Shown here: positions 1-59,210 of the stretch, piece after piece
Layout of the letters: each line of letters opens with the position of its first letter
Numbering within the stretch: position 1 is the first letter of the stretch
Origin: a bacterium
Lineage (GTDB): Bacteria; Patescibacteriota; Minisyncoccia; Phycocordibacterales; VMGT01
NCBI GenBank assembly: GCA_030697645.1
Contig: JAUYPI010000002.1
Location: forward strand, 1 to 59,210
DNA: 59,210 bases
Reading direction: 5' to 3'
The notes under the pieces: model-generated
What the model saw: the letters and a program-made list of their open reading frames with translations, nothing else
Told to the model about the DNA's origin: nothing
Databases searched by the model: none
Position numbers and translations under genes: made by a program

Positions 1-23
1 CCGCTCTGGCTTTGCCAGAGCGG
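1..23. terminator. Perfect hairpin at window start
   Basis: A 10-bp perfect stem (CCGCTCTGGC / GCCAGAGCGG) with a 3-nt loop. There is no T-run to its right on the + strand and the left flank is outside the window, so its direction is unknown. It probably ends a gene lying off the left edge. Confidence 0.5.
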
Positions 24-77
24 CGCGTTTCCGTTCCCTAATTACCAGTTACTGATTGCTAGTCCCTCGTCACCGAG

Positions 78-113
78 TTATCCACACCCGTCGCAAAAAT
101 TGCGTGGTAGACT
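78..113 (+). promoter_or_regulatory. Candidate promoter with TTATCCACA motif
   Basis: TTATCCACA at 78-86 matches the DnaA-box consensus exactly. TAGACT at 108-113 is a plausible -10 box 10 bases before the ATG at 124, which would give an almost leaderless transcript. The same 9-mer precedes two other surface-protein promoters in this window (3771 and 6588). Confidence 0.4.
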
Positions 114-123
114 GCAGCTACGA

Positions 124-1665
124 ATGAAAAAAGTCCGCGCATATATCGTGTCGGTCTTTCTGCTCGCAATTCTAGTGCCGAGCATGGTTTCCGCACAAAC
201 GATTGCGGATCTACAAGCGCAGATCACTGCGCTGCTTGAGCAGGTGCAGAAGCTCCAGGTGCTGCTCGGGCAGCCGCAGAAGGCAGAGGGGTGGTGCCAT
301 ACCTTCAACACGAATCTCAGCATTGGCAGTGGTAGCGATGAGGTCGCGCATTTGATAGTCGCTCTCCGAAAAGAGAAATTCGACGTCGGCGACACTGACT
401 TCTATGACGAGACGATCGCATCCGCCGTCACGGGTTTTCAAGAAAAATACCGGAGTGAAATCCTCGCGCCAGCCGGACTAAAAAATGGCACCGGATACGT
501 CGGTGGGCGTACCAGAGCGAAACTGAACACGCTCTACAATTGTGGGGTTGCGGAGCGCGTGCCGGTACAAAAACCAGCGGTGTATCAGAGGCAATCTCCT
601 GTCTTTCAGCCGGAAGCAGCAGTGCAGGAAACTTCTCCGTCACAGCCGACGTCTCAATTTGGGTATCCGGCGCCGGAGGCAGTGCTGCTGCCCTCCGCAG
701 ATATTGCCGTGCAACAATCGCAGGGTTGGATCGCGCAGAAAATCACCTGTTTTTTTGAGGGGTCCGTTAGCCAACAGCTCTGCTCGACGGTCAATAAGGA
801 CGGCAAAAAATTCGTTCTGTTCGGTGCCGGCAACACCACGGCGGTCGGCACGGCCTTTGGCTTTCCCGGCGAAATGTTAACGTGGCAGAGCAGTTGCGGC
901 GGATTGACATACTCGACAGTCGGGCAGAGCGAGCAGGTTACTTTTAGCTGCGATACGGCAAAACCACAGCCATCCATTACGCTCCTCTCGCCGAACGGCG
1001 GAGAGCTCTGGCAGGCAGGCAAGTCGTATGTGGTGTCGTGGCGCAACAGCGGTTTTCACAAGTGGATCGGTGCGCATTTGAAGCGCGCAGGCCGTGGACC
1101 GATGCTCCTTAATGGAGAAGATTCACTGCCGATCGGCACGTTTAAGGATACGGATAATTTTATGTTCACCGTGCCGCGCGAGGTGCTGTCGGGCGATGAC
1201 TATCTCATCAAAATTATCAATTTTGATGATGTGTCACACGGCGTAGACGAGGCGGTTGATTTCAGCGATGCACCGTTCAGCATTTCAAACCCGTCGCCGA
1301 CGCAGCCCGGGGTTGCGTATCCGGCGGAAAAAGAGGTTATCGAAATTACCTGTGATAGAGCTTCCTGCAACAAAGAACCCTTCATCACGGGGATTGACGG
1401 ACCGACATCGCTTATGGTTGGTGAATCCGGCATATGGACAATAAAAGCATCTGACCCTGAAGGAGGGTGCCTCTACTATTACGTTATGGACTGGGGAGAT
1501 AAGAGCAATGGAGAAGAAATCTTAGGCATGACTAATGGAGTGTGTCTTCAGGGCGTGACATTCACACACACCTATATGCAAAGCGGATACTACAAGGTAC
1601 TCTTTCAAGTGAACGACCCCTCGGGCCGCATTACCCAAAGCGTGCAAGAAATAATCGTGAAATGA
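124..1665 (+). CDS. Secreted multidomain surface protein (PG-binding-like, PKD)
   Basis: The start at ATG 124 (MKKVRAYIVSV) gives a clear signal peptide ending near VSAQ, residues 1-25; an in-frame TTG at 100 would spoil it. A short coiled coil rich in Q and L follows (about 27-55). Next is a peptidoglycan-binding-like module (about 62-150, with FQEKY and GGRTRAKLN), a Pro/Gln linker and a Cys-containing region. A sandwich domain starting LLSPNGGELW (about 300-400) and a C-terminal PKD-like domain (about 425-513, with WGD and FTHTY) complete it. It is probably exported and bound to the cell wall. No catalytic motif is seen. The domain calls come from motif recognition only. Confidence 0.85.
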   Translation: MKKVRAYIVSVFLLAILVPSMVSAQTIADLQAQITALLEQVQKLQVLLGQPQKAEGWCHTFNTNLSIGSGSDEVAHLIVALRKEKFDVGDTDFYDETIASAVTGFQEKYRSEILAPAGLKNGTGYVGGRTRAKLNTLYNCGVAERVPVQKPAVYQRQSPVFQPEAAVQETSPSQPTSQFGYPAPEAVLLPSADIAVQQSQGWIAQKITCFFEGSVSQQLCSTVNKDGKKFVLFGAGNTTAVGTAFGFPGEMLTWQSSCGGLTYSTVGQSEQVTFSCDTAKPQPSITLLSPNGGELWQAGKSYVVSWRNSGFHKWIGAHLKRAGRGPMLLNGEDSLPIGTFKDTDNFMFTVPREVLSGDDYLIKIINFDDVSHGVDEAVDFSDAPFSISNPSPTQPGVAYPAEKEVIEITCDRASCNKEPFITGIDGPTSLMVGESGIWTIKASDPEGGCLYYYVMDWGDKSNGEEILGMTNGVCLQGVTFTHTYMQSGYYKVLFQVNDPSGRITQSVQEIIVK

Positions 1666-1667
1666 AC

Positions 1668-1692
1668 TACCTCGCAGCTCTGCTGCGAGGTA
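1668..1692 (+). terminator. Hairpin after surface protein gene
   Basis: Perfect 10-bp stem TACCTCGCAG / CTGCGAGGTA with a 5-nt loop, just after the stop at 1665. Only a weak T-stretch follows, so termination may be partial. Confidence 0.6.
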
Positions 1693-1713
1693 TTGTCCGA
1701 ATAAAAAAATTTC

Positions 1714-2316
1714 ATGAACAAAGACGTCGCCATTATCATCCTCGCCGTGCTTTTCCTCGCAAGCGTAGGGGGGCTTGTGTATTTTGCGCAAAAGGGGCCG
1801 GTGATTGTCGGCGGCGAGACCACGAAGGAGCTCTGCGGCGCGCTGCCGCTCTTTCGCGGGGCCATCGGCGGGGGCAGCGTTGCGCCGCAGACCATCGCGC
1901 GCGACATCTGCTACTTCGTGTTCGCGCACGAAAAGGGCGATAGCGCCATTTGCGCGAAGGTGAGTACCCCGGAATTTCAAGGCAACTGCTACTCTGCGCT
2001 CGCGGTCAAAACGGCGAACGCCGAGCTGTGCACGTCCGCATCCAATCCTCAAGCACGCGACGGCTGCTACAATGAAGTAGCGTATTCGCTCCGAAACCCT
2101 ACGCTCTGCGAGAGCATACAAACTCCTGACGCGCGGGACAACTGCCTCTCCAACTACGCAGGCCGTGTTCAAGACGCGAGTGTCTGTCCGAGCATAAAAA
2201 ACGAGCAGAGCCGCGATGGCTGCTATATAAATCAAGCATACCGAGACCCATCACTCTGCGAAAAAATTGTGGACGCGAACATGCGGCAGCAATGCAATAG
2301 CAATGTCGGTAGATGA
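1714..2316 (+). CDS. Membrane-anchored Cys-repeat protein
   Basis: A 200-residue protein with one N-terminal membrane helix (about 5-25). It then carries five to six tandem repeats of roughly 26 residues, each with the pattern C-x2-I/V-x5-7-RD-x-C-Y-x3-A-x-L. Two Cys per repeat suggest a disulfide-stabilised extracellular solenoid. The 3' end overlaps the start of the next gene by 14 bases, so the two are probably co-expressed. No function can be assigned; an extracytoplasmic binding or structural role is inferred from the anchor and cysteines. Confidence 0.75.
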   Translation: MNKDVAIIILAVLFLASVGGLVYFAQKGPVIVGGETTKELCGALPLFRGAIGGGSVAPQTIARDICYFVFAHEKGDSAICAKVSTPEFQGNCYSALAVKTANAELCTSASNPQARDGCYNEVAYSLRNPTLCESIQTPDARDNCLSNYAGRVQDASVCPSIKNEQSRDGCYINQAYRDPSLCEKIVDANMRQQCNSNVGR

Positions 2317-3271
2317 AATCAACTTGTCCGGTCTCGACCTCGCGCCGAACGCCGCAGAGCGGAGTAGCGACGGGACACCTATACACAAAACCACGATCAT
2401 CACTGTCGTGGCTCTTTTTGTGTTGGCCGCACTTGGCGGCGGCTATTTTTACTACCGCAGCATTTACCAACCGAGGGTGTATGTACAGACCATCGTGCCG
2501 CTCTACGAGAGCGCCGGTCTCCTCGGAAGTGAAGCTCCAGGAGAGCCAGCGCTCCAAGGCCCTTCCGGCCCGCTCGACTACACCGGCGCAGCAGAGGCAA
2601 TCGCCGCGCGAGCACGGAAATTGACTGCCGCTCGTGCGGAAATTGCCACTCTCGAGCCGCCGAATGCGAAACTCGCTGGCTTTCACGCCGCGCTCCTTGA
2701 TGTGCTTGACCGTGCCGCTGCTGCAAGCGCGGAGGCAGAAACCCATGCACGTTTTTTCGAGAAGCTCCTCAAGCTCAAAGAGGAGCTCGGCGCCATACAC
2801 GAGACCGTCTCGACGCCAGAGCAACAGCAGAGCATCCGCACCGTTGGAGGGCTCTCTGATGCCTGGGTGCCGCATTTCACCAAAGCCAAAACGGTCGGCG
2901 CGGACGCATTCAATGTAAAGATCCGCGCGTTAGGAAAAGATGACACACAGATCGCCGGGATCGTCACTCTCTGGGACGAGATCGTGGCGGATATTGACTT
3001 CTTCATCGAGCTCTTCGGCTCGCTCCGCCCCGAAACCCGCCTCGAAAACCTGCAAACTGTCCTTACTCCGGCGCAAAATTCACGGGGTGAAAAAAGCTTC
3101 GGACATTTTGAGGAACTTATCAGGCAGATTGACGCGCTTACCGCCGCGCTCAGTGCCACGGTAGTACTCGATCTTGGCGTCTCTCTCGGCGAGGACGACA
3201 TCGAGCTTAGCGAAAAAGCCTATCAGACGTACCGCGCGCTCGAGGATCTCAAGCGACGCTACCTACCCTGA
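2303..3271 (+). CDS. Single-pass membrane protein, helical exterior
   Basis: The start at ATG 2303 (MSVDEINLS) is preferred over an upstream GTG because it leaves only a 14-base overlap with the preceding gene. A cytoplasmic tail of about 30 residues is followed by one membrane helix (ITVVALFVLAALGGGYFYY). The rest, about 260 residues, is mostly Ala/Leu/Glu-rich helix, predicted outside the membrane. It lies in a co-directional run of envelope genes. No known family was recognised. Confidence 0.7.
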   Translation: MSVDEINLSGLDLAPNAAERSSDGTPIHKTTIITVVALFVLAALGGGYFYYRSIYQPRVYVQTIVPLYESAGLLGSEAPGEPALQGPSGPLDYTGAAEAIAARARKLTAARAEIATLEPPNAKLAGFHAALLDVLDRAAAASAEAETHARFFEKLLKLKEELGAIHETVSTPEQQQSIRTVGGLSDAWVPHFTKAKTVGADAFNVKIRALGKDDTQIAGIVTLWDEIVADIDFFIELFGSLRPETRLENLQTVLTPAQNSRGEKSFGHFEELIRQIDALTAALSATVVLDLGVSLGEDDIELSEKAYQTYRALEDLKRRYLP

Positions 3272-3278
3272 CCTTCCT

Positions 3279-3817
3279 ATGGATACCCTCCCATCACGTC
3301 TCATACGCCTTCATCAGGGGACGATGGGGCTTTTCTCCCTCGCGCTCCTCTACCAGCTCTTCCACTGGATAGAACATGTGGTACAGGTCTACCAGCACTG
3401 GCTCCGCGGGATGCCAGCAGCCCAGTCGCACGGCATTTTGTTCTTTCTCGATTTCGAGTGGAATCACTTCGTGTTCAATACCGGCTACTTTATCGCACTC
3501 CTCGTCGTGCTCATCCTGATCATAACCAAACGGCAGGTATTCGACATACGCGCCTCCGCCCTCTGGCTTCTCGGCATCGGCACTGCCATACAAGGATACC
3601 ACCAGATCGAGCACATAGTGAAAATATCCCAACACCTCGCGCGCGGATGTGAGCCGTGCCCGGGGATATCATCGGAAAAACCCTCGACGGGGTGTACCTT
3701 CATTTCACCCTGAACTCTCTCGTGCTCCTCCTGCCCTTGGCGGCGTTTCTCATCACTTTTGTCCCGCGCCTTATCCACAGGCCCCAAAATATCGCGCATG
3801 TTGCAGTGGTACAATAA
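3279..3817 (+). pseudogene. Multi-pass membrane protein with a frameshift
   Basis: Starts at ATG 3279 (MDTLPSRLIRLHQG). Residues 1-128 hold several hydrophobic helices and two His/Glu-rich segments (FHWIEHVVQVYQHW and YHQIEHIVKISQHL). The frame would end at 3713. From 3665 the next frame instead encodes DIIGKTLDGVYLHFTLNS and another hydrophobic helix, ending at 3817. One extra G in the G4 run at 3662-3665 would join the two frames seamlessly. It is either a real 1-base deletion or a consensus error in a homopolymer. The paired HxxEH-type motifs could bind metal or heme, but this is speculative. Confidence 0.7.
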
Positions 3818-3867
3818 AAGCGTCAAACTTTAATCACCCTCAAATGGCTTCACGCCAGCATTATTAA
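3771..3867 (+). promoter_or_regulatory. Promoter plus 7-codon leader, copy 1
   Basis: TTATCCACAGGC at 3771, a -10 box TACAAT at 3810-3815, and a mini-ORF ATGGCTTCACGCCAG.. at 3844-3867 encoding MASRQHY-stop. The arrangement is repeated at 6588-6683 with the same 34-base distance from -10 to ATG. The left part overlaps the end of the frameshifted gene. The gene downstream of this copy is decayed. Confidence 0.55.
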
Positions 3868-4120
3868 TTTTATAATTTTACTTCGTCTATTGCTGACGCC
3901 GCCACCTCCACCGCGAATCTGGATACTTCCACCGGCAATTTTGTTGGGTATTCTGTGGTTCCTGAAGTTTCCGTTATTTTCGTCGTGAATCCATAGTCAA
4001 AGAGGATCAGACGCAAAAATTACTCGAAAGCTCACACGCAATTTCACTGGCGATCCCTATTTTCAAAGTAGGTGCGAACGTACCGGTTCGCCAGTGCTTT
4101 TGGGTATGGTCCGTAGAAGT
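3868..4120 (+). other. Non-genic stretch with coding remnants
   Basis: No intact gene. One frame (about 3886-4000) reads like a protein (TSSIADAATSTANLDTS..) without a start codon and ends in a stop, as if a secreted-protein gene behind the leader cassette had lost its beginning. Another short open stretch precedes the next fragment. I regard the region as decayed sequence. Confidence 0.35.
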
Positions 4121-4342
4121 ATGAAGAAGAATATGTCTTTTTGTGTCACATCGTCCGCCGTTTTCTCGCTGTGTTTTGTAGTTCCCGGATTTTTGGTTTC
4201 GGCGGAAGACCACGATCCGTTTTCAGAAAATAACGTCGAGCTGCGTTCTCCGGGATTAACTCCTGATAGCTCGTTCTATTTTTTGGATACTCTCGGGGAA
4301 AAAATAAATAAGAATGAGCATCAACAAAAATATGATTCGTGA
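4121..4342 (+). pseudogene. Truncated DUF5667-like secreted protein
   Basis: ATG 4121 (MKKNMSFCVTS) begins a signal peptide ending near VSAED. It is followed by LRSPGLTPDSSFYFLDTLGEKI, the usual opening of DUF5667-type exported domains found in this phylum. After this the reading frame breaks off (..HQQKYDS) at 73 residues, whereas the domain normally continues as about 100 residues of Ala/Glu-rich helix. It is therefore a 5' fragment. Its end overlaps the next gene's start by 11 bases. Confidence 0.6.
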
Positions 4343-5404
4343 CAACAAAAATAAATTTTTAGCAGTAATTGCTATTTCTCTACTGATAGTAGGGGGGGAT
4401 CCGTCGCTCTTTTAGTACAGGCGCAAGCCCCGTGCGTTTCCTCCTTGAATATTCCTAACGACCCTCCATCCTATGGTCTTCTCGTGAGATCAAATCTTTC
4501 CTGTGCCACTTTTCAAATTAAGGGGCCTGTTGAATATTCGGGCGAAGGACTTTATTGGTCCAAGTTTGAGGCGCCACCAGGTATGTACACAATCACGTGG
4601 AGTTCCATTTCGGGCTATATCATGCCTCTATCCGAAACCAAAGAACTCAAAGAAGGCGGCGGGTTGCTCTTTCTTGGAAGTTATAACGAAGCAGGATATC
4701 CACAGGGGAAAGGAACGATCAAGGTTTATCTTCTTAACTCTTTTCCGCCTCCATACCCCGATTTTACCCTAAAAGGTCCTATGACTCTGACGGAAGAATT
4801 AAGTTCCAAGTGGGAAAGAGAGATGCCAGTCGGAACATATACTATAACCTATGAGGATTTGGATGATCACGGAGCACCTCCTCCCGAGACAAAAATACTT
4901 GAACGCAACGGCACCATTACTTTTGACGCGGCTTATGGTTCTCCCAAAGCCCACGTATTTACCATCGATTCCAAACCTTCTGGAGCAAAAGTGTATCTTG
5001 ACGGATCATTGCTCGGAAACGCACCAATAAAAGCAAAAATTTCGCTGGACAGCACAAAACATGCTATTCGCTGTTCGCTCCATGGATATGAAGACTATAA
5101 TTACTACGATTACAGAGCGCAGGAACCGGGTTCGACAACATATTCTATAGGCGCAAAGTGGACGTGCGCGATGGTTGCTCAAAAGGAACAGCCGAGGTCA
5201 TCTGCAACGAAATCTCCTACTCCGCCGTCTCTTAAAAGCGTGTCAGAGGTTAAATTGAAAAGTGAGTTGATGCCGCCGCCCCAACCAGAAATTAACGAGC
5301 AGCTCTCATCTCCTCAAGCCGATACGCTACAAACTCCTCCTCGAAAACCGCAGGGATTTTTCTCTCGCATCTGGAGAGCCATACTTTCTATTTTTGGAAA
5401 GTGA
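4332..5404 (+). pseudogene. PEGA-domain secreted protein, frameshifted in G7
   Basis: ATG 4332 opens a signal peptide (MIRDNKNKFLAVIAISLLIVGG) that hits a stop at 4413-4415. One frame back, the hydrophobic segment continues as SVALLVQAQA and runs on to 5404. The shift point is the G7 run at 4392-4398; eight Gs would restore one frame. The mature part has two related beta-rich units (both with PxGxYTITxx), then a PEGA domain (FTIDSKPSGAKVYLDG). It ends in a basic, aromatic tail (GFFSRIWRAILSIFGK) that may touch the membrane. Sequencing error, true decay or -1 slippage on the G run are all possible. Confidence 0.65.
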
Positions 5405-5458
5405 TTTGTTGTTACCAAACGTTTAGAAGCGATATTTATTACTCAATAAAGGTGAATT

Positions 5459-6256
5459 ATGACAAAAAAACTAATGGTGCTAGTCATGATCGTGGTGATT
5501 CTGGGTGGATTGGGATATGTTGTGCTGAACAATAAAGAAACGGAACAAGACCCAAAACTGCTTATTGGCCTTTGGAAAACGGAAAGTTCGATTTTCCCCG
5601 ATGGCGAATATTTGGAGATGAAAGAAACGGAGTTCTGTTCTGTTTGGCAAACTTTTCGAACAGACCCATATTTCCGCTGTTCAAAATATGCTCCCTATAT
5701 TGTTTCTGGCAATCGGGTTGGATTCCTTCAGCCACCTCAACCAAATACTAAATGGGAAGTGACCGGCAATACACTTACCCTGTGGTCAGGTGGTGACAAG
5801 GGCGAAAAGAAATTATATGAGCGTGTAGATCCGAACGTTGCCCCGGCACAGACATCATTTCCTGAAGAGTCAATTTTCACTAGAGACTCAGATGGAAATC
5901 TCATGGTAAAGCCGACGCCCCTTTCTCAATCGCCAGTTTCCAGCAAAGACTCAGAAAAACCCAAAATAGTTTCGTTTAAAGCCAGCTCTCAGTCGGTGAA
6001 GACTGGCGGTGAAATATCATTTATGTGCTCTGCTACTGATAATTCAGGCTCTGTTCAGATTGCATTTGATATTGCTGGACTTATTGAGGGCGGTACTGCA
6101 AACGCATTCGAAGGGGGACCGTTCCGATCAAGCGGCGATTCGCACTCTTATACATACAAGCCGGCATTTGCGGGGAATTACAAAGTAACTTGTCAAGTGT
6201 CAGACGAGGCGCAAAATAAAACAGAATCCTCTATCTTATTTTCTGTAACTCCTTAA
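5459..6256 (+). CDS. Anchored protein with lipocalin-like and Ig-like parts
   Basis: 265 residues starting at ATG 5459, preceded by AAAGGTGA about 7 bases upstream. An N-terminal membrane helix (VLVMIVVILGGLGYVVL) is followed by a compact beta domain (about 35-125, IGLWKTESSIFPDG..LYERVD) reminiscent of lipocalin-type folds. A Ser/Pro linker leads to an Ig/PKD-like domain (about 170-265). AT-richer than the flanking surface genes. Function unknown; an extracellular role is inferred. Confidence 0.7.
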   Translation: MTKKLMVLVMIVVILGGLGYVVLNNKETEQDPKLLIGLWKTESSIFPDGEYLEMKETEFCSVWQTFRTDPYFRCSKYAPYIVSGNRVGFLQPPQPNTKWEVTGNTLTLWSGGDKGEKKLYERVDPNVAPAQTSFPEESIFTRDSDGNLMVKPTPLSQSPVSSKDSEKPKIVSFKASSQSVKTGGEISFMCSATDNSGSVQIAFDIAGLIEGGTANAFEGGPFRSSGDSHSYTYKPAFAGNYKVTCQVSDEAQNKTESSILFSVTP

Positions 6257-6257
6257 T

Positions 6258-6554
6258 AATTTCAATACACTCGCGCAGCGCAACGACATCGGCATGCTCT
6301 GGGAAAATTATGTGTTCATCGAACGCCTAAAGAAGCAAGAATACCAAAGTATTTCGGCGAACAATTACTTTTGGCGCACCTACGACCAGCAGGAGATTGA
6401 CCATGTCGAAGAACGCGAGGGCGCGCTCTTCGGCTACGAATTTTCCTGGGGCGAGAGGACAAAAAAGAAGCCGCCCCGCGCGTGGCTCGAGACATACCCG
6501 AACGCAACCTACGAGGTGATCAACCGCGACAACTACCTCGACTTTATTGCGTAG
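6258..6554 (+). pseudogene. C-terminal fragment of a DUF4143 AAA ATPase
   Basis: The reading frame FNTLAQRNDIGMLWENYVFIERL, then NNYFWRTYDQQEIDHVEE and ETYPNATYEVINRDNYLDFI, matches the C-terminal end of the AAA+ ATPases that carry a DUF4143 domain. The ATPase part is missing: homology begins directly after the stop codon of the preceding gene (6254-6256). This is a recombination remnant. It supports the view that 3.3-6.6 kb is a deletion-prone patch. Confidence 0.7.
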
Positions 6555-6587
6555 GAGTTTGTTGTCGCACGGTCTCCATCGGTACTT

Positions 6588-6683
6588 TATCCACAGGCGC
6601 GAGGGTGGCGCACGGATTGTAGGAGTATAATAGCACTGTCGAACCTTATTCGCTCAAAAATGGCTTCACGCCAGTATTATTAG
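6588..6683 (+). promoter_or_regulatory. Promoter plus 7-codon leader, copy 2
   Basis: TTATCCACAGGC at 6588, -10 box TATAAT at 6626-6631, and the mini-ORF at 6660-6683 encoding MASRQYY-stop. This copy precedes the giant surface protein gene (ATG 6732). It matches copy 1 (3771-3867) in order, spacing and leader codons. A small GC-rich hairpin-capable stretch lies between the leader stop and the structural gene. Confidence 0.6.
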
Positions 6684-6731
6684 TTTTCATAATTTTTACT
6701 CTACCGCGCCCTACCGCGCGGCCGTATTTTT

Positions 6732-9700
6732 ATGCGTACCTTTTTTTGTGCACGCGCGCTCGCGAGCGCCATGATTATTGGCACCGTCATCTCTCCGATC
6801 GCGCCGCTCACTGCGCTCGCCGCGCACGTCGAGGATGATCCGTGGCACCGAGGCACCGCCGCGGGCGCGGAGCAGACGGCCTCTGCTCTCCTTGCGGTAA
6901 GCACCGCAAGCGGAAAAACGGAAACCGCTCCCTCCGGCATCAGCTCTGAGTGGAACTTTTCAGACGATGAAACAGAGCTCTACCACACCATACGTTTTCC
7001 CTTTGATCCGCCGCCTATATCCTTTCGCGTCTATTACAAGAAGCCCGGGGAGAGCGCCTTCACCCGCGTTGCGGAGTTTACGCTGCTCCCGACCTCCTGC
7101 GACACACAAGCGACCGTAAGCTCGTGGACCCTCCACAAACGCTGCAACGACTCCCGCTGGGAGATCAACTCCCCGCATCTTGCGCCATCCTCGTACACAG
7201 ACGGCGAATATCGCTTCTACCTCTCGTCAATCAACGGCTCGGGCAAGGAACACCCGTCGCAGGAGTTTAGCTTGACGTATCCGACAACACCACCGAGCGA
7301 GCAGGTGAGTCAAACGAGCGCGGCGAGCCTCCAGTCGCAGCTTGACGCCGCGAAGGCAAAGGTCAATGAGCTTGTAGAGAAGCTCCAAAAGAGCGCGACG
7401 ACGCCAAGCACGCCGACTCTCGCACCGGCTCCGTCACCGAGCTCGGCCGTGAGCACGCCTGCTCCGACGCCGACATCAGTAGTGCGGGAGGTCCCGACCA
7501 TCACCCGCAACCTCTCGCGCGGTGCCTCAGGGGAGGATGTGAAAAAACTCCAGAAATTCCTTGCTCAAGACAAGAGCGTCTATCCAGAAGGGCTTGCCAC
7601 GGGTTTTTATGGCGCGCTCACTGAGGCTGCGGTCAAACGCTTCCAGGAAAAGCACGGCGTTGAGGCGGCCGGCAGCATCGGGCCAAAAACGCGAGCGAAA
7701 CTCTCCGAGCTTGCGACGGGTCAGCCGGGCGCACAGGCAGTCGGACGGAGCGAGCGGCCGATGCCACTCAGCGCTGTCGCCATTGGAAAGACTGCGATAC
7801 GCGGCGCATCGGGTGAACATGTAAAAAAAGTTCAGGAATTTCTCGGAATGTTCCCAGAGATTTACCCGAACGGCCAGGCAACCGGCTACTTCGGCGAGCA
7901 GACGGAAAAAGCGGTGAAAAAATTCCAGGAGAAAGTTGGTCTCGCGCAAACGGGAGAAGTTGACGACAAGACAAAAGACACCCTCGATCGTCTCCTTGTT
8001 GCAGGAGAGAAGAAACAGCCGCCAAAAATTACTGACGTTACCCCGAGCTCCGGATCAGCCGGCATCACCGTTACCCTCTCCGGCCGCGGGTTTACCGACG
8101 AGGATAACGCCATCATGATGCGCGGGAAAATCGTGGCAACCGCCCTCAAAGCGTACGACAATAACTCCCAAATTGACTTTGTACTCACCTCGGACGCCCC
8201 ATGCGCTCCGGGCTCGAAGAAGCCGTGCCCGATAAAGGTGGTGAACGCAAACGGCATTTCAAACGCAAAGCCCTTCAAGCTCGAGTCGTTCGTCTACACC
8301 CCGCCGGGACTAGACACAAACACCCCTCCCGAGCCGGAGCCCGCACCGCTCCCGGAGCCGGAGCCCATACCTCCGCCCCTCTCAGACACCGGCGCGCCGA
8401 CTCGCTCAGACGGCTCTCCTTCGGGAGAGCTCGCGCACGGCACGAAGAGTGCGACGCTCTCGCTCACAACCGACGAAAACGCGACATGTAAGTATGCAAG
8501 CGTATCCGGTACGTCCTACTCTTCGATGACGCTCACGTTCTCGACGACCGGGAGCACGACGCACTCGACGAGCGTCTCCGGCCTTACGGACGGTACGTCA
8601 TACAATTACTATGCGCGCTGCTCGGACAGCGCCGGGAACGTCAATGCGGATGATTACGCGATTTCGTTCAGCGTGGCAACCCCGCCAAAGCCCGTTATCA
8701 CCATGCTCTCGCCGACGAAGGGCGTCGTCAGCACTGCTGTAACCATCACCGGCTCTGGCTTCACCACAACAGGCAACACGGTGAGCTTCGCTGGAACAGA
8801 CGCTGCTACCAATCTTCCTTCCACCGACGGCAAAACACTTACCTTCAGTGTTCCAACGGGAACCACATGCACGATCGGCTCGACCTGCGCCGTCGCGGTG
8901 CGGAATGTGAACGGCACGAGCAACGAGAGCGCGTTTCTCCTCACGCAAAATATCGCGCCCGTGCAGGTTGTCTTCCCGAATGGGAACGAAAATCTCGTCC
9001 AGGGGGTTGACTTTACCTTAAGCTGGACCGGCGGCACGGACCGGGTAGACATTGTGCTCGTTGAAGAAGGCGCGACTCAAGGCGCGGACCCCGGCGCATT
9101 CATCGTCGGTTGGATTGCGCACGCCCAAAGCCCCAACAGCACGGTCAACTGGAACGTAAAAACCGTCTGCAGCGATGACGGGAGCGTCTGCACCGATGTT
9201 ACGCCCGGGAAATACAAACTGATGGCGCTCTCGGAGGATGAACTCGGAGCACTGATGATCTGGGACGACGCAACCGAGAGTCCCGGCAACTGGGATCTCT
9301 CAAACAGCGCCTTCACGATAAGCCCGTCTGCAACGCTCACGGTTGTGGTCCCGAACGGCGGCGAGATCGGCTCGCAGAACTCGGCGTTCATCATCTGCTG
9401 GGCAACGATTGACCTCAAGAGTCAGGCCGTCAACATTCAACTGTTAAAGAACGGCGCGCTGTATCGGACAATCACCTCATATCGGCAAGCGTCTCCGAAC
9501 GGCGCGTTCATCACGAACTGGCTCATCCCGGGCGACGTACCGGAAGGCGCGGACTACCAGATTAAAATTTCAGACGCGGCCGTGCCGCAAGTGAGCGACA
9601 TGAGCGACAAGCCGTTCTCGATCACCGCCGCCACATCCGCGATTCGGGTCAATCAGCCAAACGGCAGCCCCTACAACTGGAGCGAAATTTGGTACTCCGG

Positions 9701-11903
9701 CTTTGACGGGCCAGTGAGCTGGTACAGCACCAACATTCTCTCGAAAACCGTACATATCAACCTTTGGAAGGGCGGGTTCTTCTACAGGAGCTTGGCGAGA
9801 GATGTCCCGCAGGCATACTACTGGAACGCTGGCACGAGCTATACCACCGGCTGGTTCTACACTCAGGTGAAAATCCCCGCCGACGTGCCGGCAGGCAAGG
9901 ATTATAAAGTGGAAATCGTGGACGCCGCAAACCCCTCTATCCGCGATTTCAGCGACTATGATTTTGCCGTGGTGCAATACCCCTCATACCTCACCATAAA
10001 AGGCAAATTTACTGACTACCTCAATAAAACACCTATCGCAAATACACAAATCAGCACCTGGGACGGGTCGTATTCCTGGTACCAGGACAGCTCGAGAGCA
10101 AGCGGTGACTTTGCTTTGATCGCCACCACCTCAGACCTCCTGCTCTCGCGCGGGCACAGCTTTTGGGTGTATCCTTCGCGCTACGATTATAAGTATTGGC
10201 GAATCCAATCCAATTCCCTCGGGCTCTATGCATACGTCCAGGTCTTTCCGTTTATAGGCAAGAGCCTCGTTATCCCGCTCACGAGCGGAGACATCGACTT
10301 GGGGGAGCTTTCGTTCTGGCCATTCGTTGATTGGGGTTCTCTGGTCTCCGATATTCCGACGCGGTCAAGCATCAACTACCGCAGCGCGGAGACCGGACAA
10401 TCAACGTCCAACTACTGGTACTATTCAAGCTTCTCGAACTCGCAATACCTCTGGAAGGCAATCCCGCAGGCGCTCGACGTATGGGCACGCATTGAGGACA
10501 AGCCGGGAAATGCCTACTACTCCCCGATGCTCGCTCTCCCGCAGAGCCCGGCCGTCCCATCGCAAACACTCGCCTTCTTCAACCGCGTTGCCGCGTGGGA
10601 ACCGTACACGATCAGCGCGTACGCGTGGTATTATCCGCAGCTTCTCAAAATAGGAACGCCGCTCACCTATGGCAATGCGTATGCATACGGAGGCGTCGCA
10701 CCATATACATGGAGCGTGCTCTCGGGGAGTCTGCCGCCGGGCGTAACGCTCTCTTCCTCCGGGGCAATCTCCGGAGCGGCGACGGAGGCCGGTGTGTTTG
10801 ATTCGATTCTTTTGGTGCAGGATGCAAACAAGGTGCATGGCGTTACATCCCGACTTCGCTTTGATGTACGAACTGAGACCGGTGTGCAAGTGCCGACGAT
10901 CAAAGTGACATACCCGCAGGCGCGGCAGGAAATGTATCCAGGCGGCACTTACTATATCCAGTGGGACAGCTTTGGCATCACGAGCAAGACGATAGTCCTT
11001 GACCTCTATAAAGGCGGCAGCTTCATCAAGAAAATTGCCGGATTCGCGCAGGGAACTGAGGGAGGAAGCTTCACCTATTACTGGAAGATACCGACCGACC
11101 TTGCGGGCGGCACGGATTACTCGGTGCGCGTATCAGATTCGAACAACACCGCTACCTATGGCGAATCTGACCTCTTCGTTATCCCGGCGCGAACCACCAG
11201 TTTCTACTGGAGTACATGGAAAGGAACCTACCTACCGTATGTCTGGTTCACGTATGCCACCTCGACCAACCCGTCAACCGTGAGCTATAAACTCTACGAG
11301 ACGAAGTCAGGAGGAGCAGCACCAACGGTCGTGTCCACGTTTGGGACTCTGAATTGTAACCAGAGCCTGCTCTCCGGCGCATGGCGGTTGTACGTCTCAT
11401 GTTACTACGGCTACGCTACGCCCCAATGGGCAATTCAGTACAACACATGGGCTTCAGCCTCGGCATTTTCACCCGCAGAATATACCTATGAACTGAAAGC
11501 CGTTGACAGCGCCGGCACAGAGAAATCAGTCGTCACCGCGAAAACACATGTGTTTGAAGCAGTTACTATCACGAGCCCGACCGGCAGCGATGCTCCCTTG
11601 AGCACCCAGGCCCCGACTTTCCGCTGGACCCTCCCCGGAGACTGGCCAAGTTTGCTCGAAAAACCGTACCAGATTTCAGTCTGGGACGCAGCGACCGGCA
11701 ATTATATTCACTATATGTACGGATTGACGGCCCCGGGCGACTCTGCAGGATACAGAAAATATGATGGCCCGGCACTCGACCCGACGAAAAAATACGGCTT
11801 CATGGTGACCTATCAGAGGAGCGTCCTCGATCCGGCTACCGCCACGTATGTGGGCAACATCGCCATGAGCGCGACAACCACGAGCTTTTCAGTGGGACAG
11901 TAA
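6732..11903 (+). CDS. Giant modular surface protein (1723 aa)
   Basis: Signal peptide at residues 1-31 (MRTFFCARALASAMII..LTALAA). A coiled coil near 200-222 precedes two PG_binding_1 modules (about 255-330 and 355-425; both GASGEHV/DVKK and AVKKFQEK). A TIG/IPT-type Ig domain, a Pro/Glu linker (EPEPAPLPEPEP), a fibronectin-like domain and a second IPT follow. Then come at least four repeats opening with PNG or YPQ and a WxxxxI..K.V.I.L.K.G core, a putative Ig (He_PIG-like, GSLPPGVTLSSSGAISG), and further beta domains. No Shine-Dalgarno is seen at 6732. It is probably the main adhesin or wall-linked stalk. No enzymatic motif was found. Confidence 0.85.
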   Translation: MRTFFCARALASAMIIGTVISPIAPLTALAAHVEDDPWHRGTAAGAEQTASALLAVSTASGKTETAPSGISSEWNFSDDETELYHTIRFPFDPPPISFRVYYKKPGESAFTRVAEFTLLPTSCDTQATVSSWTLHKRCNDSRWEINSPHLAPSSYTDGEYRFYLSSINGSGKEHPSQEFSLTYPTTPPSEQVSQTSAASLQSQLDAAKAKVNELVEKLQKSATTPSTPTLAPAPSPSSAVSTPAPTPTSVVREVPTITRNLSRGASGEDVKKLQKFLAQDKSVYPEGLATGFYGALTEAAVKRFQEKHGVEAAGSIGPKTRAKLSELATGQPGAQAVGRSERPMPLSAVAIGKTAIRGASGEHVKKVQEFLGMFPEIYPNGQATGYFGEQTEKAVKKFQEKVGLAQTGEVDDKTKDTLDRLLVAGEKKQPPKITDVTPSSGSAGITVTLSGRGFTDEDNAIMMRGKIVATALKAYDNNSQIDFVLTSDAPCAPGSKKPCPIKVVNANGISNAKPFKLESFVYTPPGLDTNTPPEPEPAPLPEPEPIPPPLSDTGAPTRSDGSPSGELAHGTKSATLSLTTDENATCKYASVSGTSYSSMTLTFSTTGSTTHSTSVSGLTDGTSYNYYARCSDSAGNVNADDYAISFSVATPPKPVITMLSPTKGVVSTAVTITGSGFTTTGNTVSFAGTDAATNLPSTDGKTLTFSVPTGTTCTIGSTCAVAVRNVNGTSNESAFLLTQNIAPVQVVFPNGNENLVQGVDFTLSWTGGTDRVDIVLVEEGATQGADPGAFIVGWIAHAQSPNSTVNWNVKTVCSDDGSVCTDVTPGKYKLMALSEDELGALMIWDDATESPGNWDLSNSAFTISPSATLTVVVPNGGEIGSQNSAFIICWATIDLKSQAVNIQLLKNGALYRTITSYRQASPNGAFITNWLIPGDVPEGADYQIKISDAAVPQVSDMSDKPFSITAATSAIRVNQPNGSPYNWSEIWYSGFDGPVSWYSTNILSKTVHINLWKGGFFYRSLARDVPQAYYWNAGTSYTTGWFYTQVKIPADVPAGKDYKVEIVDAANPSIRDFSDYDFAVVQYPSYLTIKGKFTDYLNKTPIANTQISTWDGSYSWYQDSSRASGDFALIATTSDLLLSRGHSFWVYPSRYDYKYWRIQSNSLGLYAYVQVFPFIGKSLVIPLTSGDIDLGELSFWPFVDWGSLVSDIPTRSSINYRSAETGQSTSNYWYYSSFSNSQYLWKAIPQALDVWARIEDKPGNAYYSPMLALPQSPAVPSQTLAFFNRVAAWEPYTISAYAWYYPQLLKIGTPLTYGNAYAYGGVAPYTWSVLSGSLPPGVTLSSSGAISGAATEAGVFDSILLVQDANKVHGVTSRLRFDVRTETGVQVPTIKVTYPQARQEMYPGGTYYIQWDSFGITSKTIVLDLYKGGSFIKKIAGFAQGTEGGSFTYYWKIPTDLAGGTDYSVRVSDSNNTATYGESDLFVIPARTTSFYWSTWKGTYLPYVWFTYATSTNPSTVSYKLYETKSGGAAPTVVSTFGTLNCNQSLLSGAWRLYVSCYYGYATPQWAIQYNTWASASAFSPAEYTYELKAVDSAGTEKSVVTAKTHVFEAVTITSPTGSDAPLSTQAPTFRWTLPGDWPSLLEKPYQISVWDAATGNYIHYMYGLTAPGDSAGYRKYDGPALDPTKKYGFMVTYQRSVLDPATATYVGNIAMSATTTSFSVGQ

Positions 11904-12012
11904 AAAACCGGAGAACGACGAGACGATGAGACGTCCGATGTCCTCGTCGAGAACACGATCGAGTACTCGTGGGTATATGAGGTTTGAATCTCGAGATTAA
12001 CGCACGAACGAA

Positions 12013-12041
12013 TTGTTCATCAGCATAAAGCATGGTATCAT
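12013..12041 (+). promoter_or_regulatory. Promoter of the amino-acid dehydrogenase gene
   Basis: TTGTTC (12013-12018), a 17-bp spacer and TATCAT (12036-12041). A leader of about 50 bases with a GAAAGGG ribosome site precedes the GTG start at 12100. Confidence 0.5.
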
Positions 12042-12099
12042 GCATCTGGTTCTGAGCTCTTCTCAAGTCTGCATCAACTCCTCTTGAAAGGGTACGACG

Positions 12100-13197
12100 G
12101 TGGCAGCACAAAGTATTCTTGGCACGCATGAATTCTCCGATGAACGCCGCGGTTTTCACGCATTTATCGCCATTGATGACCTCACGCTCGGCCCAGCCCT
12201 TGGCGGCATACGGATGTATCCGTATCGCTGCCTTGAGGAAGCGCGCACGGACTGTGAACGCCTCGCGCGCGCCATGACCTTGAAGAGCGCTCTCGCCCGA
12301 GTGCCGCTTGGGGGCGGTAAAATGGTCGTCGTCGGCAACCCACTCACGGACAAAAAGGATGCGCTCTATCGCTTCGTCGCTGATTGTATCAACCCGCTCG
12401 GTGGTACCTACATCGCCGCCTGCGATGTTGGTTGGAACCCGCCCGACCTTCTCGCTCTTGGCAAACTCACCCCCTATGCTGCCCTGCCTCCCCGCAAAGG
12501 CATCTGTGATGACGATACCGCCGAGATGACCGCGACCGGCGTTGTCTTCGGCATACAGGCAGTAATCGAGCACTGCTGCGACACCCGCGAGATACGCGAC
12601 CTCTGGTTTGCGCTTCAAGGTATCGGGAATGTTGGAAGACGCACGGGAATAAAGTTGTATCGAAGCGGTGCTGGCAATATTTTTATCTGCGACGACATCA
12701 CAGAAAAAGTCCGGCTATTTAAACACGTCTGCCCTCGCGAAAATGTGGAGGTGAGTTCAACGGCAACGATCTACGACCAACCGGCTGACATCTTCGTCCC
12801 CTGCGCGCGCGGCGGCGTCCTCACCGAAGAAACAATCGAACGTCTCGCCGAGGCCGGCTTCTCGGCAGTTGCCGGCTCGGCGAACAACCAACTCGCCGAG
12901 CCGGAAGAGCACACCGCGGCGCTGCTCTACGAAAAGGACATCTGCTATGCGCCGGATTTCGTTATTAACGCCGGTGGCGTCATCGACTGCGCTGCAAAAA
13001 TCGCCGGTAAGTACAGTAAGGAGAGCACGAAGGCAAAAGCGCTTGAAATCGGCCCGCGCCTTCTCGATATTTTCAAGCGTGCGAAGGCGGCCAATTGCTC
13101 CCCGCACACGATCGCCCTCGCCGATGCAGAGCGCATCCTTGGAGAAGCGCGAACAAAAAAAGTCACACCGCAAACCCCGCCCGTATCCCCCGCATGA
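12100..13197 (+). CDS. Glu/Leu/Phe/Val dehydrogenase (leucine dehydrogenase-like)
   Basis: 365 residues, near the usual leucine/phenylalanine dehydrogenase length. The GTG start at 12100 is set by GAAAGGG 7-8 bases upstream. The N-terminal part shows GPALGGIRMYPY and LKSALARVPLGGGK, which carry the substrate- and catalysis-linked glycines and lysines of the family. The Rossmann part has LQGIGNVGRRT (GxGxxG) and the late motif APDFVINAGGVIDCA. The family oxidatively deaminates branched-chain amino acids to 2-oxo acids with NAD+, or runs in reverse. A complete catabolic enzyme like this is noteworthy in such a reduced genome. It is a stand-alone unit with its own promoter and terminator. Exact substrate unproven. 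Confidence 0.85.
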   Translation: MAAQSILGTHEFSDERRGFHAFIAIDDLTLGPALGGIRMYPYRCLEEARTDCERLARAMTLKSALARVPLGGGKMVVVGNPLTDKKDALYRFVADCINPLGGTYIAACDVGWNPPDLLALGKLTPYAALPPRKGICDDDTAEMTATGVVFGIQAVIEHCCDTREIRDLWFALQGIGNVGRRTGIKLYRSGAGNIFICDDITEKVRLFKHVCPRENVEVSSTATIYDQPADIFVPCARGGVLTEETIERLAEAGFSAVAGSANNQLAEPEEHTAALLYEKDICYAPDFVINAGGVIDCAAKIAGKYSKESTKAKALEIGPRLLDIFKRAKAANCSPHTIALADAERILGEARTKKVTPQTPPVSPA

Positions 13198-13220
13198 CAC
13201 CTGCTCTGTTCTCCCGCCAA

Positions 13221-13248
13221 CGCCCTGAACCCTCTCGGGTTCAGGGCG
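13221..13248 (+). terminator. Hairpin after dehydrogenase gene
   Basis: Perfect 12-bp stem CGCCCTGAACCC / GGGTTCAGGGCG with loop TCTC. A T/C-rich tail follows. Confidence 0.75.
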
Positions 13249-13281
13249 TAACTCAACTCTTTCCGAGCGGCGTCCCGTGTG

Positions 13282-13287
13282 TATAAT
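13282..13287 (+). promoter_or_regulatory. -10 box of thrS (leaderless)
   Basis: TATAAT lies 6 bases before the ATG at 13294, so transcription should begin at or very near the start codon. No Shine-Dalgarno is present. Confidence 0.6.
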
Positions 13288-13293
13288 GTACGC

Positions 13294-15090
13294 ATGCCTA
13301 ACGAAAACCTCCAACACATACGCCACTCTCTCGCGCATCTCCTTGCCGCGGCAGTACACGAGCTCTATCCTGAGGCCCTCCCCACAATAGGCCCCGCGAC
13401 GGAGAGCGGCTTTTATTACGACTTCGACTGCGGCGAGACGCCGCTCTCTGCCGAGTCTCTTCCCGCGATTGAGGCCAAAATGCGCGAGCTGCTCCCCATC
13501 TGGGACGCTTTCGAACGCGAGGAGGTAAGCGAAAAACAAGCTCGAACCCATTTCAAAAACAACTCCTACAAACTCGAGCTCATTGACGAGATTGTCTCCC
13601 GCAACGAGCCGCTCACCCTCTATCACGCGGTCCCCTTTAAAACCTACAACCTACAACCTACAACCTTGTTTACCGACCTCTGCCGAGGCGGCCATGTCGA
13701 AGACGCGAGCGAGATCGCCCCGGAGAGTTTCGCCCTCTCCCACATCGCTGGCGCCTACTGGCGCGGGGACGAAAAAAATAAGATGTTGACGCGCATCTAC
13801 GGCATTGCGTTCCACACAAAAGACGACCTCAACGCCCATCTCGCGATGCTCGAGGAAGCAAAAAAACGCGACCACAAAAAGCTCGGGCGCGAGCTTGACC
13901 TTTTCACTTTCTCGGAGACCGTTGGAAAAGGCTTGCCGCTCTGGACGCATAAAGGCACAACGATCCGGCGAGAACTGGAGCGCTTTATTGTCGATGAGGA
14001 AATACGTCGTGGCTACCTACACGTTTCTACCCCGGATATCGCACGGCTTGCCCTCTACGAAAAGTCCGGACACTACCCACACTACAAAGACTCCATGTAT
14101 GCGCCGATAACCATCGACGACGAAAAATTTATGCTTCGGCCGATGACGTGCCCGCACCATTACGAACTCTATTTGCGTAAACAACACAGCTATCGGGATC
14201 TGCCGGTGCGCATTGCAGAGGTGGCAAAACTGTACCGCTACGAGCAGTCAGGAGAGCTCGCGGGGCTCCAGCGCGTGCGCGTTTTCAGCCTTGCCGACGC
14301 GCATATTATCTGTGCCACGGAGGAACAGGCAGGCGAAGAGATCACCGGAGCGCTCGATCTTATCGAATACGTCGCGGGCGTGTTCGGACTCAAGCAAGGC
14401 GAACATTTTTCTTACCGACTCTCGCTTGGAGACCGCGATGATGAAAAAAAATATTACAAGAATGACCAGGCATGGGACAAGGGCGAAACGCTCCTGCGTA
14501 ATCTCTTAGAGAGCAGAAACTGTCGCTTCTACGAAGCGGAAAAAGAAGCGGCATTCTATGGGCCGAAGATAGATATTCAGATGAAAAACGTAAACGGTAA
14601 GGAGGACACGGCGTTTACCGTGCAGTACGACTTCTGCATGCCGGACCGATTTAATCTTACATACACGGACGCCGATGGTACTCTCAAGCGGCCGTTCGTG
14701 GTGCACCGCTCTTCGATCGGCGCAATCGAGAGAATCGTCGCATTCCTCATCGAACACTACGCCGGAGCATTTCCACTCTGGCTCTCTCCAGTGCAAGTAC
14801 GTGTGCTCCCAATAGCAGAAACACACCGCGCGTGGGCACGAGAAGTATACGAGGCAATGCGCGAGGCCGATATCCGCGCCGAACTCGACGAGGCGGACGA
14901 GACCCTCGGCCGCCGCATCCGCGCTGCAAAACTCGAAAAACTGCCCTATTTCCTCGTCATTGGCGAAAAAGAAGTCGCCTCAAAAACCGCAACCCTCGAG
15001 AGTCGTGATTCGAACACGCACGACACCCTCCCCATCCCCGCCCTCCTCGAGCAGCTCCAATCCGAAATCCGCGAAAAAAAACACGCGTAA
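13294..15090 (+). CDS. thrS: Threonine--tRNA ligase, no TGS domain
   Basis: Charges tRNA-Thr with threonine. ATG 13294 is chosen because it follows the -10 box directly; an in-frame GTG at 13279 overlaps that box. The protein begins immediately in the editing domain (HSLAHLL, later LCRGGHV metal/editing motif), so the N-terminal TGS domain of standard ThrRS is absent. The class II core has motif 2 (RPMTCPHHYELYLRK), AFYGPKIDIQ and motif 3 (HRSSIGAIERIVAFLIEHYAGAFP). The anticodon-binding domain spans about 495-598. Residues about 116-125 (KTYNLQPTTL) come from a short tandem repeat inserted just before the conserved LCRGGH segment. Confidence 0.95.
   Translation: MPNENLQHIRHSLAHLLAAAVHELYPEALPTIGPATESGFYYDFDCGETPLSAESLPAIEAKMRELLPIWDAFEREEVSEKQARTHFKNNSYKLELIDEIVSRNEPLTLYHAVPFKTYNLQPTTLFTDLCRGGHVEDASEIAPESFALSHIAGAYWRGDEKNKMLTRIYGIAFHTKDDLNAHLAMLEEAKKRDHKKLGRELDLFTFSETVGKGLPLWTHKGTTIRRELERFIVDEEIRRGYLHVSTPDIARLALYEKSGHYPHYKDSMYAPITIDDEKFMLRPMTCPHHYELYLRKQHSYRDLPVRIAEVAKLYRYEQSGELAGLQRVRVFSLADAHIICATEEQAGEEITGALDLIEYVAGVFGLKQGEHFSYRLSLGDRDDEKKYYKNDQAWDKGETLLRNLLESRNCRFYEAEKEAAFYGPKIDIQMKNVNGKEDTAFTVQYDFCMPDRFNLTYTDADGTLKRPFVVHRSSIGAIERIVAFLIEHYAGAFPLWLSPVQVRVLPIAETHRAWAREVYEAMREADIRAELDEADETLGRRIRAAKLEKLPYFLVIGEKEVASKTATLESRDSNTHDTLPIPALLEQLQSEIREKKHA
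13639..13666 (+). repeat. In-frame short-word repeat in thrS
   Basis: Three tandem copies of CCTACAA, slightly extended on each side, inserted in-frame directly before the editing-site motif of ThrRS. It is one of nine such in-frame insertions in the window. Confidence 0.6.
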
Positions 15091-15104
15091 ACGTGCGCGC
15101 GAAA

Positions 15105-15130
15105 ACAGCCTCACTCCAGAGTGAGGCTGT
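15105..15130. terminator. Bidirectional hairpin between thrS and the next gene
   Basis: Perfect 11-bp stem ACAGCCTCACT / AGTGAGGCTGT with loop CCAG, lying between two convergent genes, so it can serve both. Confidence 0.65.
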
Positions 15131-15164
15131 TCGTGATGGACAAATTCGAAAGAGCTACCACATT

Positions 15165-15722
15165 TTACTTCAAACATCGATCGATGCTGTATTCTCTCCC
15201 ACAGCCGATCGGCGCTATCGAGTAACCGTTCTCATCGCCGTAGGCAGGACCGATGAGTGATGGGGCACCAGGAACAACAGCTCGGAGCCAAAATCCATGC
15301 TTCCTGCTCAAATCCTCGAGTTCATCAACGAATGCTGCCATCCGGCTTCTCAGACTATGTCTCCAAGGAAGATGGGGCCACAGCGCCTCGGCAATAGAGC
15401 GCGCCAAGCCATGGTCGAGAACCTGCCGCGTGATACGAAGCGTCCTCTCGTCGATGTCACAAATCTCAAACACTGCTGCAAAGCCAGGTTCGTTCAGCTT
15501 GTCTTCAGTAACATAACCGCGAGCATCAAAATAAAGCCCCTCCGAGCACCGCACCACCGCATGCTGCACAACGCCTTGATGCATTAGCCCCACCAGAGGC
15601 CAGCCAGTCCCCAGATGCATCGCAATGGCGAACTCATAACATGCACCGTGTAAAAAACCGGCCAGTACATGCTCAAGCGCCTTTGCATTCTCCAAATCAA
15701 TCTCTTGCACGTGCGTTGGCAT
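15165..15722 (-). CDS. Conserved-looking soluble protein, unknown function
   Basis: 185 residues. ATG 15722 is chosen because AAAGGAGAAG sits 5-9 bases upstream. No membrane helix. Notable segments are LAGFLHGACYEFAIAMHLGTGWPL, QHAVVRCSEGLYFDARGYVT and a C-terminal part with two Cys. The string of small residues followed by HAVVR..G.Y.DARG resembles uncharacterised small proteins in phages and accessory regions, but I cannot name a family. It has its own ribosome site and hairpin terminator, like other scattered accessory genes here. Confidence 0.6.
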   Translation of the reverse strand: MPTHVQEIDLENAKALEHVLAGFLHGACYEFAIAMHLGTGWPLVGLMHQGVVQHAVVRCSEGLYFDARGYVTEDKLNEPGFAAVFEICDIDERTLRITRQVLDHGLARSIAEALWPHLPWRHSLRSRMAAFVDELEDLSRKHGFWLRAVVPGAPSLIGPAYGDENGYSIAPIGCGREYSIDRCLK

Positions 15723-15880
15723 TGTTTCTTCTCCTTTCAACTAAAAGTCTTTGCCGCTCCCTTTCCAAGACCACAGTACTACAATTCCTCGACTACGTCA
15801 AAAAAACGCGGCTGCACCGCACGGATGCGAGTGAAACGCGTTGGTCATCATACACCCCACCGCGTAGGAGCATTTGTTCT

Positions 15881-15918
15881 CGTCATAATAACTATGCGGC
15901 CGCATTTTTATTATGACG
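15881..15918. repeat. 38-bp palindromic element
   Basis: CGTCATAATAA and TTATTATGACG form an 11-bp outer stem around an inner palindrome ATGCGGCCGCAT. It lies in the gap of about 320 bases between the alaS 3' end and the 15722 gene. Otherwise I see nothing in that gap apart from the promoter and leader of the latter gene. Confidence 0.55.
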
Positions 15919-16044
15919 AAGTTCTCTGTCCTCTATCCTGTCCGCTATCCTCTCTCGCAGGCCTATCCGGTCTACCGCTCATTTCTTGTCGAGCTCCATT
16001 CTCAATTTTCTCGAACTCATTGCGGGTCCCGTCTGGTGACAACA

Positions 16045-17961
16045 CTACACCTCCGCAAGCACCGCGCGGATGCGACGGATGCCAGAGGAGATAGCCTCTT
16101 CTTTTATAATTTTAAAGCGCGTGCCGCCCTCGCCGAGCTCGCGGGTGTTGCCAACATGCGGGCCGCCGCAGAATTCAAACGAGTAGAGGCCGTCGGCACG
16201 GCTCGCGCCCTCGCCGATTTTATACACCTTAACCTTCTCGCCGTACTGATCTTCAAAGAGCCCAATCGCGCCGCGACGCTTCGCTTCCTCAAGCGGGAGG
16301 ATTTCAAACGCAACCGGAAGATCAGCGGCAATGCGCTCGTTTACTGCCCTCTCAACGCGCTCTAGCTCTTCTCTCGTCATCTTGCGCGGGTGCACGAAGT
16401 CAAACCGCAGCCGCTCGGGCGTGATGTTGCTTCCTTTCTGAAACACGTGCTCGCCGAGGACGTCGCGGAGCGCCTGGTGGAGGAGATGCGTCGCGGTGTG
16501 GTAACGCACCGACATCGCGGAGTGATCCGCAAGGCCGCCGTGAAATTTTTTTTCCGCACCGGCGCGGGAAGCGTCTTGGTGTGAGCGAAACTGCGCCTCA
16601 AATTCTTCGCGATCTATCGTAAACCCCTTCTCGTGCGCTAACTCGAGTGTCATCTCGAACGGGAATCCGTATGTCTGATAGAGATCGAACGCGGCGGTGC
16701 CGCTCGGGCCCTCCGCACTCATGCGCTCGAATTCTTTCAGCCCCCGCGCGAGCGTGAGGCGGAACTTTTCTTCCTCCTTCTGGATTTCCTCGCGGATGTC
16801 ACGCGTCTGCTCTACGAGTACGGGGTACTTGTCGGCGTAGTGCTCGGCGACGAGCGGCACAAGCTCGTGGAGCGTATTCTCCTGCATGCCGAGGAGGTCC
16901 ATGTGGCGCACAGCGCGGCGCAGAAGCCGCCGCACGAAGTACCCCTGCTCTTTATTGGCGGGTAGTATGCCATCAGCAATCATAAACACGGCGCCGCGCA
17001 GGTGATCGGCGACGACGCGGAACGAGAGCGTCAGCTGCTCGTTTCCTCCATAACGCGCCTCCATACGCGCTTCAATCCCATCAATAAGCGCGCGGAGCGT
17101 ATCGATACGGAAGACATCAGGATCGCCCCCGGTGGCGGCAGTCATCCGCTCAAGCCCGCCGCCGAAGTCAACATTTTTTTGCGGTAGCTCGTCGAACCCG
17201 CCGTCTGCACGCTTTCGATACTGCATAAATACCGAGTTTCCGATCTCCATGAAGCGGCCGCAATCGCAATTCGGATGACAGTTCTCACCGAATCGCTTGT
17301 CGTGCATCGCACCGCTCGGATCAAAATCGAAAAACATCTCCGAGTCCGGCCCGCCTGGTTCTCCGGCAGGCATTTTCGCCGGATCCCCCATCCTGCTCCA
17401 CCAATTTTTCTTTGCGCCGTAGTAAAAAATGCGCTCGCCTGGCCTAATGCCGCGCTCGGAGCCAGCCTTCTCACTCCCGATCTCGGCGATTGCGGCGTCA
17501 ATTCCTTTCTCTCGAAAAAGTTTCTGCCATATCTCTGCTGCCTCATCGTCTCTCCGAATGCCGCTCTCGGTGTCGCCGCCAAAAACCGTCACATAGAGCC
17601 GCGATGGGTCGAGGCCGATGCCGTGCTCGCCATCTGTTAAAAATTCAAAAAACCACTGAAGCTGCTCGGTTTTAAAATAGTCGCCGAGCGACCAGTTGCC
17701 GAGCATCTCAAAAAATGTGGTGTGACGATTGTCGCCGACCTCGTCTATATCTTCCGCACGGAAGCACTTCTGGGAGTTGACGAGCCTTTTCCCTGCAGGG
17801 TGCGGCTCGCCGAGAAGATACGGCAGCAAGGGCTGCATGCCGGAGCCGGTGAAAAGAGTGGTAGGGTCGTTTTCGGGCACAAGAAGCCCCGACGGGATCA
17901 GTGTGTGCCCCCGCTTCTCAAAAAATTCAAGATAGCGTTTTCTTACCGCTGCGGTTTGCAT
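16045..17961 (-). CDS. alaS: Alanine--tRNA ligase, short form
   Basis: 638 residues from ATG 17961 (MQTAAVRKRYLEFF); a GTG at 17973 is an alternative. The class II catalytic core shows LIPSGLLVP, FTGSGMQPLLPYL, RHTTFFEMLGNWSLGDYFK and VDFGGGLERM. The editing domain has HTATHLLHQAL (HxxxH) and the CGGPHV motif. The protein ends soon after the editing domain (ISSGIRRIRAVLAEV). The DHHA1-type and C-Ala regions of standard 850-900 residue AlaRS are missing, as in other minimal versions. An antitoxin remnant lies directly upstream. Confidence 0.95.
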   Translation of the reverse strand: MQTAAVRKRYLEFFEKRGHTLIPSGLLVPENDPTTLFTGSGMQPLLPYLLGEPHPAGKRLVNSQKCFRAEDIDEVGDNRHTTFFEMLGNWSLGDYFKTEQLQWFFEFLTDGEHGIGLDPSRLYVTVFGGDTESGIRRDDEAAEIWQKLFREKGIDAAIAEIGSEKAGSERGIRPGERIFYYGAKKNWWSRMGDPAKMPAGEPGGPDSEMFFDFDPSGAMHDKRFGENCHPNCDCGRFMEIGNSVFMQYRKRADGGFDELPQKNVDFGGGLERMTAATGGDPDVFRIDTLRALIDGIEARMEARYGGNEQLTLSFRVVADHLRGAVFMIADGILPANKEQGYFVRRLLRRAVRHMDLLGMQENTLHELVPLVAEHYADKYPVLVEQTRDIREEIQKEEEKFRLTLARGLKEFERMSAEGPSGTAAFDLYQTYGFPFEMTLELAHEKGFTIDREEFEAQFRSHQDASRAGAEKKFHGGLADHSAMSVRYHTATHLLHQALRDVLGEHVFQKGSNITPERLRFDFVHPRKMTREELERVERAVNERIAADLPVAFEILPLEEAKRRGAIGLFEDQYGEKVKVYKIGEGASRADGLYSFEFCGGPHVGNTRELGEGGTRFKIIKEEAISSGIRRIRAVLAEV

Positions 17962-17984
17962 GCTGTGGATCACCTGTACAACAC

Positions 17985-18180
17985 TCGGTGTCGCATAACA
18001 TCATCTTGCCATCGGCTCTGTTTTTGCGTGCACGCGCAAGCGCGCGCTTTTCGGCTGCCGTTGGCGTAACTCCTTCACCACGCGCGGCATCTGACCCGAG
18101 TCAAGTCATACTCTTCCCGCGGCGTAAATCACGAGCTCACGGTCTCCGGTGAGTACCTTCGGCATAGTGACGGTTGCCAT
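17985..18180 (-). pseudogene. Decayed antitoxin gene upstream of alaS
   Basis: From ATG 18180 the minus strand reads MATVTMPKVLTGDRELVIYAAGRV-stop, the typical opening of small CPR antitoxins (TVTIPKxLxxxxxLV). In a shifted frame just downstream it reads VTPTAAEKRALARARKNRADGK, the typical antitoxin C-terminal segment. A stop and a frameshift separate the two. The rest of the gap up to 18390 shows no gene. The family call is from motif memory only. Confidence 0.5.
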
Positions 18181-18399
18181 TTCGACAGTGTATCAAAAAT
18201 ATGCCGCGCGGAAAAGCTGGCTGGCTTGCAACATCTCCGCGGCGTGCGCGGTGCGTTACCCACATTGACGCGCGACGCACGCGCACCGTAGGCTAAACAT
18301 GCGCGAGTCGTGATACGACAAGCCGATCAACGAACGTGCGCGAAAAAAATACGAACAACTTCAAAAAAGCCCTTCATTCTAAAATCAACAGAAGTATTG

Positions 18400-18405
18400 T
18401 ATACT
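18400..18405 (+). promoter_or_regulatory. -10 box of the sigma-factor operon
   Basis: TATACT preceded by TTG (extended -10 character), 36 bases before the ATG at 18441. No clear -35 box is seen, which could suit an alternative sigma factor. Confidence 0.4.
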
Positions 18406-18440
18406 ATGGTCACAAAACTCTCCCTCATTCGTTATTTATT

Positions 18441-19004
18441 ATGGGAAACAAAATAGTACCAACCGACCCAAGAGAGTTAATGCGACTGGCAAAAGAGGGC
18501 GACGCTGATGCTTTTGGGAAGATTTATGAGCTGTATTTTACACCCGTTTTTCGCTATATTTATCTTCGGGTAAACAACAAACAGGACGCGGAAGATTTGG
18601 CCCAAGTCGTATTTCTGAAAGTGTATGCATCAATTTCTCGATTTGAAGAGCAGGGTAAGTCGCCCCTCTCCTATTTTTTCACCGTGGCGAGAAACACCAT
18701 CATAGACCACTGGCGGAAGAAAAAAGACGTCTTGTTCGAAAATCAAGAAGAATATACTGCTCAAACAGACAGTCGCACAGAGAACCCGGATGATGTGATC
18801 CAAAAAAACGAAACCGAGAACATGCTACGTCGAGCCATCCAAGAATTAACCGAAGAGCAGCAAAGCGTGATTATTCTCAAGTTTATTAATGATTTTTCAA
18901 ACAAAGAAATTAGCACCATGTTGCAAAAAAAGGAAGAAACCATTCGTCAGATCCAGTGTCGCGCTATAAAAACGCTTCGTCAACATCTCAAAAAATATGG
19001 ATGA
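18441..19004 (+). CDS. ECF-type RNA polymerase sigma factor
   Basis: 187 residues from ATG 18441 (MGNKIVPTDPRELM). Region 2 is clear: FGKIYELYFTPVFRYIYLR then DAEDLAQVVFLKVYASISRF, and SYFFTVARNTIIDHWRKKK. Region 4 shows LTEEQQSVIILKFINDFSNKEISTML and a helix-turn-helix ending RAIKTLRQHLKK. It directs RNA polymerase to a dedicated promoter set. The next gene overlaps by 8 bases. The gene is AT-richer than the surrounding chromosome. An upstream in-frame start would add an unusual basic tail and is less likely. Confidence 0.9.
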   Translation: MGNKIVPTDPRELMRLAKEGDADAFGKIYELYFTPVFRYIYLRVNNKQDAEDLAQVVFLKVYASISRFEEQGKSPLSYFFTVARNTIIDHWRKKKDVLFENQEEYTAQTDSRTENPDDVIQKNETENMLRRAIQELTEEQQSVIILKFINDFSNKEISTMLQKKEETIRQIQCRAIKTLRQHLKKYG

Positions 19005-19659
19005 AGATACGTATGCAGAAAAAATAATAGGTCAGGTTTTAACGCTTGTGGAAAGCGGGCAATCGATGCCTGAAATTATAACGCTATTGCCGGAACATGA
19101 AAAAGAAGTGGTAGAAATATTTCAGGTTCTTAATATACTTACCGTCCACAAGGAGAGGGCGACGCCTCCCGAAGCAATTTTGGAAAAAATTATTGCCAAC
19201 CTCCCAACAACCAAAACTGTCACAAAAAAGGAACTGGGTCGTTATTTGTATCGAGGTGAGCAAGCGGTGGGCGGTTTCGCTCGACGCAATGGTCGACACC
19301 AAGAAATTACCATAAAAACCAAAATTGACAATCTCATGACTATAAACTGGAAACTGTGGGCGCCGCTCGGCATCGCAACACTCGTAGCGATTGTCGTGCT
19401 CGGCTCTTCTCAGTTTGGGACGCAAGCGCCCTACACGCCAATTGCCGAAGAAACGTCAACGCCGACTGTTTCGGGAAAACAACCGATTACTGTGATGCCA
19501 GCGAGTGGCAATGTTGATGATGCGGTGAATGCAATTCTTCTCGCTGTTTCTGACGAGCAGGCATTGTTTGCCGATACGGAAAAAGATCTCGCACTGGTTA
19601 CCGCAGACAGTCAAGCGATCAATGATTTTGGTCAATCATACAATGAAAATGAATTCTAA
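18997..19659 (+). CDS. Putative anti-sigma factor, single-pass membrane protein
   Basis: 220 residues. The cytoplasmic N-terminal half is helical (about 1-105; VLTLVESGQSMPEIITLLPEHEKEVVEIFQ). One membrane helix follows (KLWAPLGIATLVAIVVLGSS), then a Thr/Pro-rich exterior. The 8-base overlap with the sigma gene and the topology fit a membrane anti-sigma factor. No zinc-binding HxxxCxxC motif is present, so the call rests on context. Its 3' end overlaps the next gene by 17 bases. Confidence 0.7.
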   Translation: MDEDTYAEKIIGQVLTLVESGQSMPEIITLLPEHEKEVVEIFQVLNILTVHKERATPPEAILEKIIANLPTTKTVTKKELGRYLYRGEQAVGGFARRNGRHQEITIKTKIDNLMTINWKLWAPLGIATLVAIVVLGSSQFGTQAPYTPIAEETSTPTVSGKQPITVMPASGNVDDAVNAILLAVSDEQALFADTEKDLALVTADSQAINDFGQSYNENEF

Positions 19660-20395
19660 CAAATTCCTTACCGGCGTTCTTGGGACGGCGATCGCGATTA
19701 ATCTTCTTTCACCCGTTTTAGTTTTTGCCCAGAAAACTCCATCATCGGGAGGGTTCTGTGCCAAAGTTGATGAAGTAACTTCGCGAATTGACCAGCGAAT
19801 GGCTAATCGGGAGGCACAACTTCAAACAAAACGTCAGGAGCGATCGGATAACCTTGCAACGCGAAAGAGCGAGCGGGACGCACAAAGAGCGAAAAACCGA
19901 TCCGCGCGAGACACAAATCGCGAGGAGCATTACGCCAAACTAGAAGCGCGAGCAACTACTGACGAGCAAAAGCAGGCGGTTGCGGCGTTCAAGGCGGCGG
20001 TTGAAGCAGCGGTAAGTACGCGCAAGGCAGCAGTTGACGCGACGATAAGCGCGTTTAGACTGAGTGTGGATGAAGCTGTTGCGTCACGAAAATCTTCGGT
20101 TGATACGGCAATAAGTACGTTTACGAGCGCAACAACTGTAGCCGTTGATCACGCGAAAGCTGACTGTGCCGCAGGGGTTGATTCCAAGACCGCTCGCGAG
20201 ACATTCCGAACCAGCATGAAAGCAGCGCAGGATACATTCAAAAGCGATCGACAAGCGATTGAAAAGTTAAAGGATTCGCTTGAACCGATCCGTACCGCAA
20301 GAAAACAATCAATGGATACAGCCATCGCCGACTTCAAGGCGGTAATGGAACAAGCGCGCGCTGACCTTAAAGCCGCGTTTCAAACAACTCAGTAA
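19643..20395 (+). CDS. Secreted coiled-coil protein of the sigma operon
   Basis: 250 residues from ATG 19643 (MKMNSNKFLTG; 19649 also possible). A signal peptide (ILGTAIAINLLSPVLVFA-like) is followed by almost pure helix rich in Ala, Lys, Arg, Asp and Ser. It includes repeats of about 14-16 residues, such as AVDATISAFRLSVDEAV and SVDTAISTFTSATTVAV. Two Cys flank the coil. As the last gene of a sigma / anti-sigma / effector set it is a likely target or sensor partner of the system. No known family recognised. Confidence 0.75.
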   Translation: MKMNSNKFLTGVLGTAIAINLLSPVLVFAQKTPSSGGFCAKVDEVTSRIDQRMANREAQLQTKRQERSDNLATRKSERDAQRAKNRSARDTNREEHYAKLEARATTDEQKQAVAAFKAAVEAAVSTRKAAVDATISAFRLSVDEAVASRKSSVDTAISTFTSATTVAVDHAKADCAAGVDSKTARETFRTSMKAAQDTFKSDRQAIEKLKDSLEPIRTARKQSMDTAIADFKAVMEQARADLKAAFQTTQ

Positions 20396-20451
20396 AACAC
20401 AACTTTCTCTTTGTGCGGGAGTAAAAAAAATTCCTTGCAAAAGAGATATGC

Positions 20452-20486
20452 AAAAACAAACTCGGCTAAAAACCGAGTTTGTTTTT
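20452..20486 (+). terminator. Terminator of the sigma operon
   Basis: Stem CAAACTCGG / CCGAGTTTG with an A-rich loop, flanked by A5 and T5 runs. A weaker stem-loop of similar design follows at about 20513-20548 next to the tRNA. Confidence 0.85.
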
Positions 20487-20557
20487 GTGTGAATACTATC
20501 GATATGTAGAAAAAACGAAACGGACTACCGATGGCGGTTCGTTTTGTTTTTGCGCGA

Positions 20558-20628
20558 TGCGAGATACGAGAATCGAACTCGTGCCTATTGCTTGGGAAGC
20601 AATCGTTCTGCCACTAAACTAATCTCGC
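20558..20628 (-). tRNA. tRNA-Gly (anticodon CCC)
   Basis: The minus strand folds as a cloverleaf: acceptor GCGAGAT/ATCTCGC, anticodon stem ATTGC/GCAAT with loop TTCCCAA (anticodon CCC), and a T arm ACGAG-TTCGATT-CTCGT. Discriminator A. No CCA is encoded. Its 5' end overlaps the 3' end of the next upstream gene by 10 bases. Confidence 0.93.
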
Positions 20629-21035
20629 GTATACGTTTCGCTGGTAACGCCGCGCATGATGTCCCGTAGCCAGCCGAAGACCGAGCGCTGCTCATTATGT
20701 CGCGGCTCTAGGTTAGTTTCCGTCTTTTTGTCGAGAATAACGACGAGCTGTTCGTCTTCCTTCGCAACACGAAATTTTCTCCGGAGCTCCTCCTCCAACC
20801 CGCGCGTCTCACCGAGAGCCGCAAGCTCCTCGCGGAGCTCTCGCTCTCGCGCGGCAAACGAGGCCGCCTCGGCGCTCTCGTCCTCGAATCGCGTGCGGGC
20901 GAGCTCCTCGGTCTCTCTCATCCGCGCTGCAGCCCTGCCAAAAACGAAGACGAGTCCAAACGCAAGTACGACTACAGCCCAAAGCAGCACCCGCCTCCTC
21001 GCCCCCGCTCTCCGCCCCTCTTGGAATCGTCCCAT
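20619..21035 (-). CDS. FtsB/DivIC-like septum initiator
   Basis: 138 residues from ATG 21035 (MGRFQEGRRAG), with CATAAT/TACACT -10-like boxes just upstream. A basic N-terminus and one membrane helix (LLWAVVVLAFGLVFVFG) precede a coiled coil (about 35-90; RERELREELAALGETRGLEEELRRKF). This is the layout of septum-formation initiators that bridge FtsL/FtsQ during division. The segment KFRVAKEDEQLVVILD is typical of the family end. The C-terminus (TSETYTRD) is encoded by bases shared with tRNA-Gly. Confidence 0.7.
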   Translation of the reverse strand: MGRFQEGRRAGARRRVLLWAVVVLAFGLVFVFGRAAARMRETEELARTRFEDESAEAASFAARERELREELAALGETRGLEEELRRKFRVAKEDEQLVVILDKKTETNLEPRHNEQRSVFGWLRDIMRGVTSETYTRD

Positions 21036-21095
21036 GGTGTAGTGTATTATGTATGCACGAAGTTTGGCACGCAACCGTCGTTTAAGCCGCCCCTA

Positions 21096-21255
21096 GCGTG
21101 AATTACGAAATGCCTTTTCGGAGACTCCGCAGGCGCGAAGCTCGGTTCTGTCAAGACCCCATCAGGGGCTCTTGACAGATTCGCGCCGAGGACAGAACGA
21201 GGCAGCCGCAGGAGCTGCCGAGTGTGCTCCGAAAAGGCAGTTTCGTAATTCACGC
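21096..21255. repeat. 160-bp element with long terminal inverted repeats
   Basis: Nearly identical inverted ends of about 28 bp: GCGTGAATTACGAAATGCC.. at the left and its complement ending at 21255, differing by a base or two. The interior contains CTGTCAAG-A-CCCC-ATCA-GGGG-CT-CTTGACAG and alternative pairings such as GTTCTGTC/GACAGAAC. It is either a MITE-like element or a highly structured RNA. It lies between divergent genes (FtsB-like and a small membrane protein). Confidence 0.65.
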
Positions 21256-21264
21256 CCTCTCTCT

Positions 21265-21375
21265 ATGTTTTTCAACGCCAAAAGACAAAAAGCGCTCAGA
21301 ATCGCGTGGATGGTCATCGGCATCCTTGTGATGGTCAGCATGGTACTTTTGTATACGCCCATATTTGGGCAATAG
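21265..21375 (+). CDS. Small single-pass membrane protein (36 aa)
   Basis: ATG 21265 encodes MFFNAKRQKALRIAWMVIG followed by ILVMVSMVLLYTPIFGQ: a basic start and one membrane helix. Similar 35-45 residue proteins with a short basic head and one helix are familiar in this phylum. It starts 10 bases after the inverted-repeat element. Function unknown. Confidence 0.55.
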   Translation: MFFNAKRQKALRIAWMVIGILVMVSMVLLYTPIFGQ

Positions 21376-21383
21376 CCGGACGA

Positions 21384-21584
21384 GCAGCAAGCGACAAGCG
21401 GCAGGCAGTAAGCACACGTCTCAAAATCCGAAGCACGAAATCCGAAACAAATCCGAATGACCAAAATTCAAATACTCGAAACACGACGGCCGTGTTTTGA
21501 ACATTCGAGCATTGTGATTTCGATATTCGGATTTCGGATTTAAAACGTGACGTTACATGCCGCTTACTGCATGATGCTTGCTGC
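21384..21584. repeat. 201-bp palindromic short-word repeat
   Basis: The left arm is made of AGCAAGC-type and AAATCCGAAAC-type words. The right arm carries the complementary words (TTCGGATTTCGGATTT and GCTTGCTGC). The centre is ACACGACGGCCGTGT. It lies between convergent genes. The same vocabulary appears in-frame inside lepA (23226-23290). Confidence 0.65.
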
Positions 21585-21588
21585 CCGC

Positions 21589-23505
21589 TTACGCCTTCGG
21601 CCTGAGCATTTTGAGAAATACGTCGTGTGGAATTTCGACGCGCCCGCGCGAGAGCATTTTCTTCTTCCCCTTTTTCTGCTTTTCGAGGAGTTTCATCTTG
21701 CGCGTGACGTCGCCGCCGTAGAGCTTCGCGGTGACATCTTTGCGCAGCGCCGGGAGCGTGCGCGAGGAAATTATCCGTCCAAGCGCTTTTGCTTGTATCT
21801 TCGTCACAAAAAGCTGGCGCGGCAGGATCGCGTGCAGTCGCTCGACTACCTCCTCGGCATCCTCCTCGACCCTCGCGCGTCCGACGACGCGCGAGAGCGC
21901 GGGCACTACCTCCTCGGCAACGGCGATGTCAAGCCGGACGACGTCAGCCGGGCGCTCGCCCCCGCTCTCATAAGAGAGAGAGGCGTAGCCGGACGTTACG
22001 CTCTTGAGCGAATCAAAAAATCCGCGCATGAGCTCGCGCAGCGGCAGCTCTAGAGCGAGCGATATCCGGCCCTCGCCGAAGGTCTCCGTCTCCCCTACCT
22101 CGGCCTCGTGGGTATGGAGCAGGCGAAGCACCGCTCCGAGGTACTCTTGTGGGAGGATAATCCGAGAGCGTACCCACGGCTCGCGTACCTCGGCCGTTGT
22201 TCCATCGTCCGGAAACTGCGAGGGTGTATGAATGCTTCGCGTCACGCCTTTTCGATCAGTTATTGAATACACAACGGACGGCATCGTTGTTATGAGTGAG
22301 AGGTGCGCTTCGCGCCGCAGACGCTCAGAGACAATCTCAAGGTGGAGCATCCCGAGGAGACCACAGCGGAAGCCGCGTCCGAGCGAGTGCGAGTACTCCT
22401 CCTCGTATGAGATCGAGGAGTCAGAGAGTTTGAGCCGCGCGAGCGCGCGGGAGAGCGCAGGAAAATCGTCCTGGCTTTCAGGATAGAATGATGCCCAAAC
22501 AACCGGTCGCGGTGGCTTGTAGCCGGAGAGGGCGGCGAGCGGACGCTCTGCAGAGAGAACGGTGTCACCAACGAGAGCGACGCCCGGCTCTTTGATGCCG
22601 GTCACAATGTAGCCGATCTCACCGGCCGAGAGGGTATCAGAGCGAGTGAGCTCAGGCGTGAAAATCCCGACTTCGTTTGGCTTAAACACACGCCCCGCAG
22701 CGGAGAGCTTAAGCGCATCCCCGGCGCGAACCACGCCGTCAAAGACGCGCACGTAGAGGATAACGCCCTGGTGCTCCGAATACTCGAAGTCAAAAATGAG
22801 CGCGCGGAAGCTTGTATTTTGTATCTTGTATTTTGTATCTTGTATTTTGTTTTCTTCAGCCGATGCTGGCGGAGGCACTCTGGCAACGATAGCAGCGAGA
22901 AGCTCGTCCACGCCAACGCCCGTTTTGCCCGACGTCTCAAGTATCTCCATCTCGGCAATACCACTGATGCGGCCGAGTTCGTGCTTCGCCTCCCCGATAC
23001 GCGCGAGCGGCGAATCTATTTTGTTCACGACCGGAATTATGGCGAGTCCGAGTTCGCGCGCCATCGCGAGCGTGGTGAGCGTCTGCGCCTGGACCCCCTG
23101 CGTCGCGTCCACAAGCAGCACTGCCCCCTCGACGGCCCTGAGCGCGCGAGAAACTTCGTAGGAGAAATCTATGTGCCCGGGCGTGTCAATCAGGTTCAGA
23201 ATGTACTCACATTCATCGCCCGTGTTTTTGGTATTCGAATTTTGAATTTCGAATTTGTTTCGGATTTCGATATTCGGATTTCGGATTTCCGCATGCGCTT
23301 GAGCGCGCCAGCGCATGCGGACCGGTGCCATCTTTATCGTGATCCCCCGCTCCCGCTCGAGCGCCATCTGGTCGAGCACTTGCTCGCGCATCCGGCGCTT
23401 CTCAATCGTCCCCGTTGCCTCAAGCAACCGATCGGCAAGCGTCGACTTGCCGTGGTCAATATGCGCGATTATCGAAAAATTACGAATGTGAGAAGTCTCG
23501 GTCAT
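21589..23505 (-). CDS. lepA: Elongation factor 4 (LepA) with two insertions
   Basis: 638 residues versus about 600. This ribosome-associated GTPase back-translocates or remodels stalled ribosomes. G motifs: IAHIDHGKSTLADRLL, ERERGITIK, LIDTPGHIDF, VVNKIDSP. C-terminal LepA features include GFRCGLLGMLHLEI and KQKKGKKKMLSRGRVEIP. Two low-complexity insertions break the alignment. One lies at about residues 70-96 between the G2 and G3 motifs (EIRNPNIEIRNKFEIQNSN), the other at about 217-232 before domain II (NKIQDTKYKIQNTSF). Both are encoded by degenerate word repeats and keep the frame. A -10 box TATCAT lies 7 bases before the ATG (leaderless). Confidence 0.95.
   Translation of the reverse strand: MTETSHIRNFSIIAHIDHGKSTLADRLLEATGTIEKRRMREQVLDQMALERERGITIKMAPVRMRWRAQAHAEIRNPNIEIRNKFEIQNSNTKNTGDECEYILNLIDTPGHIDFSYEVSRALRAVEGAVLLVDATQGVQAQTLTTLAMARELGLAIIPVVNKIDSPLARIGEAKHELGRISGIAEMEILETSGKTGVGVDELLAAIVARVPPPASAEENKIQDTKYKIQNTSFRALIFDFEYSEHQGVILYVRVFDGVVRAGDALKLSAAGRVFKPNEVGIFTPELTRSDTLSAGEIGYIVTGIKEPGVALVGDTVLSAERPLAALSGYKPPRPVVWASFYPESQDDFPALSRALARLKLSDSSISYEEEYSHSLGRGFRCGLLGMLHLEIVSERLRREAHLSLITTMPSVVYSITDRKGVTRSIHTPSQFPDDGTTAEVREPWVRSRIILPQEYLGAVLRLLHTHEAEVGETETFGEGRISLALELPLRELMRGFFDSLKSVTSGYASLSYESGGERPADVVRLDIAVAEEVVPALSRVVGRARVEEDAEEVVERLHAILPRQLFVTKIQAKALGRIISSRTLPALRKDVTAKLYGGDVTRKMKLLEKQKKGKKKMLSRGRVEIPHDVFLKMLRPKA
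22811..22854. repeat. In-frame word repeat in lepA (second)
   Basis: Alternating TTGTATTTTGTATC units on the + strand (minus strand encodes IQDTKYKIQNT). The same words form the intergenic element at 37824-37905. Confidence 0.7.
23226..23290. repeat. In-frame word repeat in lepA (first)
   Basis: Degenerate units TTCGAATTT / TTCGGATTT on the + strand, adding about 25 residues between the GTPase G2 and G3 motifs. The vocabulary is shared with 21384-21584. Confidence 0.7.
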
Positions 23506-23512
23506 AGCGGCT

Positions 23513-23518
23513 ATGATA
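23513..23518 (-). promoter_or_regulatory. -10 box of lepA (leaderless)
   Basis: Minus-strand TATCAT 7 bases before the lepA ATG, within the palindrome GATACCATGGTATC. No ribosome site is seen. Confidence 0.45.
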
Positions 23519-23611
23519 CCATGGTATCGTCTAGAGCTGACGGGTGCTTATCAAAAAACGAAACGTTTCGATTTTGCGACCAAAAAACGAGAGGCAGCCC
23601 ACGTTAAAAAT

Positions 23612-23645
23612 GCACAGCTGCACCGCGTATGCGGTGCAGCTGTGC
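23612..23645 (-). terminator. Terminator of the 23685-24017 gene
   Basis: Perfect 15-bp stem (GCACAGCTGCACCGC and complement) with a 4-nt loop, followed on the minus strand by ATTTTTAA. The rest of the 23506-23684 gap shows only lepA promoter sequence. Confidence 0.8.
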
Positions 23646-23684
23646 ATAACCACTGTGCAGCGGGTCTCAGTTGCCAAGATTATC

Positions 23685-24017
23685 CTACGCGCGCACAAGC
23701 GTTTGGCGAGCGGTATTCCGAACGATGCTTTTGATCATCTTTGCCGTTGCCCACAGAGCGACCGTCCCTGTCGCAAGGACGAGTGCCTGGACTGCAGTTT
23801 CGGTATTGAAAAACGCGCGCTCGAAAAATGACGCAATCTCGCCAGCGTAGTTCTTCGGCATGTTCGCCCAGACATGACCCAGAGATACCCGAAGCATGGT
23901 CTGCCAGAGCAAAAAGGCGAATAAATAGATCCGGAGCGCCGCCATGCTCGTTGCCCTGCGGAGCACAAAGAGCGCCCAGACGCGGCGCATAATGCTTGAT
24001 TGAAGATTCTTGTCCAT
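23685..24017 (-). CDS. Two-helix membrane protein, unknown function
   Basis: 110 residues from ATG 24017 (MDKNLQSSIMRRVW). Two hydrophobic segments (ALRIYLFAFLLWQTMLRVSL and AVQALVLATGTVALWATAKM) are separated by NMPKNYAGEIASFFERAF. It starts 62 bases after the end of the ECF sigma gene and shares its direction, so the two may be co-transcribed and end at the hairpin at 23612-23645. An upstream alternative start would add a third helix but lacks support. Confidence 0.65.
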   Translation of the reverse strand: MDKNLQSSIMRRVWALFVLRRATSMAALRIYLFAFLLWQTMLRVSLGHVWANMPKNYAGEIASFFERAFFNTETAVQALVLATGTVALWATAKMIKSIVRNTARQTLVRA

Positions 24018-24079
24018 AAAAAACAAAGTTACGCTAATAATTAATATCGAAATAAGACAAAATGAGATGCAATCCAACC

Positions 24080-24691
24080 TCAAAGTTCACTCCTGCCTTT
24101 CGCGAGAACGTGTGCAGTTTTTCGAAACGCCGCCTTCGCGCGATGCATTCGTGTCTTCACGGCACCGACAGAAACCCCCTCCTCGTCCGCGATCTCCTGC
24201 TGGCTCCTGCCGTCGAGAAAATAACGAGAAAGCACGCGGCGGAAGGGTTCGGCAACCTGCTCGAGGATAACCCCTACATAATCGGCATTCTCCATGTCGT
24301 CAAGAAAGCGCCCGCGGTCGGCGAGTACCGCCTCAAGCTCCGGCGAGAGTGGCGTGGTTTGGAGCGCGGCACGCTTGCGCTTCTGGTAGTGCGTGAAGCT
24401 CGTGTTCATCAAAATCTTGTACGCCCAGGATGAAAACGACGCGCCCTCCTGCTTCTCAAAGCGGCCCGCGTAACGGTAAATTTTTACAAACGTCTCTTGC
24501 ACGACATCTCGCGCTTCCTCATGGTCGCCCACAACCTGCGCGGCCTTGCGCAAAAACGCCGCCTGGTAACGCTCGAGGATGACGGAAAAAAGCGACGGGT
24601 GGGAGAGCGCGCGCACCAGTACCTCCTCGTCGCTCAAAGTAGCCACTGTCACTCCGTCCCCCTCTCCGGGAGTTGGCTCAAGCAAATGCAT
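24080..24691 (-). CDS. ECF-type RNA polymerase sigma factor
   Basis: 203 residues from ATG 24691. Region 2: FSVILERYQAAFLRKAAQVVGDHEEARDVVQETFVKIYRYAGRF and SFSSWAYKILMNTSFTHYQK. Region 4: LSRYFLDGRSQQEIADEEGVSVGAVKTRMHRAK, a clear helix-turn-helix. It differs from the AT-rich sigma factor at 18441 and has housekeeping base composition. The TAGTAT box 6 bases before the start suggests a leaderless mRNA. The following small membrane protein is a possible partner, but is not recognisably an anti-sigma factor. Confidence 0.92.
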   Translation of the reverse strand: MHLLEPTPGEGDGVTVATLSDEEVLVRALSHPSLFSVILERYQAAFLRKAAQVVGDHEEARDVVQETFVKIYRYAGRFEKQEGASFSSWAYKILMNTSFTHYQKRKRAALQTTPLSPELEAVLADRGRFLDDMENADYVGVILEQVAEPFRRVLSRYFLDGRSQQEIADEEGVSVGAVKTRMHRAKAAFRKTAHVLAKGRSEL

Positions 24692-24697
24692 AGACTC

Positions 24698-24703
24698 ATA
24701 CTA
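24698..24703 (-). promoter_or_regulatory. -10 box of ECF sigma gene (leaderless)
   Basis: Minus-strand TAGTAT 6 bases before ATG 24691. Confidence 0.4.
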
Positions 24704-24769
24704 CCCTACCCTCCTCCTCCCTGCAACTGCAGCACGGGCAGGGAGGTTGCATCGAGAACCGCTCTACGC

Positions 24770-24775
24770 TACCAT
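24770..24775 (+). promoter_or_regulatory. -10 box of efp (leaderless)
   Basis: TACCAT 6 bases before ATG 24782. No Shine-Dalgarno is seen. Confidence 0.4.
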
Positions 24776-24781
24776 ACCACA

Positions 24782-25351
24782 ATGCTCAGCTACAACGACA
24801 TCCTGCCAAAAAAGTATATTATCCTCGACGGCGAGCCTTACGAGGTACTCGCGGCGCATGTCTTCCGCAAGCAGCAGCGCAAGCCAGTAAACCAAACCAA
24901 GCTCAAGAACCTGCGCACCGGCAAGGTCACCGAGCGCTCCTTTCACCAGTCAGAAACGGTCGAGGAGGCGGAGATCGAGAAGCGCGACGTGCTCTACCTC
25001 TACAACAACCGCGGCGAGTGGTGGTTCTCGGAGAGCGCGGACAGAAGCAAGCGCTTCCGTCTGCCGCAGAGTCTCATCGGCGAGGCAGCGCGTTTCCTCA
25101 TACCGAACTCCCCGATCTCAATCGCGGACTTCAAGGGCGAACCGCTCGGTGTTGCGCTTCCGATAAAAATGGATCTTCGCGTCACCGAGGCGCCGCCTGC
25201 AGTGCGCGGAAACACCGCCCAGGGCGCAACGAAGCAAGTAACACTCGAGGGCGGTGCCGTCGTTACAGCGCCGCTCTTCATCGAGCAAGGCGACATTGTG
25301 CGCGTCAATACCGAAACCGGCCAGTACGTCGAGCGCGTGGAGAAAAAGTAA
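24782..25351 (+). CDS. efp: Elongation factor P
   Basis: 189 residues, the usual length. It relieves ribosomes stalled at polyproline. Three beta-barrel domains: KOW-like N-terminus (LSYNDILPKKYIILDGEPYEV), middle OB (about 65-125) and C-terminal OB (about 130-189, GATKQVTLEGG.. to IVRVNTETGQYVERV). The P-site loop, normally PGKG-like with a modified Lys, reads RKQQRKPVNQTK, with Lys at residue 34. No EpmA/EpmB or other modification gene lies in the window, so the modification state is unknown. Confidence 0.95.
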   Translation: MLSYNDILPKKYIILDGEPYEVLAAHVFRKQQRKPVNQTKLKNLRTGKVTERSFHQSETVEEAEIEKRDVLYLYNNRGEWWFSESADRSKRFRLPQSLIGEAARFLIPNSPISIADFKGEPLGVALPIKMDLRVTEAPPAVRGNTAQGATKQVTLEGGAVVTAPLFIEQGDIVRVNTETGQYVERVEKK

Positions 25352-25366
25352 CGCGCCCTCAAAAAT

Positions 25367-25576
25367 CTACCGCGTAACGTACGGCAACAGCCCCATGTAT
25401 CGCGCGCGCTTCACGGCACGCGCGAGTTCGCGTTGCATCGTCGCGGAGAGTCCCGTATAGGGCCTTGAGCTGATGCGCCCATGCGGAGTCAGAAACTTCT
25501 TGAGAAGCTCCGTATCCTTATAATCTATGATCTTGAGATTCCGCGGGGAAAAGGTTTGTTGTGATTGAAGTGGCAT
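25367..25576 (-). CDS. rpsR: 30S ribosomal protein bS18
   Basis: 69 residues. Signature segments: [21 protein letters not shown] and [29 protein letters not shown]. Last gene of rpsF-ssb-rpsR. It converges on efp with only a 15-base gap. It is separated from ssb by a palindromic word repeat. Confidence 0.95.
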
Positions 25577-25630
25577 AGTGTCAGCAAATGATTAGTTAAG
25601 CACAAAAAACGTGGAGGGTGACAGCCCGAG

Positions 25631-25737
25631 CAAAATTTTCAATTTTCAATTTTCAATAAATTTTCAATGTCTCAATCCTCAATGACGGACGGATGACGGC
25701 GTGTTTGAAAATTGTAAAATTGAAAATTGTAAATTAA
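25631..25737. repeat. Palindromic word repeat, ssb 3' side
   Basis: The left arm repeats CAATTTT, the right arm the complementary AAAATTG, around a centre GACGGACGGATGACGGCGTG. It reaches the ssb stop codon. A sister element with the same words and centre lies on the other side of ssb (26232-26340). Confidence 0.7.
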
Positions 25738-26228
25738 AACGGTATATCCTCTGGATTCACTTCCTCCTCCGGATACTGGATCGCGGGAATTGCTTCGTCG
25801 CGGGGGGCAGCCGATGCGGCCTGCTGCGAGACATGCCCATTCTGCGGTGTACCGGGAACGCTACTGCCTTGCCGTGCCTCTCCTCCGCCTCCGCTATAAC
25901 CCGGCCTCGGCCCAAACTGCACTCGCTCGGCAACGATCTCGGTGCGGTAGCGCTTCTGGCCATCCTGCCCGTCCCAACTGCGGGTCTGGATACGTCCCTC
26001 AATGAGTGCGCTCGAGCCCTTGCGCAAATACTGCGCGACCAGCTCCCCCTGTCTTCCGAACACGACGATATTATGGAACTCCACCCCCTCTTTCTTGTTG
26101 CCTTCGCTGTCGCGCCACACGCGATTCGTCGCGAGCCCAAACGTCGCCACTTGCACACCGGAGGGAATGGCCCGGAGCTCCGGGTCGCGAGTCAGATTGC
26201 CGATAAGAAAGATTTTGTTCAGATACAT
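25734..26228 (-). CDS. ssb: Single-stranded DNA-binding protein
   Basis: 164 residues from ATG 26228 (MYLNKIFLIGNLTRDPEL). The OB fold spans about 1-105 with the family segments VQVATFGLATNR, EFHNIVVFGR and LIEGRIQTRSW. A Gly/Gln/Pro linker leads to the acidic tip PEDIPF that recruits partner proteins. An upstream extension of the frame is only repeat-derived sequence and is rejected. It is bracketed by two matching palindromic repeats, so the rpsF-ssb-rpsR operon has unusually wide spacers. Confidence 0.95.
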   Translation of the reverse strand: MYLNKIFLIGNLTRDPELRAIPSGVQVATFGLATNRVWRDSEGNKKEGVEFHNIVVFGRQGELVAQYLRKGSSALIEGRIQTRSWDGQDGQKRYRTEIVAERVQFGPRPGYSGGGGEARQGSSVPGTPQNGHVSQQAASAAPRDEAIPAIQYPEEEVNPEDIPF

Positions 26229-26231
26229 AAC

Positions 26232-26340
26232 AAAAATTTTCAATTTACAATTTACAATTTTCAATGACGGACGACGTCGTGTTTGAAAATTGAGTAATTG
26301 AAAATTGATTGAAAATTAGAAATTGAAAATTGAAAATTAG
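26232..26340. repeat. Palindromic word repeat, ssb 5' side
   Basis: Arms of CAATTTACAATTT-type words and their complement GAAAATTGAAAATT. Centre GACGGACGACGTCGTGTTTG. It ends 4 bases before the ssb start codon, so it would form most of the ssb leader if the operon is co-transcribed. Confidence 0.7.
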
Positions 26341-26405
26341 ATTATAGAACTCTAAACGCCTGCATACTAGCACCTCACATTTACACATAGGATCTCGTTG
26401 CAACA

Positions 26406-26951
26406 TTATTCAATAATGAGCTCTTCGATCGTCCGATCCAACTCCTCGTCCGTCATCGCGGGTAGCGGCACTGCGGGAGTTGCGGCAGCTCCCTCTACCG
26501 GCTTCAGGAGCTTCTCACCGAGCGGCCGGCGCAGGAGCGAGCTCCGCAGGCGCTTCGGCGGCATGGCGACTACCTCCTTCGGCGCGTGGACGCAGAGAAA
26601 GCGCACGATCCGCTCGTCTTTCTTCAGCACCTCGGCAATCGCCTCGACGCGGCTGCTCTCACACGCAAACTTCACCCACCCGAAATACCCCTGATTCACC
26701 CGAACGCGCCCGCCCGCCGTCTCGCGGCGCATTTCGTATGCGAGCGGTTTCTTCACGGGAAAACCGTCCACAAACCCACTGCCGCCCTGCCCTTCGAGAA
26801 CGTCTTTGATGCTCGTCACGACTCCCGCCACATCCTCCTCCGCAATCGTCGGCACCAAAAGATACCCGAGCTCGTATGAGACGAGCTCGTCTGGGTCCAC
26901 ATCCGCCACAGCTATGGATTTTTCCTTGCCCTTCTCTTTTGTCCGCGGCAT
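26406..26951 (-). CDS. rpsF: 30S ribosomal protein bS6, extended
   Basis: 181 residues from ATG 26951, against about 95-130 in most bacteria. The S6 fold lies at about 26-120 (YELGYLLVPTIAEEDV.., KKPLAYEMRRETAGGRVRVNQGYFGWVKF). A charged N-terminal extension (PRTKEKGKEKSIA) and an Ala/Pro-rich C-terminal tail of about 60 residues ending EELDRTIEELIIE are extra. First gene of the S6-SSB-S18 operon. Confidence 0.92.
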   Translation of the reverse strand: MPRTKEKGKEKSIAVADVDPDELVSYELGYLLVPTIAEEDVAGVVTSIKDVLEGQGGSGFVDGFPVKKPLAYEMRRETAGGRVRVNQGYFGWVKFACESSRVEAIAEVLKKDERIVRFLCVHAPKEVVAMPPKRLRSSLLRRPLGEKLLKPVEGAAATPAVPLPAMTDEELDRTIEELIIE

Positions 26952-26965
26952 GAAGACAGGGTACC

Positions 26966-27006
26966 ATATGCCGAAACAAGCATCAAGCGGCATGCAGCAA
27001 GCAAAC
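26966..27006. repeat. Short AGCAAGC-word repeat
   Basis: Units CAAGCATCAAGCGGCATGC and AGCAAGC upstream of rpsF. Same vocabulary as the outer arms at 21384-21584 and the element at 39303-39378. Confidence 0.5.
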
Positions 27007-27060
27007 GAACTGTCTTCGTGCACGGTACGCCTGGACTCCGTGGTACGCGCATAATTCTTA

Positions 27061-27090
27061 TTGCTGAAAGCGCCTGCTATGCGCTATGCT
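27061..27090 (+). promoter_or_regulatory. guaA promoter
   Basis: TTGCTG (27061-27066), an 18-bp spacer and TATGCT (27085-27090). A leader of about 65 bases with AAGGAGG precedes the ATG at 27161. Confidence 0.5.
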
Positions 27091-27160
27091 CGACACAGAG
27101 TCCTTTCGACAAAAGGCCATGAAAGTAACGACGCAAACAAAAACGAAGGAGGAAAACCAC

Positions 27161-28792
27161 ATGGCGTCCTTACCGCAAGTCCTGATCATTGAGCTTGGTT
27201 CCCAATATACGCTGCTGATCGAGCGGACGCTGCGAGAGCTCGGAGTACGTTCCGCTATCCTCGCACCCGCGCACGCCTTGGCGTGGCTCAAAAAAAATCC
27301 TGTAAGAGCGGTGATCCTCTCCGGCGGATCGTCAAGTGTCTATGACAACGATGCGCCGCAGCCGCCGAAGGACCTGCTCTCGCTCGTGCACGAGGACGGT
27401 CAACCGATTGCCGTACTTGGTATTTGCTATGGCATGCAGTGGCTCTCGCAGACGCTCGGCGGCAAGGTACAAGCGGTGCTCGGCAATCGTGAATATGGCG
27501 AAACGAAGATCGAGCTCACTCGGGCGAGCCACCCCTTCTTTGCCAGCACGCCTCGAGAACAGACAGTCTGGATGAGCCACGGCGATTCCGTCATCTCGCT
27601 TCCCGAAGGTTTCAATGTCCTCGCATACAGCGATGCTGGCACGATTGCCGCGATGCAAAACGGCTCTGTGTGGGGTGTCCAATTCCACCCCGAGGTAGTG
27701 CACACGCCGCACGGCAAGACCATGCTCGCGAACTTCCTACAATTCGCGCTCTGTGAGAAGGACTGGACACCGCCATCAGTTGTCACTTCGATTCAAGAGG
27801 GCGTAGGAGCGCGGCTCGGCAATGAACGCGTAATCTTCGGTTTCAGCGGAGGCGTAGATTCCACGACGGTATCGGCGATGCTCGCGCCAGTGCTCAAAGA
27901 AAAACTGCTCGCAGTCACGATTGATGGCGGACAGCTGCGTGAAGGAGAACTTGACGAAATCCGGCAGCATGCGGGTGCCGCCAACGTGAGCCTACGCATC
28001 ATGGACGCTCGCCGAGAGTTTCAGGAAGCGATGACAAACTTTGTGCATGTTGCTGAGAAGTGGACCTGGCCCGTGAAGCTCTGCGTACGCCTTCTCAATG
28101 TGCTCGCCAGGCACATCGCCGGGTACAAAGGTGTGGTTGACGCAGAAGAGAAGCGTCGTCGTTTCAGAGAGGTCTACACGTCGCTTCTCGTACGGGCGGC
28201 ACATGACTTTGGAGCGCACGCTCTGCTTCAAGGCACGCTGGCTCCAGACAGAATCGAGTCGGGTGCCACAGGTGGCGCGATGATCAAATCCCACCACAAC
28301 GTCGGGCTCCGGCTGGGGAACCTCCTCGAGTTGCATCCGGTTGATCATTTGTTCAAATACGAAGTTCGGGCTCTCGCGAGGGAGATCGGACTGCCAGAGC
28401 GCATCTGGCGTCGCCAGCCATTTCCCGGCCCCGGTCTTTTCCTACGCGTTGTCGGAGTGCCGGCAACCCCGGAGAAGCTCGATATCGTCCGCTGGGCCGA
28501 TGCGCGAGTGCGCGAAATTACCGAGCGACACGGCGTCTATAACACACTCTCACAACTCGTTGTCGCCTATATCGGCGTGAACACCGTCGGTGTCAAGGGC
28601 GACGGCCGGGCGTACGGCGGCGCCATCGTCGTTCGTGCCGTCGAGACCACTGACTTCATGACTGCCCGCGGCGTCCACTTCTCGGAGGCGCTTGAAGACG
28701 AAATCTCGAGAGTCCTCACCCGCAGTCCTGCAATCGTGCGTGTCTGGTACGATCCAACAAACAAGCCTCCCGCAACGACGGAATTTGAGTAA
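27161..28792 (+). CDS. guaA: GMP synthase (glutamine-hydrolysing)
   Basis: 543 residues from ATG 27161, fixed by AAGGAGG 8 bases upstream. Converts XMP to GMP using glutamine and ATP. The class I amidotransferase domain (about 1-200) has the catalytic Cys in LGICYGMQW and the His/Glu in VQFHPEV. The ATP pyrophosphatase domain has FSGGVDSTTVSA, and the C-terminal dimer domain has RRQPFPGPGLFLRVVG. Residues about 290-330 contain an insertion (WTWPVKLCVRLLNVLARHIAGY) not usual for the family. A single-gene unit with its own promoter and strong terminator, unlike the leaderless housekeeping genes nearby. Confidence 0.95.
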   Translation: MASLPQVLIIELGSQYTLLIERTLRELGVRSAILAPAHALAWLKKNPVRAVILSGGSSSVYDNDAPQPPKDLLSLVHEDGQPIAVLGICYGMQWLSQTLGGKVQAVLGNREYGETKIELTRASHPFFASTPREQTVWMSHGDSVISLPEGFNVLAYSDAGTIAAMQNGSVWGVQFHPEVVHTPHGKTMLANFLQFALCEKDWTPPSVVTSIQEGVGARLGNERVIFGFSGGVDSTTVSAMLAPVLKEKLLAVTIDGGQLREGELDEIRQHAGAANVSLRIMDARREFQEAMTNFVHVAEKWTWPVKLCVRLLNVLARHIAGYKGVVDAEEKRRRFREVYTSLLVRAAHDFGAHALLQGTLAPDRIESGATGGAMIKSHHNVGLRLGNLLELHPVDHLFKYEVRALAREIGLPERIWRRQPFPGPGLFLRVVGVPATPEKLDIVRWADARVREITERHGVYNTLSQLVVAYIGVNTVGVKGDGRAYGGAIVVRAVETTDFMTARGVHFSEALEDEISRVLTRSPAIVRVWYDPTNKPPATTEFE

Positions 28793-28808
28793 TTCAAGAC
28801 CGTCTCAC

Positions 28809-28837
28809 GCGCTGTTCTGCCCCCGGCAGAACAGCGC
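28809..28837 (+). terminator. guaA terminator
   Basis: Perfect 13-bp stem GCGCTGTTCTGCC / GGCAGAACAGCGC with a 3-nt loop, followed by GCTTTTGT. Confidence 0.8.
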
Positions 28838-28879
28838 GCTTTTGTCTCAAAACGGACTTTGGTTCCAAAAGGACGGGGT

Positions 28880-30676
28880 TTAGTTTTTTGGTTGCTGCCG
28901 CAAAAGCCCTCCCCACTCAACGAGCGTGAAGCCCGTCCGCCGGGGTGCCCGCAGAACTTGCGGTGGAATCTCCTGCCGCTCACTCAGTCCTTCAAACACA
29001 AGAAAGACGCGGATCGAAGTATCCGGAGCCGGCACAACGTCAAGCGCCGCAAGCTTGTCCATATCTCGTGTACCGAGCCATGTGAGACGAGTAAGGGGAG
29101 TCGTCGGCATCAGGGGAAGCCAGAAGTCGAGGAAATCATCAACTTCACGCCCAATGAGGCCAAGTTTGCCGAGGTGATCTCGCAGCGTTGCTTCAACTTC
29201 CTCACGCGCAACCACAAAGCCAGACGATATACTCGGAAATTCCCCGCGTCCTAAGCCATCCCAAAACAAGGAGGGGTACTCCGCTCCCTCGTGCACGAGT
29301 GCCCCATCCGGAGCAGCGACAACGCTCCATCCGTCGTTATATGGAGGATCTGACTCCCGGATATCTGCGCCAACGCGTACACGCACCGCCGTTTCTTTCT
29401 CTGGATACAAGTAGATTACTGGCTTTGCGCACTCGACAGCCGGGCCGTATGACACACTGCTAAAGATGATGTAACGGCCAAAACCATTCTTGTACAAAAA
29501 TACGCCATGATTTGCAACAAATTCCTCAAGGGTGAACGGCGCGCTCACGCCCGTGCCTGCCTTTTCATCATACACGTATCGTGCCCCGCCTGAAGCCGCA
29601 TAATACGCGGCCGGTATCGGATGTCGTACATCTTTAAAATCGTAGACCGTTCGTCCGTCGTTCGTCACGCCCGCAATTTTTAACTGCGTATCAGAAACTG
29701 TGCCGGCAGCCGCGACCGAAACAGCGCCAAACCCGCCGCAACCTCCTGTCCCATCACCACGATATGCCTCTTTGTTCCGAGAGCCGTCAAGCCAAACCAC
29801 TGCCGGAACCCGGTCGTCCGTAACGAAAATCGGCCGTGCTCCATACTCTACCGCAAGCCCGCCAGGAAGGCGCACCACATACGACTCCTGCACATAAACT
29901 TCCTCGTCAATCACTCTCGTTCTCCGAAAGACCGGGCCAAGATCGCTCTCTGTCTCAAAAACCAACGAGTCGCTAAATCCAACAGGTCTCTCGCTCTCAG
30001 ATGCATAAGGAAATTTATACTGAGCGAAAAACGTCTGCCCGAAACCTAAACGCACATAACGCTCTCCCATCAGCGTGATCTCCTCCGGTGCCGCAAGCGC
30101 CTGGTATATCGTCTTATTGTCCACGACTATCAAACCACTCAATCCTACTGATCCTTTACCGTCCGGCACATAGCTCGAGTGCAGCGCGATCGCACGGTAG
30201 CCGGTTGTGTTGCCAACAAATAAAATCCGATCATCTCCCAAACACGGGCCCTCGCATCCCAGCGTGGTGGCGACGATGTCTTGATCGCCATCGCGACCGA
30301 TTCGGTAATACAACTGCTTTGTGTTTGCGAAATAGTCGTCTCGATAAGATGAATGTGTAATAAGCCCAAGGTCGCCGACCAGCTCAGGGTGGGGAAGCCA
30401 CGTCACACCAGCCTCTTGCGACCTGTCGCTGTAATAGCGCTGGTAATCCTCGGTGTCTTCCGGGATAAGCGGGTACGCTTGCACACCGTGACCTTTCGGC
30501 TCTGCGACAAAACCATCAGGTATGCGTTCGAGCTCTAGTAGCCAGGGAGGTTGGGTTACTCCATTTGGAGCAGGTTTGGGGCCGCGAGAGCCGCCCAAGA
30601 CAAAGAAAGTCGCCGTGCCGAGCACGCTAACGGCGCATAACGCAATGGCAAGAACAATTGGTATTTTCTTGTTCAT
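28880..30676 (-). CDS. Membrane-anchored surface protein with CAKPVIYLYP motif
   Basis: 598 residues from ATG 30676 (MNKKIPIVLAIALCAVS). One N-terminal membrane helix or signal anchor, then a large extracellular beta-rich part. About residue 415 is ECAKPVIYLYPEKETAVRVRV, a segment seen in many uncharacterised secreted proteins of this phylum, followed by a domain of about 150 residues ending near FLVFEGL. No catalytic motif recognised. It lies downstream of the MEMO-CapA fusion gene on the same strand with an 18-base gap, so an operon is likely. Confidence 0.75.
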   Translation of the reverse strand: MNKKIPIVLAIALCAVSVLGTATFFVLGGSRGPKPAPNGVTQPPWLLELERIPDGFVAEPKGHGVQAYPLIPEDTEDYQRYYSDRSQEAGVTWLPHPELVGDLGLITHSSYRDDYFANTKQLYYRIGRDGDQDIVATTLGCEGPCLGDDRILFVGNTTGYRAIALHSSYVPDGKGSVGLSGLIVVDNKTIYQALAAPEEITLMGERYVRLGFGQTFFAQYKFPYASESERPVGFSDSLVFETESDLGPVFRRTRVIDEEVYVQESYVVRLPGGLAVEYGARPIFVTDDRVPAVVWLDGSRNKEAYRGDGTGGCGGFGAVSVAAAGTVSDTQLKIAGVTNDGRTVYDFKDVRHPIPAAYYAASGGARYVYDEKAGTGVSAPFTLEEFVANHGVFLYKNGFGRYIIFSSVSYGPAVECAKPVIYLYPEKETAVRVRVGADIRESDPPYNDGWSVVAAPDGALVHEGAEYPSLFWDGLGRGEFPSISSGFVVAREEVEATLRDHLGKLGLIGREVDDFLDFWLPLMPTTPLTRLTWLGTRDMDKLAALDVVPAPDTSIRVFLVFEGLSERQEIPPQVLRAPRRTGFTLVEWGGLLRQQPKN

Positions 30677-30694
30677 ATTTCGCACTGTAACATA

Positions 30695-32431
30695 CTAGTG
30701 CGCGGGGAAAAAGTAACTCGTCCCCTCGCTCGAGGTCGTACTGAAAGCCCTCCACACATCATCAATCTCGGCAAGGATCTCTTTTTTTCGCTCTCCTCTC
30801 ATGAAAGCAGGCCGGTAGCGCTTTTGTTGAACCGGAAGCGGGAAAATACTGAGTCCGCCCTCACGGAACGCGCCAAAAAGAAGCAACCCCTCCTGTGTGT
30901 CTTCGGAAAACTCCTGGTCGAAGATAAGGTTGCCAAGTGAATACACAATCGGTTTGTTTTTATATACCGCCACATCCTGAATAACGTGCGGGTGCGAACC
31001 GACGACGAGATCGGCTCCCGCGTCTATCCAGGCATGCGCAAGGTCCTCCTCGAGAGTCGCGTGTTCCACCGCATACTCAATGCCCCAATGTGGAAAGACG
31101 ATGACGCGGTTCGACTCATCAGTAGCATATTTCTCTATAACGGACGTAATGTCCGGAACCTCAACCAGGAGATGGACCCCGATGAATACAAGGTTGATGC
31201 CTTGCCCGCGCACGAGAGCGACATCGTCGACCGAGTCTTCGCCCGGGCCTCCTATCCACATAATATCGTTCTCCGCGAGAATCTGGCGCGTCGTCACAAG
31301 ACCACCCGCGCCTCCATTGCTCGCATGATTGTTCGCGAGACTCACGATGTTGACTCTGAGGTGCTGCAACACCTCTACGGTCTCGGGTGGAAATAAAAAT
31401 GTCATGGTACCCGGGCGCACATCAGGCAGTATGGGTTCGCGACTCACGGCGCCTTCAAGATTGACCAGGGCTGCGTCGACTCCCCAAAATACCCGCTCGC
31501 CAAGTCCCCGCGCGACTTCAAGGAGGTCGCGTCCGTAGCGTTTCGCTACGCCGCGCGCGAGCATCACGTCTCCACCAACCGCAAATGTTGCGAAGTCTTC
31601 CTGCTCTGTAGGCACGCCGCTCTCGTACCAACCAAAAATGTGCGACGTGGTTTCTCCCTCCCTCTCAGAGACGATCACCCCGGAGTTGGTGTGTGAAAAA
31701 GTATGAAATCGCGGCGTCTCCTGCGTCCGGGCCCAGAGCGCAAGTACTGCAAGCGCGGCCGGAGAATCTACCTCGGCCTTATGCAGCAATTGGGGCGCAT
31801 CGAGCATTCGCAGCGCGCGAAGACTCACTGCGTCATGGAGATCAGCGAGTAGTGCTGGCTGGTCGTGAGAAAAATCTACGGACGCTACCATGAGACAGCG
31901 CGCGCAATGGTCTGCGAGGATAGCAACGAGTGCGTCGAGCTCGCCTGCCGTGGCGCTCATCTTGAAAATGAGCGGTACAATTCGAGAGCGCGGAAACGTT
32001 TCCTTAATGTCGCGAAGCAGAAGGTGCACCCCATGCTCGGTAACGAAGCTCTCGGGGCGAAGTGTGACGCCCCCACCAGAGACCAACCGTTCGATGAGCT
32101 CGACGTTCGGTTCAATGACGCCAGAGGCAGTCTCCCAGGGCTCGAGCGTACTCTGTATCGGCTCAGTCCCGAGCTCAAAATGATTCGGCGAGAGAAGGAC
32201 GATAGTATCTGGCTCGCGATCTCGGGTCCGCGCTACATCGGCAAACAAGGCGCGCCGCACGTCCTTGACTATGTCGTGGTGAGGCACCACTAAGCCCGAA
32301 ATGCGCCGACGCTCGAATTCGTACAAAGACGAGTCTCGATGGGGACCTCGCGCATATAGCAACAAGAGCACACCCGCCGCCACTGCCGCTACTATGGTTG
32401 CAGAGCGCCTCATCTTTAGATACTTCAGCAT
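30695..32431 (-). CDS. MEMO-like / CapA-like fusion protein
   Basis: 578 residues from ATG 32431 (MLKYLKMRRS). An N-terminal membrane helix (IVAAVAAGVLLLLYA) anchors two domains. The first (about 40-280) is AmmeMemoRadiSam protein B/MEMO-like: VVPHHDIV, LLSPNHFELG, VASVDFSHD. The second (about 290-578) is a CapA-type metallophosphatase fold used in poly-gamma-glutamate or capsule genes: AVGGDVMLARG, LVNLEGAV, VSLANNHASNGG, IVFPHWGIEY, VVGSHPHVIQ, YSLGNLIFDQ. An external hydrolase role is inferred from topology. No cap genes lie nearby. Confidence 0.8.
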   Translation of the reverse strand: MLKYLKMRRSATIVAAVAAGVLLLLYARGPHRDSSLYEFERRRISGLVVPHHDIVKDVRRALFADVARTRDREPDTIVLLSPNHFELGTEPIQSTLEPWETASGVIEPNVELIERLVSGGGVTLRPESFVTEHGVHLLLRDIKETFPRSRIVPLIFKMSATAGELDALVAILADHCARCLMVASVDFSHDQPALLADLHDAVSLRALRMLDAPQLLHKAEVDSPAALAVLALWARTQETPRFHTFSHTNSGVIVSEREGETTSHIFGWYESGVPTEQEDFATFAVGGDVMLARGVAKRYGRDLLEVARGLGERVFWGVDAALVNLEGAVSREPILPDVRPGTMTFLFPPETVEVLQHLRVNIVSLANNHASNGGAGGLVTTRQILAENDIMWIGGPGEDSVDDVALVRGQGINLVFIGVHLLVEVPDITSVIEKYATDESNRVIVFPHWGIEYAVEHATLEEDLAHAWIDAGADLVVGSHPHVIQDVAVYKNKPIVYSLGNLIFDQEFSEDTQEGLLLFGAFREGGLSIFPLPVQQKRYRPAFMRGERKKEILAEIDDVWRAFSTTSSEGTSYFFPAH

Positions 32432-32474
32432 ACACCGGATAAGGGTACCACACCGACAGGTGTCCACGCGTGTC

Positions 32475-33329
32475 TCACCCGAGCCCAAAAACACGCCCGG
32501 CATTTAGGGCGAGTGCCTCGCGGACCCGGGTCTCGTCCTCGCCGCGGATGAGAGCGATGCGAGCGACGACCTCGCGCACGTAGACCGGCTCGTTGCGCGT
32601 GCCGCGGTAGGGCACGGGCGCGACATACGGCGCGTCGGTCTCGGAGAGTATACGGTCAAGCGGAATAAAATGAACCTGATCATCGTAGTCGCGCGTAAAC
32701 GTCGTCACGCCGCCGAAGGAGAACGAGAAGCCGAGGTCGAGGAGGGCGCGGGCGTCGTCGAGGGAGCCGGTGAAGAAGTGAATGATTCCGGGATTGCTGG
32801 AATTATGAATCATGAAGTAAGAATCAAGAATCTTAATCAGATCATCGAAAGCATCTCGACAGTGCACCATGAGCGGCTTTCTTACTGCAAGCGACAGCTC
32901 AATTTGTTGACGAAAAACTGCTTCCTGCTTAATTCTTGATTCCTGATTCTTGATTCTATAGTAATCGAGTCCGCACTCGCCGATCGCGACGACCTTTGGA
33001 TGAACGGCAAGGTGCTTATAGTAGTCGTAATCAAAGTCCTCGCCGCGCGACGTAAAACCGTCCCCTGATTCCTGATTCATACTTCCTAATTCCTTCGCAT
33101 CGTGATACGACCGCTCTGTATGTATCGGGTGAAGCCCCACGCTTGCATACACGCCCTGCTCGTATCGTTCTGCAGTCGCCACCGCCGCAGCTGACGTATC
33201 CCGCTGCGTACCCACATTCACCATTGTGACACCAGCCTCGAGCGCACGACGAATCACCGCGTCGCTGTCGTCCCTAAACGCGGCAAAGTGAGCGTGCGTG
33301 TGGACGTCGAAAAAATGTATAGTTGTCAT
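32475..33329 (-). CDS. tatD: TatD-family metal-dependent DNase
   Basis: 284 residues from ATG 33329 (MTTIHFFDVHTHAHF). TIM-barrel hydrolase; metal ligands are visible in DVHTHAHF, GECGLDYY, MVHCRDAF, IIHFFTGS and SETDAPYVAPVP. TatD proteins are 3'-5' exonucleases linked to repair and DNA turnover. Three stretches encoded by GAATCAAGAATC-type words interrupt it in-frame: about 79-89 (GSMNQESGD), 123-134 (YRIKNQESRIKQ) and 165-178 (DSYFMIHNSSNPG). A broken copy of its first exon-sized 35 codons sits at 34509-34679. Confidence 0.92.
   Translation of the reverse strand: MTTIHFFDVHTHAHFAAFRDDSDAVIRRALEAGVTMVNVGTQRDTSAAAVATAERYEQGVYASVGLHPIHTERSYHDAKELGSMNQESGDGFTSRGEDFDYDYYKHLAVHPKVVAIGECGLDYYRIKNQESRIKQEAVFRQQIELSLAVRKPLMVHCRDAFDDLIKILDSYFMIHNSSNPGIIHFFTGSLDDARALLDLGFSFSFGGVTTFTRDYDDQVHFIPLDRILSETDAPYVAPVPYRGTRNEPVYVREVVARIALIRGEDETRVREALALNAGRVFGLG
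32798..32835. repeat. In-frame word repeat in tatD (third)
   Basis: Units GAATTATGAATC and GTAAGAATCAAGAATC on the + strand, encoding SYFMIHNSS on the minus strand. Confidence 0.6.
32929..32960. repeat. In-frame word repeat in tatD (second)
   Basis: Tandem TGATTCT / TGATTCC units on the + strand, placed directly after the conserved GECGLDYY metal motif. Confidence 0.65.
33063..33093. repeat. In-frame word repeat in tatD (first)
   Basis: Units CCTGATT / CCTGATTC / CCTAATTCC on the + strand, encoding GSMNQESG. Confidence 0.55.
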
Positions 33330-33375
33330 GGTATAAAAATTATGATAGAAATCATGTGGGAATGGAGGAAAGTAC

Positions 33376-33471
33376 ATCTTCAAACTGTCTTTGATTGGGA
33401 CCCCCTGGCACCCACCAACCACTGAAGAGTTAATAGAGGCAGGGGAAAATACTCCAAAAGTTCCTGTGTAG
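33376..33471 (+). CDS. Possible 31-codon mini-gene with ATC start
   Basis: GGAGG at 33364-33368 is followed 7 bases later by an open frame IFKLSLIGTPWHPPTTEEL.. ending at TAG 33469. TATAAA/TATGAT boxes lie upstream (about 33331-33345) and a clear terminator follows at 33499. No ATG, GTG or TTG is present at the expected place; ATC would be the initiator, or the start has mutated. It could equally be a small RNA gene. Low certainty. Confidence 0.3.
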   Translation: MFKLSLIGTPWHPPTTEELIEAGENTPKVPV

Positions 33472-33498
33472 TCCTGCGCACTACATATCAGCCTAGTG

Positions 33499-33537
33499 AG
33501 CGGTTCGGGCATTTTTCAACCCGGACCGCTTCTTTTA
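33499..33537 (+). terminator. Terminator of the mini transcription unit
   Basis: Stem AGCGGTTCGGG / CCCGGACCGCT (one G-T pair), 10-nt loop, then TCTTTTATTTTT. Confidence 0.75.
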
Positions 33538-33702
33538 TTTTTCCACACCCACAAACCGCTTCTCGCGCTCAAACTTTTTTAGGCGAGCGAGGTCTTTGCT
33601 GCGCCATCGCACGCACCCCTCGAGTTTATGCGGCTTGCACAGGCCGCAGCTGCGGCATTTTTTCTTCAGGCGTTTTCGCCTGCTATGCCCCACAGGGGCC
33701 AT
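33535..33702 (-). CDS. Small zinc-ribbon-like basic protein (55 aa)
   Basis: ATG 33702 encodes MAPVGHSRRKRLKKKC then RSCGLCKPHKLEGCVRWRSK and ends FVGVEK. Four Cys and a His (CxxCxxC..H..C) in a very basic peptide suggest a metal-binding nucleic-acid or ribosome partner. A KCRSCGLCKPHK-like motif is familiar from tiny CPR proteins often found beside toxin-antitoxin genes. Its stop overlaps the opposite-strand terminator by 3 bases. Confidence 0.6.
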   Translation of the reverse strand: MAPVGHSRRKRLKKKCRSCGLCKPHKLEGCVRWRSKDLARLKKFEREKRFVGVEK

Positions 33703-33720
33703 GGTATGAGCTATAGGAGT

Positions 33721-34021
33721 TCAGTACGGCCGGACAATACGCAACCCTTCAGCCTCAATCGGCTGATAGTGCCGCACGTTTCGCGTCACGAGCGGCAGAT
33801 TGTAGATGAGCGCGGTCGCCGCGACAATCGCGTCGGCAAACGGCGTACGGTAATCACGTTTCAACATGCCTGCTTTGCGGGCAGAGGTCGCGTCAAGCCC
33901 AAGGAGGACAAACGAGTCGAAAAATCTTTGCAGCGGACACGCCACGCAAATAATCAATCAAAATGTCGGTGTCAACGCACACTAGCGCCCTATCGCCAGG
34001 ACCTTCGTAGACGGTTGACAT
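33721..34021 (-). pseudogene. VapC-type PIN toxin, internally deleted
   Basis: From ATG 34021 the minus strand gives MSTVYEGPGDRALVCVDTDILIDYLRG, with the first PIN Asp residues. The frame then ends at 33893. In another frame, RKAGMLKRDYRTPFADAIVAATAL and LVTRNVRHYQPIEAEG supply the PIN C-terminal half. About 35-40 residues between the halves are missing. It is a dead toxin: a deletion plus frameshift has removed central acidic residues. The antitoxin-like genes upstream remain open. Confidence 0.7.
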
Positions 34022-34181
34022 ACGCGACTGAAGACACGGCGCCGAACGCTTTTTTGAACATGCCGAATGCGTCCGGATTAACCTTTGTGCCTGTAATGCT
34101 CCCCAGACGCACCGACGTCCGCCCCGCACGAACACGAGCGTCACGGAAACGCACGGACGCACTATATTCATTTTTACTCAT
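33990..34181 (-). CDS. Small ORF between antitoxin and broken VapC
   Basis: 63 residues from ATG 34181 (MSKNEYSASVRFRDARVRAGR), ending LRRSWR. It overlaps the toxin start by 32 bases, a common antitoxin-toxin arrangement. The segment KVNPDAFGMFKKAFGAVSS resembles toxin-binding tails of some VapB proteins, but I cannot assign a family. It may itself be a remnant. Confidence 0.4.
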   Translation of the reverse strand: MSKNEYSASVRFRDARVRAGRTSVRLGSITGTKVNPDAFGMFKKAFGAVSSVAYVNRLRRSWR

Positions 34182-34210
34182 CACGGCGTTTACCATAATA
34201 AAGTAGTGTA

Positions 34211-34456
34211 TCAAAAGTTCGTCAACGAGTCTGCAAACGCATCGTCGTGAAGTCGCGCAATTGTGCCGCTCCCCTTCCCGCGCGATCGGCCTGAGGCAAT
34301 AAACGAAAACTTCGTACGCGCTCCATAGTCGCCGAGCGAAAAAGAGGCGCGGAGTGCACGCCGGACGGTTCCTGCGACTGAACTGCCTTCACGAAACGAT
34401 TGCTCGCGAATCGCCTCAAAGAGGCGCTCATCAAGTTGTATCTGTGTTCGATGCAT
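34211..34456 (-). CDS. Ribbon-helix-helix antitoxin
   Basis: 81 residues from ATG 34456. MHRTQIQLDERLFEAIREQSFREGSSVAGTVRRAL is a typical ribbon-helix-helix start (beta strand, then two helices). It is followed by KFSFIASGRSRGKGSG and IARLHDDAFADSL, the toxin-neutralising tail of VapB-like proteins. It represses its own promoter, probably through the palindrome at 34472-34493. Its cognate toxin appears to be the broken VapC downstream. Confidence 0.75.
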   Translation of the reverse strand: MHRTQIQLDERLFEAIREQSFREGSSVAGTVRRALRASFSLGDYGARTKFSFIASGRSRGKGSGTIARLHDDAFADSLTNF

Positions 34457-34471
34457 AGCACCATGCTACTC

Positions 34472-34493
34472 ATTTGACAGTATGCTGTCAAAT
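34472..34493 (-). promoter_or_regulatory. Antitoxin operator over its -35 box
   Basis: Perfect palindrome ATTTGACAG-TATG-CTGTCAAAT. On the minus strand it contains TTGACA, with TAGCAT 17 bases downstream and the antitoxin ATG 6 bases after that. This fits autoregulation by the antitoxin. Confidence 0.65.
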
Positions 34494-34508
34494 AACGCGG
34501 AAATCCGT

Positions 34509-34679
34509 TTACTCACCACTCAGGGCGCCGCTCTCAAGCGCACGTCGAATTACCGCGTCGCTATCATCCCTAAACCCCGCTTCGCGCGGTCGGGCGACCG
34601 AATCCGGAGGATTCGGTTTAGCCTTAAACGCGGCGAACTGGGCGTGGGCGTGGGCGTCGAAAAAATACGAGGTTGACAT
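34509..34679 (-). pseudogene. Duplicated 5' fragment of tatD
   Basis: ATG 34679 reads MSTSYFFDAHAHAQFAAF, then FRDDSDAVIRRALESGA, matching tatD residues 1-33 (MTTIHFFDVHTHAHFAAFRDDSDAVIRRALEAG), and stops at 34509. An 18-residue in-frame insertion from a GC-rich hairpin (GAATCC-TCC-GGATTC core) splits the fragment. The true tatD lies 1.2 kb away, on the other side of the toxin-antitoxin scar. The 34457-34754 gap holds only this fragment and the operator. Confidence 0.8.
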
Positions 34680-34754
34680 GTTAATAACCTCTGTGGTTCA
34701 CTGTCACTGGATTAAACGTTTTTTCAATAAAGACGTACTGTAAAGGAGGTCACG

Positions 34755-35099
34755 ATGAATCACCACCTAGTAGACTGGACAAACCCTGCCGCCGTCCTGT
34801 ATGCACTACAGCGCTATCTCAGTGTTAAAAGTCAGCGCGCAGTTGCGATGGCAATCTTGAAACAAACAGACGCTCCTGGTGAACGTACGATTGTAGGCAT
34901 GCTGTCAAAGGATACCAACGAGCGCATGCAGATGCTGGAGGACAAATATCGTCTCTCTGTACATGATATATGCGCCATTGGCCTTACTATGTATCTCAAC
35001 GCCGACACAATCGCTGAACAAGGTAGCATCTATATGAAAGGAAACACGCGGCACGGTGGGGAATTTATTCGAGTCAATCTTTTGGAAAAACCGGAGTAG
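34755..35099 (+). CDS. Small soluble protein, unknown function
   Basis: 114 residues. AAAGGAGG lies 5 bases before ATG 34755. Predicted mostly helical, with no membrane segment. The middle part (IVGMLSKDTNERMQMLEDKYRLSVHDICAIGLTMYLNAD) could be a helix-turn-helix-like fold, but I cannot assign it. Stand-alone, with its own ribosome site and hairpin terminator, like the other scattered accessory genes. Confidence 0.6.
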   Translation: MNHHLVDWTNPAAVLYALQRYLSVKSQRAVAMAILKQTDAPGERTIVGMLSKDTNERMQMLEDKYRLSVHDICAIGLTMYLNADTIAEQGSIYMKGNTRHGGEFIRVNLLEKPE

Positions 35100-35130
35100 C
35101 CGGAGCAACCTACACGACGGCCAAAACCAC

Positions 35131-35158
35131 ACCGGCTCTACTCTCTCGTAGGGCCGGT
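35131..35158. terminator. Hairpin between convergent genes
   Basis: ACCGGC-T-CTAC / GTAG-G-GCCGGT stem with a 6-nt loop, lying between the 35099 stop and the metG stop at 35161. Confidence 0.6.
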
Positions 35159-35160
35159 TG

Positions 35161-36633
35161 CTATTCTCTCGGAAAAAGCGGCGCGGGCATGGTGCAAGTT
35201 TCGAGCGCGGATTTTATTTTTCCCGCGGTCTCCGGGAGGATCGGCACGAGGAGCGTCGCGATCTCGCCGAGGAGCGCTGTGAGGTCCTCAAGCACGTCCT
35301 GCTTCTCCCCTTCCCAGGGCCGTGTTTCCTGAACGTGCTCATCTCCCGCCTGAATCAATTTCCACACCGCATCCGCGACGTTTTGTATGTGATACGCGCC
35401 AAAGGCGGCATGATACGACTGTGTCGCGGTGTCGAGAACCGTTCGTAACTTTTGACTTTTGAATTGTAATTTTGATTTTTGATTTTTGATTTTTGATTTT
35501 GCAACAAGCGCCATCACCCTCGCCACAAAATTCCCCAACCCATTCGCAAGATTCGCGTTGTACGCGTCCGTAAATTTCTCCATCGTAAAATCGCTGTCTT
35601 CAAACGGGTGTATGTGCCGCGCAAGGTAGTAGCGGAGCGCGTCGACGCCGTAGCCCTCAACGATGTCGTACGGATTTATCACGTTGCCGAGCGACTTGCT
35701 CATCTTCTGCCCGCCGCTCGTGATGAAGCCGTGAATCACGATCTGGCGCGAGAGAGGCAGGCCCGCGGAGAGGAGCATCGCCTGCCACATCGCCGACTGC
35801 TGGCGCAAATTGTCTTTGCCTGCAAACTGCACGGCTCTCGGCGCCTCCGGTCTCCCCCAGTATTTCTCAAACTGAGCGATGTCCTCCGGCCAGCCGAGCG
35901 TCGAGACATAGTTCACGAGCGCGTCGAACCACACGAACATCACCTGGCTCTCGTCGCCAGGGATCGCAACACCCCACGGCATCTTCGTTGCGAGCCGAGA
36001 GATGCTGAAGTCCTCAAGCCCGCGCTCGATAAAGCGCTTGATTTCGTTGAAACGAAAGTCCGGCACGACGAAGTCGGGACAGCGCTCGTAGAAATCAAGA
36101 AGTGGCTGCCTGTATTTTGAAAATCGAAAAAAATAATTCTCCTCTTCCCGCGTCTCGAGCTCCTGCGCCGGGTGTAGCGGACAACGCCCCTTCTCAAGCT
36201 CCGAGTCGGTCTTCTCAAGCTCACAGCCAACGCAGTACTTCATCTGGTAGAGCTTTTTGTAGATGTCGCCGCGCGCCTCGCAACGCCGCCAAAACTCCTG
36301 CGCCGCGGCCCGGTGACGGGGCTCCGTCGTGCGGATGAAATGGATATCCGCGGAGAGACCGAGCGCCCCCTTGAGCCGCCGAAACTTCTCGGCATATTCG
36401 TCCACGTACGCCTGCGGGTCCTTCCCCGCCGCGCGCGCTTTCTCAAAGATCTTCTGGCCATGCTCGTCGGTGCCGGTGTTGAAAAATACATCATCCCCTG
36501 CGAGCGTGTGGTAGCGCGCGGCGATATCGGCATGCACAATCTCAAACGCGAATCCGATGTGCGGATCCGCGTTCACATACGGCAGCGTCGTGGTGAGATA
36601 GCGCGCGGTGGACCCCGTTAGACGTTTTTGCAT
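35161..36633 (-). CDS. metG: Methionine--tRNA ligase
   Basis: 490 residues from ATG 36633 (MQKRLTGSTARYLTTTLPYVNADPHIGF). Class I motifs: PHIGF (HIGH) and GGQKMSKSLGN (KMSKS). A zinc knuckle with one CxxC and a later CxxH (CVGC..CPLH) lies in the connective region. There is no C-terminal tRNA-binding domain, so this is the short form. Residues about 378-396 (KSKIKNQKSKLQFKSQK) come from a TTTTTGA-word repeat inserted early in the anticodon-binding helical domain. The first codons take part in a long inverted repeat with the upstream leader. Confidence 0.95.
   Translation of the reverse strand: MQKRLTGSTARYLTTTLPYVNADPHIGFAFEIVHADIAARYHTLAGDDVFFNTGTDEHGQKIFEKARAAGKDPQAYVDEYAEKFRRLKGALGLSADIHFIRTTEPRHRAAAQEFWRRCEARGDIYKKLYQMKYCVGCELEKTDSELEKGRCPLHPAQELETREEENYFFRFSKYRQPLLDFYERCPDFVVPDFRFNEIKRFIERGLEDFSISRLATKMPWGVAIPGDESQVMFVWFDALVNYVSTLGWPEDIAQFEKYWGRPEAPRAVQFAGKDNLRQQSAMWQAMLLSAGLPLSRQIVIHGFITSGGQKMSKSLGNVINPYDIVEGYGVDALRYYLARHIHPFEDSDFTMEKFTDAYNANLANGLGNFVARVMALVAKSKIKNQKSKLQFKSQKLRTVLDTATQSYHAAFGAYHIQNVADAVWKLIQAGDEHVQETRPWEGEKQDVLEDLTALLGEIATLLVPILPETAGKIKSALETCTMPAPLFPRE
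35448..35501. repeat. In-frame word repeat in metG
   Basis: Tandem TTTTTGA units (with TTTTGAATTG variants) on the + strand, adding about 18 Lys/Gln/Ser-rich residues to MetRS. Confidence 0.7.
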
Positions 36634-36714
36634 TGATTGGGAAAGATTAAATCGGGGTGTCGCATGTGAAATAACATAAAATGAAAGGAGAACGAAGGGC
36701 AACGTCTAACGGGG
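36613..36714 (-). promoter_or_regulatory. Inverted repeat covering the metG start
   Basis: CCCCGTTAGACGTT (36613-36626, metG codons about 3-7) is perfectly complementary to AACGTCTAACGGGG (36701-36714) in the metG leader. The 14-bp stem would enclose the start codon in mRNA. It could be a translational control hairpin or a scar of an inverted partial duplication of the metG 5' end. Confidence 0.45.
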
Positions 36715-36748
36715 TGGACATGCGATGTGAGCGACGAGTGACGCCTTC

Positions 36749-37822
36749 TCAACTCTCATCGACGCGCGCCGCACCCATACGCCCGCGCTCGAGGTCGTAG
36801 AGATACTCCCGAAACGCCGCTGCAACCGGCACCGAGAGTATGAGGCCGAGGAAGCCTGCAGTCCGCGCGCCGATAATCAGCGCGAGGATCACGAGGAGCG
36901 GCGGCACACCGACGACTTTACTCACGACCAGCGGATGAATCAATTGGTTCTCAAACTGCTGGATGATCGTGTAGAGCCCGGCAACGAGGAGCCCCTGCGT
37001 GAGCCCGCCGTCAGCGAGATTGAGTACAATCGCGGGAATCGCCGCAAGTACCGGGCCAAACAGGGGAATAATCTCAAAGAGCGCGGCAAGCAGCGCAAGG
37101 AGAAGCGCGTAGCGCACCCCGAGCACCATGAGGCCGAGATACACGAGCACCCCCACGATGAGCATTAAGATGAGTTGCCCCTGGAGCCACTTGCCTATCT
37201 TAAACTGCGACCGCCGCCACAAATCGAGAACGTAGCGCTCGTGCCGAACCGGTGTCACGATCTTAAGAAACGCCGCAATCCCGCCATCTTGCACCGCAAG
37301 ATAAAACGAGAGCACGATGATAAGCGCAAAGCTCATGATGCCGCCGAAGACCGCACCCACCACCTTGAAAATATTTGCGGAGAGGTTGACGACGGTGCCG
37401 TGGAGAGAGGAAACAATGTCTGCAAGCGAGATGTTTTCCGAGAGCGTCGCGATGCCCGGACGCAGGAACTCCGGCCCGTTCTCGCGTATCGGTCCGAGGA
37501 GATCTCCGAGATTGAGCTCGCGCGGCAGGGTGGAGAGGAGACCGGCGGCATCCTCAAGCACCGGCGGAGCAAAAAAGTACAGCACTGCCGCAAACCCCGC
37601 CGCAGTCCCAAGATAAATCGCCACGACAGCAAGAAGACGCGGAATACCACGGCGCACAGCCCAGAGCGCTGCGGGCTCGATCGCCGAGGCGAGCACGATC
37701 GCCATCAATACCACAAGCACGAGATCCCAAAGAAAGTAAATCCCCGCAAGCAAAAGGCCGAAGAGAATGGTGCGGACGATCGTGCCACTGGTGATGGAGA
37801 TGAGAATTTGTTTATCGGGCAT
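36749..37822 (-). CDS. AI-2E / PerM-family membrane protein
   Basis: 357 residues with about 7-8 hydrophobic helices. An N-terminal pair (TILFGLLLAGIYFLWDLVLVVLMAIVLASAI), a soluble central part and a C-terminal bundle (LEIIPLFGPVLAAIPAI..FENQLIHPLVVSKVVGVPPLLVILALIIG) give the family pattern. Such proteins are putative exporters or permeases, and the substrate is unknown. It precedes metG on the same strand (about 115-base gap). Its -10-like TATACA (37828-37833) is supplied by the adjoining word repeat. Confidence 0.85.
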   Translation of the reverse strand: MPDKQILISITSGTIVRTILFGLLLAGIYFLWDLVLVVLMAIVLASAIEPAALWAVRRGIPRLLAVVAIYLGTAAGFAAVLYFFAPPVLEDAAGLLSTLPRELNLGDLLGPIRENGPEFLRPGIATLSENISLADIVSSLHGTVVNLSANIFKVVGAVFGGIMSFALIIVLSFYLAVQDGGIAAFLKIVTPVRHERYVLDLWRRSQFKIGKWLQGQLILMLIVGVLVYLGLMVLGVRYALLLALLAALFEIIPLFGPVLAAIPAIVLNLADGGLTQGLLVAGLYTIIQQFENQLIHPLVVSKVVGVPPLLVILALIIGARTAGFLGLILSVPVAAAFREYLYDLERGRMGAARVDES

Positions 37823-37823
37823 G

Positions 37824-37905
37824 CTTTTGTATAGTGTATCTTGTATTTTGTATTTTGTATAATGACTCGGAACTTACCGTCCCGCATACGAGATACAAAA
37901 TACAC
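37824..37905. repeat. Palindromic TTGTATTTTGTATC-word repeat
   Basis: The left arm TGTATCTTGTATTTTGTATTTTG and the right arm ACGAGATACAAAATACAC lie around a GC-rich centre between glyS and the AI-2E gene. Same words as the in-frame insertion in lepA (22811-22854). Confidence 0.65.
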
Positions 37906-37912
37906 AGCGAAA

Positions 37913-39301
37913 TCAAGCGGTGTGTTCTCTCACGTACGCCCCCAACTCCCCAATCTGCACCCGCCCTTGCTTCCCCGTATCTCTCTCCCGCACCGTTACG
38001 CTCTCATCATCGAGCGTCTGGAAATCCACGGTTACACAAAAAGGCGTCCCTATCTCGTCCTGCCTCCGATAGCGCTTGCCAATGTTGCCGTTGTCGTCGA
38101 AAACGATTCGTACGCGGTGATTCGTCGCTCGTCGGAGATCCGCATAAACTTTTCTCGCCTTTTCAACGAGCTCGGGTTTATTCCGCAGGAGAGGAAAGAC
38201 AGCAACTTTGACCGGGGCAATCGCGGGCGGAAAACGCAGCACGACGCGTTTTTCCCCGTTCATTTCATCCTCGTCATAAAACTCACTAAACACCATGAGT
38301 ATCGTCCGGTCGAGCCCCGCCGACGTTTCAATAACATACGGCACGTACCGCTCGCCCGTTTTGTCATCGCGCACAGAAAGGTCTACGCCTGAAAACGTTT
38401 GGTGCTGAGTCAAATCATAGTCGCCCCGGTTGTGTACCCCCTCAAGCTCGCCCCAACCAAACGGGTATTGATATTCGATATCCCACGCGTCTCTCGCGTA
38501 AAATACGAGATGCTCGTGTTTTTTCCAACGCAGATTCTTTTGTGCGATGCCCAGTTCGAGGTAATACGCCATGCGCTCCGCCCTCCACTGTTCATATGCC
38601 CGGGCTGCGTCTTCAGAATAAACGAAGTACTGCATTTCCATCTGCTCGAATTCCCTTTTTCGAAACAGGAACTGTCGCGGACTTATCTCGTTCCGAAATG
38701 CTTTGCCGACTTGCGCAATACCAAACGGGATCGAATACAAGCCGGCATCAAGCACGTTTTTAAAATTTATAAATATACCTTGGGCGGTCTCGCCACGGAG
38801 GTACACGTCCTCATCTTCCTCTTCAAAAGCGCCGAGCGTCGCGGTCGCCAAAAGATTTTTCTGTACCACTTTTCCAAAAGTTTTCTTCCCACAGACGGGA
38901 CACGCCACTATCCTCCTGTGCGCATCGAACAACTCGTTTAATTCCGCTTCGGACATCTTCTCATCCGCTGACACGTCAGAGCTCTCAAGAAGGTGGTCGG
39001 CGCGTAACTTCGAGTGACACGAGAGGCATACGACCAGTGGATCATTGAACCCTGAAACGTGGCCGCTCGCTTCCCACACCCGCGGCGCGGTGAAGATGCT
39101 TGAATCAAGCATCGCCATATTCTCGTGCATGTACATCGCCCGTTTCCACGCATCCACGATATTCTCCCGAAGGTCCACGCCGTGAGGCCCATAGTCGTAT
39201 GTCCCCGCAAAACCGCCGTATATCTCGGAGCCGGGAAAAAGGAAGCCTCGCCGCTTGCAGAGCGACGTAATTTTGTCCATCAGTGTGTGGTCGCCAGACA
39301 T
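37913..39301 (-). CDS. glyS: Glycine--tRNA ligase (dimeric type)
   Basis: 462 residues from ATG 39301 (MSGDHTLMDKITSLCKRRGFLFPGSEIYGG); ATG 39280 is also possible. Class II core: TYDYGPHGVDLRENI, RPETAQG-type motif as LRGETAQGIFINF, FRNEISPRQFLFRKREFEQMEMQYF and motif 3 ETSAGLDRTILMV. A zinc site is suggested by CLSCHSK and CPVCGKK. C-terminal anticodon-binding domain about 365-462. The alpha2-type enzyme needs no beta subunit. Confidence 0.95.
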   Translation of the reverse strand: MSGDHTLMDKITSLCKRRGFLFPGSEIYGGFAGTYDYGPHGVDLRENIVDAWKRAMYMHENMAMLDSSIFTAPRVWEASGHVSGFNDPLVVCLSCHSKLRADHLLESSDVSADEKMSEAELNELFDAHRRIVACPVCGKKTFGKVVQKNLLATATLGAFEEEDEDVYLRGETAQGIFINFKNVLDAGLYSIPFGIAQVGKAFRNEISPRQFLFRKREFEQMEMQYFVYSEDAARAYEQWRAERMAYYLELGIAQKNLRWKKHEHLVFYARDAWDIEYQYPFGWGELEGVHNRGDYDLTQHQTFSGVDLSVRDDKTGERYVPYVIETSAGLDRTILMVFSEFYDEDEMNGEKRVVLRFPPAIAPVKVAVFPLLRNKPELVEKARKVYADLRRATNHRVRIVFDDNGNIGKRYRRQDEIGTPFCVTVDFQTLDDESVTVRERDTGKQGRVQIGELGAYVREHTA

Positions 39302-39302
39302 G

Positions 39303-39378
39303 TTATGCATCAAGCAGTATGCGGCAAGCAGCACGCATTTACAACTCTCACCGTCGTATGCTTGCTGCATGTTGCTTA
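39303..39378. repeat. Palindromic AGCAAGC-word repeat upstream of glyS
   Basis: Left words CATCAAGCAGTATGC and CAAGCAGCACGC; right words GTATGCTTGCTGC and ATGTTGC. It abuts the glyS start. Confidence 0.55.
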
Positions 39379-39386
39379 ACGGCCCG

Positions 39387-41306
39387 CTACTCTACCACAA
39401 ACTCCTGCCCCCTCTGATACTGCGGATCAGTTGAAAAGCGGGTATTTACCGCCGAGGCGCGGCGCGCCGTAACGGGAACCTCCGCAAAGCTGTCGCGGCC
39501 GGTAAACTCCGCCTCGTTCACCAAAGTCGGCGAGTCTTCGAGCTGATTTGCGCTCGGCACAAGCGCGACCTGGAAAAACACCTCGCGCGGCGCGCTGCGG
39601 ATACCAGTGCCAGGTGCCAGAGTCCCGGTCCTCCAGGCGATCTCGCCACCGACCGGAGAGAACACGATATCGGCGTCCGCGGGGTACACCCGACCAAGCC
39701 AACGGATATAAGGCGGCAGCGTGGTGTGCACCTCGCCATCGATGACCTCGTTTGTCGTGTTTGTGACGCTCCATGCTATGGTGTAGGTCGTCTCGCGATC
39801 TACGCGCGGGGGAATCGGGCCACTATTGGAAAGCGGGCCGGTAAAGTGGAGCGTGCGCGAGGAGAGTCGTGGTTCGCTTATAAAACGGATTAGACGGTGA
39901 ACCTCGCCGACGAGAAGTTCAGCGTCACCGCCACGGCCGCTCCGACGGCCGCTCACCGCGGTGCGGAGTTCCATCTCAGGGTTCGTTACGTTCCCGGCGC
40001 GTATGGCCTCGCGGCTCACCGGCCGGAAACTAAAACTCGTTTGGCCCTTCTCCCCCGCCTCGATCACCGCAAGCGCGGGAAGCGACCGGCGATTCCACGT
40101 CACCGTATCAGAGCCTGATTGATAGAAGCCCTCTGGTGCCGAAACCGAACGCTTGTCAAGAACCGTGCCGAGGAGCGTCGCCTGTATCTCAACGTCTGTA
40201 ATGGAGACGGATAGATTGTTCACCCACGAGAGGTCGACGCGCAACGGCTCGTCCGGCCGCGCCGCATAGACCTCGCTCCGACGCCCCCCAAGCGCCACTG
40301 TAAAGCCCAAAAACGGCTTTCGGACGATGATCGTGCGCGCAGCGGAGACGAGCGGCGTTGCGATATCCGTACTACTCCGCGACCCACGCACCCCCACCAC
40401 GAAACGGAAGATGTGTTCGGTGTCATCCTCGCCGTCGAGCGTGCCTCTGATGCGGATGCGACGCTTACCCTCAGGCGCGAGGTCCCCGAGCCGCCATAGA
40501 GCCATATCGAGCGCGGGTTTCGGCTCCGCCGAGGCAAACGCAAAGCCGAATGGGTACTCGGCGACGAGCACCAGATCCTCAAGCACACTCGCGGCGTTCG
40601 ACGTAACGTCAAGCGTGAACACGACCTCCTCCCCCGCCTGCATTTCCTCGACAGAGGAGAGTGTGAGCAGTACCGGGGAGACGCCGATTCGCACGTCATA
40701 GAGCTTTTCTTTTGCAAAAATCGCGTTCGATCCCGCGACGCGGTATTCGAGCGTTATGTGAATTGCGTGCACGCTCCCCGGGTCGCCGAAGTGAGCGGAG
40801 TGCACGATCTCCTGGAAACTCTCGCCGCTCCGGAGCACTCCGAGCACTTTACGGAAGCGCACGAGAGGAGTCTTTCCGTCGCTCGCCTGCCGCACGCCCT
40901 CCGGATACTCAATGAGAAGCTCCGCTGATTCAAGCGAGATGGGGTTGTGGTTCGTCATCGTCACCTGGAGTGAGAGGTCCTCCCCCGCATCAATCGAGAC
41001 CGGCCCGGTAATCGTCATCTCGACGTTACTCGAGGAGATACTCCGGCCGCCATCGCGGAAACGGTAGACGGCAAAACCAGCCGCGAGGAGAAAAAACAGC
41101 GCCGAGAGGAGAAAGAATATTTTAGCGCCACGTCCAGCACGGCGGCGTGGCGCCCCGGGGCCTCCCTCCTCTTCCCATTGCGCTCGCACCTCACGCCGCG
41201 GCGAGCTCTGATGCAAACGACGCCGCTCGCGCACAAACCGCGCCCCGCGCCGATAGAGCGCGCGGCCCATTGCCTCAATCCTGCCCGGATTTTCCTCTGC
41301 TGCCAT
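39387..41306 (-). CDS. Membrane-anchored Ig-like surface protein
   Basis: 639 residues from ATG 41306. A long basic cytoplasmic head (1-60) precedes one membrane helix (IFFLLSALFFLLAAGFAVYRF). Five or so Ig-like beta domains follow, of the kind found in DUF11-type exported proteins (ISIDAGEDLSLQVTMTNHNPISLES; GEEVVFTLDVTSNAASVLEDLVLVAEYP; TYTIAWSVTNTTNEVIDGEVHTTLP). It probably projects from the cell. TATAAA/TACTAT boxes lie 6-14 bases before the ATG. Confidence 0.8.
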   Translation of the reverse strand: MAAEENPGRIEAMGRALYRRGARFVRERRRLHQSSPRREVRAQWEEEGGPGAPRRRAGRGAKIFFLLSALFFLLAAGFAVYRFRDGGRSISSSNVEMTITGPVSIDAGEDLSLQVTMTNHNPISLESAELLIEYPEGVRQASDGKTPLVRFRKVLGVLRSGESFQEIVHSAHFGDPGSVHAIHITLEYRVAGSNAIFAKEKLYDVRIGVSPVLLTLSSVEEMQAGEEVVFTLDVTSNAASVLEDLVLVAEYPFGFAFASAEPKPALDMALWRLGDLAPEGKRRIRIRGTLDGEDDTEHIFRFVVGVRGSRSSTDIATPLVSAARTIIVRKPFLGFTVALGGRRSEVYAARPDEPLRVDLSWVNNLSVSITDVEIQATLLGTVLDKRSVSAPEGFYQSGSDTVTWNRRSLPALAVIEAGEKGQTSFSFRPVSREAIRAGNVTNPEMELRTAVSGRRSGRGGDAELLVGEVHRLIRFISEPRLSSRTLHFTGPLSNSGPIPPRVDRETTYTIAWSVTNTTNEVIDGEVHTTLPPYIRWLGRVYPADADIVFSPVGGEIAWRTGTLAPGTGIRSAPREVFFQVALVPSANQLEDSPTLVNEAEFTGRDSFAEVPVTARRASAVNTRFSTDPQYQRGQEFVVE

Positions 41307-41408
41307 TGCACTTTATAGTACACTGGATCGTTGAATAACGAAATCGGACGCACAACTCACGTAAAATGCAATACGAAATAAAGCGAGCGCGATGTAAAGC
41401 ATCGTAGC

Positions 41409-41609
41409 CGTGTCCGACATCCGATGTCCCCCATCATGCGAAAGCTCCAAGCTCCAAAAAACCAAGCTCCGAACAAATCTCAATACTCAAATTCCAATGT
41501 GGAAACACGGACTGCGACGTGTTTGTGATTTGAGATTTGAATCATTGAAATTTGTTTGGAAATTGTTGGTTGGAAATTGGAGCTTCGTCGTGGTGTGATG
41601 TCGGACACG
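41409..41609. repeat. 201-bp palindromic word repeat
   Basis: 13-bp outer stem CGTGTCCGACATC / GATGTCGGACACG. The left arm is of AAGCTCCAAGCTCC and CAAATCTCAATACTC words, the right arm of the complementary TTTGAGATTTG and GGAAATTGGAGC words. Centre AACACGGACTGCGACGTGTTT. It fills most of the 466-base gap between recO and the 41306 gene. Confidence 0.7.
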
Positions 41610-41636
41610 CGAGATAGTGCTAAAAATTCTTTACCT

Positions 41637-41672
41637 GACACCAATTTTATGCGCTCGCATAAAATTGGTGTC
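41637..41672. repeat. Perfect 17-bp hairpin
   Basis: GACACCAATTTTATGCG and its exact complement with a 2-nt spacer. It is downstream of recO on the minus strand; ATTTTTA follows after 10 bases. Possible terminator. Confidence 0.6.
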
Positions 41673-41772
41673 AAGCTGCGCGGGATGACGGACGGACTAC
41701 GACGACGTCGTAATCGTTTTCAGGCCAAACCGCGTGGTGTCCGCGAGAGCGAAGACTGCGACGGGATTTGAA

Positions 41773-42366
41773 TCACAGATGGCTCGCCGCAAGCGCCTCG
41801 TTGATCGCGCCGACGAGGGCAGCGCGCGCAGGAGCGAGTGCGGAGAATAAGCTACGATCCCAGCCGCTTTGAGCCGCCACCGCCGCCCCCGGCTGCCCGG
41901 CGTCAAGATAACCGAGAAGGAAGAGCACGCGCGAGACGCCGATAACCTCGACGAGCGCGAGTTCGTCCTCGCGTAGGTCCTCACGCACTACGAATCGCAC
42001 AGTCTCCGCGACGCGCTCAAAGAGCTTCTCATCCGGCGCATCCTGCGGCACGAGACGCCGCACGAGCGCGGCTAGCCGCGCAATGACCGCAGCAGCGCCT
42101 GGTCGCGCACTCTCACACGCCCCCTCGTCGGGCTCCGTAAGCGCGCCGACAAGCCGCCACGTCTCTCTCCCGCGCACGAGTGAAACACGAGAGCGCGAGA
42201 GCGTCGCGAGGTGCGGCCGCAGCCGCGATCGGCACAAACGCGCACCCTGCGCGTGCGCGTACACGAGACCGCACGAGCGCGTGAACAGCACGACCCTCCT
42301 CGACGCCTCCCCGCTCGGCTCGGAGCCGAGCACGAGAGCCTCTGTCATGTAGCGATGGTAGGACAT
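41773..42366 (-). CDS. recO: DNA repair protein RecO
   Basis: 197 residues, shorter than the usual 220-250. Start at ATG 42366 (MSYHRYMTEALVLGSEPSGEASRRVVLFTR), the OB-fold opening of RecO. A helical C-terminal part (about 80-197, LFERVAETVRFVVREDLREDELALVEVIGVSRVLFLLGYL) follows. It acts in RecFOR loading of RecA and in annealing. There is no visible CxxC zinc motif. A second, truncated copy of the first 25 codons lies at 43075-43136 beyond a toxin-antitoxin module. Confidence 0.85.
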   Translation of the reverse strand: MSYHRYMTEALVLGSEPSGEASRRVVLFTRSCGLVYAHAQGARLCRSRLRPHLATLSRSRVSLVRGRETWRLVGALTEPDEGACESARPGAAAVIARLAALVRRLVPQDAPDEKLFERVAETVRFVVREDLREDELALVEVIGVSRVLFLLGYLDAGQPGAAVAAQSGWDRSLFSALAPARAALVGAINEALAASHL

Positions 42367-42416
42367 GCTGACGCAATTTCTAATTTTCAATCTCTAATTT
42401 CCAAACTGCGCGTCAC
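42304..42416 (-). repeat. 113-bp direct repeat, copy B (recO 5' end)
   Basis: Runs from recO codon about 21 through the start codon and its leader with TCTAATTTTCAATC-type words. About 90% identical by eye to 43075-43186, same orientation. The two copies bracket the BrnT-like module. Confidence 0.8.
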
Positions 42417-42419
42417 TAT

Positions 42420-42704
42420 TTACGTCCGCATCTCATGCTGCTTCCTGACGTGTTCCAAAACCCACATACGAATAAGCGTTGTCGCGCCAACGCCCCTTTC
42501 GTGAGCTTCTGAGCGTACCTGCTCAAGAGTATTGGGATCGAAGCGAATCGTAATGCCCTCGGATAGATTCTTCGCAAAACGAACACGAACGGGCTTGAAC
42601 TCGTCCTCATAGTCAGCGGTGCTATGAGTATCCCAAAACGCAGCCTCTTTCTCGATGCTCGAAAATTCGGGGATACGTTTTTTTGTACTGGTTTTCTTCG
42701 TCAT
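42420..42704 (-). CDS. Antitoxin of the BrnT-like module
   Basis: 94 residues from ATG 42704. KKRIPEFSSIEKEAAFWDTHSTADY is typical of CopG/BrnA-type antitoxins. A ribbon-helix-helix-like part follows (VRVRFAKNLSEGITIRFDPNTLEQVRSEAHERGVGATTLIRMWVLE). It lies 10 bases after the toxin gene, so toxin-first order, as in BrnTA operons. It should bind the palindrome in the module's promoter. Confidence 0.85.
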   Translation of the reverse strand: MTKKTSTKKRIPEFSSIEKEAAFWDTHSTADYEDEFKPVRVRFAKNLSEGITIRFDPNTLEQVRSEAHERGVGATTLIRMWVLEHVRKQHEMRT

Positions 42705-42714
42705 AGTTGTGTCT

Positions 42715-42984
42715 CTACACTTGATGATAGTTTCTTCGCTCTTTGCGGTCGGCGGGTCTCGCGGTTATGGGGTAGTAAACACCCTCTTCCTGTGTGGATG
42801 CCAAGATGACCGTGAGTATGCGACCGCTCTGCGTTAGCCCTACAACACGGATTCGACCTTTGCGGGTCTCGCTCGTAACTGGCTTGCCGTGACACACGCC
42901 CTCGACCTCCTCGGAGGTAATATCGTGGCGGGCAATGTGGGCAACATTCCAAGTGTCCCAGATAAGGCGGTGAACGGAGAGCAT
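42715..42984 (-). CDS. BrnT-like toxin
   Basis: 89 residues from ATG 42984 (MLSVHRLIWDTWNVAHIARHDITSEEVEGV). WxxxNxxHIxxHxIxxEEVE near the start, RIRVVGLTQSGRILTVIL in the middle and ITARPADRKERRNY at the end follow the BrnT (RelE-fold RNase) pattern. It is expected to cut mRNA when free. The pair is complete and lies between two copies of the recO 5' end. Confidence 0.8.
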   Translation of the reverse strand: MLSVHRLIWDTWNVAHIARHDITSEEVEGVCHGKPVTSETRKGRIRVVGLTQSGRILTVILASTQEEGVYYPITARPADRKERRNYHQV

Positions 42985-42990
42985 GGGATC

Positions 42991-43018
42991 ATTGTAACGC
43001 AATGTGTTACCTTGTCAA
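42991..43018 (-). promoter_or_regulatory. Promoter and operator of the BrnT-like module
   Basis: Minus-strand TTGACA (43013-43018), 16-bp spacer and TACAAT (42991-42996), 6 bases before ATG 42984. The spacer holds the inverted repeat GTAAC-N7-GTTAC, a likely antitoxin operator. Confidence 0.7.
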
Positions 43019-43074
43019 ACGCGGCGCAACACGCCTTTTTATGCTGCGCTCTCCATGGCGAAAAGCGTCTGCAC

Positions 43075-43136
43075 GCCTCCCCGCTCGGATCCGAGCCGAG
43101 CACCAGGGCGTCCGTGATGTAGCGGTGGTACGACAT
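43075..43136 (-). pseudogene. Truncated second copy of recO 5' end
   Basis: ATG 43136 encodes MSYHRYITDALVLGSDPSGEA, then diverges. It matches recO residues 1-21 with three conservative changes. Confidence 0.8.
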
Positions 43137-43186
43137 GCTGACGCAATTTCTAGTTTTCAATCTCTAATTTCCAAACTGCACGTCAC
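43075..43186 (-). repeat. Direct repeat, copy A (recO 5' end)
   Basis: Partner of 42304-42416. Similarity ends at GCCTCC inside the recO frame on one side and at CGTCAC in the leader on the other. Confidence 0.8.
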
Positions 43187-43238
43187 CGTTTTTGTGATCT
43201 TTTCTCTGCGCGCTGTTCTGCGTGCTGCATGCTGCTTA

Positions 43239-46200
43239 TTACTTGCTGCTCGGCGCGCCGAGCGTAATCACGATTGAACCGATCTTATATACTTCGCCGC
43301 CCTCAACACTCTCCACTTTCTCAAATTCAACTTTCGTACGCGCCGAGATGTTTGCGCCGTGCTCGCGCATCCACGCCTCCCCAGCCTCGTCTGCAACATA
43401 GACAACGCTCGCTTGATCCTGCGGCGCGAGTCCGGCCTTCTTGCGCAGCTCCTGCAGAGCGCGCGTAAACGCACGCGCTTCGCCTTCTTCCTTCAGCTCA
43501 TTCGTAATGGTAGACGCCATAGTTCCTTCGGCAAGGTCGCCCACTAGCGCCTTTTCGATATTGACTCTTTTAACATTGAGCCCCTCACGGAGCACCTCAA
43601 GCAGTGAATCCGAAAGCGCGACTTTGCCCCATTTCTCCACCGTGTACTGCTCAAGCGGCTGTCGCACCGGTATGCGAAAACCCTCCCGCGCTCTAAGCCC
43701 GAAAGACATGTGTGCATCGAGCACGGCACCCATCTTGAGAATTTTTTTATCTATTCCCCATGGGTGCGGCCACTCGGCGAGGTGAACACTCTCCGGCGCG
43801 TCCCGGCCCTTTACTCTCTGGTAGACGTGCTCGGCGAGAAACGGGGTGAAAGGAGCCATGAGCCGCGCCAACGTCTCGAGTACAAACCGCGTCGTCCCGA
43901 CAGCCTGCCGCTTATCCTCTGCGTCGTCACCCTTAAACCGCTCGCGAGATCGTCTGATATAGCCTTGGGAGAGATCCGCGATAAATTCCCGCACTTCGCG
44001 CGCTGGCTCAAACACCTCGAACTGATCGAGGTCTTCCGTCATGGTGCGAATAAGCTCGCCCAGCCGGGCGAGGATGAGGCGGTCGAGATCGTGTGCGCTC
44101 TCATACGACGCCTCTGTGTCAACCGCGTAGAGTTCATAAAATCGAAGAGAGTTGAGCAGCAAATTATGCACCTTTCGTATAATCTCCGCGACTGTTTTTT
44201 CGTCAAAATTTTTTGAGTCGCCCGGCTGGTTGACCGTATACATCCAAAAACGCAGCGCATCAGCCCCATATTGCTCAATCATATCCCACGGGTTCACCAC
44301 GTTGCCTACCGACTTCGACATTTTTTTGCCTTCCACGTCCAAGATGTGGCCGAGAGAGATAACATTTTTATACGCCTTACCGCGGCCCATCAGGACCCCA
44401 ATCGCATGCAGCGTATAAAACCACCCGCGCGTCTGGTCAATCGCCTCGGAAATAAAATCAGCGGGGTACAGCAACGTATGCTCTGATCCCGTGCCGCCGT
44501 CCTGCGCAAACGGCATCGCGCCCGAGTCAAACCACACATCGAGCACCTCTCGTACACGAGAGAGCTCGGTGCCGTCTCTAGCACAGAGCGTCACATCGTC
44601 AATATATGGGCGATGTAGATCAAGCTCATAGTCTGCGTTGTGCGGCACTGGTACGAAATCGAGCGGCTTAACTTCGGCAGTTGCTATGTCAAATCGTACG
44701 TCCTCGATTGCCGCCGAGCTCGCCTCGCGTGTGAGTCCTGCCGCGCCAGCAAAAAGCATCTGGATGGTGCCATTGTGCGAGACAATGAGAACGCACCGCT
44801 CGTGCTCGCGTGTTTCAAGCTCGTAGAGTAGTTCGGTCACGCGTCGCTTCACATCCCCCCACGTCTCGCCGCCCTCGAGCCGCTTCGTAAGCCGCTCCCC
44901 AGAGGCACCAAAAAATGCGTGGTACTCGGCAACGCTCTTGCCTTCAAACTCGCCGAATGATATTTCTGCAAGACGCGGATCTTCACGCACGTCCGCAACA
45001 GCGAGCGCACGCGCGACGCGCTCGGCAGTCTCCCGCGCTCTCGGGAGCGGCGAATGTACGATGAGGTCAATACCGCGCCCTGTAAGCTCTCGCGCCGCAG
45101 CATCGACCTCCACGACCCCGTGCTCGGTCAGGTGGTTCTCCGCCACTGTCGGATCGGCATTCAACACATCGCGCATATTCCACAACGCCTCCCCATGCCG
45201 CATGACAAAATACCGATTCCCTGATTTTTTCGTATGTTTTTTGAGCGTGTCGAGTGAATCAACGACGAGAGTCTTCGCTCCGTCTGCTGATCTCCATATG
45301 GGAAGAGGCGTCCCCCAATACCTCTCGCGCGAGATCGCCCAGTCCTTCACCTCACGGAGCCACTCACCGAATCGCCCTTCCTTGATGTGCGCGGGGATCC
45401 AGTTGACGCCCTCATTCTCTTTCACCAGCTCATCACGCAGTTCCGACATGCGGATGTACCACGAATCGCGCGCATAATATATGAGCGGCGTCTTGCACCG
45501 CCAGCAGTGCGGGTAGCTGTGCTCATATTTTTCTTTTTTGAAAAGCAGACTCCGATGTGCAAGGTCTTTGATAATTTCAATAGCCGTCTCTTCGTCCCGC
45601 ACAAATTTTCCCTCTAAAAATCCAGTGCCTTTGATAAAGTGCCCGCTCTCGTCCACGAGATGGTGCTTCGGCAGGCCTACCTTCGTCCCAAGTTCAAAGT
45701 CGTCCTGTCCATACATCACCGCGGTATGCACGATGCCAGTGCCTTCTGTGGTAGAAACAAAATCGGCAGTATACACTTTGAAAGCATTGGCAAAATTTTT
45801 CTGCTGTGCTATTGCAGATATTTGCAAGAATGGGTAAGGCGGATCGTAACAAACTTCCGTCAAATTCAGACCGAGAAAATGCCGCTCCACCTCAGTTGCT
45901 TCTCCAAATAAACGATCGGTCGCCTGTCTCGCCACGATAAAATGCTCCCCTTGGTACGATATCAGATCGTACGTAATACCCTCACCTACCGCAAGAGCTA
46001 TGTTGCCCGGCAGTGTCCATGGCGTCGTCGTCCAGGCAAGAATGTATGTACAATCATCAGTTGTCCACTTTTCTATTTTCTGCCCCGGCTTTACCTTAAA
46101 CTTCACGTACACCGACAAATCTTTCACGTCCGCGTATCCCTGCGCGAGCTCATGGCTTGAGAGCGCGGTGCCACAGCGGGGGCACCACGGCACCACCTTG

Positions 46201-46727
46201 TAATCCTTATAGAGAAGGCCGCGTTCATGCACATGCTTCAGAATGCCCCAGACTGACTCGATATACTCCGGCTTGTACGTAACATACGCGTTGTCGAGAT
46301 CAACCCAATACCCGCTGCGCTCGGTAAACCGCCGCCATTCGTCTACATACTTCCAGACGCTCTCCCGACACTTCTCATTAAACTGCGCAACGCCATAGCC
46401 TTCAATTTCTTTTTTCGACTTCAGGCCGAGCTGCTTCTCCACCTCAAGCTCCACCGGCAGTCCGTGTGTATCCCAGCCGCCCCTGCGGCGCACATGGTAG
46501 CCACGCATACTGCGGTAGCGCGGTATAGCGTCCTTAAATGCGCGCGCTTCGAGGTGGTGGATGCCGGGTCGACCGTTTGCCGTCGGCGGCCCTTCATAGA
46601 AAACAAACTCGCCCGCGGGCGAAGGCTTCTCAAGTGTGCGCTCAAAAATCCTCCGCTCCTGCCAGAAGCGGAGGATTTCTTCTTCGCGCTGTGCCGTAGT
46701 ACTTTTTTGTTTATGATCGTCCTCCAT
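43239..46727 (-). CDS. ileS: Isoleucine--tRNA ligase with inserted histidine phosphatase domain
   Basis: 1162 residues from ATG 46727 (MEDDHKQKSTTAQREEEIL), versus 930-1050 normally. Class I motifs: PPTANGRPGIHHLEAR (HIGH variant), GGWDTHGLPVE, RYWGTPLPIW and GKKMSKSVGN (KMSKS). Between TPLPIW and LHRPYIDDVTL, about residues 500-695 form a histidine-phosphatase domain: YFVMRHGEALW, SPLPRARETAERVA, EISFGEFEGK and VLIVSHNGTIQ, so the RHG motif and second His are intact. The C-terminal end is GAPSSK, encoded within an AGCAGCAAG repeat. Its start overlaps the VapC toxin end by 17 bases. Confidence 0.95.
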   Translation of the reverse strand: MEDDHKQKSTTAQREEEILRFWQERRIFERTLEKPSPAGEFVFYEGPPTANGRPGIHHLEARAFKDAIPRYRSMRGYHVRRRGGWDTHGLPVELEVEKQLGLKSKKEIEGYGVAQFNEKCRESVWKYVDEWRRFTERSGYWVDLDNAYVTYKPEYIESVWGILKHVHERGLLYKDYKVVPWCPRCGTALSSHELAQGYADVKDLSVYVKFKVKPGQKIEKWTTDDCTYILAWTTTPWTLPGNIALAVGEGITYDLISYQGEHFIVARQATDRLFGEATEVERHFLGLNLTEVCYDPPYPFLQISAIAQQKNFANAFKVYTADFVSTTEGTGIVHTAVMYGQDDFELGTKVGLPKHHLVDESGHFIKGTGFLEGKFVRDEETAIEIIKDLAHRSLLFKKEKYEHSYPHCWRCKTPLIYYARDSWYIRMSELRDELVKENEGVNWIPAHIKEGRFGEWLREVKDWAISRERYWGTPLPIWRSADGAKTLVVDSLDTLKKHTKKSGNRYFVMRHGEALWNMRDVLNADPTVAENHLTEHGVVEVDAAARELTGRGIDLIVHSPLPRARETAERVARALAVADVREDPRLAEISFGEFEGKSVAEYHAFFGASGERLTKRLEGGETWGDVKRRVTELLYELETREHERCVLIVSHNGTIQMLFAGAAGLTREASSAAIEDVRFDIATAEVKPLDFVPVPHNADYELDLHRPYIDDVTLCARDGTELSRVREVLDVWFDSGAMPFAQDGGTGSEHTLLYPADFISEAIDQTRGWFYTLHAIGVLMGRGKAYKNVISLGHILDVEGKKMSKSVGNVVNPWDMIEQYGADALRFWMYTVNQPGDSKNFDEKTVAEIIRKVHNLLLNSLRFYELYAVDTEASYESAHDLDRLILARLGELIRTMTEDLDQFEVFEPAREVREFIADLSQGYIRRSRERFKGDDAEDKRQAVGTTRFVLETLARLMAPFTPFLAEHVYQRVKGRDAPESVHLAEWPHPWGIDKKILKMGAVLDAHMSFGLRAREGFRIPVRQPLEQYTVEKWGKVALSDSLLEVLREGLNVKRVNIEKALVGDLAEGTMASTITNELKEEGEARAFTRALQELRKKAGLAPQDQASVVYVADEAGEAWMREHGANISARTKVEFEKVESVEGGEVYKIGSIVITLGAPSSK

Positions 46728-47166
46728 GCTGCCTGTCATTACCGTACTTTTTGAGGATAGCGAGCGGTTCATGACGGTCTATGCCGAGTTTATCGAAATC
46801 CTTATCGTACGAAACCAGCGCCAATGAGCCATCCTGCAGGCCCGGATTCGAAGCGATGAGCGCGTCGACGAACTTTACCGAATGAGCGGCATAGAGGTTG
46901 AGTGCCAAACGCATTTGTATACGATCGTCGAGCGTAATGCCAATGGCGTCAAAAGAGCGCAGCGCCTCCGTCGCCTTCTCTTTGCTAAACTGATATACGC
47001 CGCCGCGCAAAACCCACACCACCTCGGCACATACGCATGAGGACGTACGCGCTTCAATGCCTCGCGCCTCAACGAGATCAAAGAGCCGCGCACATTCACT
47101 GTGTATTTTCTGATCTTCCGGAACCAAAAAACGCAAAACAATATTCGAGTCAAGAAAACAAATCAT
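46711..47166 (-). CDS. VapC-like PIN-domain toxin
   Basis: 151 residues. PIN nuclease pattern with acidic residues in MICFLDSNIVLRFL, CAEVVWVL, KFVDALIAS and LVSYDKDFDKL; such toxins cleave tRNA or other RNAs. It overlaps the antitoxin stop by 4 bases (coupled translation) and the ileS start by 17 bases, so toxin and IleRS expression may be linked. Confidence 0.85.
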   Translation of the reverse strand: MICFLDSNIVLRFLVPEDQKIHSECARLFDLVEARGIEARTSSCVCAEVVWVLRGGVYQFSKEKATEALRSFDAIGITLDDRIQMRLALNLYAAHSVKFVDALIASNPGLQDGSLALVSYDKDFDKLGIDRHEPLAILKKYGNDRQHGGRS

Positions 47167-47402
47167 ATCCGACGGTAGTGCTTCTCCATATAGGCCCGCA
47201 ACTTGACCGCGTTTCGAGGATTTTTTACTCGAAAACTGCCGGCAAGCTCACGCATACTCGGAAGACGAATAAAACGAATGCCGCGTGTGCTGCCGTCAAA
47301 GTCAATCATCACCCTGCCGCCGAGCGGCAGCCGGAGCGAATCCCGAATTGCTTTCGGAATGGTCATCTGTCCTTTCCGGGTAATCGTTGTTTGATACGTC
47401 AT
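47163..47402 (-). CDS. AbrB/VapB-type antitoxin
   Basis: 79 residues from ATG 47402. YQTTITRKGQMTIPKAIRDSLRLPLGGRVMID is the swapped-hairpin (SpoVT/AbrB) DNA-binding fold. The C-terminal tail (MRELAGSFRVKN..) should mask the toxin. First gene of the pair, directly after a palindromic operator. Confidence 0.88.
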   Translation of the reverse strand: MTYQTTITRKGQMTIPKAIRDSLRLPLGGRVMIDFDGSTRGIRFIRLPSMRELAGSFRVKNPRNAVKLRAYMEKHYRRI

Positions 47403-47407
47403 AAAAA

Positions 47408-47433
47408 GTATTACTTTACCTCGCGAGTAATAC
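47408..47433 (-). promoter_or_regulatory. Operator of the VapBC pair
   Basis: Inverted repeat GTATTACT-N10-AGTAATAC starting 6 bases before the antitoxin ATG, fitting autoregulation. Confidence 0.55.
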
Positions 47434-47568
47434 CAACAGTGTAGCGTCGCGACCGCGCACGGTCAAGCGCGGCGGCCTGCCTACATCCGCCGAGGCAGCA
47501 CGATGCCGATGGATGCGCTGTAGCCTTTTCATCTTCCCACATATTCGCCTAAGACCCCAAATAGGAAC

Positions 47569-47595
47569 GCCCCTCGGTTTCCGAAACCGAGGGGC
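47569..47595. terminator. Hairpin in the 47434-47648 gap
   Basis: 13-bp perfect stem GCCCCTCGGTTTC / GAAACCGAGGGGC. On the minus strand it lies beyond the 47649 gene and probably ends it. Nothing else is recognised in this gap. Confidence 0.65.
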
Positions 47596-47648
47596 ATAAG
47601 ATTAGTAGTGACTGGCCCAAGGAGACTTCGTCGATTTTGGTTGGCGGC

Positions 47649-47879
47649 TCAACCGGACTGCTGGTGAAAAACCCTGCCCTGCTCCTCCTTCAAGGATAGA
47701 TCGCACTCCGCGCACACCTGCCCGCAGCCTTCAATATATTCACGTCCCCTCGCCCACCGCCGCCAGTCATCCACCGCAGCCATTTTCGGAAACCCGAGAA
47801 GTTTCCAGCAGAGCTTGCAACTCTCCTCATCGCTTGCGAGCGCCTCTTTAATCTGCGTAGCTGAAACGTGTCCTGGCAT
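47649..47879 (-). CDS. Small Cys-rich protein (76 aa)
   Basis: ATG 47879 with AAGGAG about 7 bases upstream. Two Cys clusters (CKLCW and CGQVCAEC) suggest a zinc-binding fold. Between them are Trp/Arg-rich helices. No family recognised. Stand-alone unit with its own ribosome site and terminator. Confidence 0.6.
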   Translation of the reverse strand: MPGHVSATQIKEALASDEESCKLCWKLLGFPKMAAVDDWRRWARGREYIEGCGQVCAECDLSLKEEQGRVFHQQSG

Positions 47880-48112
47880 CGCTCACTCCTTCTTCGGGAT
47901 GTCTGTAGGGTGCGCCCAACTTCAATCAAAGTACCGTACTCGCAACAAAAAGTCTACACAGAAAACATCCGCCACTCCTAGAGCTGCCGGAGGGGTACGA
48001 CGATACTCACTCAAAGGTGCCGAAGTGAGTGGGGTTCGATCATGCACTACAGAGGATGGATGTACACGCAACCCCTTTCGTACTTCGCCGTGTGTATGCG
48101 GCCTATTCTGAC

Positions 48113-48376
48113 TCAAAGACATCCTCTCATGTTGTTGAGAGGTGTATAGAGACCCAACGGCCTCCGGCGCAGGTCCCTCTGATACCCTTCCTCACATGCC
48201 TTTGAGCAGAATCGCGCAAGAGTCCTTCCCGTTTCCACGACAATATAGCAAATTGTCGTAGTTCCTACTTTTTTCCATTCTCTGCAGTGACCGCACCGGA
48301 AGCGTTTGTCTGCGATGCTCTCAAATCGTTCCGTCGGCTGACGGCTCCAATTATACACCGTCTCTTTCGCCCGCAT
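48113..48376 (-). CDS. Small zinc-finger-like protein (87 aa)
   Basis: ATG 48376 (MRAKETVYNWSRQ) is preceded by GGAGG with 5 bases spacing, which rules out the longer upstream frame. CGHCREW and CSKAC form a likely four-Cys metal site. The rest is basic. No family recognised; probably nucleic-acid-binding by analogy. Confidence 0.6.
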   Translation of the reverse strand: MRAKETVYNWSRQPTERFESIADKRFRCGHCREWKKVGTTTICYIVVETGRTLARFCSKACEEGYQRDLRRRPLGLYTPLNNMRGCL

Positions 48377-48470
48377 ATACACCTCCAAAAGTTCAGGGAC
48401 TCTATATGTAGCATAGCGAAACGTATGCCAAAAGCAACAGGTTTGCGAATGCCTTTGGTATGCAACCACG

Positions 48471-48494
48471 GCCCTGCCTGCCGACAGGCAGGGC
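48471..48494. repeat. GCCCTGCCTG palindrome
   Basis: 10-bp perfect stem GCCCTGCCTG / CAGGCAGGGC with loop CCGA. A CCTGCC..GGCAGG palindrome is a repeat I associate with Parcubacteria genomes. Confidence 0.6.
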
Positions 48495-48597
48495 TCGCGG
48501 AAGCAGAAGTGGAATCCCACCGCTCGATCCCTTAAAATCCACGCGCCCGAGCCTTGACCTGAACGCCACCGAAGATTTCTCTCATAGTGTAGCAAAA

Positions 48598-48643
48598 AGT
48601 CCCTTGGTACCAAAACACAAAGTGTCCAAGTATCCAAGGGACT
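48598..48643. repeat. Inverted repeat in the 48377-48685 gap
   Basis: AGTCCCTTGG / CCAAGGGACT, 26-base loop. Stacked next to the terminator-like hairpin at 48647-48671. Confidence 0.5.
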
Positions 48644-48646
48644 CTA

Positions 48647-48671
48647 GGCGCAAGGGTAATGCCCTTGCGCC
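48647..48671. terminator. Hairpin after the 48686 gene
   Basis: GGCGCAAGGG / CCCTTGCGCC stem with a 5-nt loop, 14 bases beyond the end of the minus-strand gene. No T-run. Confidence 0.6.
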
Positions 48672-48685
48672 AAAGGTACAAATTG

Positions 48686-49336
48686 TCAGTTGTGGGAGAA
48701 GACCAGGTGGTCTTCAATCAAACGCCCGCTGCCGGGGTGCCACCATACGCACACCATCCATTGCCTGCTGGCGCGGTGCCAGTAGACGCGCATGGAGTAG
48801 CCCGGAGTGTAAAAAATGGCGACACTGCCATCTGTCGGAAGCGAGCCATCTTGACCCTCCCGCTGGGCTTCAATCAGCTCTGCGATTACCCACGGCGGGA
48901 CTTCGTAATCCATCGGCAACTCGGCCTTGATCTCGCTGTCATAGGCGCTGCGCAAGAGGGCGCGGCGCTTAAGCACCATCGCGTCCGTCGGCTGCTCAAT
49001 CGTGGCCGATCGAAGCATCCGCTTAAGATCTCCCCAAACATTGAGACCTTCGCGGGTCTGGAAAAATATACGGGGATCGAAGGCTTCCACGAGCGGACCT
49101 ACAGAAACCTCTGTTGCCGGTCCGAGCACTTTCGGCCTTTCGGGAATACTGTCTACCAACAGACTCCTGAACGCCTCGTGGAGATGGCGTGTGAGCACCT
49201 CACCGCGCCCCTCAAGAGCGGCAAGCACCGCCTTGGGGTCGTGGTCGGCAAGCGCCTTGGGCAGTGCCTGCGTCACACGAGCGTTGATTTCTGCAAACTG
49301 ATTCAGACTGAAGGCTGTTCCAGATGTTCCAGACAT
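48686..49336 (-). CDS. Soluble protein, unknown function (216 aa)
   Basis: ATG 49336 (MSGTSGTAFSLNQFAEINARVTQAL) preceded by GAAGGAAC about 6 bases upstream. No membrane segments. The N-terminal half is helical (LADHDPKAVLAALEGRGEVLTRHLHEAF). The C-terminal half is Trp/Tyr-rich beta (VAIFYTPGYSMRVYWHRASRQWMVCVWWHP). No family recognised. It has a consensus-type promoter (49494-49522), in contrast to polA next door. Confidence 0.6.
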   Translation of the reverse strand: MSGTSGTAFSLNQFAEINARVTQALPKALADHDPKAVLAALEGRGEVLTRHLHEAFRSLLVDSIPERPKVLGPATEVSVGPLVEAFDPRIFFQTREGLNVWGDLKRMLRSATIEQPTDAMVLKRRALLRSAYDSEIKAELPMDYEVPPWVIAELIEAQREGQDGSLPTDGSVAIFYTPGYSMRVYWHRASRQWMVCVWWHPGSGRLIEDHLVFSHN

Positions 49337-49395
49337 TGGCTGTTCCTTCAAAAATGTGGCGTTCCTCTCATCCGAGGAGGAGCTATAACCAGGAC

Positions 49396-49456
49396 CAGTC
49401 ATAGCCAAAAAATCTCCTCCGCCATCTCGTGGACCAAGACCTTTTGGCTATGACTG
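49396..49456 (-). promoter_or_regulatory. Leader inverted repeat
   Basis: 15-bp perfect arms CAGTCATAGCCAAAA / TTTTGGCTATGACTG around 31 bases, in the leader of the 49336 gene and downstream of polA. Either an attenuator of the former or a terminator of the latter. Confidence 0.5.
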
Positions 49457-49493
49457 CCCTATCTGTGCCTTCAAAGAACGTGCGCTTGCACAG

Positions 49494-49522
49494 AACGTAG
49501 CAGGCGTATGTATATTTGTCAA
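49494..49522 (-). promoter_or_regulatory. Promoter of the 49336 gene
   Basis: Minus-strand TTGACA (49517-49522), 17-bp spacer and TACGTT (49494-49499). The -35 box overlaps the end of polA. Confidence 0.55.
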
Positions 49523-51948
49523 AACCTGCCTGGGGAAATTGGAAATTCGTTCATCTCTCCCCAATTCTTCCCTACTGCGGACGAAGTGACGAGTGGGACA
49601 CCGCGCGCCTCCTCTAGGGAGAGCACGTCCTCCATAATGCGCTTGATCTCGGGGACGAAATCCGCGGCGCGCGGCTCGCACACTTCGTAGACAAGCTCGT
49701 CGTGCACCTGGAGGATCAGAAACGCGTCCCCTCTGAGTCCTTCGCGCTTCACATGCTCGTCCACGCGGATCATCGCGAGCTTGATGAGGTCGGCCGACGT
49801 GCCCTGGATCGGCGCGTTTAGCGCCATGCGCTCGGCCATCGCGCGGATGTGCGCTATCGGCGAGCGGATACCCTCGAAGGAGCGGCGACGGCCGAAGAGC
49901 GTCTCGGTGTAGCCACGTCGGTGCGCCTCTGCCTTGGTGCGCTCAAGAAAATCCCTAAGGCCGGTGTAGGTCTCAAAATACTCCCGCATGAAGCGCTCGG
50001 CCTCGGCACGGTCGGTGCCGAGATTCTCGCGGAGCGCATTCACCCCCATGCCGTAGAGGATGCCGAAATTAATCACTTTCGCCCTCCGGCGCATCTCGCG
50101 GTCTACCTTCTCGGGTGGGACGTCAAACACTTCAGACGCAACGGCAGTGTGGATGTCCTCCCCACGCTTGAAAATCTCCGTGAGCTTCGGGTCGCCTGAG
50201 AGTATCGCCGCGACGCGCAGCTCAATCTGTGAGTAATCAAAGGCCGCGAGTACGAACCCTTGCTCCGCGATGAAAGCACGCCGGATCGAGGCGCCGCGCT
50301 CAGTGCGGATCGGAATGTTCTGAAGGTTCGGCTTCTCGGATGCCATGCGCCCGGTTGTCGTGCCGGTCTGGAGAAAGCGCGCATGGAGACGGCCAGCGCT
50401 GTCGAGGAGCGTCGGGATCGGGTCAATGTAGGTTGAGAGGAGTTTCTGGAGCTCGCGATGAGCAAAAATGTTTTCGATGATCGGGTGCGCGCCGCGGAGT
50501 TTGCCGAGCTCGGATTCCCGGGTCGAGCGCGCACCACCCGCGGTCTTCTTATGGTTGCGCGGGACAAGTTTCAGTTCGTCGAAAATCACCTCGCCAAGCT
50601 GTTTCGGGGAGTTTATATTAAATTCCCTGCCTGCGTCTTTCCAAATGTACTTCTGGAGAACTTCAAGCTCGCGGTGGTAGTCGCGCGACAGCGCGCCGAG
50701 GTGCGCGCTGTCGATCTTCACGCCGCGCTCCTCCATGGCTCGGACGATCGGTATGAGCGGCCGCTCGATCTCCGCAAACACGCGCGTGAATCCACGCGCG
50801 GTGATTTCCCGTTTAAGTACCTCGCGGGCTTCGTTGAACGAGTGAGTCCCCGCAAAGTGAAAGATGTCGTCGAGCGAGGGGTTCGTAATGTTTGAGTCAA
50901 GCACCCAGAGCGCGATAAGGGCCTCGGTGAGCGCAGTCGAGTCGGGCGCGCTCTCCGTCGCCTCCTCGGGCGCAGTGTCGCCGTCGCCTTCCTCGTGCGC
51001 TGTGCTACCCGCGCCGCCCGCGGGCCGACCGAACAGCTCTCGCACGCGGCCGATAAGCGAACGGAAGTCGAGCTCGCCGATGAGCTCGAGCGCTACCGTC
51101 GCATCCGCGCGCGCTCGCCAATCGCTCTCCGCGAGGTTGAAAGTGATTGGCGCAGCGCGGTTGATCTCAGCGAGTGCTTTGGAAAACAAGGCTTCGTCCT
51201 TGTGCTCCGAGAGTATCCGCTGTACGCGCGCACTGACGCCGGCCTCGGCGAGCTTCTCCGGGAAACGCGCGAGCGTCTTGTGGAGCGACTCGATCGTGCC
51301 GAAATTCTGCACCAAAATGCTTGCGGTCTTTGCACCGATGCCGGGTACGCCGGGGATGTTGTCAGACGGATCACCCGCAAGACCCTTGTAATCGGGCAAG
51401 AACTTCGGTACAAACCCGAAGCGTTGCTTGACTGCTTCCTCGTCGTAGAGCGCCGTCTCCCGAATGCCTTTCTTCAGCGTGTAGACCTTGACGCGCGTAC
51501 CCGAGACAAGCTGGAGCGTGTCCATATCGCCGGAAGCGATGATGATCTCAACGTCCCGGCGATCGTTAAGGAGCTCGACGATAGTGCCGAGGAGATCATC
51601 CGCCTCAAAGCCCGGTTGCTCAAAAACCGGAATGCCGAACGCGCGCACGAGGTCCCGCGAGCGCTTGAGCTGCGCGACAAGCGCGTCATCCGCTTTCGGA
51701 CGCCCTGCCTTGTAGCCCTCAAAAACTTCGTGCCGATAGGTCGGCTGTGGAAGGTCGAAACAGCCCGCGATGTAGTCGGGCTTGAACTCGCCGATGATCC
51801 GCATCAGCATCGTCGTCAGTCCGTAGAGCGCGCCCGTTGGCTCCCCGGTGCGCGAAGAAGTAAAATCCGCCGGCAGCGCATGGTACGCGCGATGAATAAT
51901 CGCGTGCGCGTCGAGAAGCACGAGGCGTTTTTTGGTCGCTGTCGCCAT
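49519..51948 (-). CDS. polA: DNA polymerase I, no proofreading domain
   Basis: 809 residues from ATG 51948 (MATATKKRLVLLDAHAIIH). The 5'-3' exonuclease (1 to about 290) has FEQPGFEADDLLGTI and LPDYKGLAGDPSDNIPGVPGIGAKT. The 3'-5' exonuclease region is reduced to about 70 residues without DEDD acids. The polymerase part has PNLQNIPIRTERG, AAFDYSQIELRVAAILSGD, RRRAKVINFGILYGM and LQVHDELVYE. Repairs DNA and processes Okazaki fragments without editing. TATACT lies 6 bases before the ATG. It converges with nothing; pyrF is divergent. Confidence 0.95.
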   Translation of the reverse strand: MATATKKRLVLLDAHAIIHRAYHALPADFTSSRTGEPTGALYGLTTMLMRIIGEFKPDYIAGCFDLPQPTYRHEVFEGYKAGRPKADDALVAQLKRSRDLVRAFGIPVFEQPGFEADDLLGTIVELLNDRRDVEIIIASGDMDTLQLVSGTRVKVYTLKKGIRETALYDEEAVKQRFGFVPKFLPDYKGLAGDPSDNIPGVPGIGAKTASILVQNFGTIESLHKTLARFPEKLAEAGVSARVQRILSEHKDEALFSKALAEINRAAPITFNLAESDWRARADATVALELIGELDFRSLIGRVRELFGRPAGGAGSTAHEEGDGDTAPEEATESAPDSTALTEALIALWVLDSNITNPSLDDIFHFAGTHSFNEAREVLKREITARGFTRVFAEIERPLIPIVRAMEERGVKIDSAHLGALSRDYHRELEVLQKYIWKDAGREFNINSPKQLGEVIFDELKLVPRNHKKTAGGARSTRESELGKLRGAHPIIENIFAHRELQKLLSTYIDPIPTLLDSAGRLHARFLQTGTTTGRMASEKPNLQNIPIRTERGASIRRAFIAEQGFVLAAFDYSQIELRVAAILSGDPKLTEIFKRGEDIHTAVASEVFDVPPEKVDREMRRRAKVINFGILYGMGVNALRENLGTDRAEAERFMREYFETYTGLRDFLERTKAEAHRRGYTETLFGRRRSFEGIRSPIAHIRAMAERMALNAPIQGTSADLIKLAMIRVDEHVKREGLRGDAFLILQVHDELVYEVCEPRAADFVPEIKRIMEDVLSLEEARGVPLVTSSAVGKNWGEMNEFPISPGRF

Positions 51949-51954
51949 GGAGCC

Positions 51955-51960
51955 AGTATA
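51955..51960 (-). promoter_or_regulatory. -10 box of polA (leaderless)
   Basis: Minus-strand TATACT 6 bases before ATG 51948. Confidence 0.5.
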
Positions 51961-51988
51961 CACCGACTCGAGCCGTACGCGCGCGGCG

Positions 51989-52017
51989 TTGATTTTTCTT
52001 ACAATTTTTGCTAGTGT
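51989..52017 (+). promoter_or_regulatory. pyrF promoter
   Basis: TTGATT (51989-51994), 17-bp spacer, TAGTGT (52012-52017). Confidence 0.45.
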
Positions 52018-52029
52018 GATCCTCGTAAT

Positions 52030-52048
52030 CAGCCCGATAGTCGGGCTG
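52030..52048 (+). promoter_or_regulatory. Hairpin in the pyrF leader
   Basis: CAGCCCGA-TAG-TCGGGCTG, 8-bp stem between promoter and ribosome site (AAAGGAGG at 52074). Possible regulatory hairpin or 5' stabiliser. Confidence 0.4.
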
Positions 52049-52083
52049 AAATTGTACCTTCCCAACCAGAGAAAGGAGGTCGT

Positions 52084-53112
52084 ATGAACGACCGAAACTT
52101 CAAACAACTGCTGGACGCCCAGTGGTCTCGCGATAACTTTGTTTGTGTCGGGCTCGACAGCTCTGATGGACCACGAATGCGCGCTATCGTGGATTCGACG
52201 CATGATCTCGTCTGCGCTTACAAACCAAATTCCGCGTTCTACGAGGCGGAAGGCGCGACGGGGATGGCGACACTCCAAGGTCTGATAGCGTATATCAACC
52301 TCATTGCTCCCGAAGTTCCGGTGATTCTCGACGCCAAGCGCGCGGACATCGGCAACACGAACGCTGGCTATGTGGAGATGGCATTTGATTATTTGCAAGC
52401 GGACGCAGTCACCGTGCATCCATATCTCGGAGCCGAAGCCCTAGAGCCATTCCTCGCGCGAGCGGACAAGGGCATTATCGTGCTCTGCCGTACATCCAAC
52501 CCAGGCGCGGGGGAATTTCAAGACCTGCGTATTCCCTTGAGTGGTTCGAGACTGCGCGAAGTCGAGCGATACCTCAACCGTGAGATTCCCGAAGGAAGCA
52601 TGCCGTTTTATCAATATGTCGCCTATAGCATCGCGAGTGGGTGGAACACGAATGGCAACTGCGCCCTAGTCGTTGGCGCGACGTATCCAGACGAACTTCG
52701 AGAAGTGCGGCAGATCGTCGGCGACATGCCAATTCTCATCCCGGGCGTCGGTTTTCAACAAAGAGATGTCCCGCTTGAGACACAGGTGGACCAAGTTGTT
52801 TCCGCGGGCAAGGACAGTCGGGGCATGGGTATGATCATCAACTCCTCGCGCGGTATCATCTTCGCCTCAAGCGGCGCGGACTTCGCGGAAGCGGCGCGTG
52901 CCAAAACGATTGAACTCCACGACATGATCAACCGGTACCGAACCGAAGAAATCGGTACTCAAAAAATCATACCCGCCGACAAAATCGTTCGCATACATGG
53001 AGGCCCCTCTGTTGTCTTGGCGGAAAATTCGCGCTCATGCTTTGAATGCGGCACGCTCATGATCCTTGATAATGTGGGTTACAAATGTCTAAACTGTGGT
53101 GCAACGGTGTAA
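52084..53112 (+). CDS. pyrF: Orotidine 5'-phosphate decarboxylase with C-terminal zinc ribbon
   Basis: 342 residues; typical type 2 enzymes are about 270-310. Converts OMP to UMP. ATG 52084 with AAAGGAGG upstream. Active-site motif VILDAKRADIGNT; phosphate-side LIPGVGFQ. After the barrel a linker (ADKIVRIHGGPSVVL) leads to CFECGTLMILDNVGYKCLNCGATV, a four-Cys zinc ribbon not normally part of this enzyme. It is followed after 12 bases by pyrE, so the two last steps of UMP synthesis are one unit. Confidence 0.93.
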   Translation: MNDRNFKQLLDAQWSRDNFVCVGLDSSDGPRMRAIVDSTHDLVCAYKPNSAFYEAEGATGMATLQGLIAYINLIAPEVPVILDAKRADIGNTNAGYVEMAFDYLQADAVTVHPYLGAEALEPFLARADKGIIVLCRTSNPGAGEFQDLRIPLSGSRLREVERYLNREIPEGSMPFYQYVAYSIASGWNTNGNCALVVGATYPDELREVRQIVGDMPILIPGVGFQQRDVPLETQVDQVVSAGKDSRGMGMIINSSRGIIFASSGADFAEAARAKTIELHDMINRYRTEEIGTQKIIPADKIVRIHGGPSVVLAENSRSCFECGTLMILDNVGYKCLNCGATV

Positions 53113-53124
53113 TGGAGGCACGCT

Positions 53125-53760
53125 ATGAACGAAAAAGAAGTCTGGCAAGTGCTCCGAGATGTCGGGGCTCTCATCACTGACAGCCACATTGTCTATACGT
53201 CTCTGAAGCACGGCTCGACCTATTTCAACAAAGATGCGCTGTACCCACACACCGAAAGTACATCGCGTCTTTCCCGGGAAATCGCCAATAGGTTCGCGAA
53301 TGACGATGTTGCGGTGGTTATTGCACCCGCGATCGGCGGAGTGATTCTCTCCCAATGGGTCGCGCACCACCTCAGTCAATATACCAAACGTGAGGTGCTC
53401 GCGGTCTACGCGGAGAAAACAGAAAACGGAAATGGCTTCGTCATTCGGCGTGGCTACGAAAAATTGATTCCGCAGGCACATGTTTTAGTGGTTGAGGATG
53501 TCCTCACTACCGGCGCATCAGCGAGGAGGGTCATCGAGACAACGCGCGCTTTAGGCGGCAAGGTCATCGGCCTGGGCGTCCTATGCAATCGCGGAGGCGT
53601 CACGCGCCACGATGTCGGCGGTATTTCGAAGCTCTTTGGGCTCGTGAACGTACAGCTCGAGACGTGGAATGAAACGAATTGCCCGCTCTGCGCGCAGCAT
53701 GTTCCAATCAACACGGATGTCGGCAAAGGACGCGAGTTCCTCGCGCGTAAGAGCGCATGA
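53125..53760 (+). CDS. pyrE: Orotate phosphoribosyltransferase
   Basis: 211 residues. Makes OMP from orotate and PRPP, feeding PyrF. The PRPP motif is VLVVEDVLTTGASARR, with AIGGVILSQ upstream. A CPLC pair near the end (NCPLCAQH) is unusual but also seen in some relatives. The 12-base gap to pyrF and shared terminator indicate a pyrFE operon. No pyrB, pyrC or pyrD lies in the window, so orotate may have to be imported. Confidence 0.93.
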   Translation: MNEKEVWQVLRDVGALITDSHIVYTSLKHGSTYFNKDALYPHTESTSRLSREIANRFANDDVAVVIAPAIGGVILSQWVAHHLSQYTKREVLAVYAEKTENGNGFVIRRGYEKLIPQAHVLVVEDVLTTGASARRVIETTRALGGKVIGLGVLCNRGGVTRHDVGGISKLFGLVNVQLETWNETNCPLCAQHVPINTDVGKGREFLARKSA

Positions 53761-53780
53761 GTCCGCAACGGATTCTCTCG

Positions 53781-53818
53781 GGGTCGCTATCGAAAGATAG
53801 CGACCCTCTTTTCTTTCT
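53781..53818 (+). terminator. pyrFE terminator
   Basis: Perfect 11-bp stem GGGTCGCTATC / GATAGCGACCC with tetraloop GAAA and a T/C-rich tail TCTTTTCTTTCT. Confidence 0.85.
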
Positions 53819-53987
53819 ATAATCACAAGCAATCGGAAAGCGAAAAGAAGCCTTTTCATTTTCCGCTAAGACTTGCCTTATATGATAATTTGTGCTTTCT
53901 TGTAAGTTGTGGCGCTCACTTAATATAATAGCGTCGAAAGAGTGTTCTTTTTAGACCGCATACGAATCTCATTTGGAGGAAGAGCCC

Positions 53988-55031
53988 GTGGCAAAGAATC
54001 GGCACGAGAGGAAAAACAAAACGCAAGGGTGCACACGAAGAGGACTAGCCGCTTTACCTATCCGTCCTTGGTTGCGCAAGCCCCAAATGCTTATTGGCGT
54101 CGTAGTGGGTACAGTTCTCGCCATTTTCGCTCTTTGGTTTTTTACTATTCCGGCACATCAGAGCCCCCAGGGGAAACCCGTGGCTGTTGCCTCAAACGGA
54201 GGTGTAACGATTACTGAGTTCGATGCGATTATTGAGCGTGTAGAGAACAAATTTCTCTCAATCGCAGAACAATTGAAAGGAAAAATTGTGCTCCTGCCAT
54301 ACGCACCGTTACGTGAGCAGCTCGATTTACCCCGCCAGGTGGTGCTCATCAACAAAGGGAATCCGTGGCGTAACGCATATCGGTTCGAGCAGGCGATGCA
54401 GCACGAGAAATATTTTGAACAAGAAAATATAAACTATTTCTCCTATCAGCTGCTCGAAGACAGGCGCCCCAATGACACTACGATGCATCACGCGATTGCT
54501 GCATATGCGCCTCTCACCCGAAAGTTTTATCTTTCTCGCGGGGTTGTTCATATGAATGTGCTGGATTTCGTCATAGCAGCGCACGAGCTCTTTCATGTGA
54601 CACAAGATACACGGGAGCGAACCCGGCTGAATTCAGAGCAGCAGTTTATGGAATATGTAAATTTTTATTCCACAAATAGAGGAGAAAGCCCGCGAATCAT
54701 TCTAAACAATGAAACAACGGCTTACGCCTATGAGCTTGAACTGCTCGATCTGCTTTTGGACGGTAAACTCCGATCTGTTACTCTGTCAAAGGATGTGGCT
54801 GCGGTAACGTCTCTTGGCGGAGCCATACATATTAGGGCTGAACAGGAGCAGACATTCGAGTCTTTGGTCGGACTCGCATCTCTCTATTTCCCAAACGGAA
54901 TGACCAAAAATGGATTACCGGCGGAGTTTGTGCATCAAATCGCGCGAATATACCGCAGGGTTGGTTTCGAACTTTACACGAGGGATGCAGGCGGGAGGAG
55001 AAAAATACTACCGCATGAACTGCCGAACTAA
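53988..55031 (+). CDS. Membrane-anchored HExxH putative metallopeptidase
   Basis: 347 residues. GTG 53988 is chosen because GGAGG lies 8 bases upstream; TTG 53973 would overlap it. A basic head, one membrane helix (MLIGVVVGTVLAIFALWFF) and an exterior domain follow. FVIAAHELFHVTQDTRE holds HExxH, and the downstream ETTAYAYELELLDLLL could supply a third ligand. No other peptidase hallmarks are seen, so activity is inferred. Own terminator at 55086. Confidence 0.65.
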   Translation: MAKNRHERKNKTQGCTRRGLAALPIRPWLRKPQMLIGVVVGTVLAIFALWFFTIPAHQSPQGKPVAVASNGGVTITEFDAIIERVENKFLSIAEQLKGKIVLLPYAPLREQLDLPRQVVLINKGNPWRNAYRFEQAMQHEKYFEQENINYFSYQLLEDRRPNDTTMHHAIAAYAPLTRKFYLSRGVVHMNVLDFVIAAHELFHVTQDTRERTRLNSEQQFMEYVNFYSTNRGESPRIILNNETTAYAYELELLDLLLDGKLRSVTLSKDVAAVTSLGGAIHIRAEQEQTFESLVGLASLYFPNGMTKNGLPAEFVHQIARIYRRVGFELYTRDAGGRRKILPHELPN

Positions 55032-55085
55032 CCTTGTGCCCTCAGAAATAACGGGTGCGTGATTGAATCATGCAGCCCCCAGGCA

Positions 55086-55119
55086 AAACCGCAGGTTTCC
55101 TCATGGATATCTGCGGTTT
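55086..55119 (+). terminator. Terminator of the HExxH gene
   Basis: Stem AAACCGCAG / CTGCGGTTT, 16-nt loop, then GTTCTTAT. The remaining 55120-55307 stretch shows no gene. Confidence 0.65.
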
Positions 55120-55307
55120 GTTCTTATATAATCCTCAACGAAGCGCTGAACACTGCTTCACTACCCACTCCTACTCCAGTGAAAGAAAGGTGCCCGTAAC
55201 TTTTTTCCACAAAAATTACTTGACGTGCAAAAAATCTTGAGCTTCTTCGTGGCGAAAACGTCAGTCACCACGCGCGACTCGGAATCGTTCCCGCCCTCAA
55301 ATGGCGA

Positions 55308-55835
55308 CTAAAGGCGCACGGCGCTGAGGGAGAGAGTGGCTTCAAAAAAGACAGCTCGTTCGTTCTCGCCAACAACGTCGAAAGAAATTGCGCGGTAGCC
55401 GCGCCGCAGGAGTGGGCGGACTTTCTCCGCCCACTCGACGAGGATGAGGTTCCCAGGGTCGGCGGCGATCTCATCCCAGCCGAGAGCGCGGAGCTCCTCC
55501 GGGCTCTCGAGGCGGTAGGCGTCGATGTGAATGAGGTGATGCCATGGCTTGGAAGTTGGAAATAGGAAATTAGAAGTTGGATCGATCACACGCCGCCTTG
55601 GTAGTTTATAAATCTTCATAATGACGAACGTCGGGCTCGTCACGGTCTCGCGGACGCCGAGCGCGCGCGCGACACCTTTTACAAACGTGGTTTTTCCTGC
55701 GCCGAGCTCGCCCGTGAGGCCGACGACCAACGCAGCTTTTAGCTTATAGCTTTTAGCTTTTAGGTCGTTTACGACCAATGCTGCGAGGGCGAACATTTCC
55801 TCCTGGCTTTTTACCGTTTTTCTGCTGCGCGACAT
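55308..55835 (-). CDS. tsaE: tRNA t6A synthesis ATPase TsaE
   Basis: 175 residues from ATG 55835 (MSRSRKTVKSQEEM). Works with TsaB/TsaD to make t6A37 in tRNA. P-loop GLTGELGAGKTTFVKGV, TSPTFVIMKIY, IHIDAYRLE and ILVEWAEK are the family signatures. Two short-word repeats are inserted in-frame: about residues 24-34 (DLKAKSYKLKA), before the P-loop, and about 85-96 (DPTSNFLFPTSK), between TSPTF and the IDAYRL segment. TGTATA-derived TATACA lies 12 bases before the ATG. Confidence 0.93.
   Translation of the reverse strand: MSRSRKTVKSQEEMFALAALVVNDLKAKSYKLKAALVVGLTGELGAGKTTFVKGVARALGVRETVTSPTFVIMKIYKLPRRRVIDPTSNFLFPTSKPWHHLIHIDAYRLESPEELRALGWDEIAADPGNLILVEWAEKVRPLLRRGYRAISFDVVGENERAVFFEATLSLSAVRL
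55548..55582. repeat. In-frame word repeat in tsaE (second)
   Basis: Units GGAAGTTGGAAATAGGAAATTAG on the + strand; minus strand encodes SNFLFPTS. Confidence 0.6.
55735..55765. repeat. In-frame word repeat in tsaE (first)
   Basis: TAGCTTTTAGCTTATAGC-type words on the + strand. Complementary words form the intergenic repeat at 56627-56655. Confidence 0.65.
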
Positions 55836-55880
55836 GGTACACTCGAGTGTATAGCGTTTTACTTCGCGAGGCAAAAAGAT

Positions 55881-55911
55881 GCGGCGCAGCTTTTTGAAAA
55901 AGCTGCGCCGC
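55881..55911 (-). terminator. Terminator of the lipoprotein gene
   Basis: Perfect 15-bp stem GCGGCGCAGCTTTTT and complement. On the minus strand ATCTTTTTGCC follows. Confidence 0.8.
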
Positions 55912-55935
55912 GTGGTGCCCGGTACATCGCGCTGC

Positions 55936-56523
55936 TCATCGGCACGACTCGCCGCCGTACCCGGGCGGATCGAGACGACCGACGCGGAGCAAAATAGTCT
56001 CGGCCACCGGCTCGTGGTGTCCAACACTGATGCAATAAACTCGACTCCCAACAATCTGCGTCGTCCCCGCATTGCGCCCGATAATATACACTATATAGCG
56101 CTTGCTTGGGACAGTTCCAAAGGACTCGGCGCCGATGATGTGGTGCTCCCCAAACTGGATATCAGAAGCACGCAAGCGTCCATCAATCCGCACGTCGAGT
56201 ACAACGTGGGGAATCGACAGGTCGTTTACCACGTAAAGCTGCGCTGCGCCACCAACGCCCGGTGCATACGCATACACAGGCCTCCCGATAGAATCGTGAT
56301 GCGTGGGTGTGGTGCTAGAACTATGCACGTCGCCTATAAGCCCCGCTATGCCACCAGCAAGAGCCCCGAGCTTCGCACATCCTGCCCCACAGACAGCCGC
56401 TCCTGTCGCAGCTCCAACAGCTGCGCCAGTCATACCCCAGCACCCTGTCGTGGCCACCAAAACAGCCAGTAACAAAACAAAAAAACTACCGCTCCGCACT
56501 CGATTCACTCTGCTATTCCTCAT
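55936..56523 (-). CDS. Lipoprotein with glycine-zipper-like region
   Basis: 195 residues from ATG 56523, AAAGGAG 6-7 bases upstream. Signal with lipobox VATTGC. A Gly/Ala-rich stretch follows (MTGAAVGAATGAAVCGAG..LGALAGGIAGLIG), resembling glycine-zipper motifs that insert in or span membranes. A beta-rich C-terminal domain (about 85-195) ends DPPGYGGESCR. A bacterial lipoprotein signal is clear; the role is unknown. Confidence 0.75.
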   Translation of the reverse strand: MRNSRVNRVRSGSFFVLLLAVLVATTGCWGMTGAAVGAATGAAVCGAGCAKLGALAGGIAGLIGDVHSSSTTPTHHDSIGRPVYAYAPGVGGAAQLYVVNDLSIPHVVLDVRIDGRLRASDIQFGEHHIIGAESFGTVPSKRYIVYIIGRNAGTTQIVGSRVYCISVGHHEPVAETILLRVGRLDPPGYGGESCR

Positions 56524-56626
56524 CTTCGGCTCCTTTATAAAGCGTTACAAGCAGTCACTTTTACACGAGAACAATTTCATAAACAGGCTATCATAAAAAC
56601 ATGCAGATGTCAATAGTAGCCCATAA

Positions 56627-56655
56627 CAACTAAAACCTATAAGCTAAAAGCTACA
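56627..56655. repeat. Intergenic AAGCTAAAAGC-word repeat
   Basis: CTAAAACCTATAAGCTAAAAGC upstream of the pilB-type gene, complementary in vocabulary to 55735-55765 inside tsaE. The rest of the 56524-56719 gap is promoter and leader sequence for both flanking genes. Confidence 0.55.
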
Positions 56656-56719
56656 GATCACGCATTTTTACCCTTACCTCCGCTGTCTACATTCCACTCT
56701 CTATTTTCTACTCTCTCGT

Positions 56720-58399
56720 ATGGTTACCTTCGACGAAACCGCACAAAAGCAAAAACTCGCCGCGCTACGCGCGGCAGAGGAGGAGCGCTTGGCGAAGATC
56801 CTTGCCGAGCGCTATGGCCTGCCCTACCTCGATCTCTCGCGGATACCGATTGATATAGATGCGCTCCACACGCTTCCTGAAAAAGACGCGCGCGAAGGGA
56901 AACTCGCGGTGTTCCGCACTGCGGGGAAAAAACTCGACGTCGGCGTCCTTACGCCAAAAAACGAACACACCCAGATGGTTGTTCGGGCTCTTGCGGAGCG
57001 CGGCTTCACGCCGACGCTCTACATGGTCTCGCTCGTCGGCCTCGAGCGGGCCTGGAGCCGCTACGGCGAGACACGCGAAGTCGCGAAAACTGAGGAGGGC
57101 GTCTTCAACATCTCGACGGAGGCTATCAAACGCCTCGGCGGAGAAATACACACCCTTGAAAATGCACGGCACCTCATCGACGCTGCGCTGTCGGATAAAA
57201 AACAGTACCAGACCACGAGCGCTCTTGAGCTCATCCTCGCGGGGGCGTTTGCTCTCGCTGCCTCCGACATCCATCTCGAGCCCGAGGAAGACTATATCCG
57301 CCTGCGCTACCGCCTCAACGGCATGCTTGTTGATATCGTCGCCTCGTTTCCCCTTGCGGCGTATCGTCTCCTCCTCCCGCGCATCAAGCTCCTCTCCGGC
57401 CTCAAGCTCAATGTGCATGAGAGCGCACAGGACGGACGCTTCAGTGTCCGTACTGACGCCGGCGACATAGAAGTCCGCACCTCGGTGCTCCCGGAAAAAG
57501 ACAAAGAGTCGGTCGTGCTCCGCATCTTGAACCCGCAGCAAATCGGCCTCTCCTTCGAGGGCCTCGGCCTCGGTGAAAAACTGCGCCGCATCGTCGAGCG
57601 CGAGATCAAAAAACCAAACGGCATGATTTTCACGACCGGCCCCACGGGCTCGGGAAAGACCACGACGCTCTACGCGTTCCTTAAAAAAGTCCACACAAAC
57701 GAGATCAAGATCATCACGATCGAAGACCCGATCGAGTACATCCTGCCGGGCATGGTACAGACGCCGGTGGGAGCGGGCTACAGTTTCGCAGACGGCTTGC
57801 GCTCGGCACTCCGGCAGGACCCGGATGTCATCATGGTCGGCGAGGTGCGAGACAGCGAGACCGCATCAATCGCGATCAACGCCTCGCTCACCGGCCACCT
57901 CGTCTTCTCGACCTTGCACACAAACAGCGCTGCCGGGACATTCCCGCGCCTCATTGATCTTGGCGTCAATCCCAAGGTTATTAGCTCAGCGGTCAATCTC
58001 GCGCTCGCGCAACGGCTCGTGCGCGTGCTCTGCACAAAGTGCAAAAAAACGGTGCCGCTCGAGGCCAAAGAGCGCGAACGAACAGAGCGGCTTCGGCAAA
58101 AACTCGACGCGCTCGGCATCAAGGTCACCGCGGCAAGCGAGCGCTATGTGCCGAATGAGACGGGCTGCAGCGAGTGCGACGGCACGGGCTTTAGCGGCCG
58201 CATCGGCATTTTTGAGGCGATTATGATGGACGAGAAAATAGACGAGGTTGTCCGCGGAAACCCAAGCGAGAGCGATATCGAAAAAGCCGCCGCCGAGCAA
58301 GGTCTGCCCACGATGGCCGAAGATGGGTATCTCAAAATGCTCGCCGGCATAACCTCGCTTGAGGAGCTTGAGCGGGTGGTAGATGTGAGCAGAGTATAG
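56720..58399 (+). CDS. GspE/PilB-type secretion ATPase
   Basis: 559 residues. Powers assembly of type IV pili or a type II-like system. N-terminal MshEN-like domain (about 1-120). The core has Walker A FTTGPTGSGKTTTLYAF, Asp box ITIEDPIEYILPG, Walker B-type RQDPDVIMVGEVRDSETA and His box SLTGHLVFSTLHTN. A zinc site CTKC..CSECDGTGFSGRIGIFE near 450-505 is typical of PilB/GspE. No pilin or PilC gene lies nearby in the window. Strong terminator after it. Confidence 0.95.
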   Translation: MVTFDETAQKQKLAALRAAEEERLAKILAERYGLPYLDLSRIPIDIDALHTLPEKDAREGKLAVFRTAGKKLDVGVLTPKNEHTQMVVRALAERGFTPTLYMVSLVGLERAWSRYGETREVAKTEEGVFNISTEAIKRLGGEIHTLENARHLIDAALSDKKQYQTTSALELILAGAFALAASDIHLEPEEDYIRLRYRLNGMLVDIVASFPLAAYRLLLPRIKLLSGLKLNVHESAQDGRFSVRTDAGDIEVRTSVLPEKDKESVVLRILNPQQIGLSFEGLGLGEKLRRIVEREIKKPNGMIFTTGPTGSGKTTTLYAFLKKVHTNEIKIITIEDPIEYILPGMVQTPVGAGYSFADGLRSALRQDPDVIMVGEVRDSETASIAINASLTGHLVFSTLHTNSAAGTFPRLIDLGVNPKVISSAVNLALAQRLVRVLCTKCKKTVPLEAKERERTERLRQKLDALGIKVTAASERYVPNETGCSECDGTGFSGRIGIFEAIMMDEKIDEVVRGNPSESDIEKAAAEQGLPTMAEDGYLKMLAGITSLEELERVVDVSRV

Positions 58400-58419
58400 G
58401 GGAGGCACCTTTCGCTTCC

Positions 58420-58453
58420 AGAGCGCGGCGCACCCTGTCGCGCTCTTTTTTTG
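58420..58453 (+). terminator. Terminator of the pilB-type gene
   Basis: AGAGCGCG / CGCGCTCT stem with an 11-nt loop, followed by a run of seven Ts. Confidence 0.85.
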
Positions 58454-58526
58454 TTCATAAAAACCTCAAGCAACGACGCGTGATTTCGTTGCATTTTTGA
58501 TGCAACAGCCATACAATGACTACGTC

Positions 58527-58616
58527 GGTGAGGTGGCTGAGTGGCCGAAAGCGGCTCCGTGCTAAGGAGTTGTCCGCGCAAGTGGACCGTGGGTTCGAAT
58601 CCCACCCTCACCGCCA
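58527..58616 (+). tRNA. tRNA-Ser (anticodon GCT)
   Basis: Acceptor GGTGAGG/CCTCACC, a long variable arm (class II), anticodon loop GTGCTAA giving GCT, T arm GTGGG-TTCGAAT-CCCAC and an encoded CCA end. Foreign-looking DNA with an integrase gene begins directly after it. Confidence 0.95.
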
Positions 58617-58825
58617 ATTTTCACTTTTTGTGAAATCGTAAGAAATAGCCTCGGCGCAAAGCGCCTCGGCATGGTATTTTTCCGCAATTTGAAAGGCATT
58701 TTTGAAATCGCACGCCAGTGTGCGGTCGGCAATGCGGAAGTTCAAACCAATCTTTTTTCTTTCGCTTTTAGCGAAAGGTTGAGCATATTTTTCTTTGATT
58801 GCCCAAAAACTAATCTAAAAACAAT
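58617..58825. other. AT-rich junction next to tRNA-Ser
   Basis: No gene. Hairpins TTTCAC..GTGAAA, CCTCGGCGC..GCGCCTCGG-like and CTTTCGC..GCGAAAG are present. Base composition drops sharply compared with the chromosome to the left. Likely the left end (attL side) of an integrated element using the tRNA 3' end as target. Confidence 0.5.
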
Positions 58826-59210
58826 ATGGACAACATAAATTTACAAACCAAAAAGATTTTTCTCTATGCTCGCAAATCCACGGACGAACCCGAAAGGCAG
58901 GTTTTGAGTATTGAGGCGCAAATGTTTGAGTTACGAGAATATGCCAAAAAAGAAGGACTGAATATCGTCCGTGAATTTGTGGAAAGCAAAACCGCCAAAG
59001 AGCCGGGCAGAGAGATTTTTAACGACATGGTGGCAAGCATAGAGAAAAATGAAGCGGAAGGAATTTTAGCGTGGCATCCTGACCGCCTTGCTCGTAATTC
59101 AATAGACGGCGGACGAATAATTTACTTGGTAGATACTGGCAAAATCACCACGCTAAAATTTCCTACTTTTTGGTTTGATCCGACACCACAGGGAAAATTT
59201 ATGTTGTCCA
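58826..59210 (+). CDS. Serine recombinase, N-terminal part (runs off window)
   Basis: ATG 58826; 128 codons visible, no stop. IFLYARKSTDEPERQVLSIEAQ carries the catalytic-Ser motif of resolvase/integrase N-terminal domains. EFVESKTAKEPGREIFNDMV and GILAWHPDRLARNSIDGGRIIYL complete the fold. Lys/Asn/Ile-rich and AT-rich, unlike the chromosome to the left. Probably a large serine recombinase that integrated an element beside tRNA-Ser. Confidence 0.92.
   Translation, partial: MDNINLQTKKIFLYARKSTDEPERQVLSIEAQMFELREYAKKEGLNIVREFVESKTAKEPGREIFNDMVASIEKNEAEGILAWHPDRLARNSIDGGRIIYLVDTGKITTLKFPTFWFDPTPQGKFMLS

Follow-up and report, generated by a model that had tools for sequence, protein, structure and literature searches.

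A BrnTA-like module between two copies of the recO start, and related toxin-antitoxin loci flanked by repeated gene ends in a Patescibacteria lineage

How chromosomal toxin-antitoxin (TA) modules without mobility genes move is an open question. Restriction-modification (RM) systems have been described to insert with a long target duplication (Nobusato et al., 2000; Furuta et al., 2010; as cited in PMC3874152, PMC3031569 and PMC4978471). As far as these later papers describe them, they resemble the locus presented here in that long direct repeats of variable length, on the order of 100 bp, enclose an addiction-type module that has no mobility genes, and in that genomes without the insert carry one copy, which in our material applies to recO in the related genome G002, to relatives with adjacent ileS and recO, and to ftsE in the genome G001. 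Going by the same descriptions of the RM side, the differences are that the cargo here is type II TA of several families and not RM, that the repeats are mostly gene ends which keep a housekeeping gene intact, that the hosts belong to the Patescibacteria, and that the copies resemble diverged alleles, not fresh duplicates. No report of a TA module with a long target duplication was found in searches of open-licence literature.

Foreign DNA can also enter a chromosome by homology. Single crossover of small circles in E. coli gave duplications of 109-950 bp of the homologous locus, and homology-facilitated illegitimate recombination has been described as well (PMC3240628). The likeness to our loci is that foreign DNA enters beside a short homologous stretch and leaves a partial duplication; those events, however, involved laboratory plasmids, had no TA cargo and showed no link to gene ends. 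Some integrative elements are targeted to one end of a gene, 5' or 3', and make the gene whole again with a replacement end which they carry; they have a site-specific integrase of their own and a single fixed site. Our loci share with them the replacement gene end that keeps the target functional, whereas here there are many target genes and no integrase. Flanking copies of recO are, to our knowledge, no known feature of the BrnTA family. The module at recO is like that family (Pfam BrnT_toxin, PF04365, and CopG_antitoxin, PF12441) in having the toxin gene first, the CopG-type antitoxin second and a promoter-like site of its own, and differs in that the BrnT match of this putative module, at 29.3 bits, is below the curated Pfam cut-off of 34.5 bits.

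The stretch analysed, here called the window, is a whole contig (C2) of 59,210 bp from a 1.03-Mb draft genome in 20 contigs (G000), which alone represents its genus in the genome set searched. The closest relatives by ileS are Parcubacteria/Paceibacterota-type genomes at ~49-56% identity. In minus-strand order the locus reads ileS, outer recO stub, brnT, brnA, inner repeat and recO:

43239..46772, minus strand: ileS, the old upstream neighbour of recO (gene-order comparison with relatives)
43073..43191, minus strand: outer recO copy, a stub of leader and first 21 codons (start codon at 43136; non-recO sequence beyond)
42991..43018, minus strand: promoter-like site of brnTA, TTGACA-16-TACAAT (consensus match only, 11/12)
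42715..42984, minus strand: brnT-like toxin gene (BrnT_toxin full-profile match, E = 1.1e-6)
42420..42704, minus strand: brnA-like (CopG family) antitoxin gene (CopG_antitoxin 53.7 bits, cut-off 28)
42303..42421, minus strand: inner recO copy, leader and first codons used by intact recO (repeat comparison)
41773..42366, minus strand: intact recO (RecO_N E = 2.5e-9; orthologues in 75 of 79 genomes)

The two recO repeats align without gaps over 119 nt at 89% identity, and blastn of the repeat against the genome gave 114 nt at 90.4% (E = 5e-37). A sequence-only reading of this DNA had already placed a BrnT-like module between two copies of the recO leader and first ~21 codons, the inner one beginning the intact gene and the outer one a stub; the alignment, the RecO_N match and the continuation of the stub into non-recO sequence bear this out. 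The same reading gave the module its own promoter and operator. Of these the promoter-like site agrees with the consensus at 11 of 12 positions, 0.6 sites as good being expected by chance in the region, while the operator is a possible one: a GTAAC-N7-GTTAC inverted repeat which overlaps that site. The insert of ~650 bp holds only brnT and brnA and encodes no recombinase. It differs from a transposon or IS element in having no transposase ORF, and its sole long inverted match is a palindrome inside the recO coding repeat.

Two further observations belong to this part of the window. A PIN-domain gene (46711-47166) overlaps the annotated ileS start, so that TA-like genes stand on either side of ileS; no flanking repeat was found at this PIN gene. 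A short way downstream of recO (41413-41605) lies a copy of a dispersed, partly palindromic element of ~190 bp, with copies 85-90% identical at L045 5279-5470, L046 15052-15247 and L047 6334-6518, which resembles a MITE or REP-type family.

The neighbourhood of recO and ileS can be followed in relatives: of 80 named loci, 71 have the two genes at most 6 kb apart, and where the gap was measurable (69 loci) it is no more than 120 bp in 32. In G002, which belongs to the same family, the ileS stop adjoins the recO start (L027), with a single recO start and the module absent. Inserts between ileS and recO in other genomes have no flanking recO copies. A recO duplication lacking the module, which would make the duplication unrelated to it, was looked for and seen in none of the relatives examined, the empty-site comparison being one with distant relatives. 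The proposal that an insertion had spared the host gene is supported by the intact recO and by these module-free relatives with one recO start, i.e., G002 and those with adjacent ileS and recO elsewhere. The additional claim that the module had become hard to delete cleanly is not supported. It is the reverse of how direct repeats behave, since recombination between them would excise the module exactly and restore one recO start, and persistence would therefore need addiction or divergence of the repeats.

A scan of G000 for local direct repeats, filtered by copy number because dispersed AT-rich palindromic repeats dominated the unfiltered output, showed that the recO anatomy recurs at tatD, murA, ftsE, recA and, twice, at a transketolase gene. 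Outside recO the loci are (the first three lines in window coordinates):

34533..34679, minus strand: outer tatD 5' copy, containing a palindromic insertion that keeps the frame (repeat comparison)
33720..34456, minus strand: region between the tatD copies, with antitoxin-like ORFs and a PIN toxin gene in decay (PIN match 33766-33918)
33237..33329, minus strand: inner tatD copy, start of the intact tatD (gene 33329-32475; repeat comparison)
L050, 2550-3340: murA 3' end, PIN
L068, 3536-4399: ftsE 5' end, MNT-HEPN
L083, 10551-12500: recA 5' end, MNT-HEPN
L063, 7249-10502: transketolase C-subunit gene, two stubs in series, with PIN between copies 1 and 2 and, after the second stub, MNT-HEPN followed by the working gene

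In this genome seven of the 11 TA loci tested, a count which excludes two additional weak ParE matches, lie between imperfect direct repeats of a neighbour's gene end: all three HEPN modules (as MNT-HEPN), the single BrnT module and three of the four PIN genes. Two HicA loci and one ParE locus (C13, C14 and C18) have no flanking repeats, and neither has the remaining PIN gene, the one upstream of ileS. TA assignments are predictions from family similarity or motif; MNT was assigned from sequence motifs, HEPN and PIN from profile matches. The same architecture had been pointed out at tatD before, correctly, as its 5' end is repeated with a PIN remnant and antitoxin-like ORFs between the copies, and the search for repeat-flanked modules at further housekeeping genes yielded recA, ftsE, transketolase and murA. 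With murA the pattern includes 3' ends, which the earlier reading did not have. Between the two murA 3' ends (L050 2550-2611 and 3279-3340) the 8-bp loop of a hairpin is inverted (CGCCGAGCG-TCTCCGCG-CGCTCGGCG), as template switching at a palindrome would do.

The survey was extended to other genomes of the order, each TA gene being scored by aligning its two 1.3-kb flanks locally with each other and taking the best alignment on the same strand. A locus was counted as positive at a score of at least 25, a cut-off set after a first batch had been seen; weak PF05168 matches to acidic repetitive proteins (L107-L110, L113) and truncated loci were omitted. By family the positives were 3/9 for BrnT, 7/14 for HEPN, 6/23 for PIN, 2/21 for ParE and 4/24 for HicA. 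Outside G000 and G002, 13 of 80 TA loci were positive, compared to none of 52 gene-centred controls (NUDIX 0/25, recO 0/27) and four of 219 random windows (Fisher p = 2e-6 against the pooled controls; it should be noted that the loci are not independent, several coming from one genome and some being orthologous). Inverted alignments reached 25 at three TA loci and at no control, and their rarity means that the survey signal is one of direct repeats. The repeats at positive loci are imperfect and ~35-225 bp long; L103 (palindromic) and L199 (very wide) are weak positives. Positive loci include the following, with host-gene names read from the sequence without a family search:

L092: epimerase 3' end, BrnTA
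L105: M50-type peptidase 3' end, HEPN
L301: htpX-like 5' end, HicBA
L327: methionine aminopeptidase 3' end, PIN
L288: ABC ATPase 5' end, HicA
L266: glycosyltransferase 5' end, RelE/ParE

The recO event is probably one of many such events in its Patescibacteria lineage, and the data suggest that gene-end recombination, and not a transposase of their own, is what spreads such addiction modules.

Empty and filled sites can be compared at two more genes. G002 has, like G000, MNT-HEPN modules at ftsE and at the transketolase gene. G001, a congener of G002 whose ftsE is 92% identical, gave no HEPN match, and in it ftsE begins only once, immediately behind prfB; at its transketolase locus no clear gene start could be discerned. 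The inner ftsE copy of G002 agrees with G001, and its outer stub has codons in common with G000; as gene X is absent in G001, these likenesses give no direction to the event. At both ftsE and transketolase the copies within one genome are more alike than they are to the copies of the other genome, which indicates that gene conversion or repeated events were also involved. The recA N-termini of relatives were considered as a guide to the native copy and were too divergent.

The differences between the copies bear on where the second copy came from. The first model to consider is the one known from the RM systems, in which the insertion copies ~100 bp of the resident target, after which the identical repeats drift with some gene conversion. 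It accounts for repeat lengths of the same order as the "order of 100 bp" given for RM systems (PMC3874152), the need for the host gene to survive explains why the repeats are seen at gene ends, and it fits with leaders which are nearly identical (differences in 2/50 positions at recO, 2/75 at recA, 8/73 and 4/38 elsewhere, all below the third-position rate). In a freely drifting stub, however, changes should be equally frequent at all three codon positions. The differences at positions 1/2/3 are 0/0/9 for recO, 1/3/9 for the tatD core, 3/2/7 for recA, 0/0/1 for murA and 4/1/11 for transketolase copy 2 against copy 3. Even between transketolase copies 1 and 2, both of them dead stubs, they are 2/1/11, i.e., 11 of 14 at position 3, and the indels in the recA (24 nt) and tatD stubs are in frame. 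Pooled over six coding repeat pairs at five loci of G000, position 3 holds 48 of 65 differences, which departs from one third with p = 3e-11 and from one half with p = 8e-5, the latter proportion being roughly our own expectation for one copy drifting freely while the other is constrained. This bias, present also between two dead stubs, suggests that both copies probably diverged as working alleles and were later juxtaposed, and it argues against a simple target duplication at insertion, a point missed by the sequence-only reading. It could also be that conversion between stub and gene is so frequent that mutations in the stub become costly, which would likewise shield positions 1 and 2. The third-position bias points away from both copies deriving from the resident target, the leader similarity does not, and we regard duplication of the resident target as unlikely, though as an explanation to be taken seriously.

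On balance we lean towards integration of horizontally acquired DNA at a gene end, by single crossover or one-sided homology, in preference to plain target duplication. What favours such an import is the TA enrichment over the controls, the anatomy shared across families and hosts, the empty sites, the third-position bias and the G002 ftsE locus. It is postulated that the incoming foreign or allelic DNA already bore a homologous gene end and was joined there, by a single crossover if circular or through one-sided homology if linear; no dedicated recombinase would be required, and Patescibacteria are reported to be competent (PMC12455944). The outcome would be a direct duplication with copies from two lineages. 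BrnTA and a further copy of the leader and first codons of recO would have entered between ileS and recO, after which the inner copy would start the working recO and the outer one be left as the stub. Gene ends would be what is observed because events elsewhere would break the host gene, so that the survivors would be those which duplicated a gene start or stop and left it unbroken, and the TA module would afterwards resist loss through addiction. Counting against import of DNA are the low divergence of the leaders, which is not predicted unless leaders are constrained, the clustering of copies by genome, and the repeat-flanked inserts without TA.

At several MNT-HEPN loci the antitoxin may owe its expression signals to the captured gene start. 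The recA stub and the MNT antitoxin form one continuous reading frame of 150 aa that includes RecA residues 1-47, the stop of the transketolase stub overlaps the MNT start (ATGCATACGATAA), and so does the stop of the ftsE stub in G002 (ATGA). From this anatomy, the leader of the host gene may drive the MNT antitoxins at such loci; recO BrnTA, in contrast, has a promoter-like site of its own. HEPN is in turn fused in frame to a lipoprotein-like protein in the transketolase modules of G000 and G002 and in the recA module. For annotation this is a warning: near TA modules these genomes can have a doubled gene start, and the N-terminus of an antitoxin can be joined to part of RecA or of another essential protein. 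A wider formulation, which we offer tentatively and as less than probable, is that TA modules of many families in Patescibacteria would form a recombinase-free mobile class, borne on small DNA with the end of an essential gene, integrating by homology at that gene end in a recipient and kept by addiction, the gene working with the incoming or the resident copy and its promoter and translation start sometimes being taken over for the antitoxin. One junction anatomy across TA families in one order, with the host gene preserved and copies like alleles of two lineages, makes the process testable.

The other explanations fare less well. A transposon or integrative element whose recombinase acted in trans could have moved the modules, and one anatomy common to many target genes and unrelated cargoes is what it would give; as the ~650-bp recO insert encodes no recombinase, the junctions have no common end and the repeat length varies widely, we consider this improbable. 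The 13-mer TTGCGTCAGCATG, which occurs three times in the stretches examined (window 42364 and 43134, in both recO copies, and L068 3565, in the ftsE stub), is too little to claim a site. It is still more improbable that the gene-end duplications arose independently and TA modules were captured between them later, or that the association is incidental: some repeat pairs in G000 do enclose non-TA genes (window 3771-6696, L056, L085), but the TA enrichment outside G000 and G002 is strong and no module-free recO duplication was seen in the relatives. An assembly or binning artefact, conceivable for a draft in 20 contigs that is possibly metagenome-derived, can hardly be the cause, with copies that differ by 5-25%, structures internal to contigs, orthologous structures in the separately assembled G002 and similar ones elsewhere.

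Several non-TA inserts of G000 were noted. In the window a 110-bp direct repeat of an intergenic leader (3771-3879 and 6587-6696, 74% identical) surrounds ~2.7 kb in which a PEGA-domain protein and one further ORF are encoded. At L056 a 196-bp repeat (572-767 and 3270-3465, 89%) made up of the promoter and 5' end of a 222-aa gene flanks ~2.5 kb, which includes an ORF resembling a REP-associated (Y1-type) transposase; here a gene start is doubled around a non-TA insert. At L085 a 120-bp direct repeat (5061-5178 and 6639-6758, 96%) begins just downstream of an apparent tRNA 3' end; the ORF enclosed by it, of 258 aa, resembles a membrane protein. Finally, two adjacent response-regulator genes at L049 share a 124-bp stretch (6653-6776 and 7208-7331) which is 96% identical in genes that are otherwise diverged, and this looks like a recent gene conversion.
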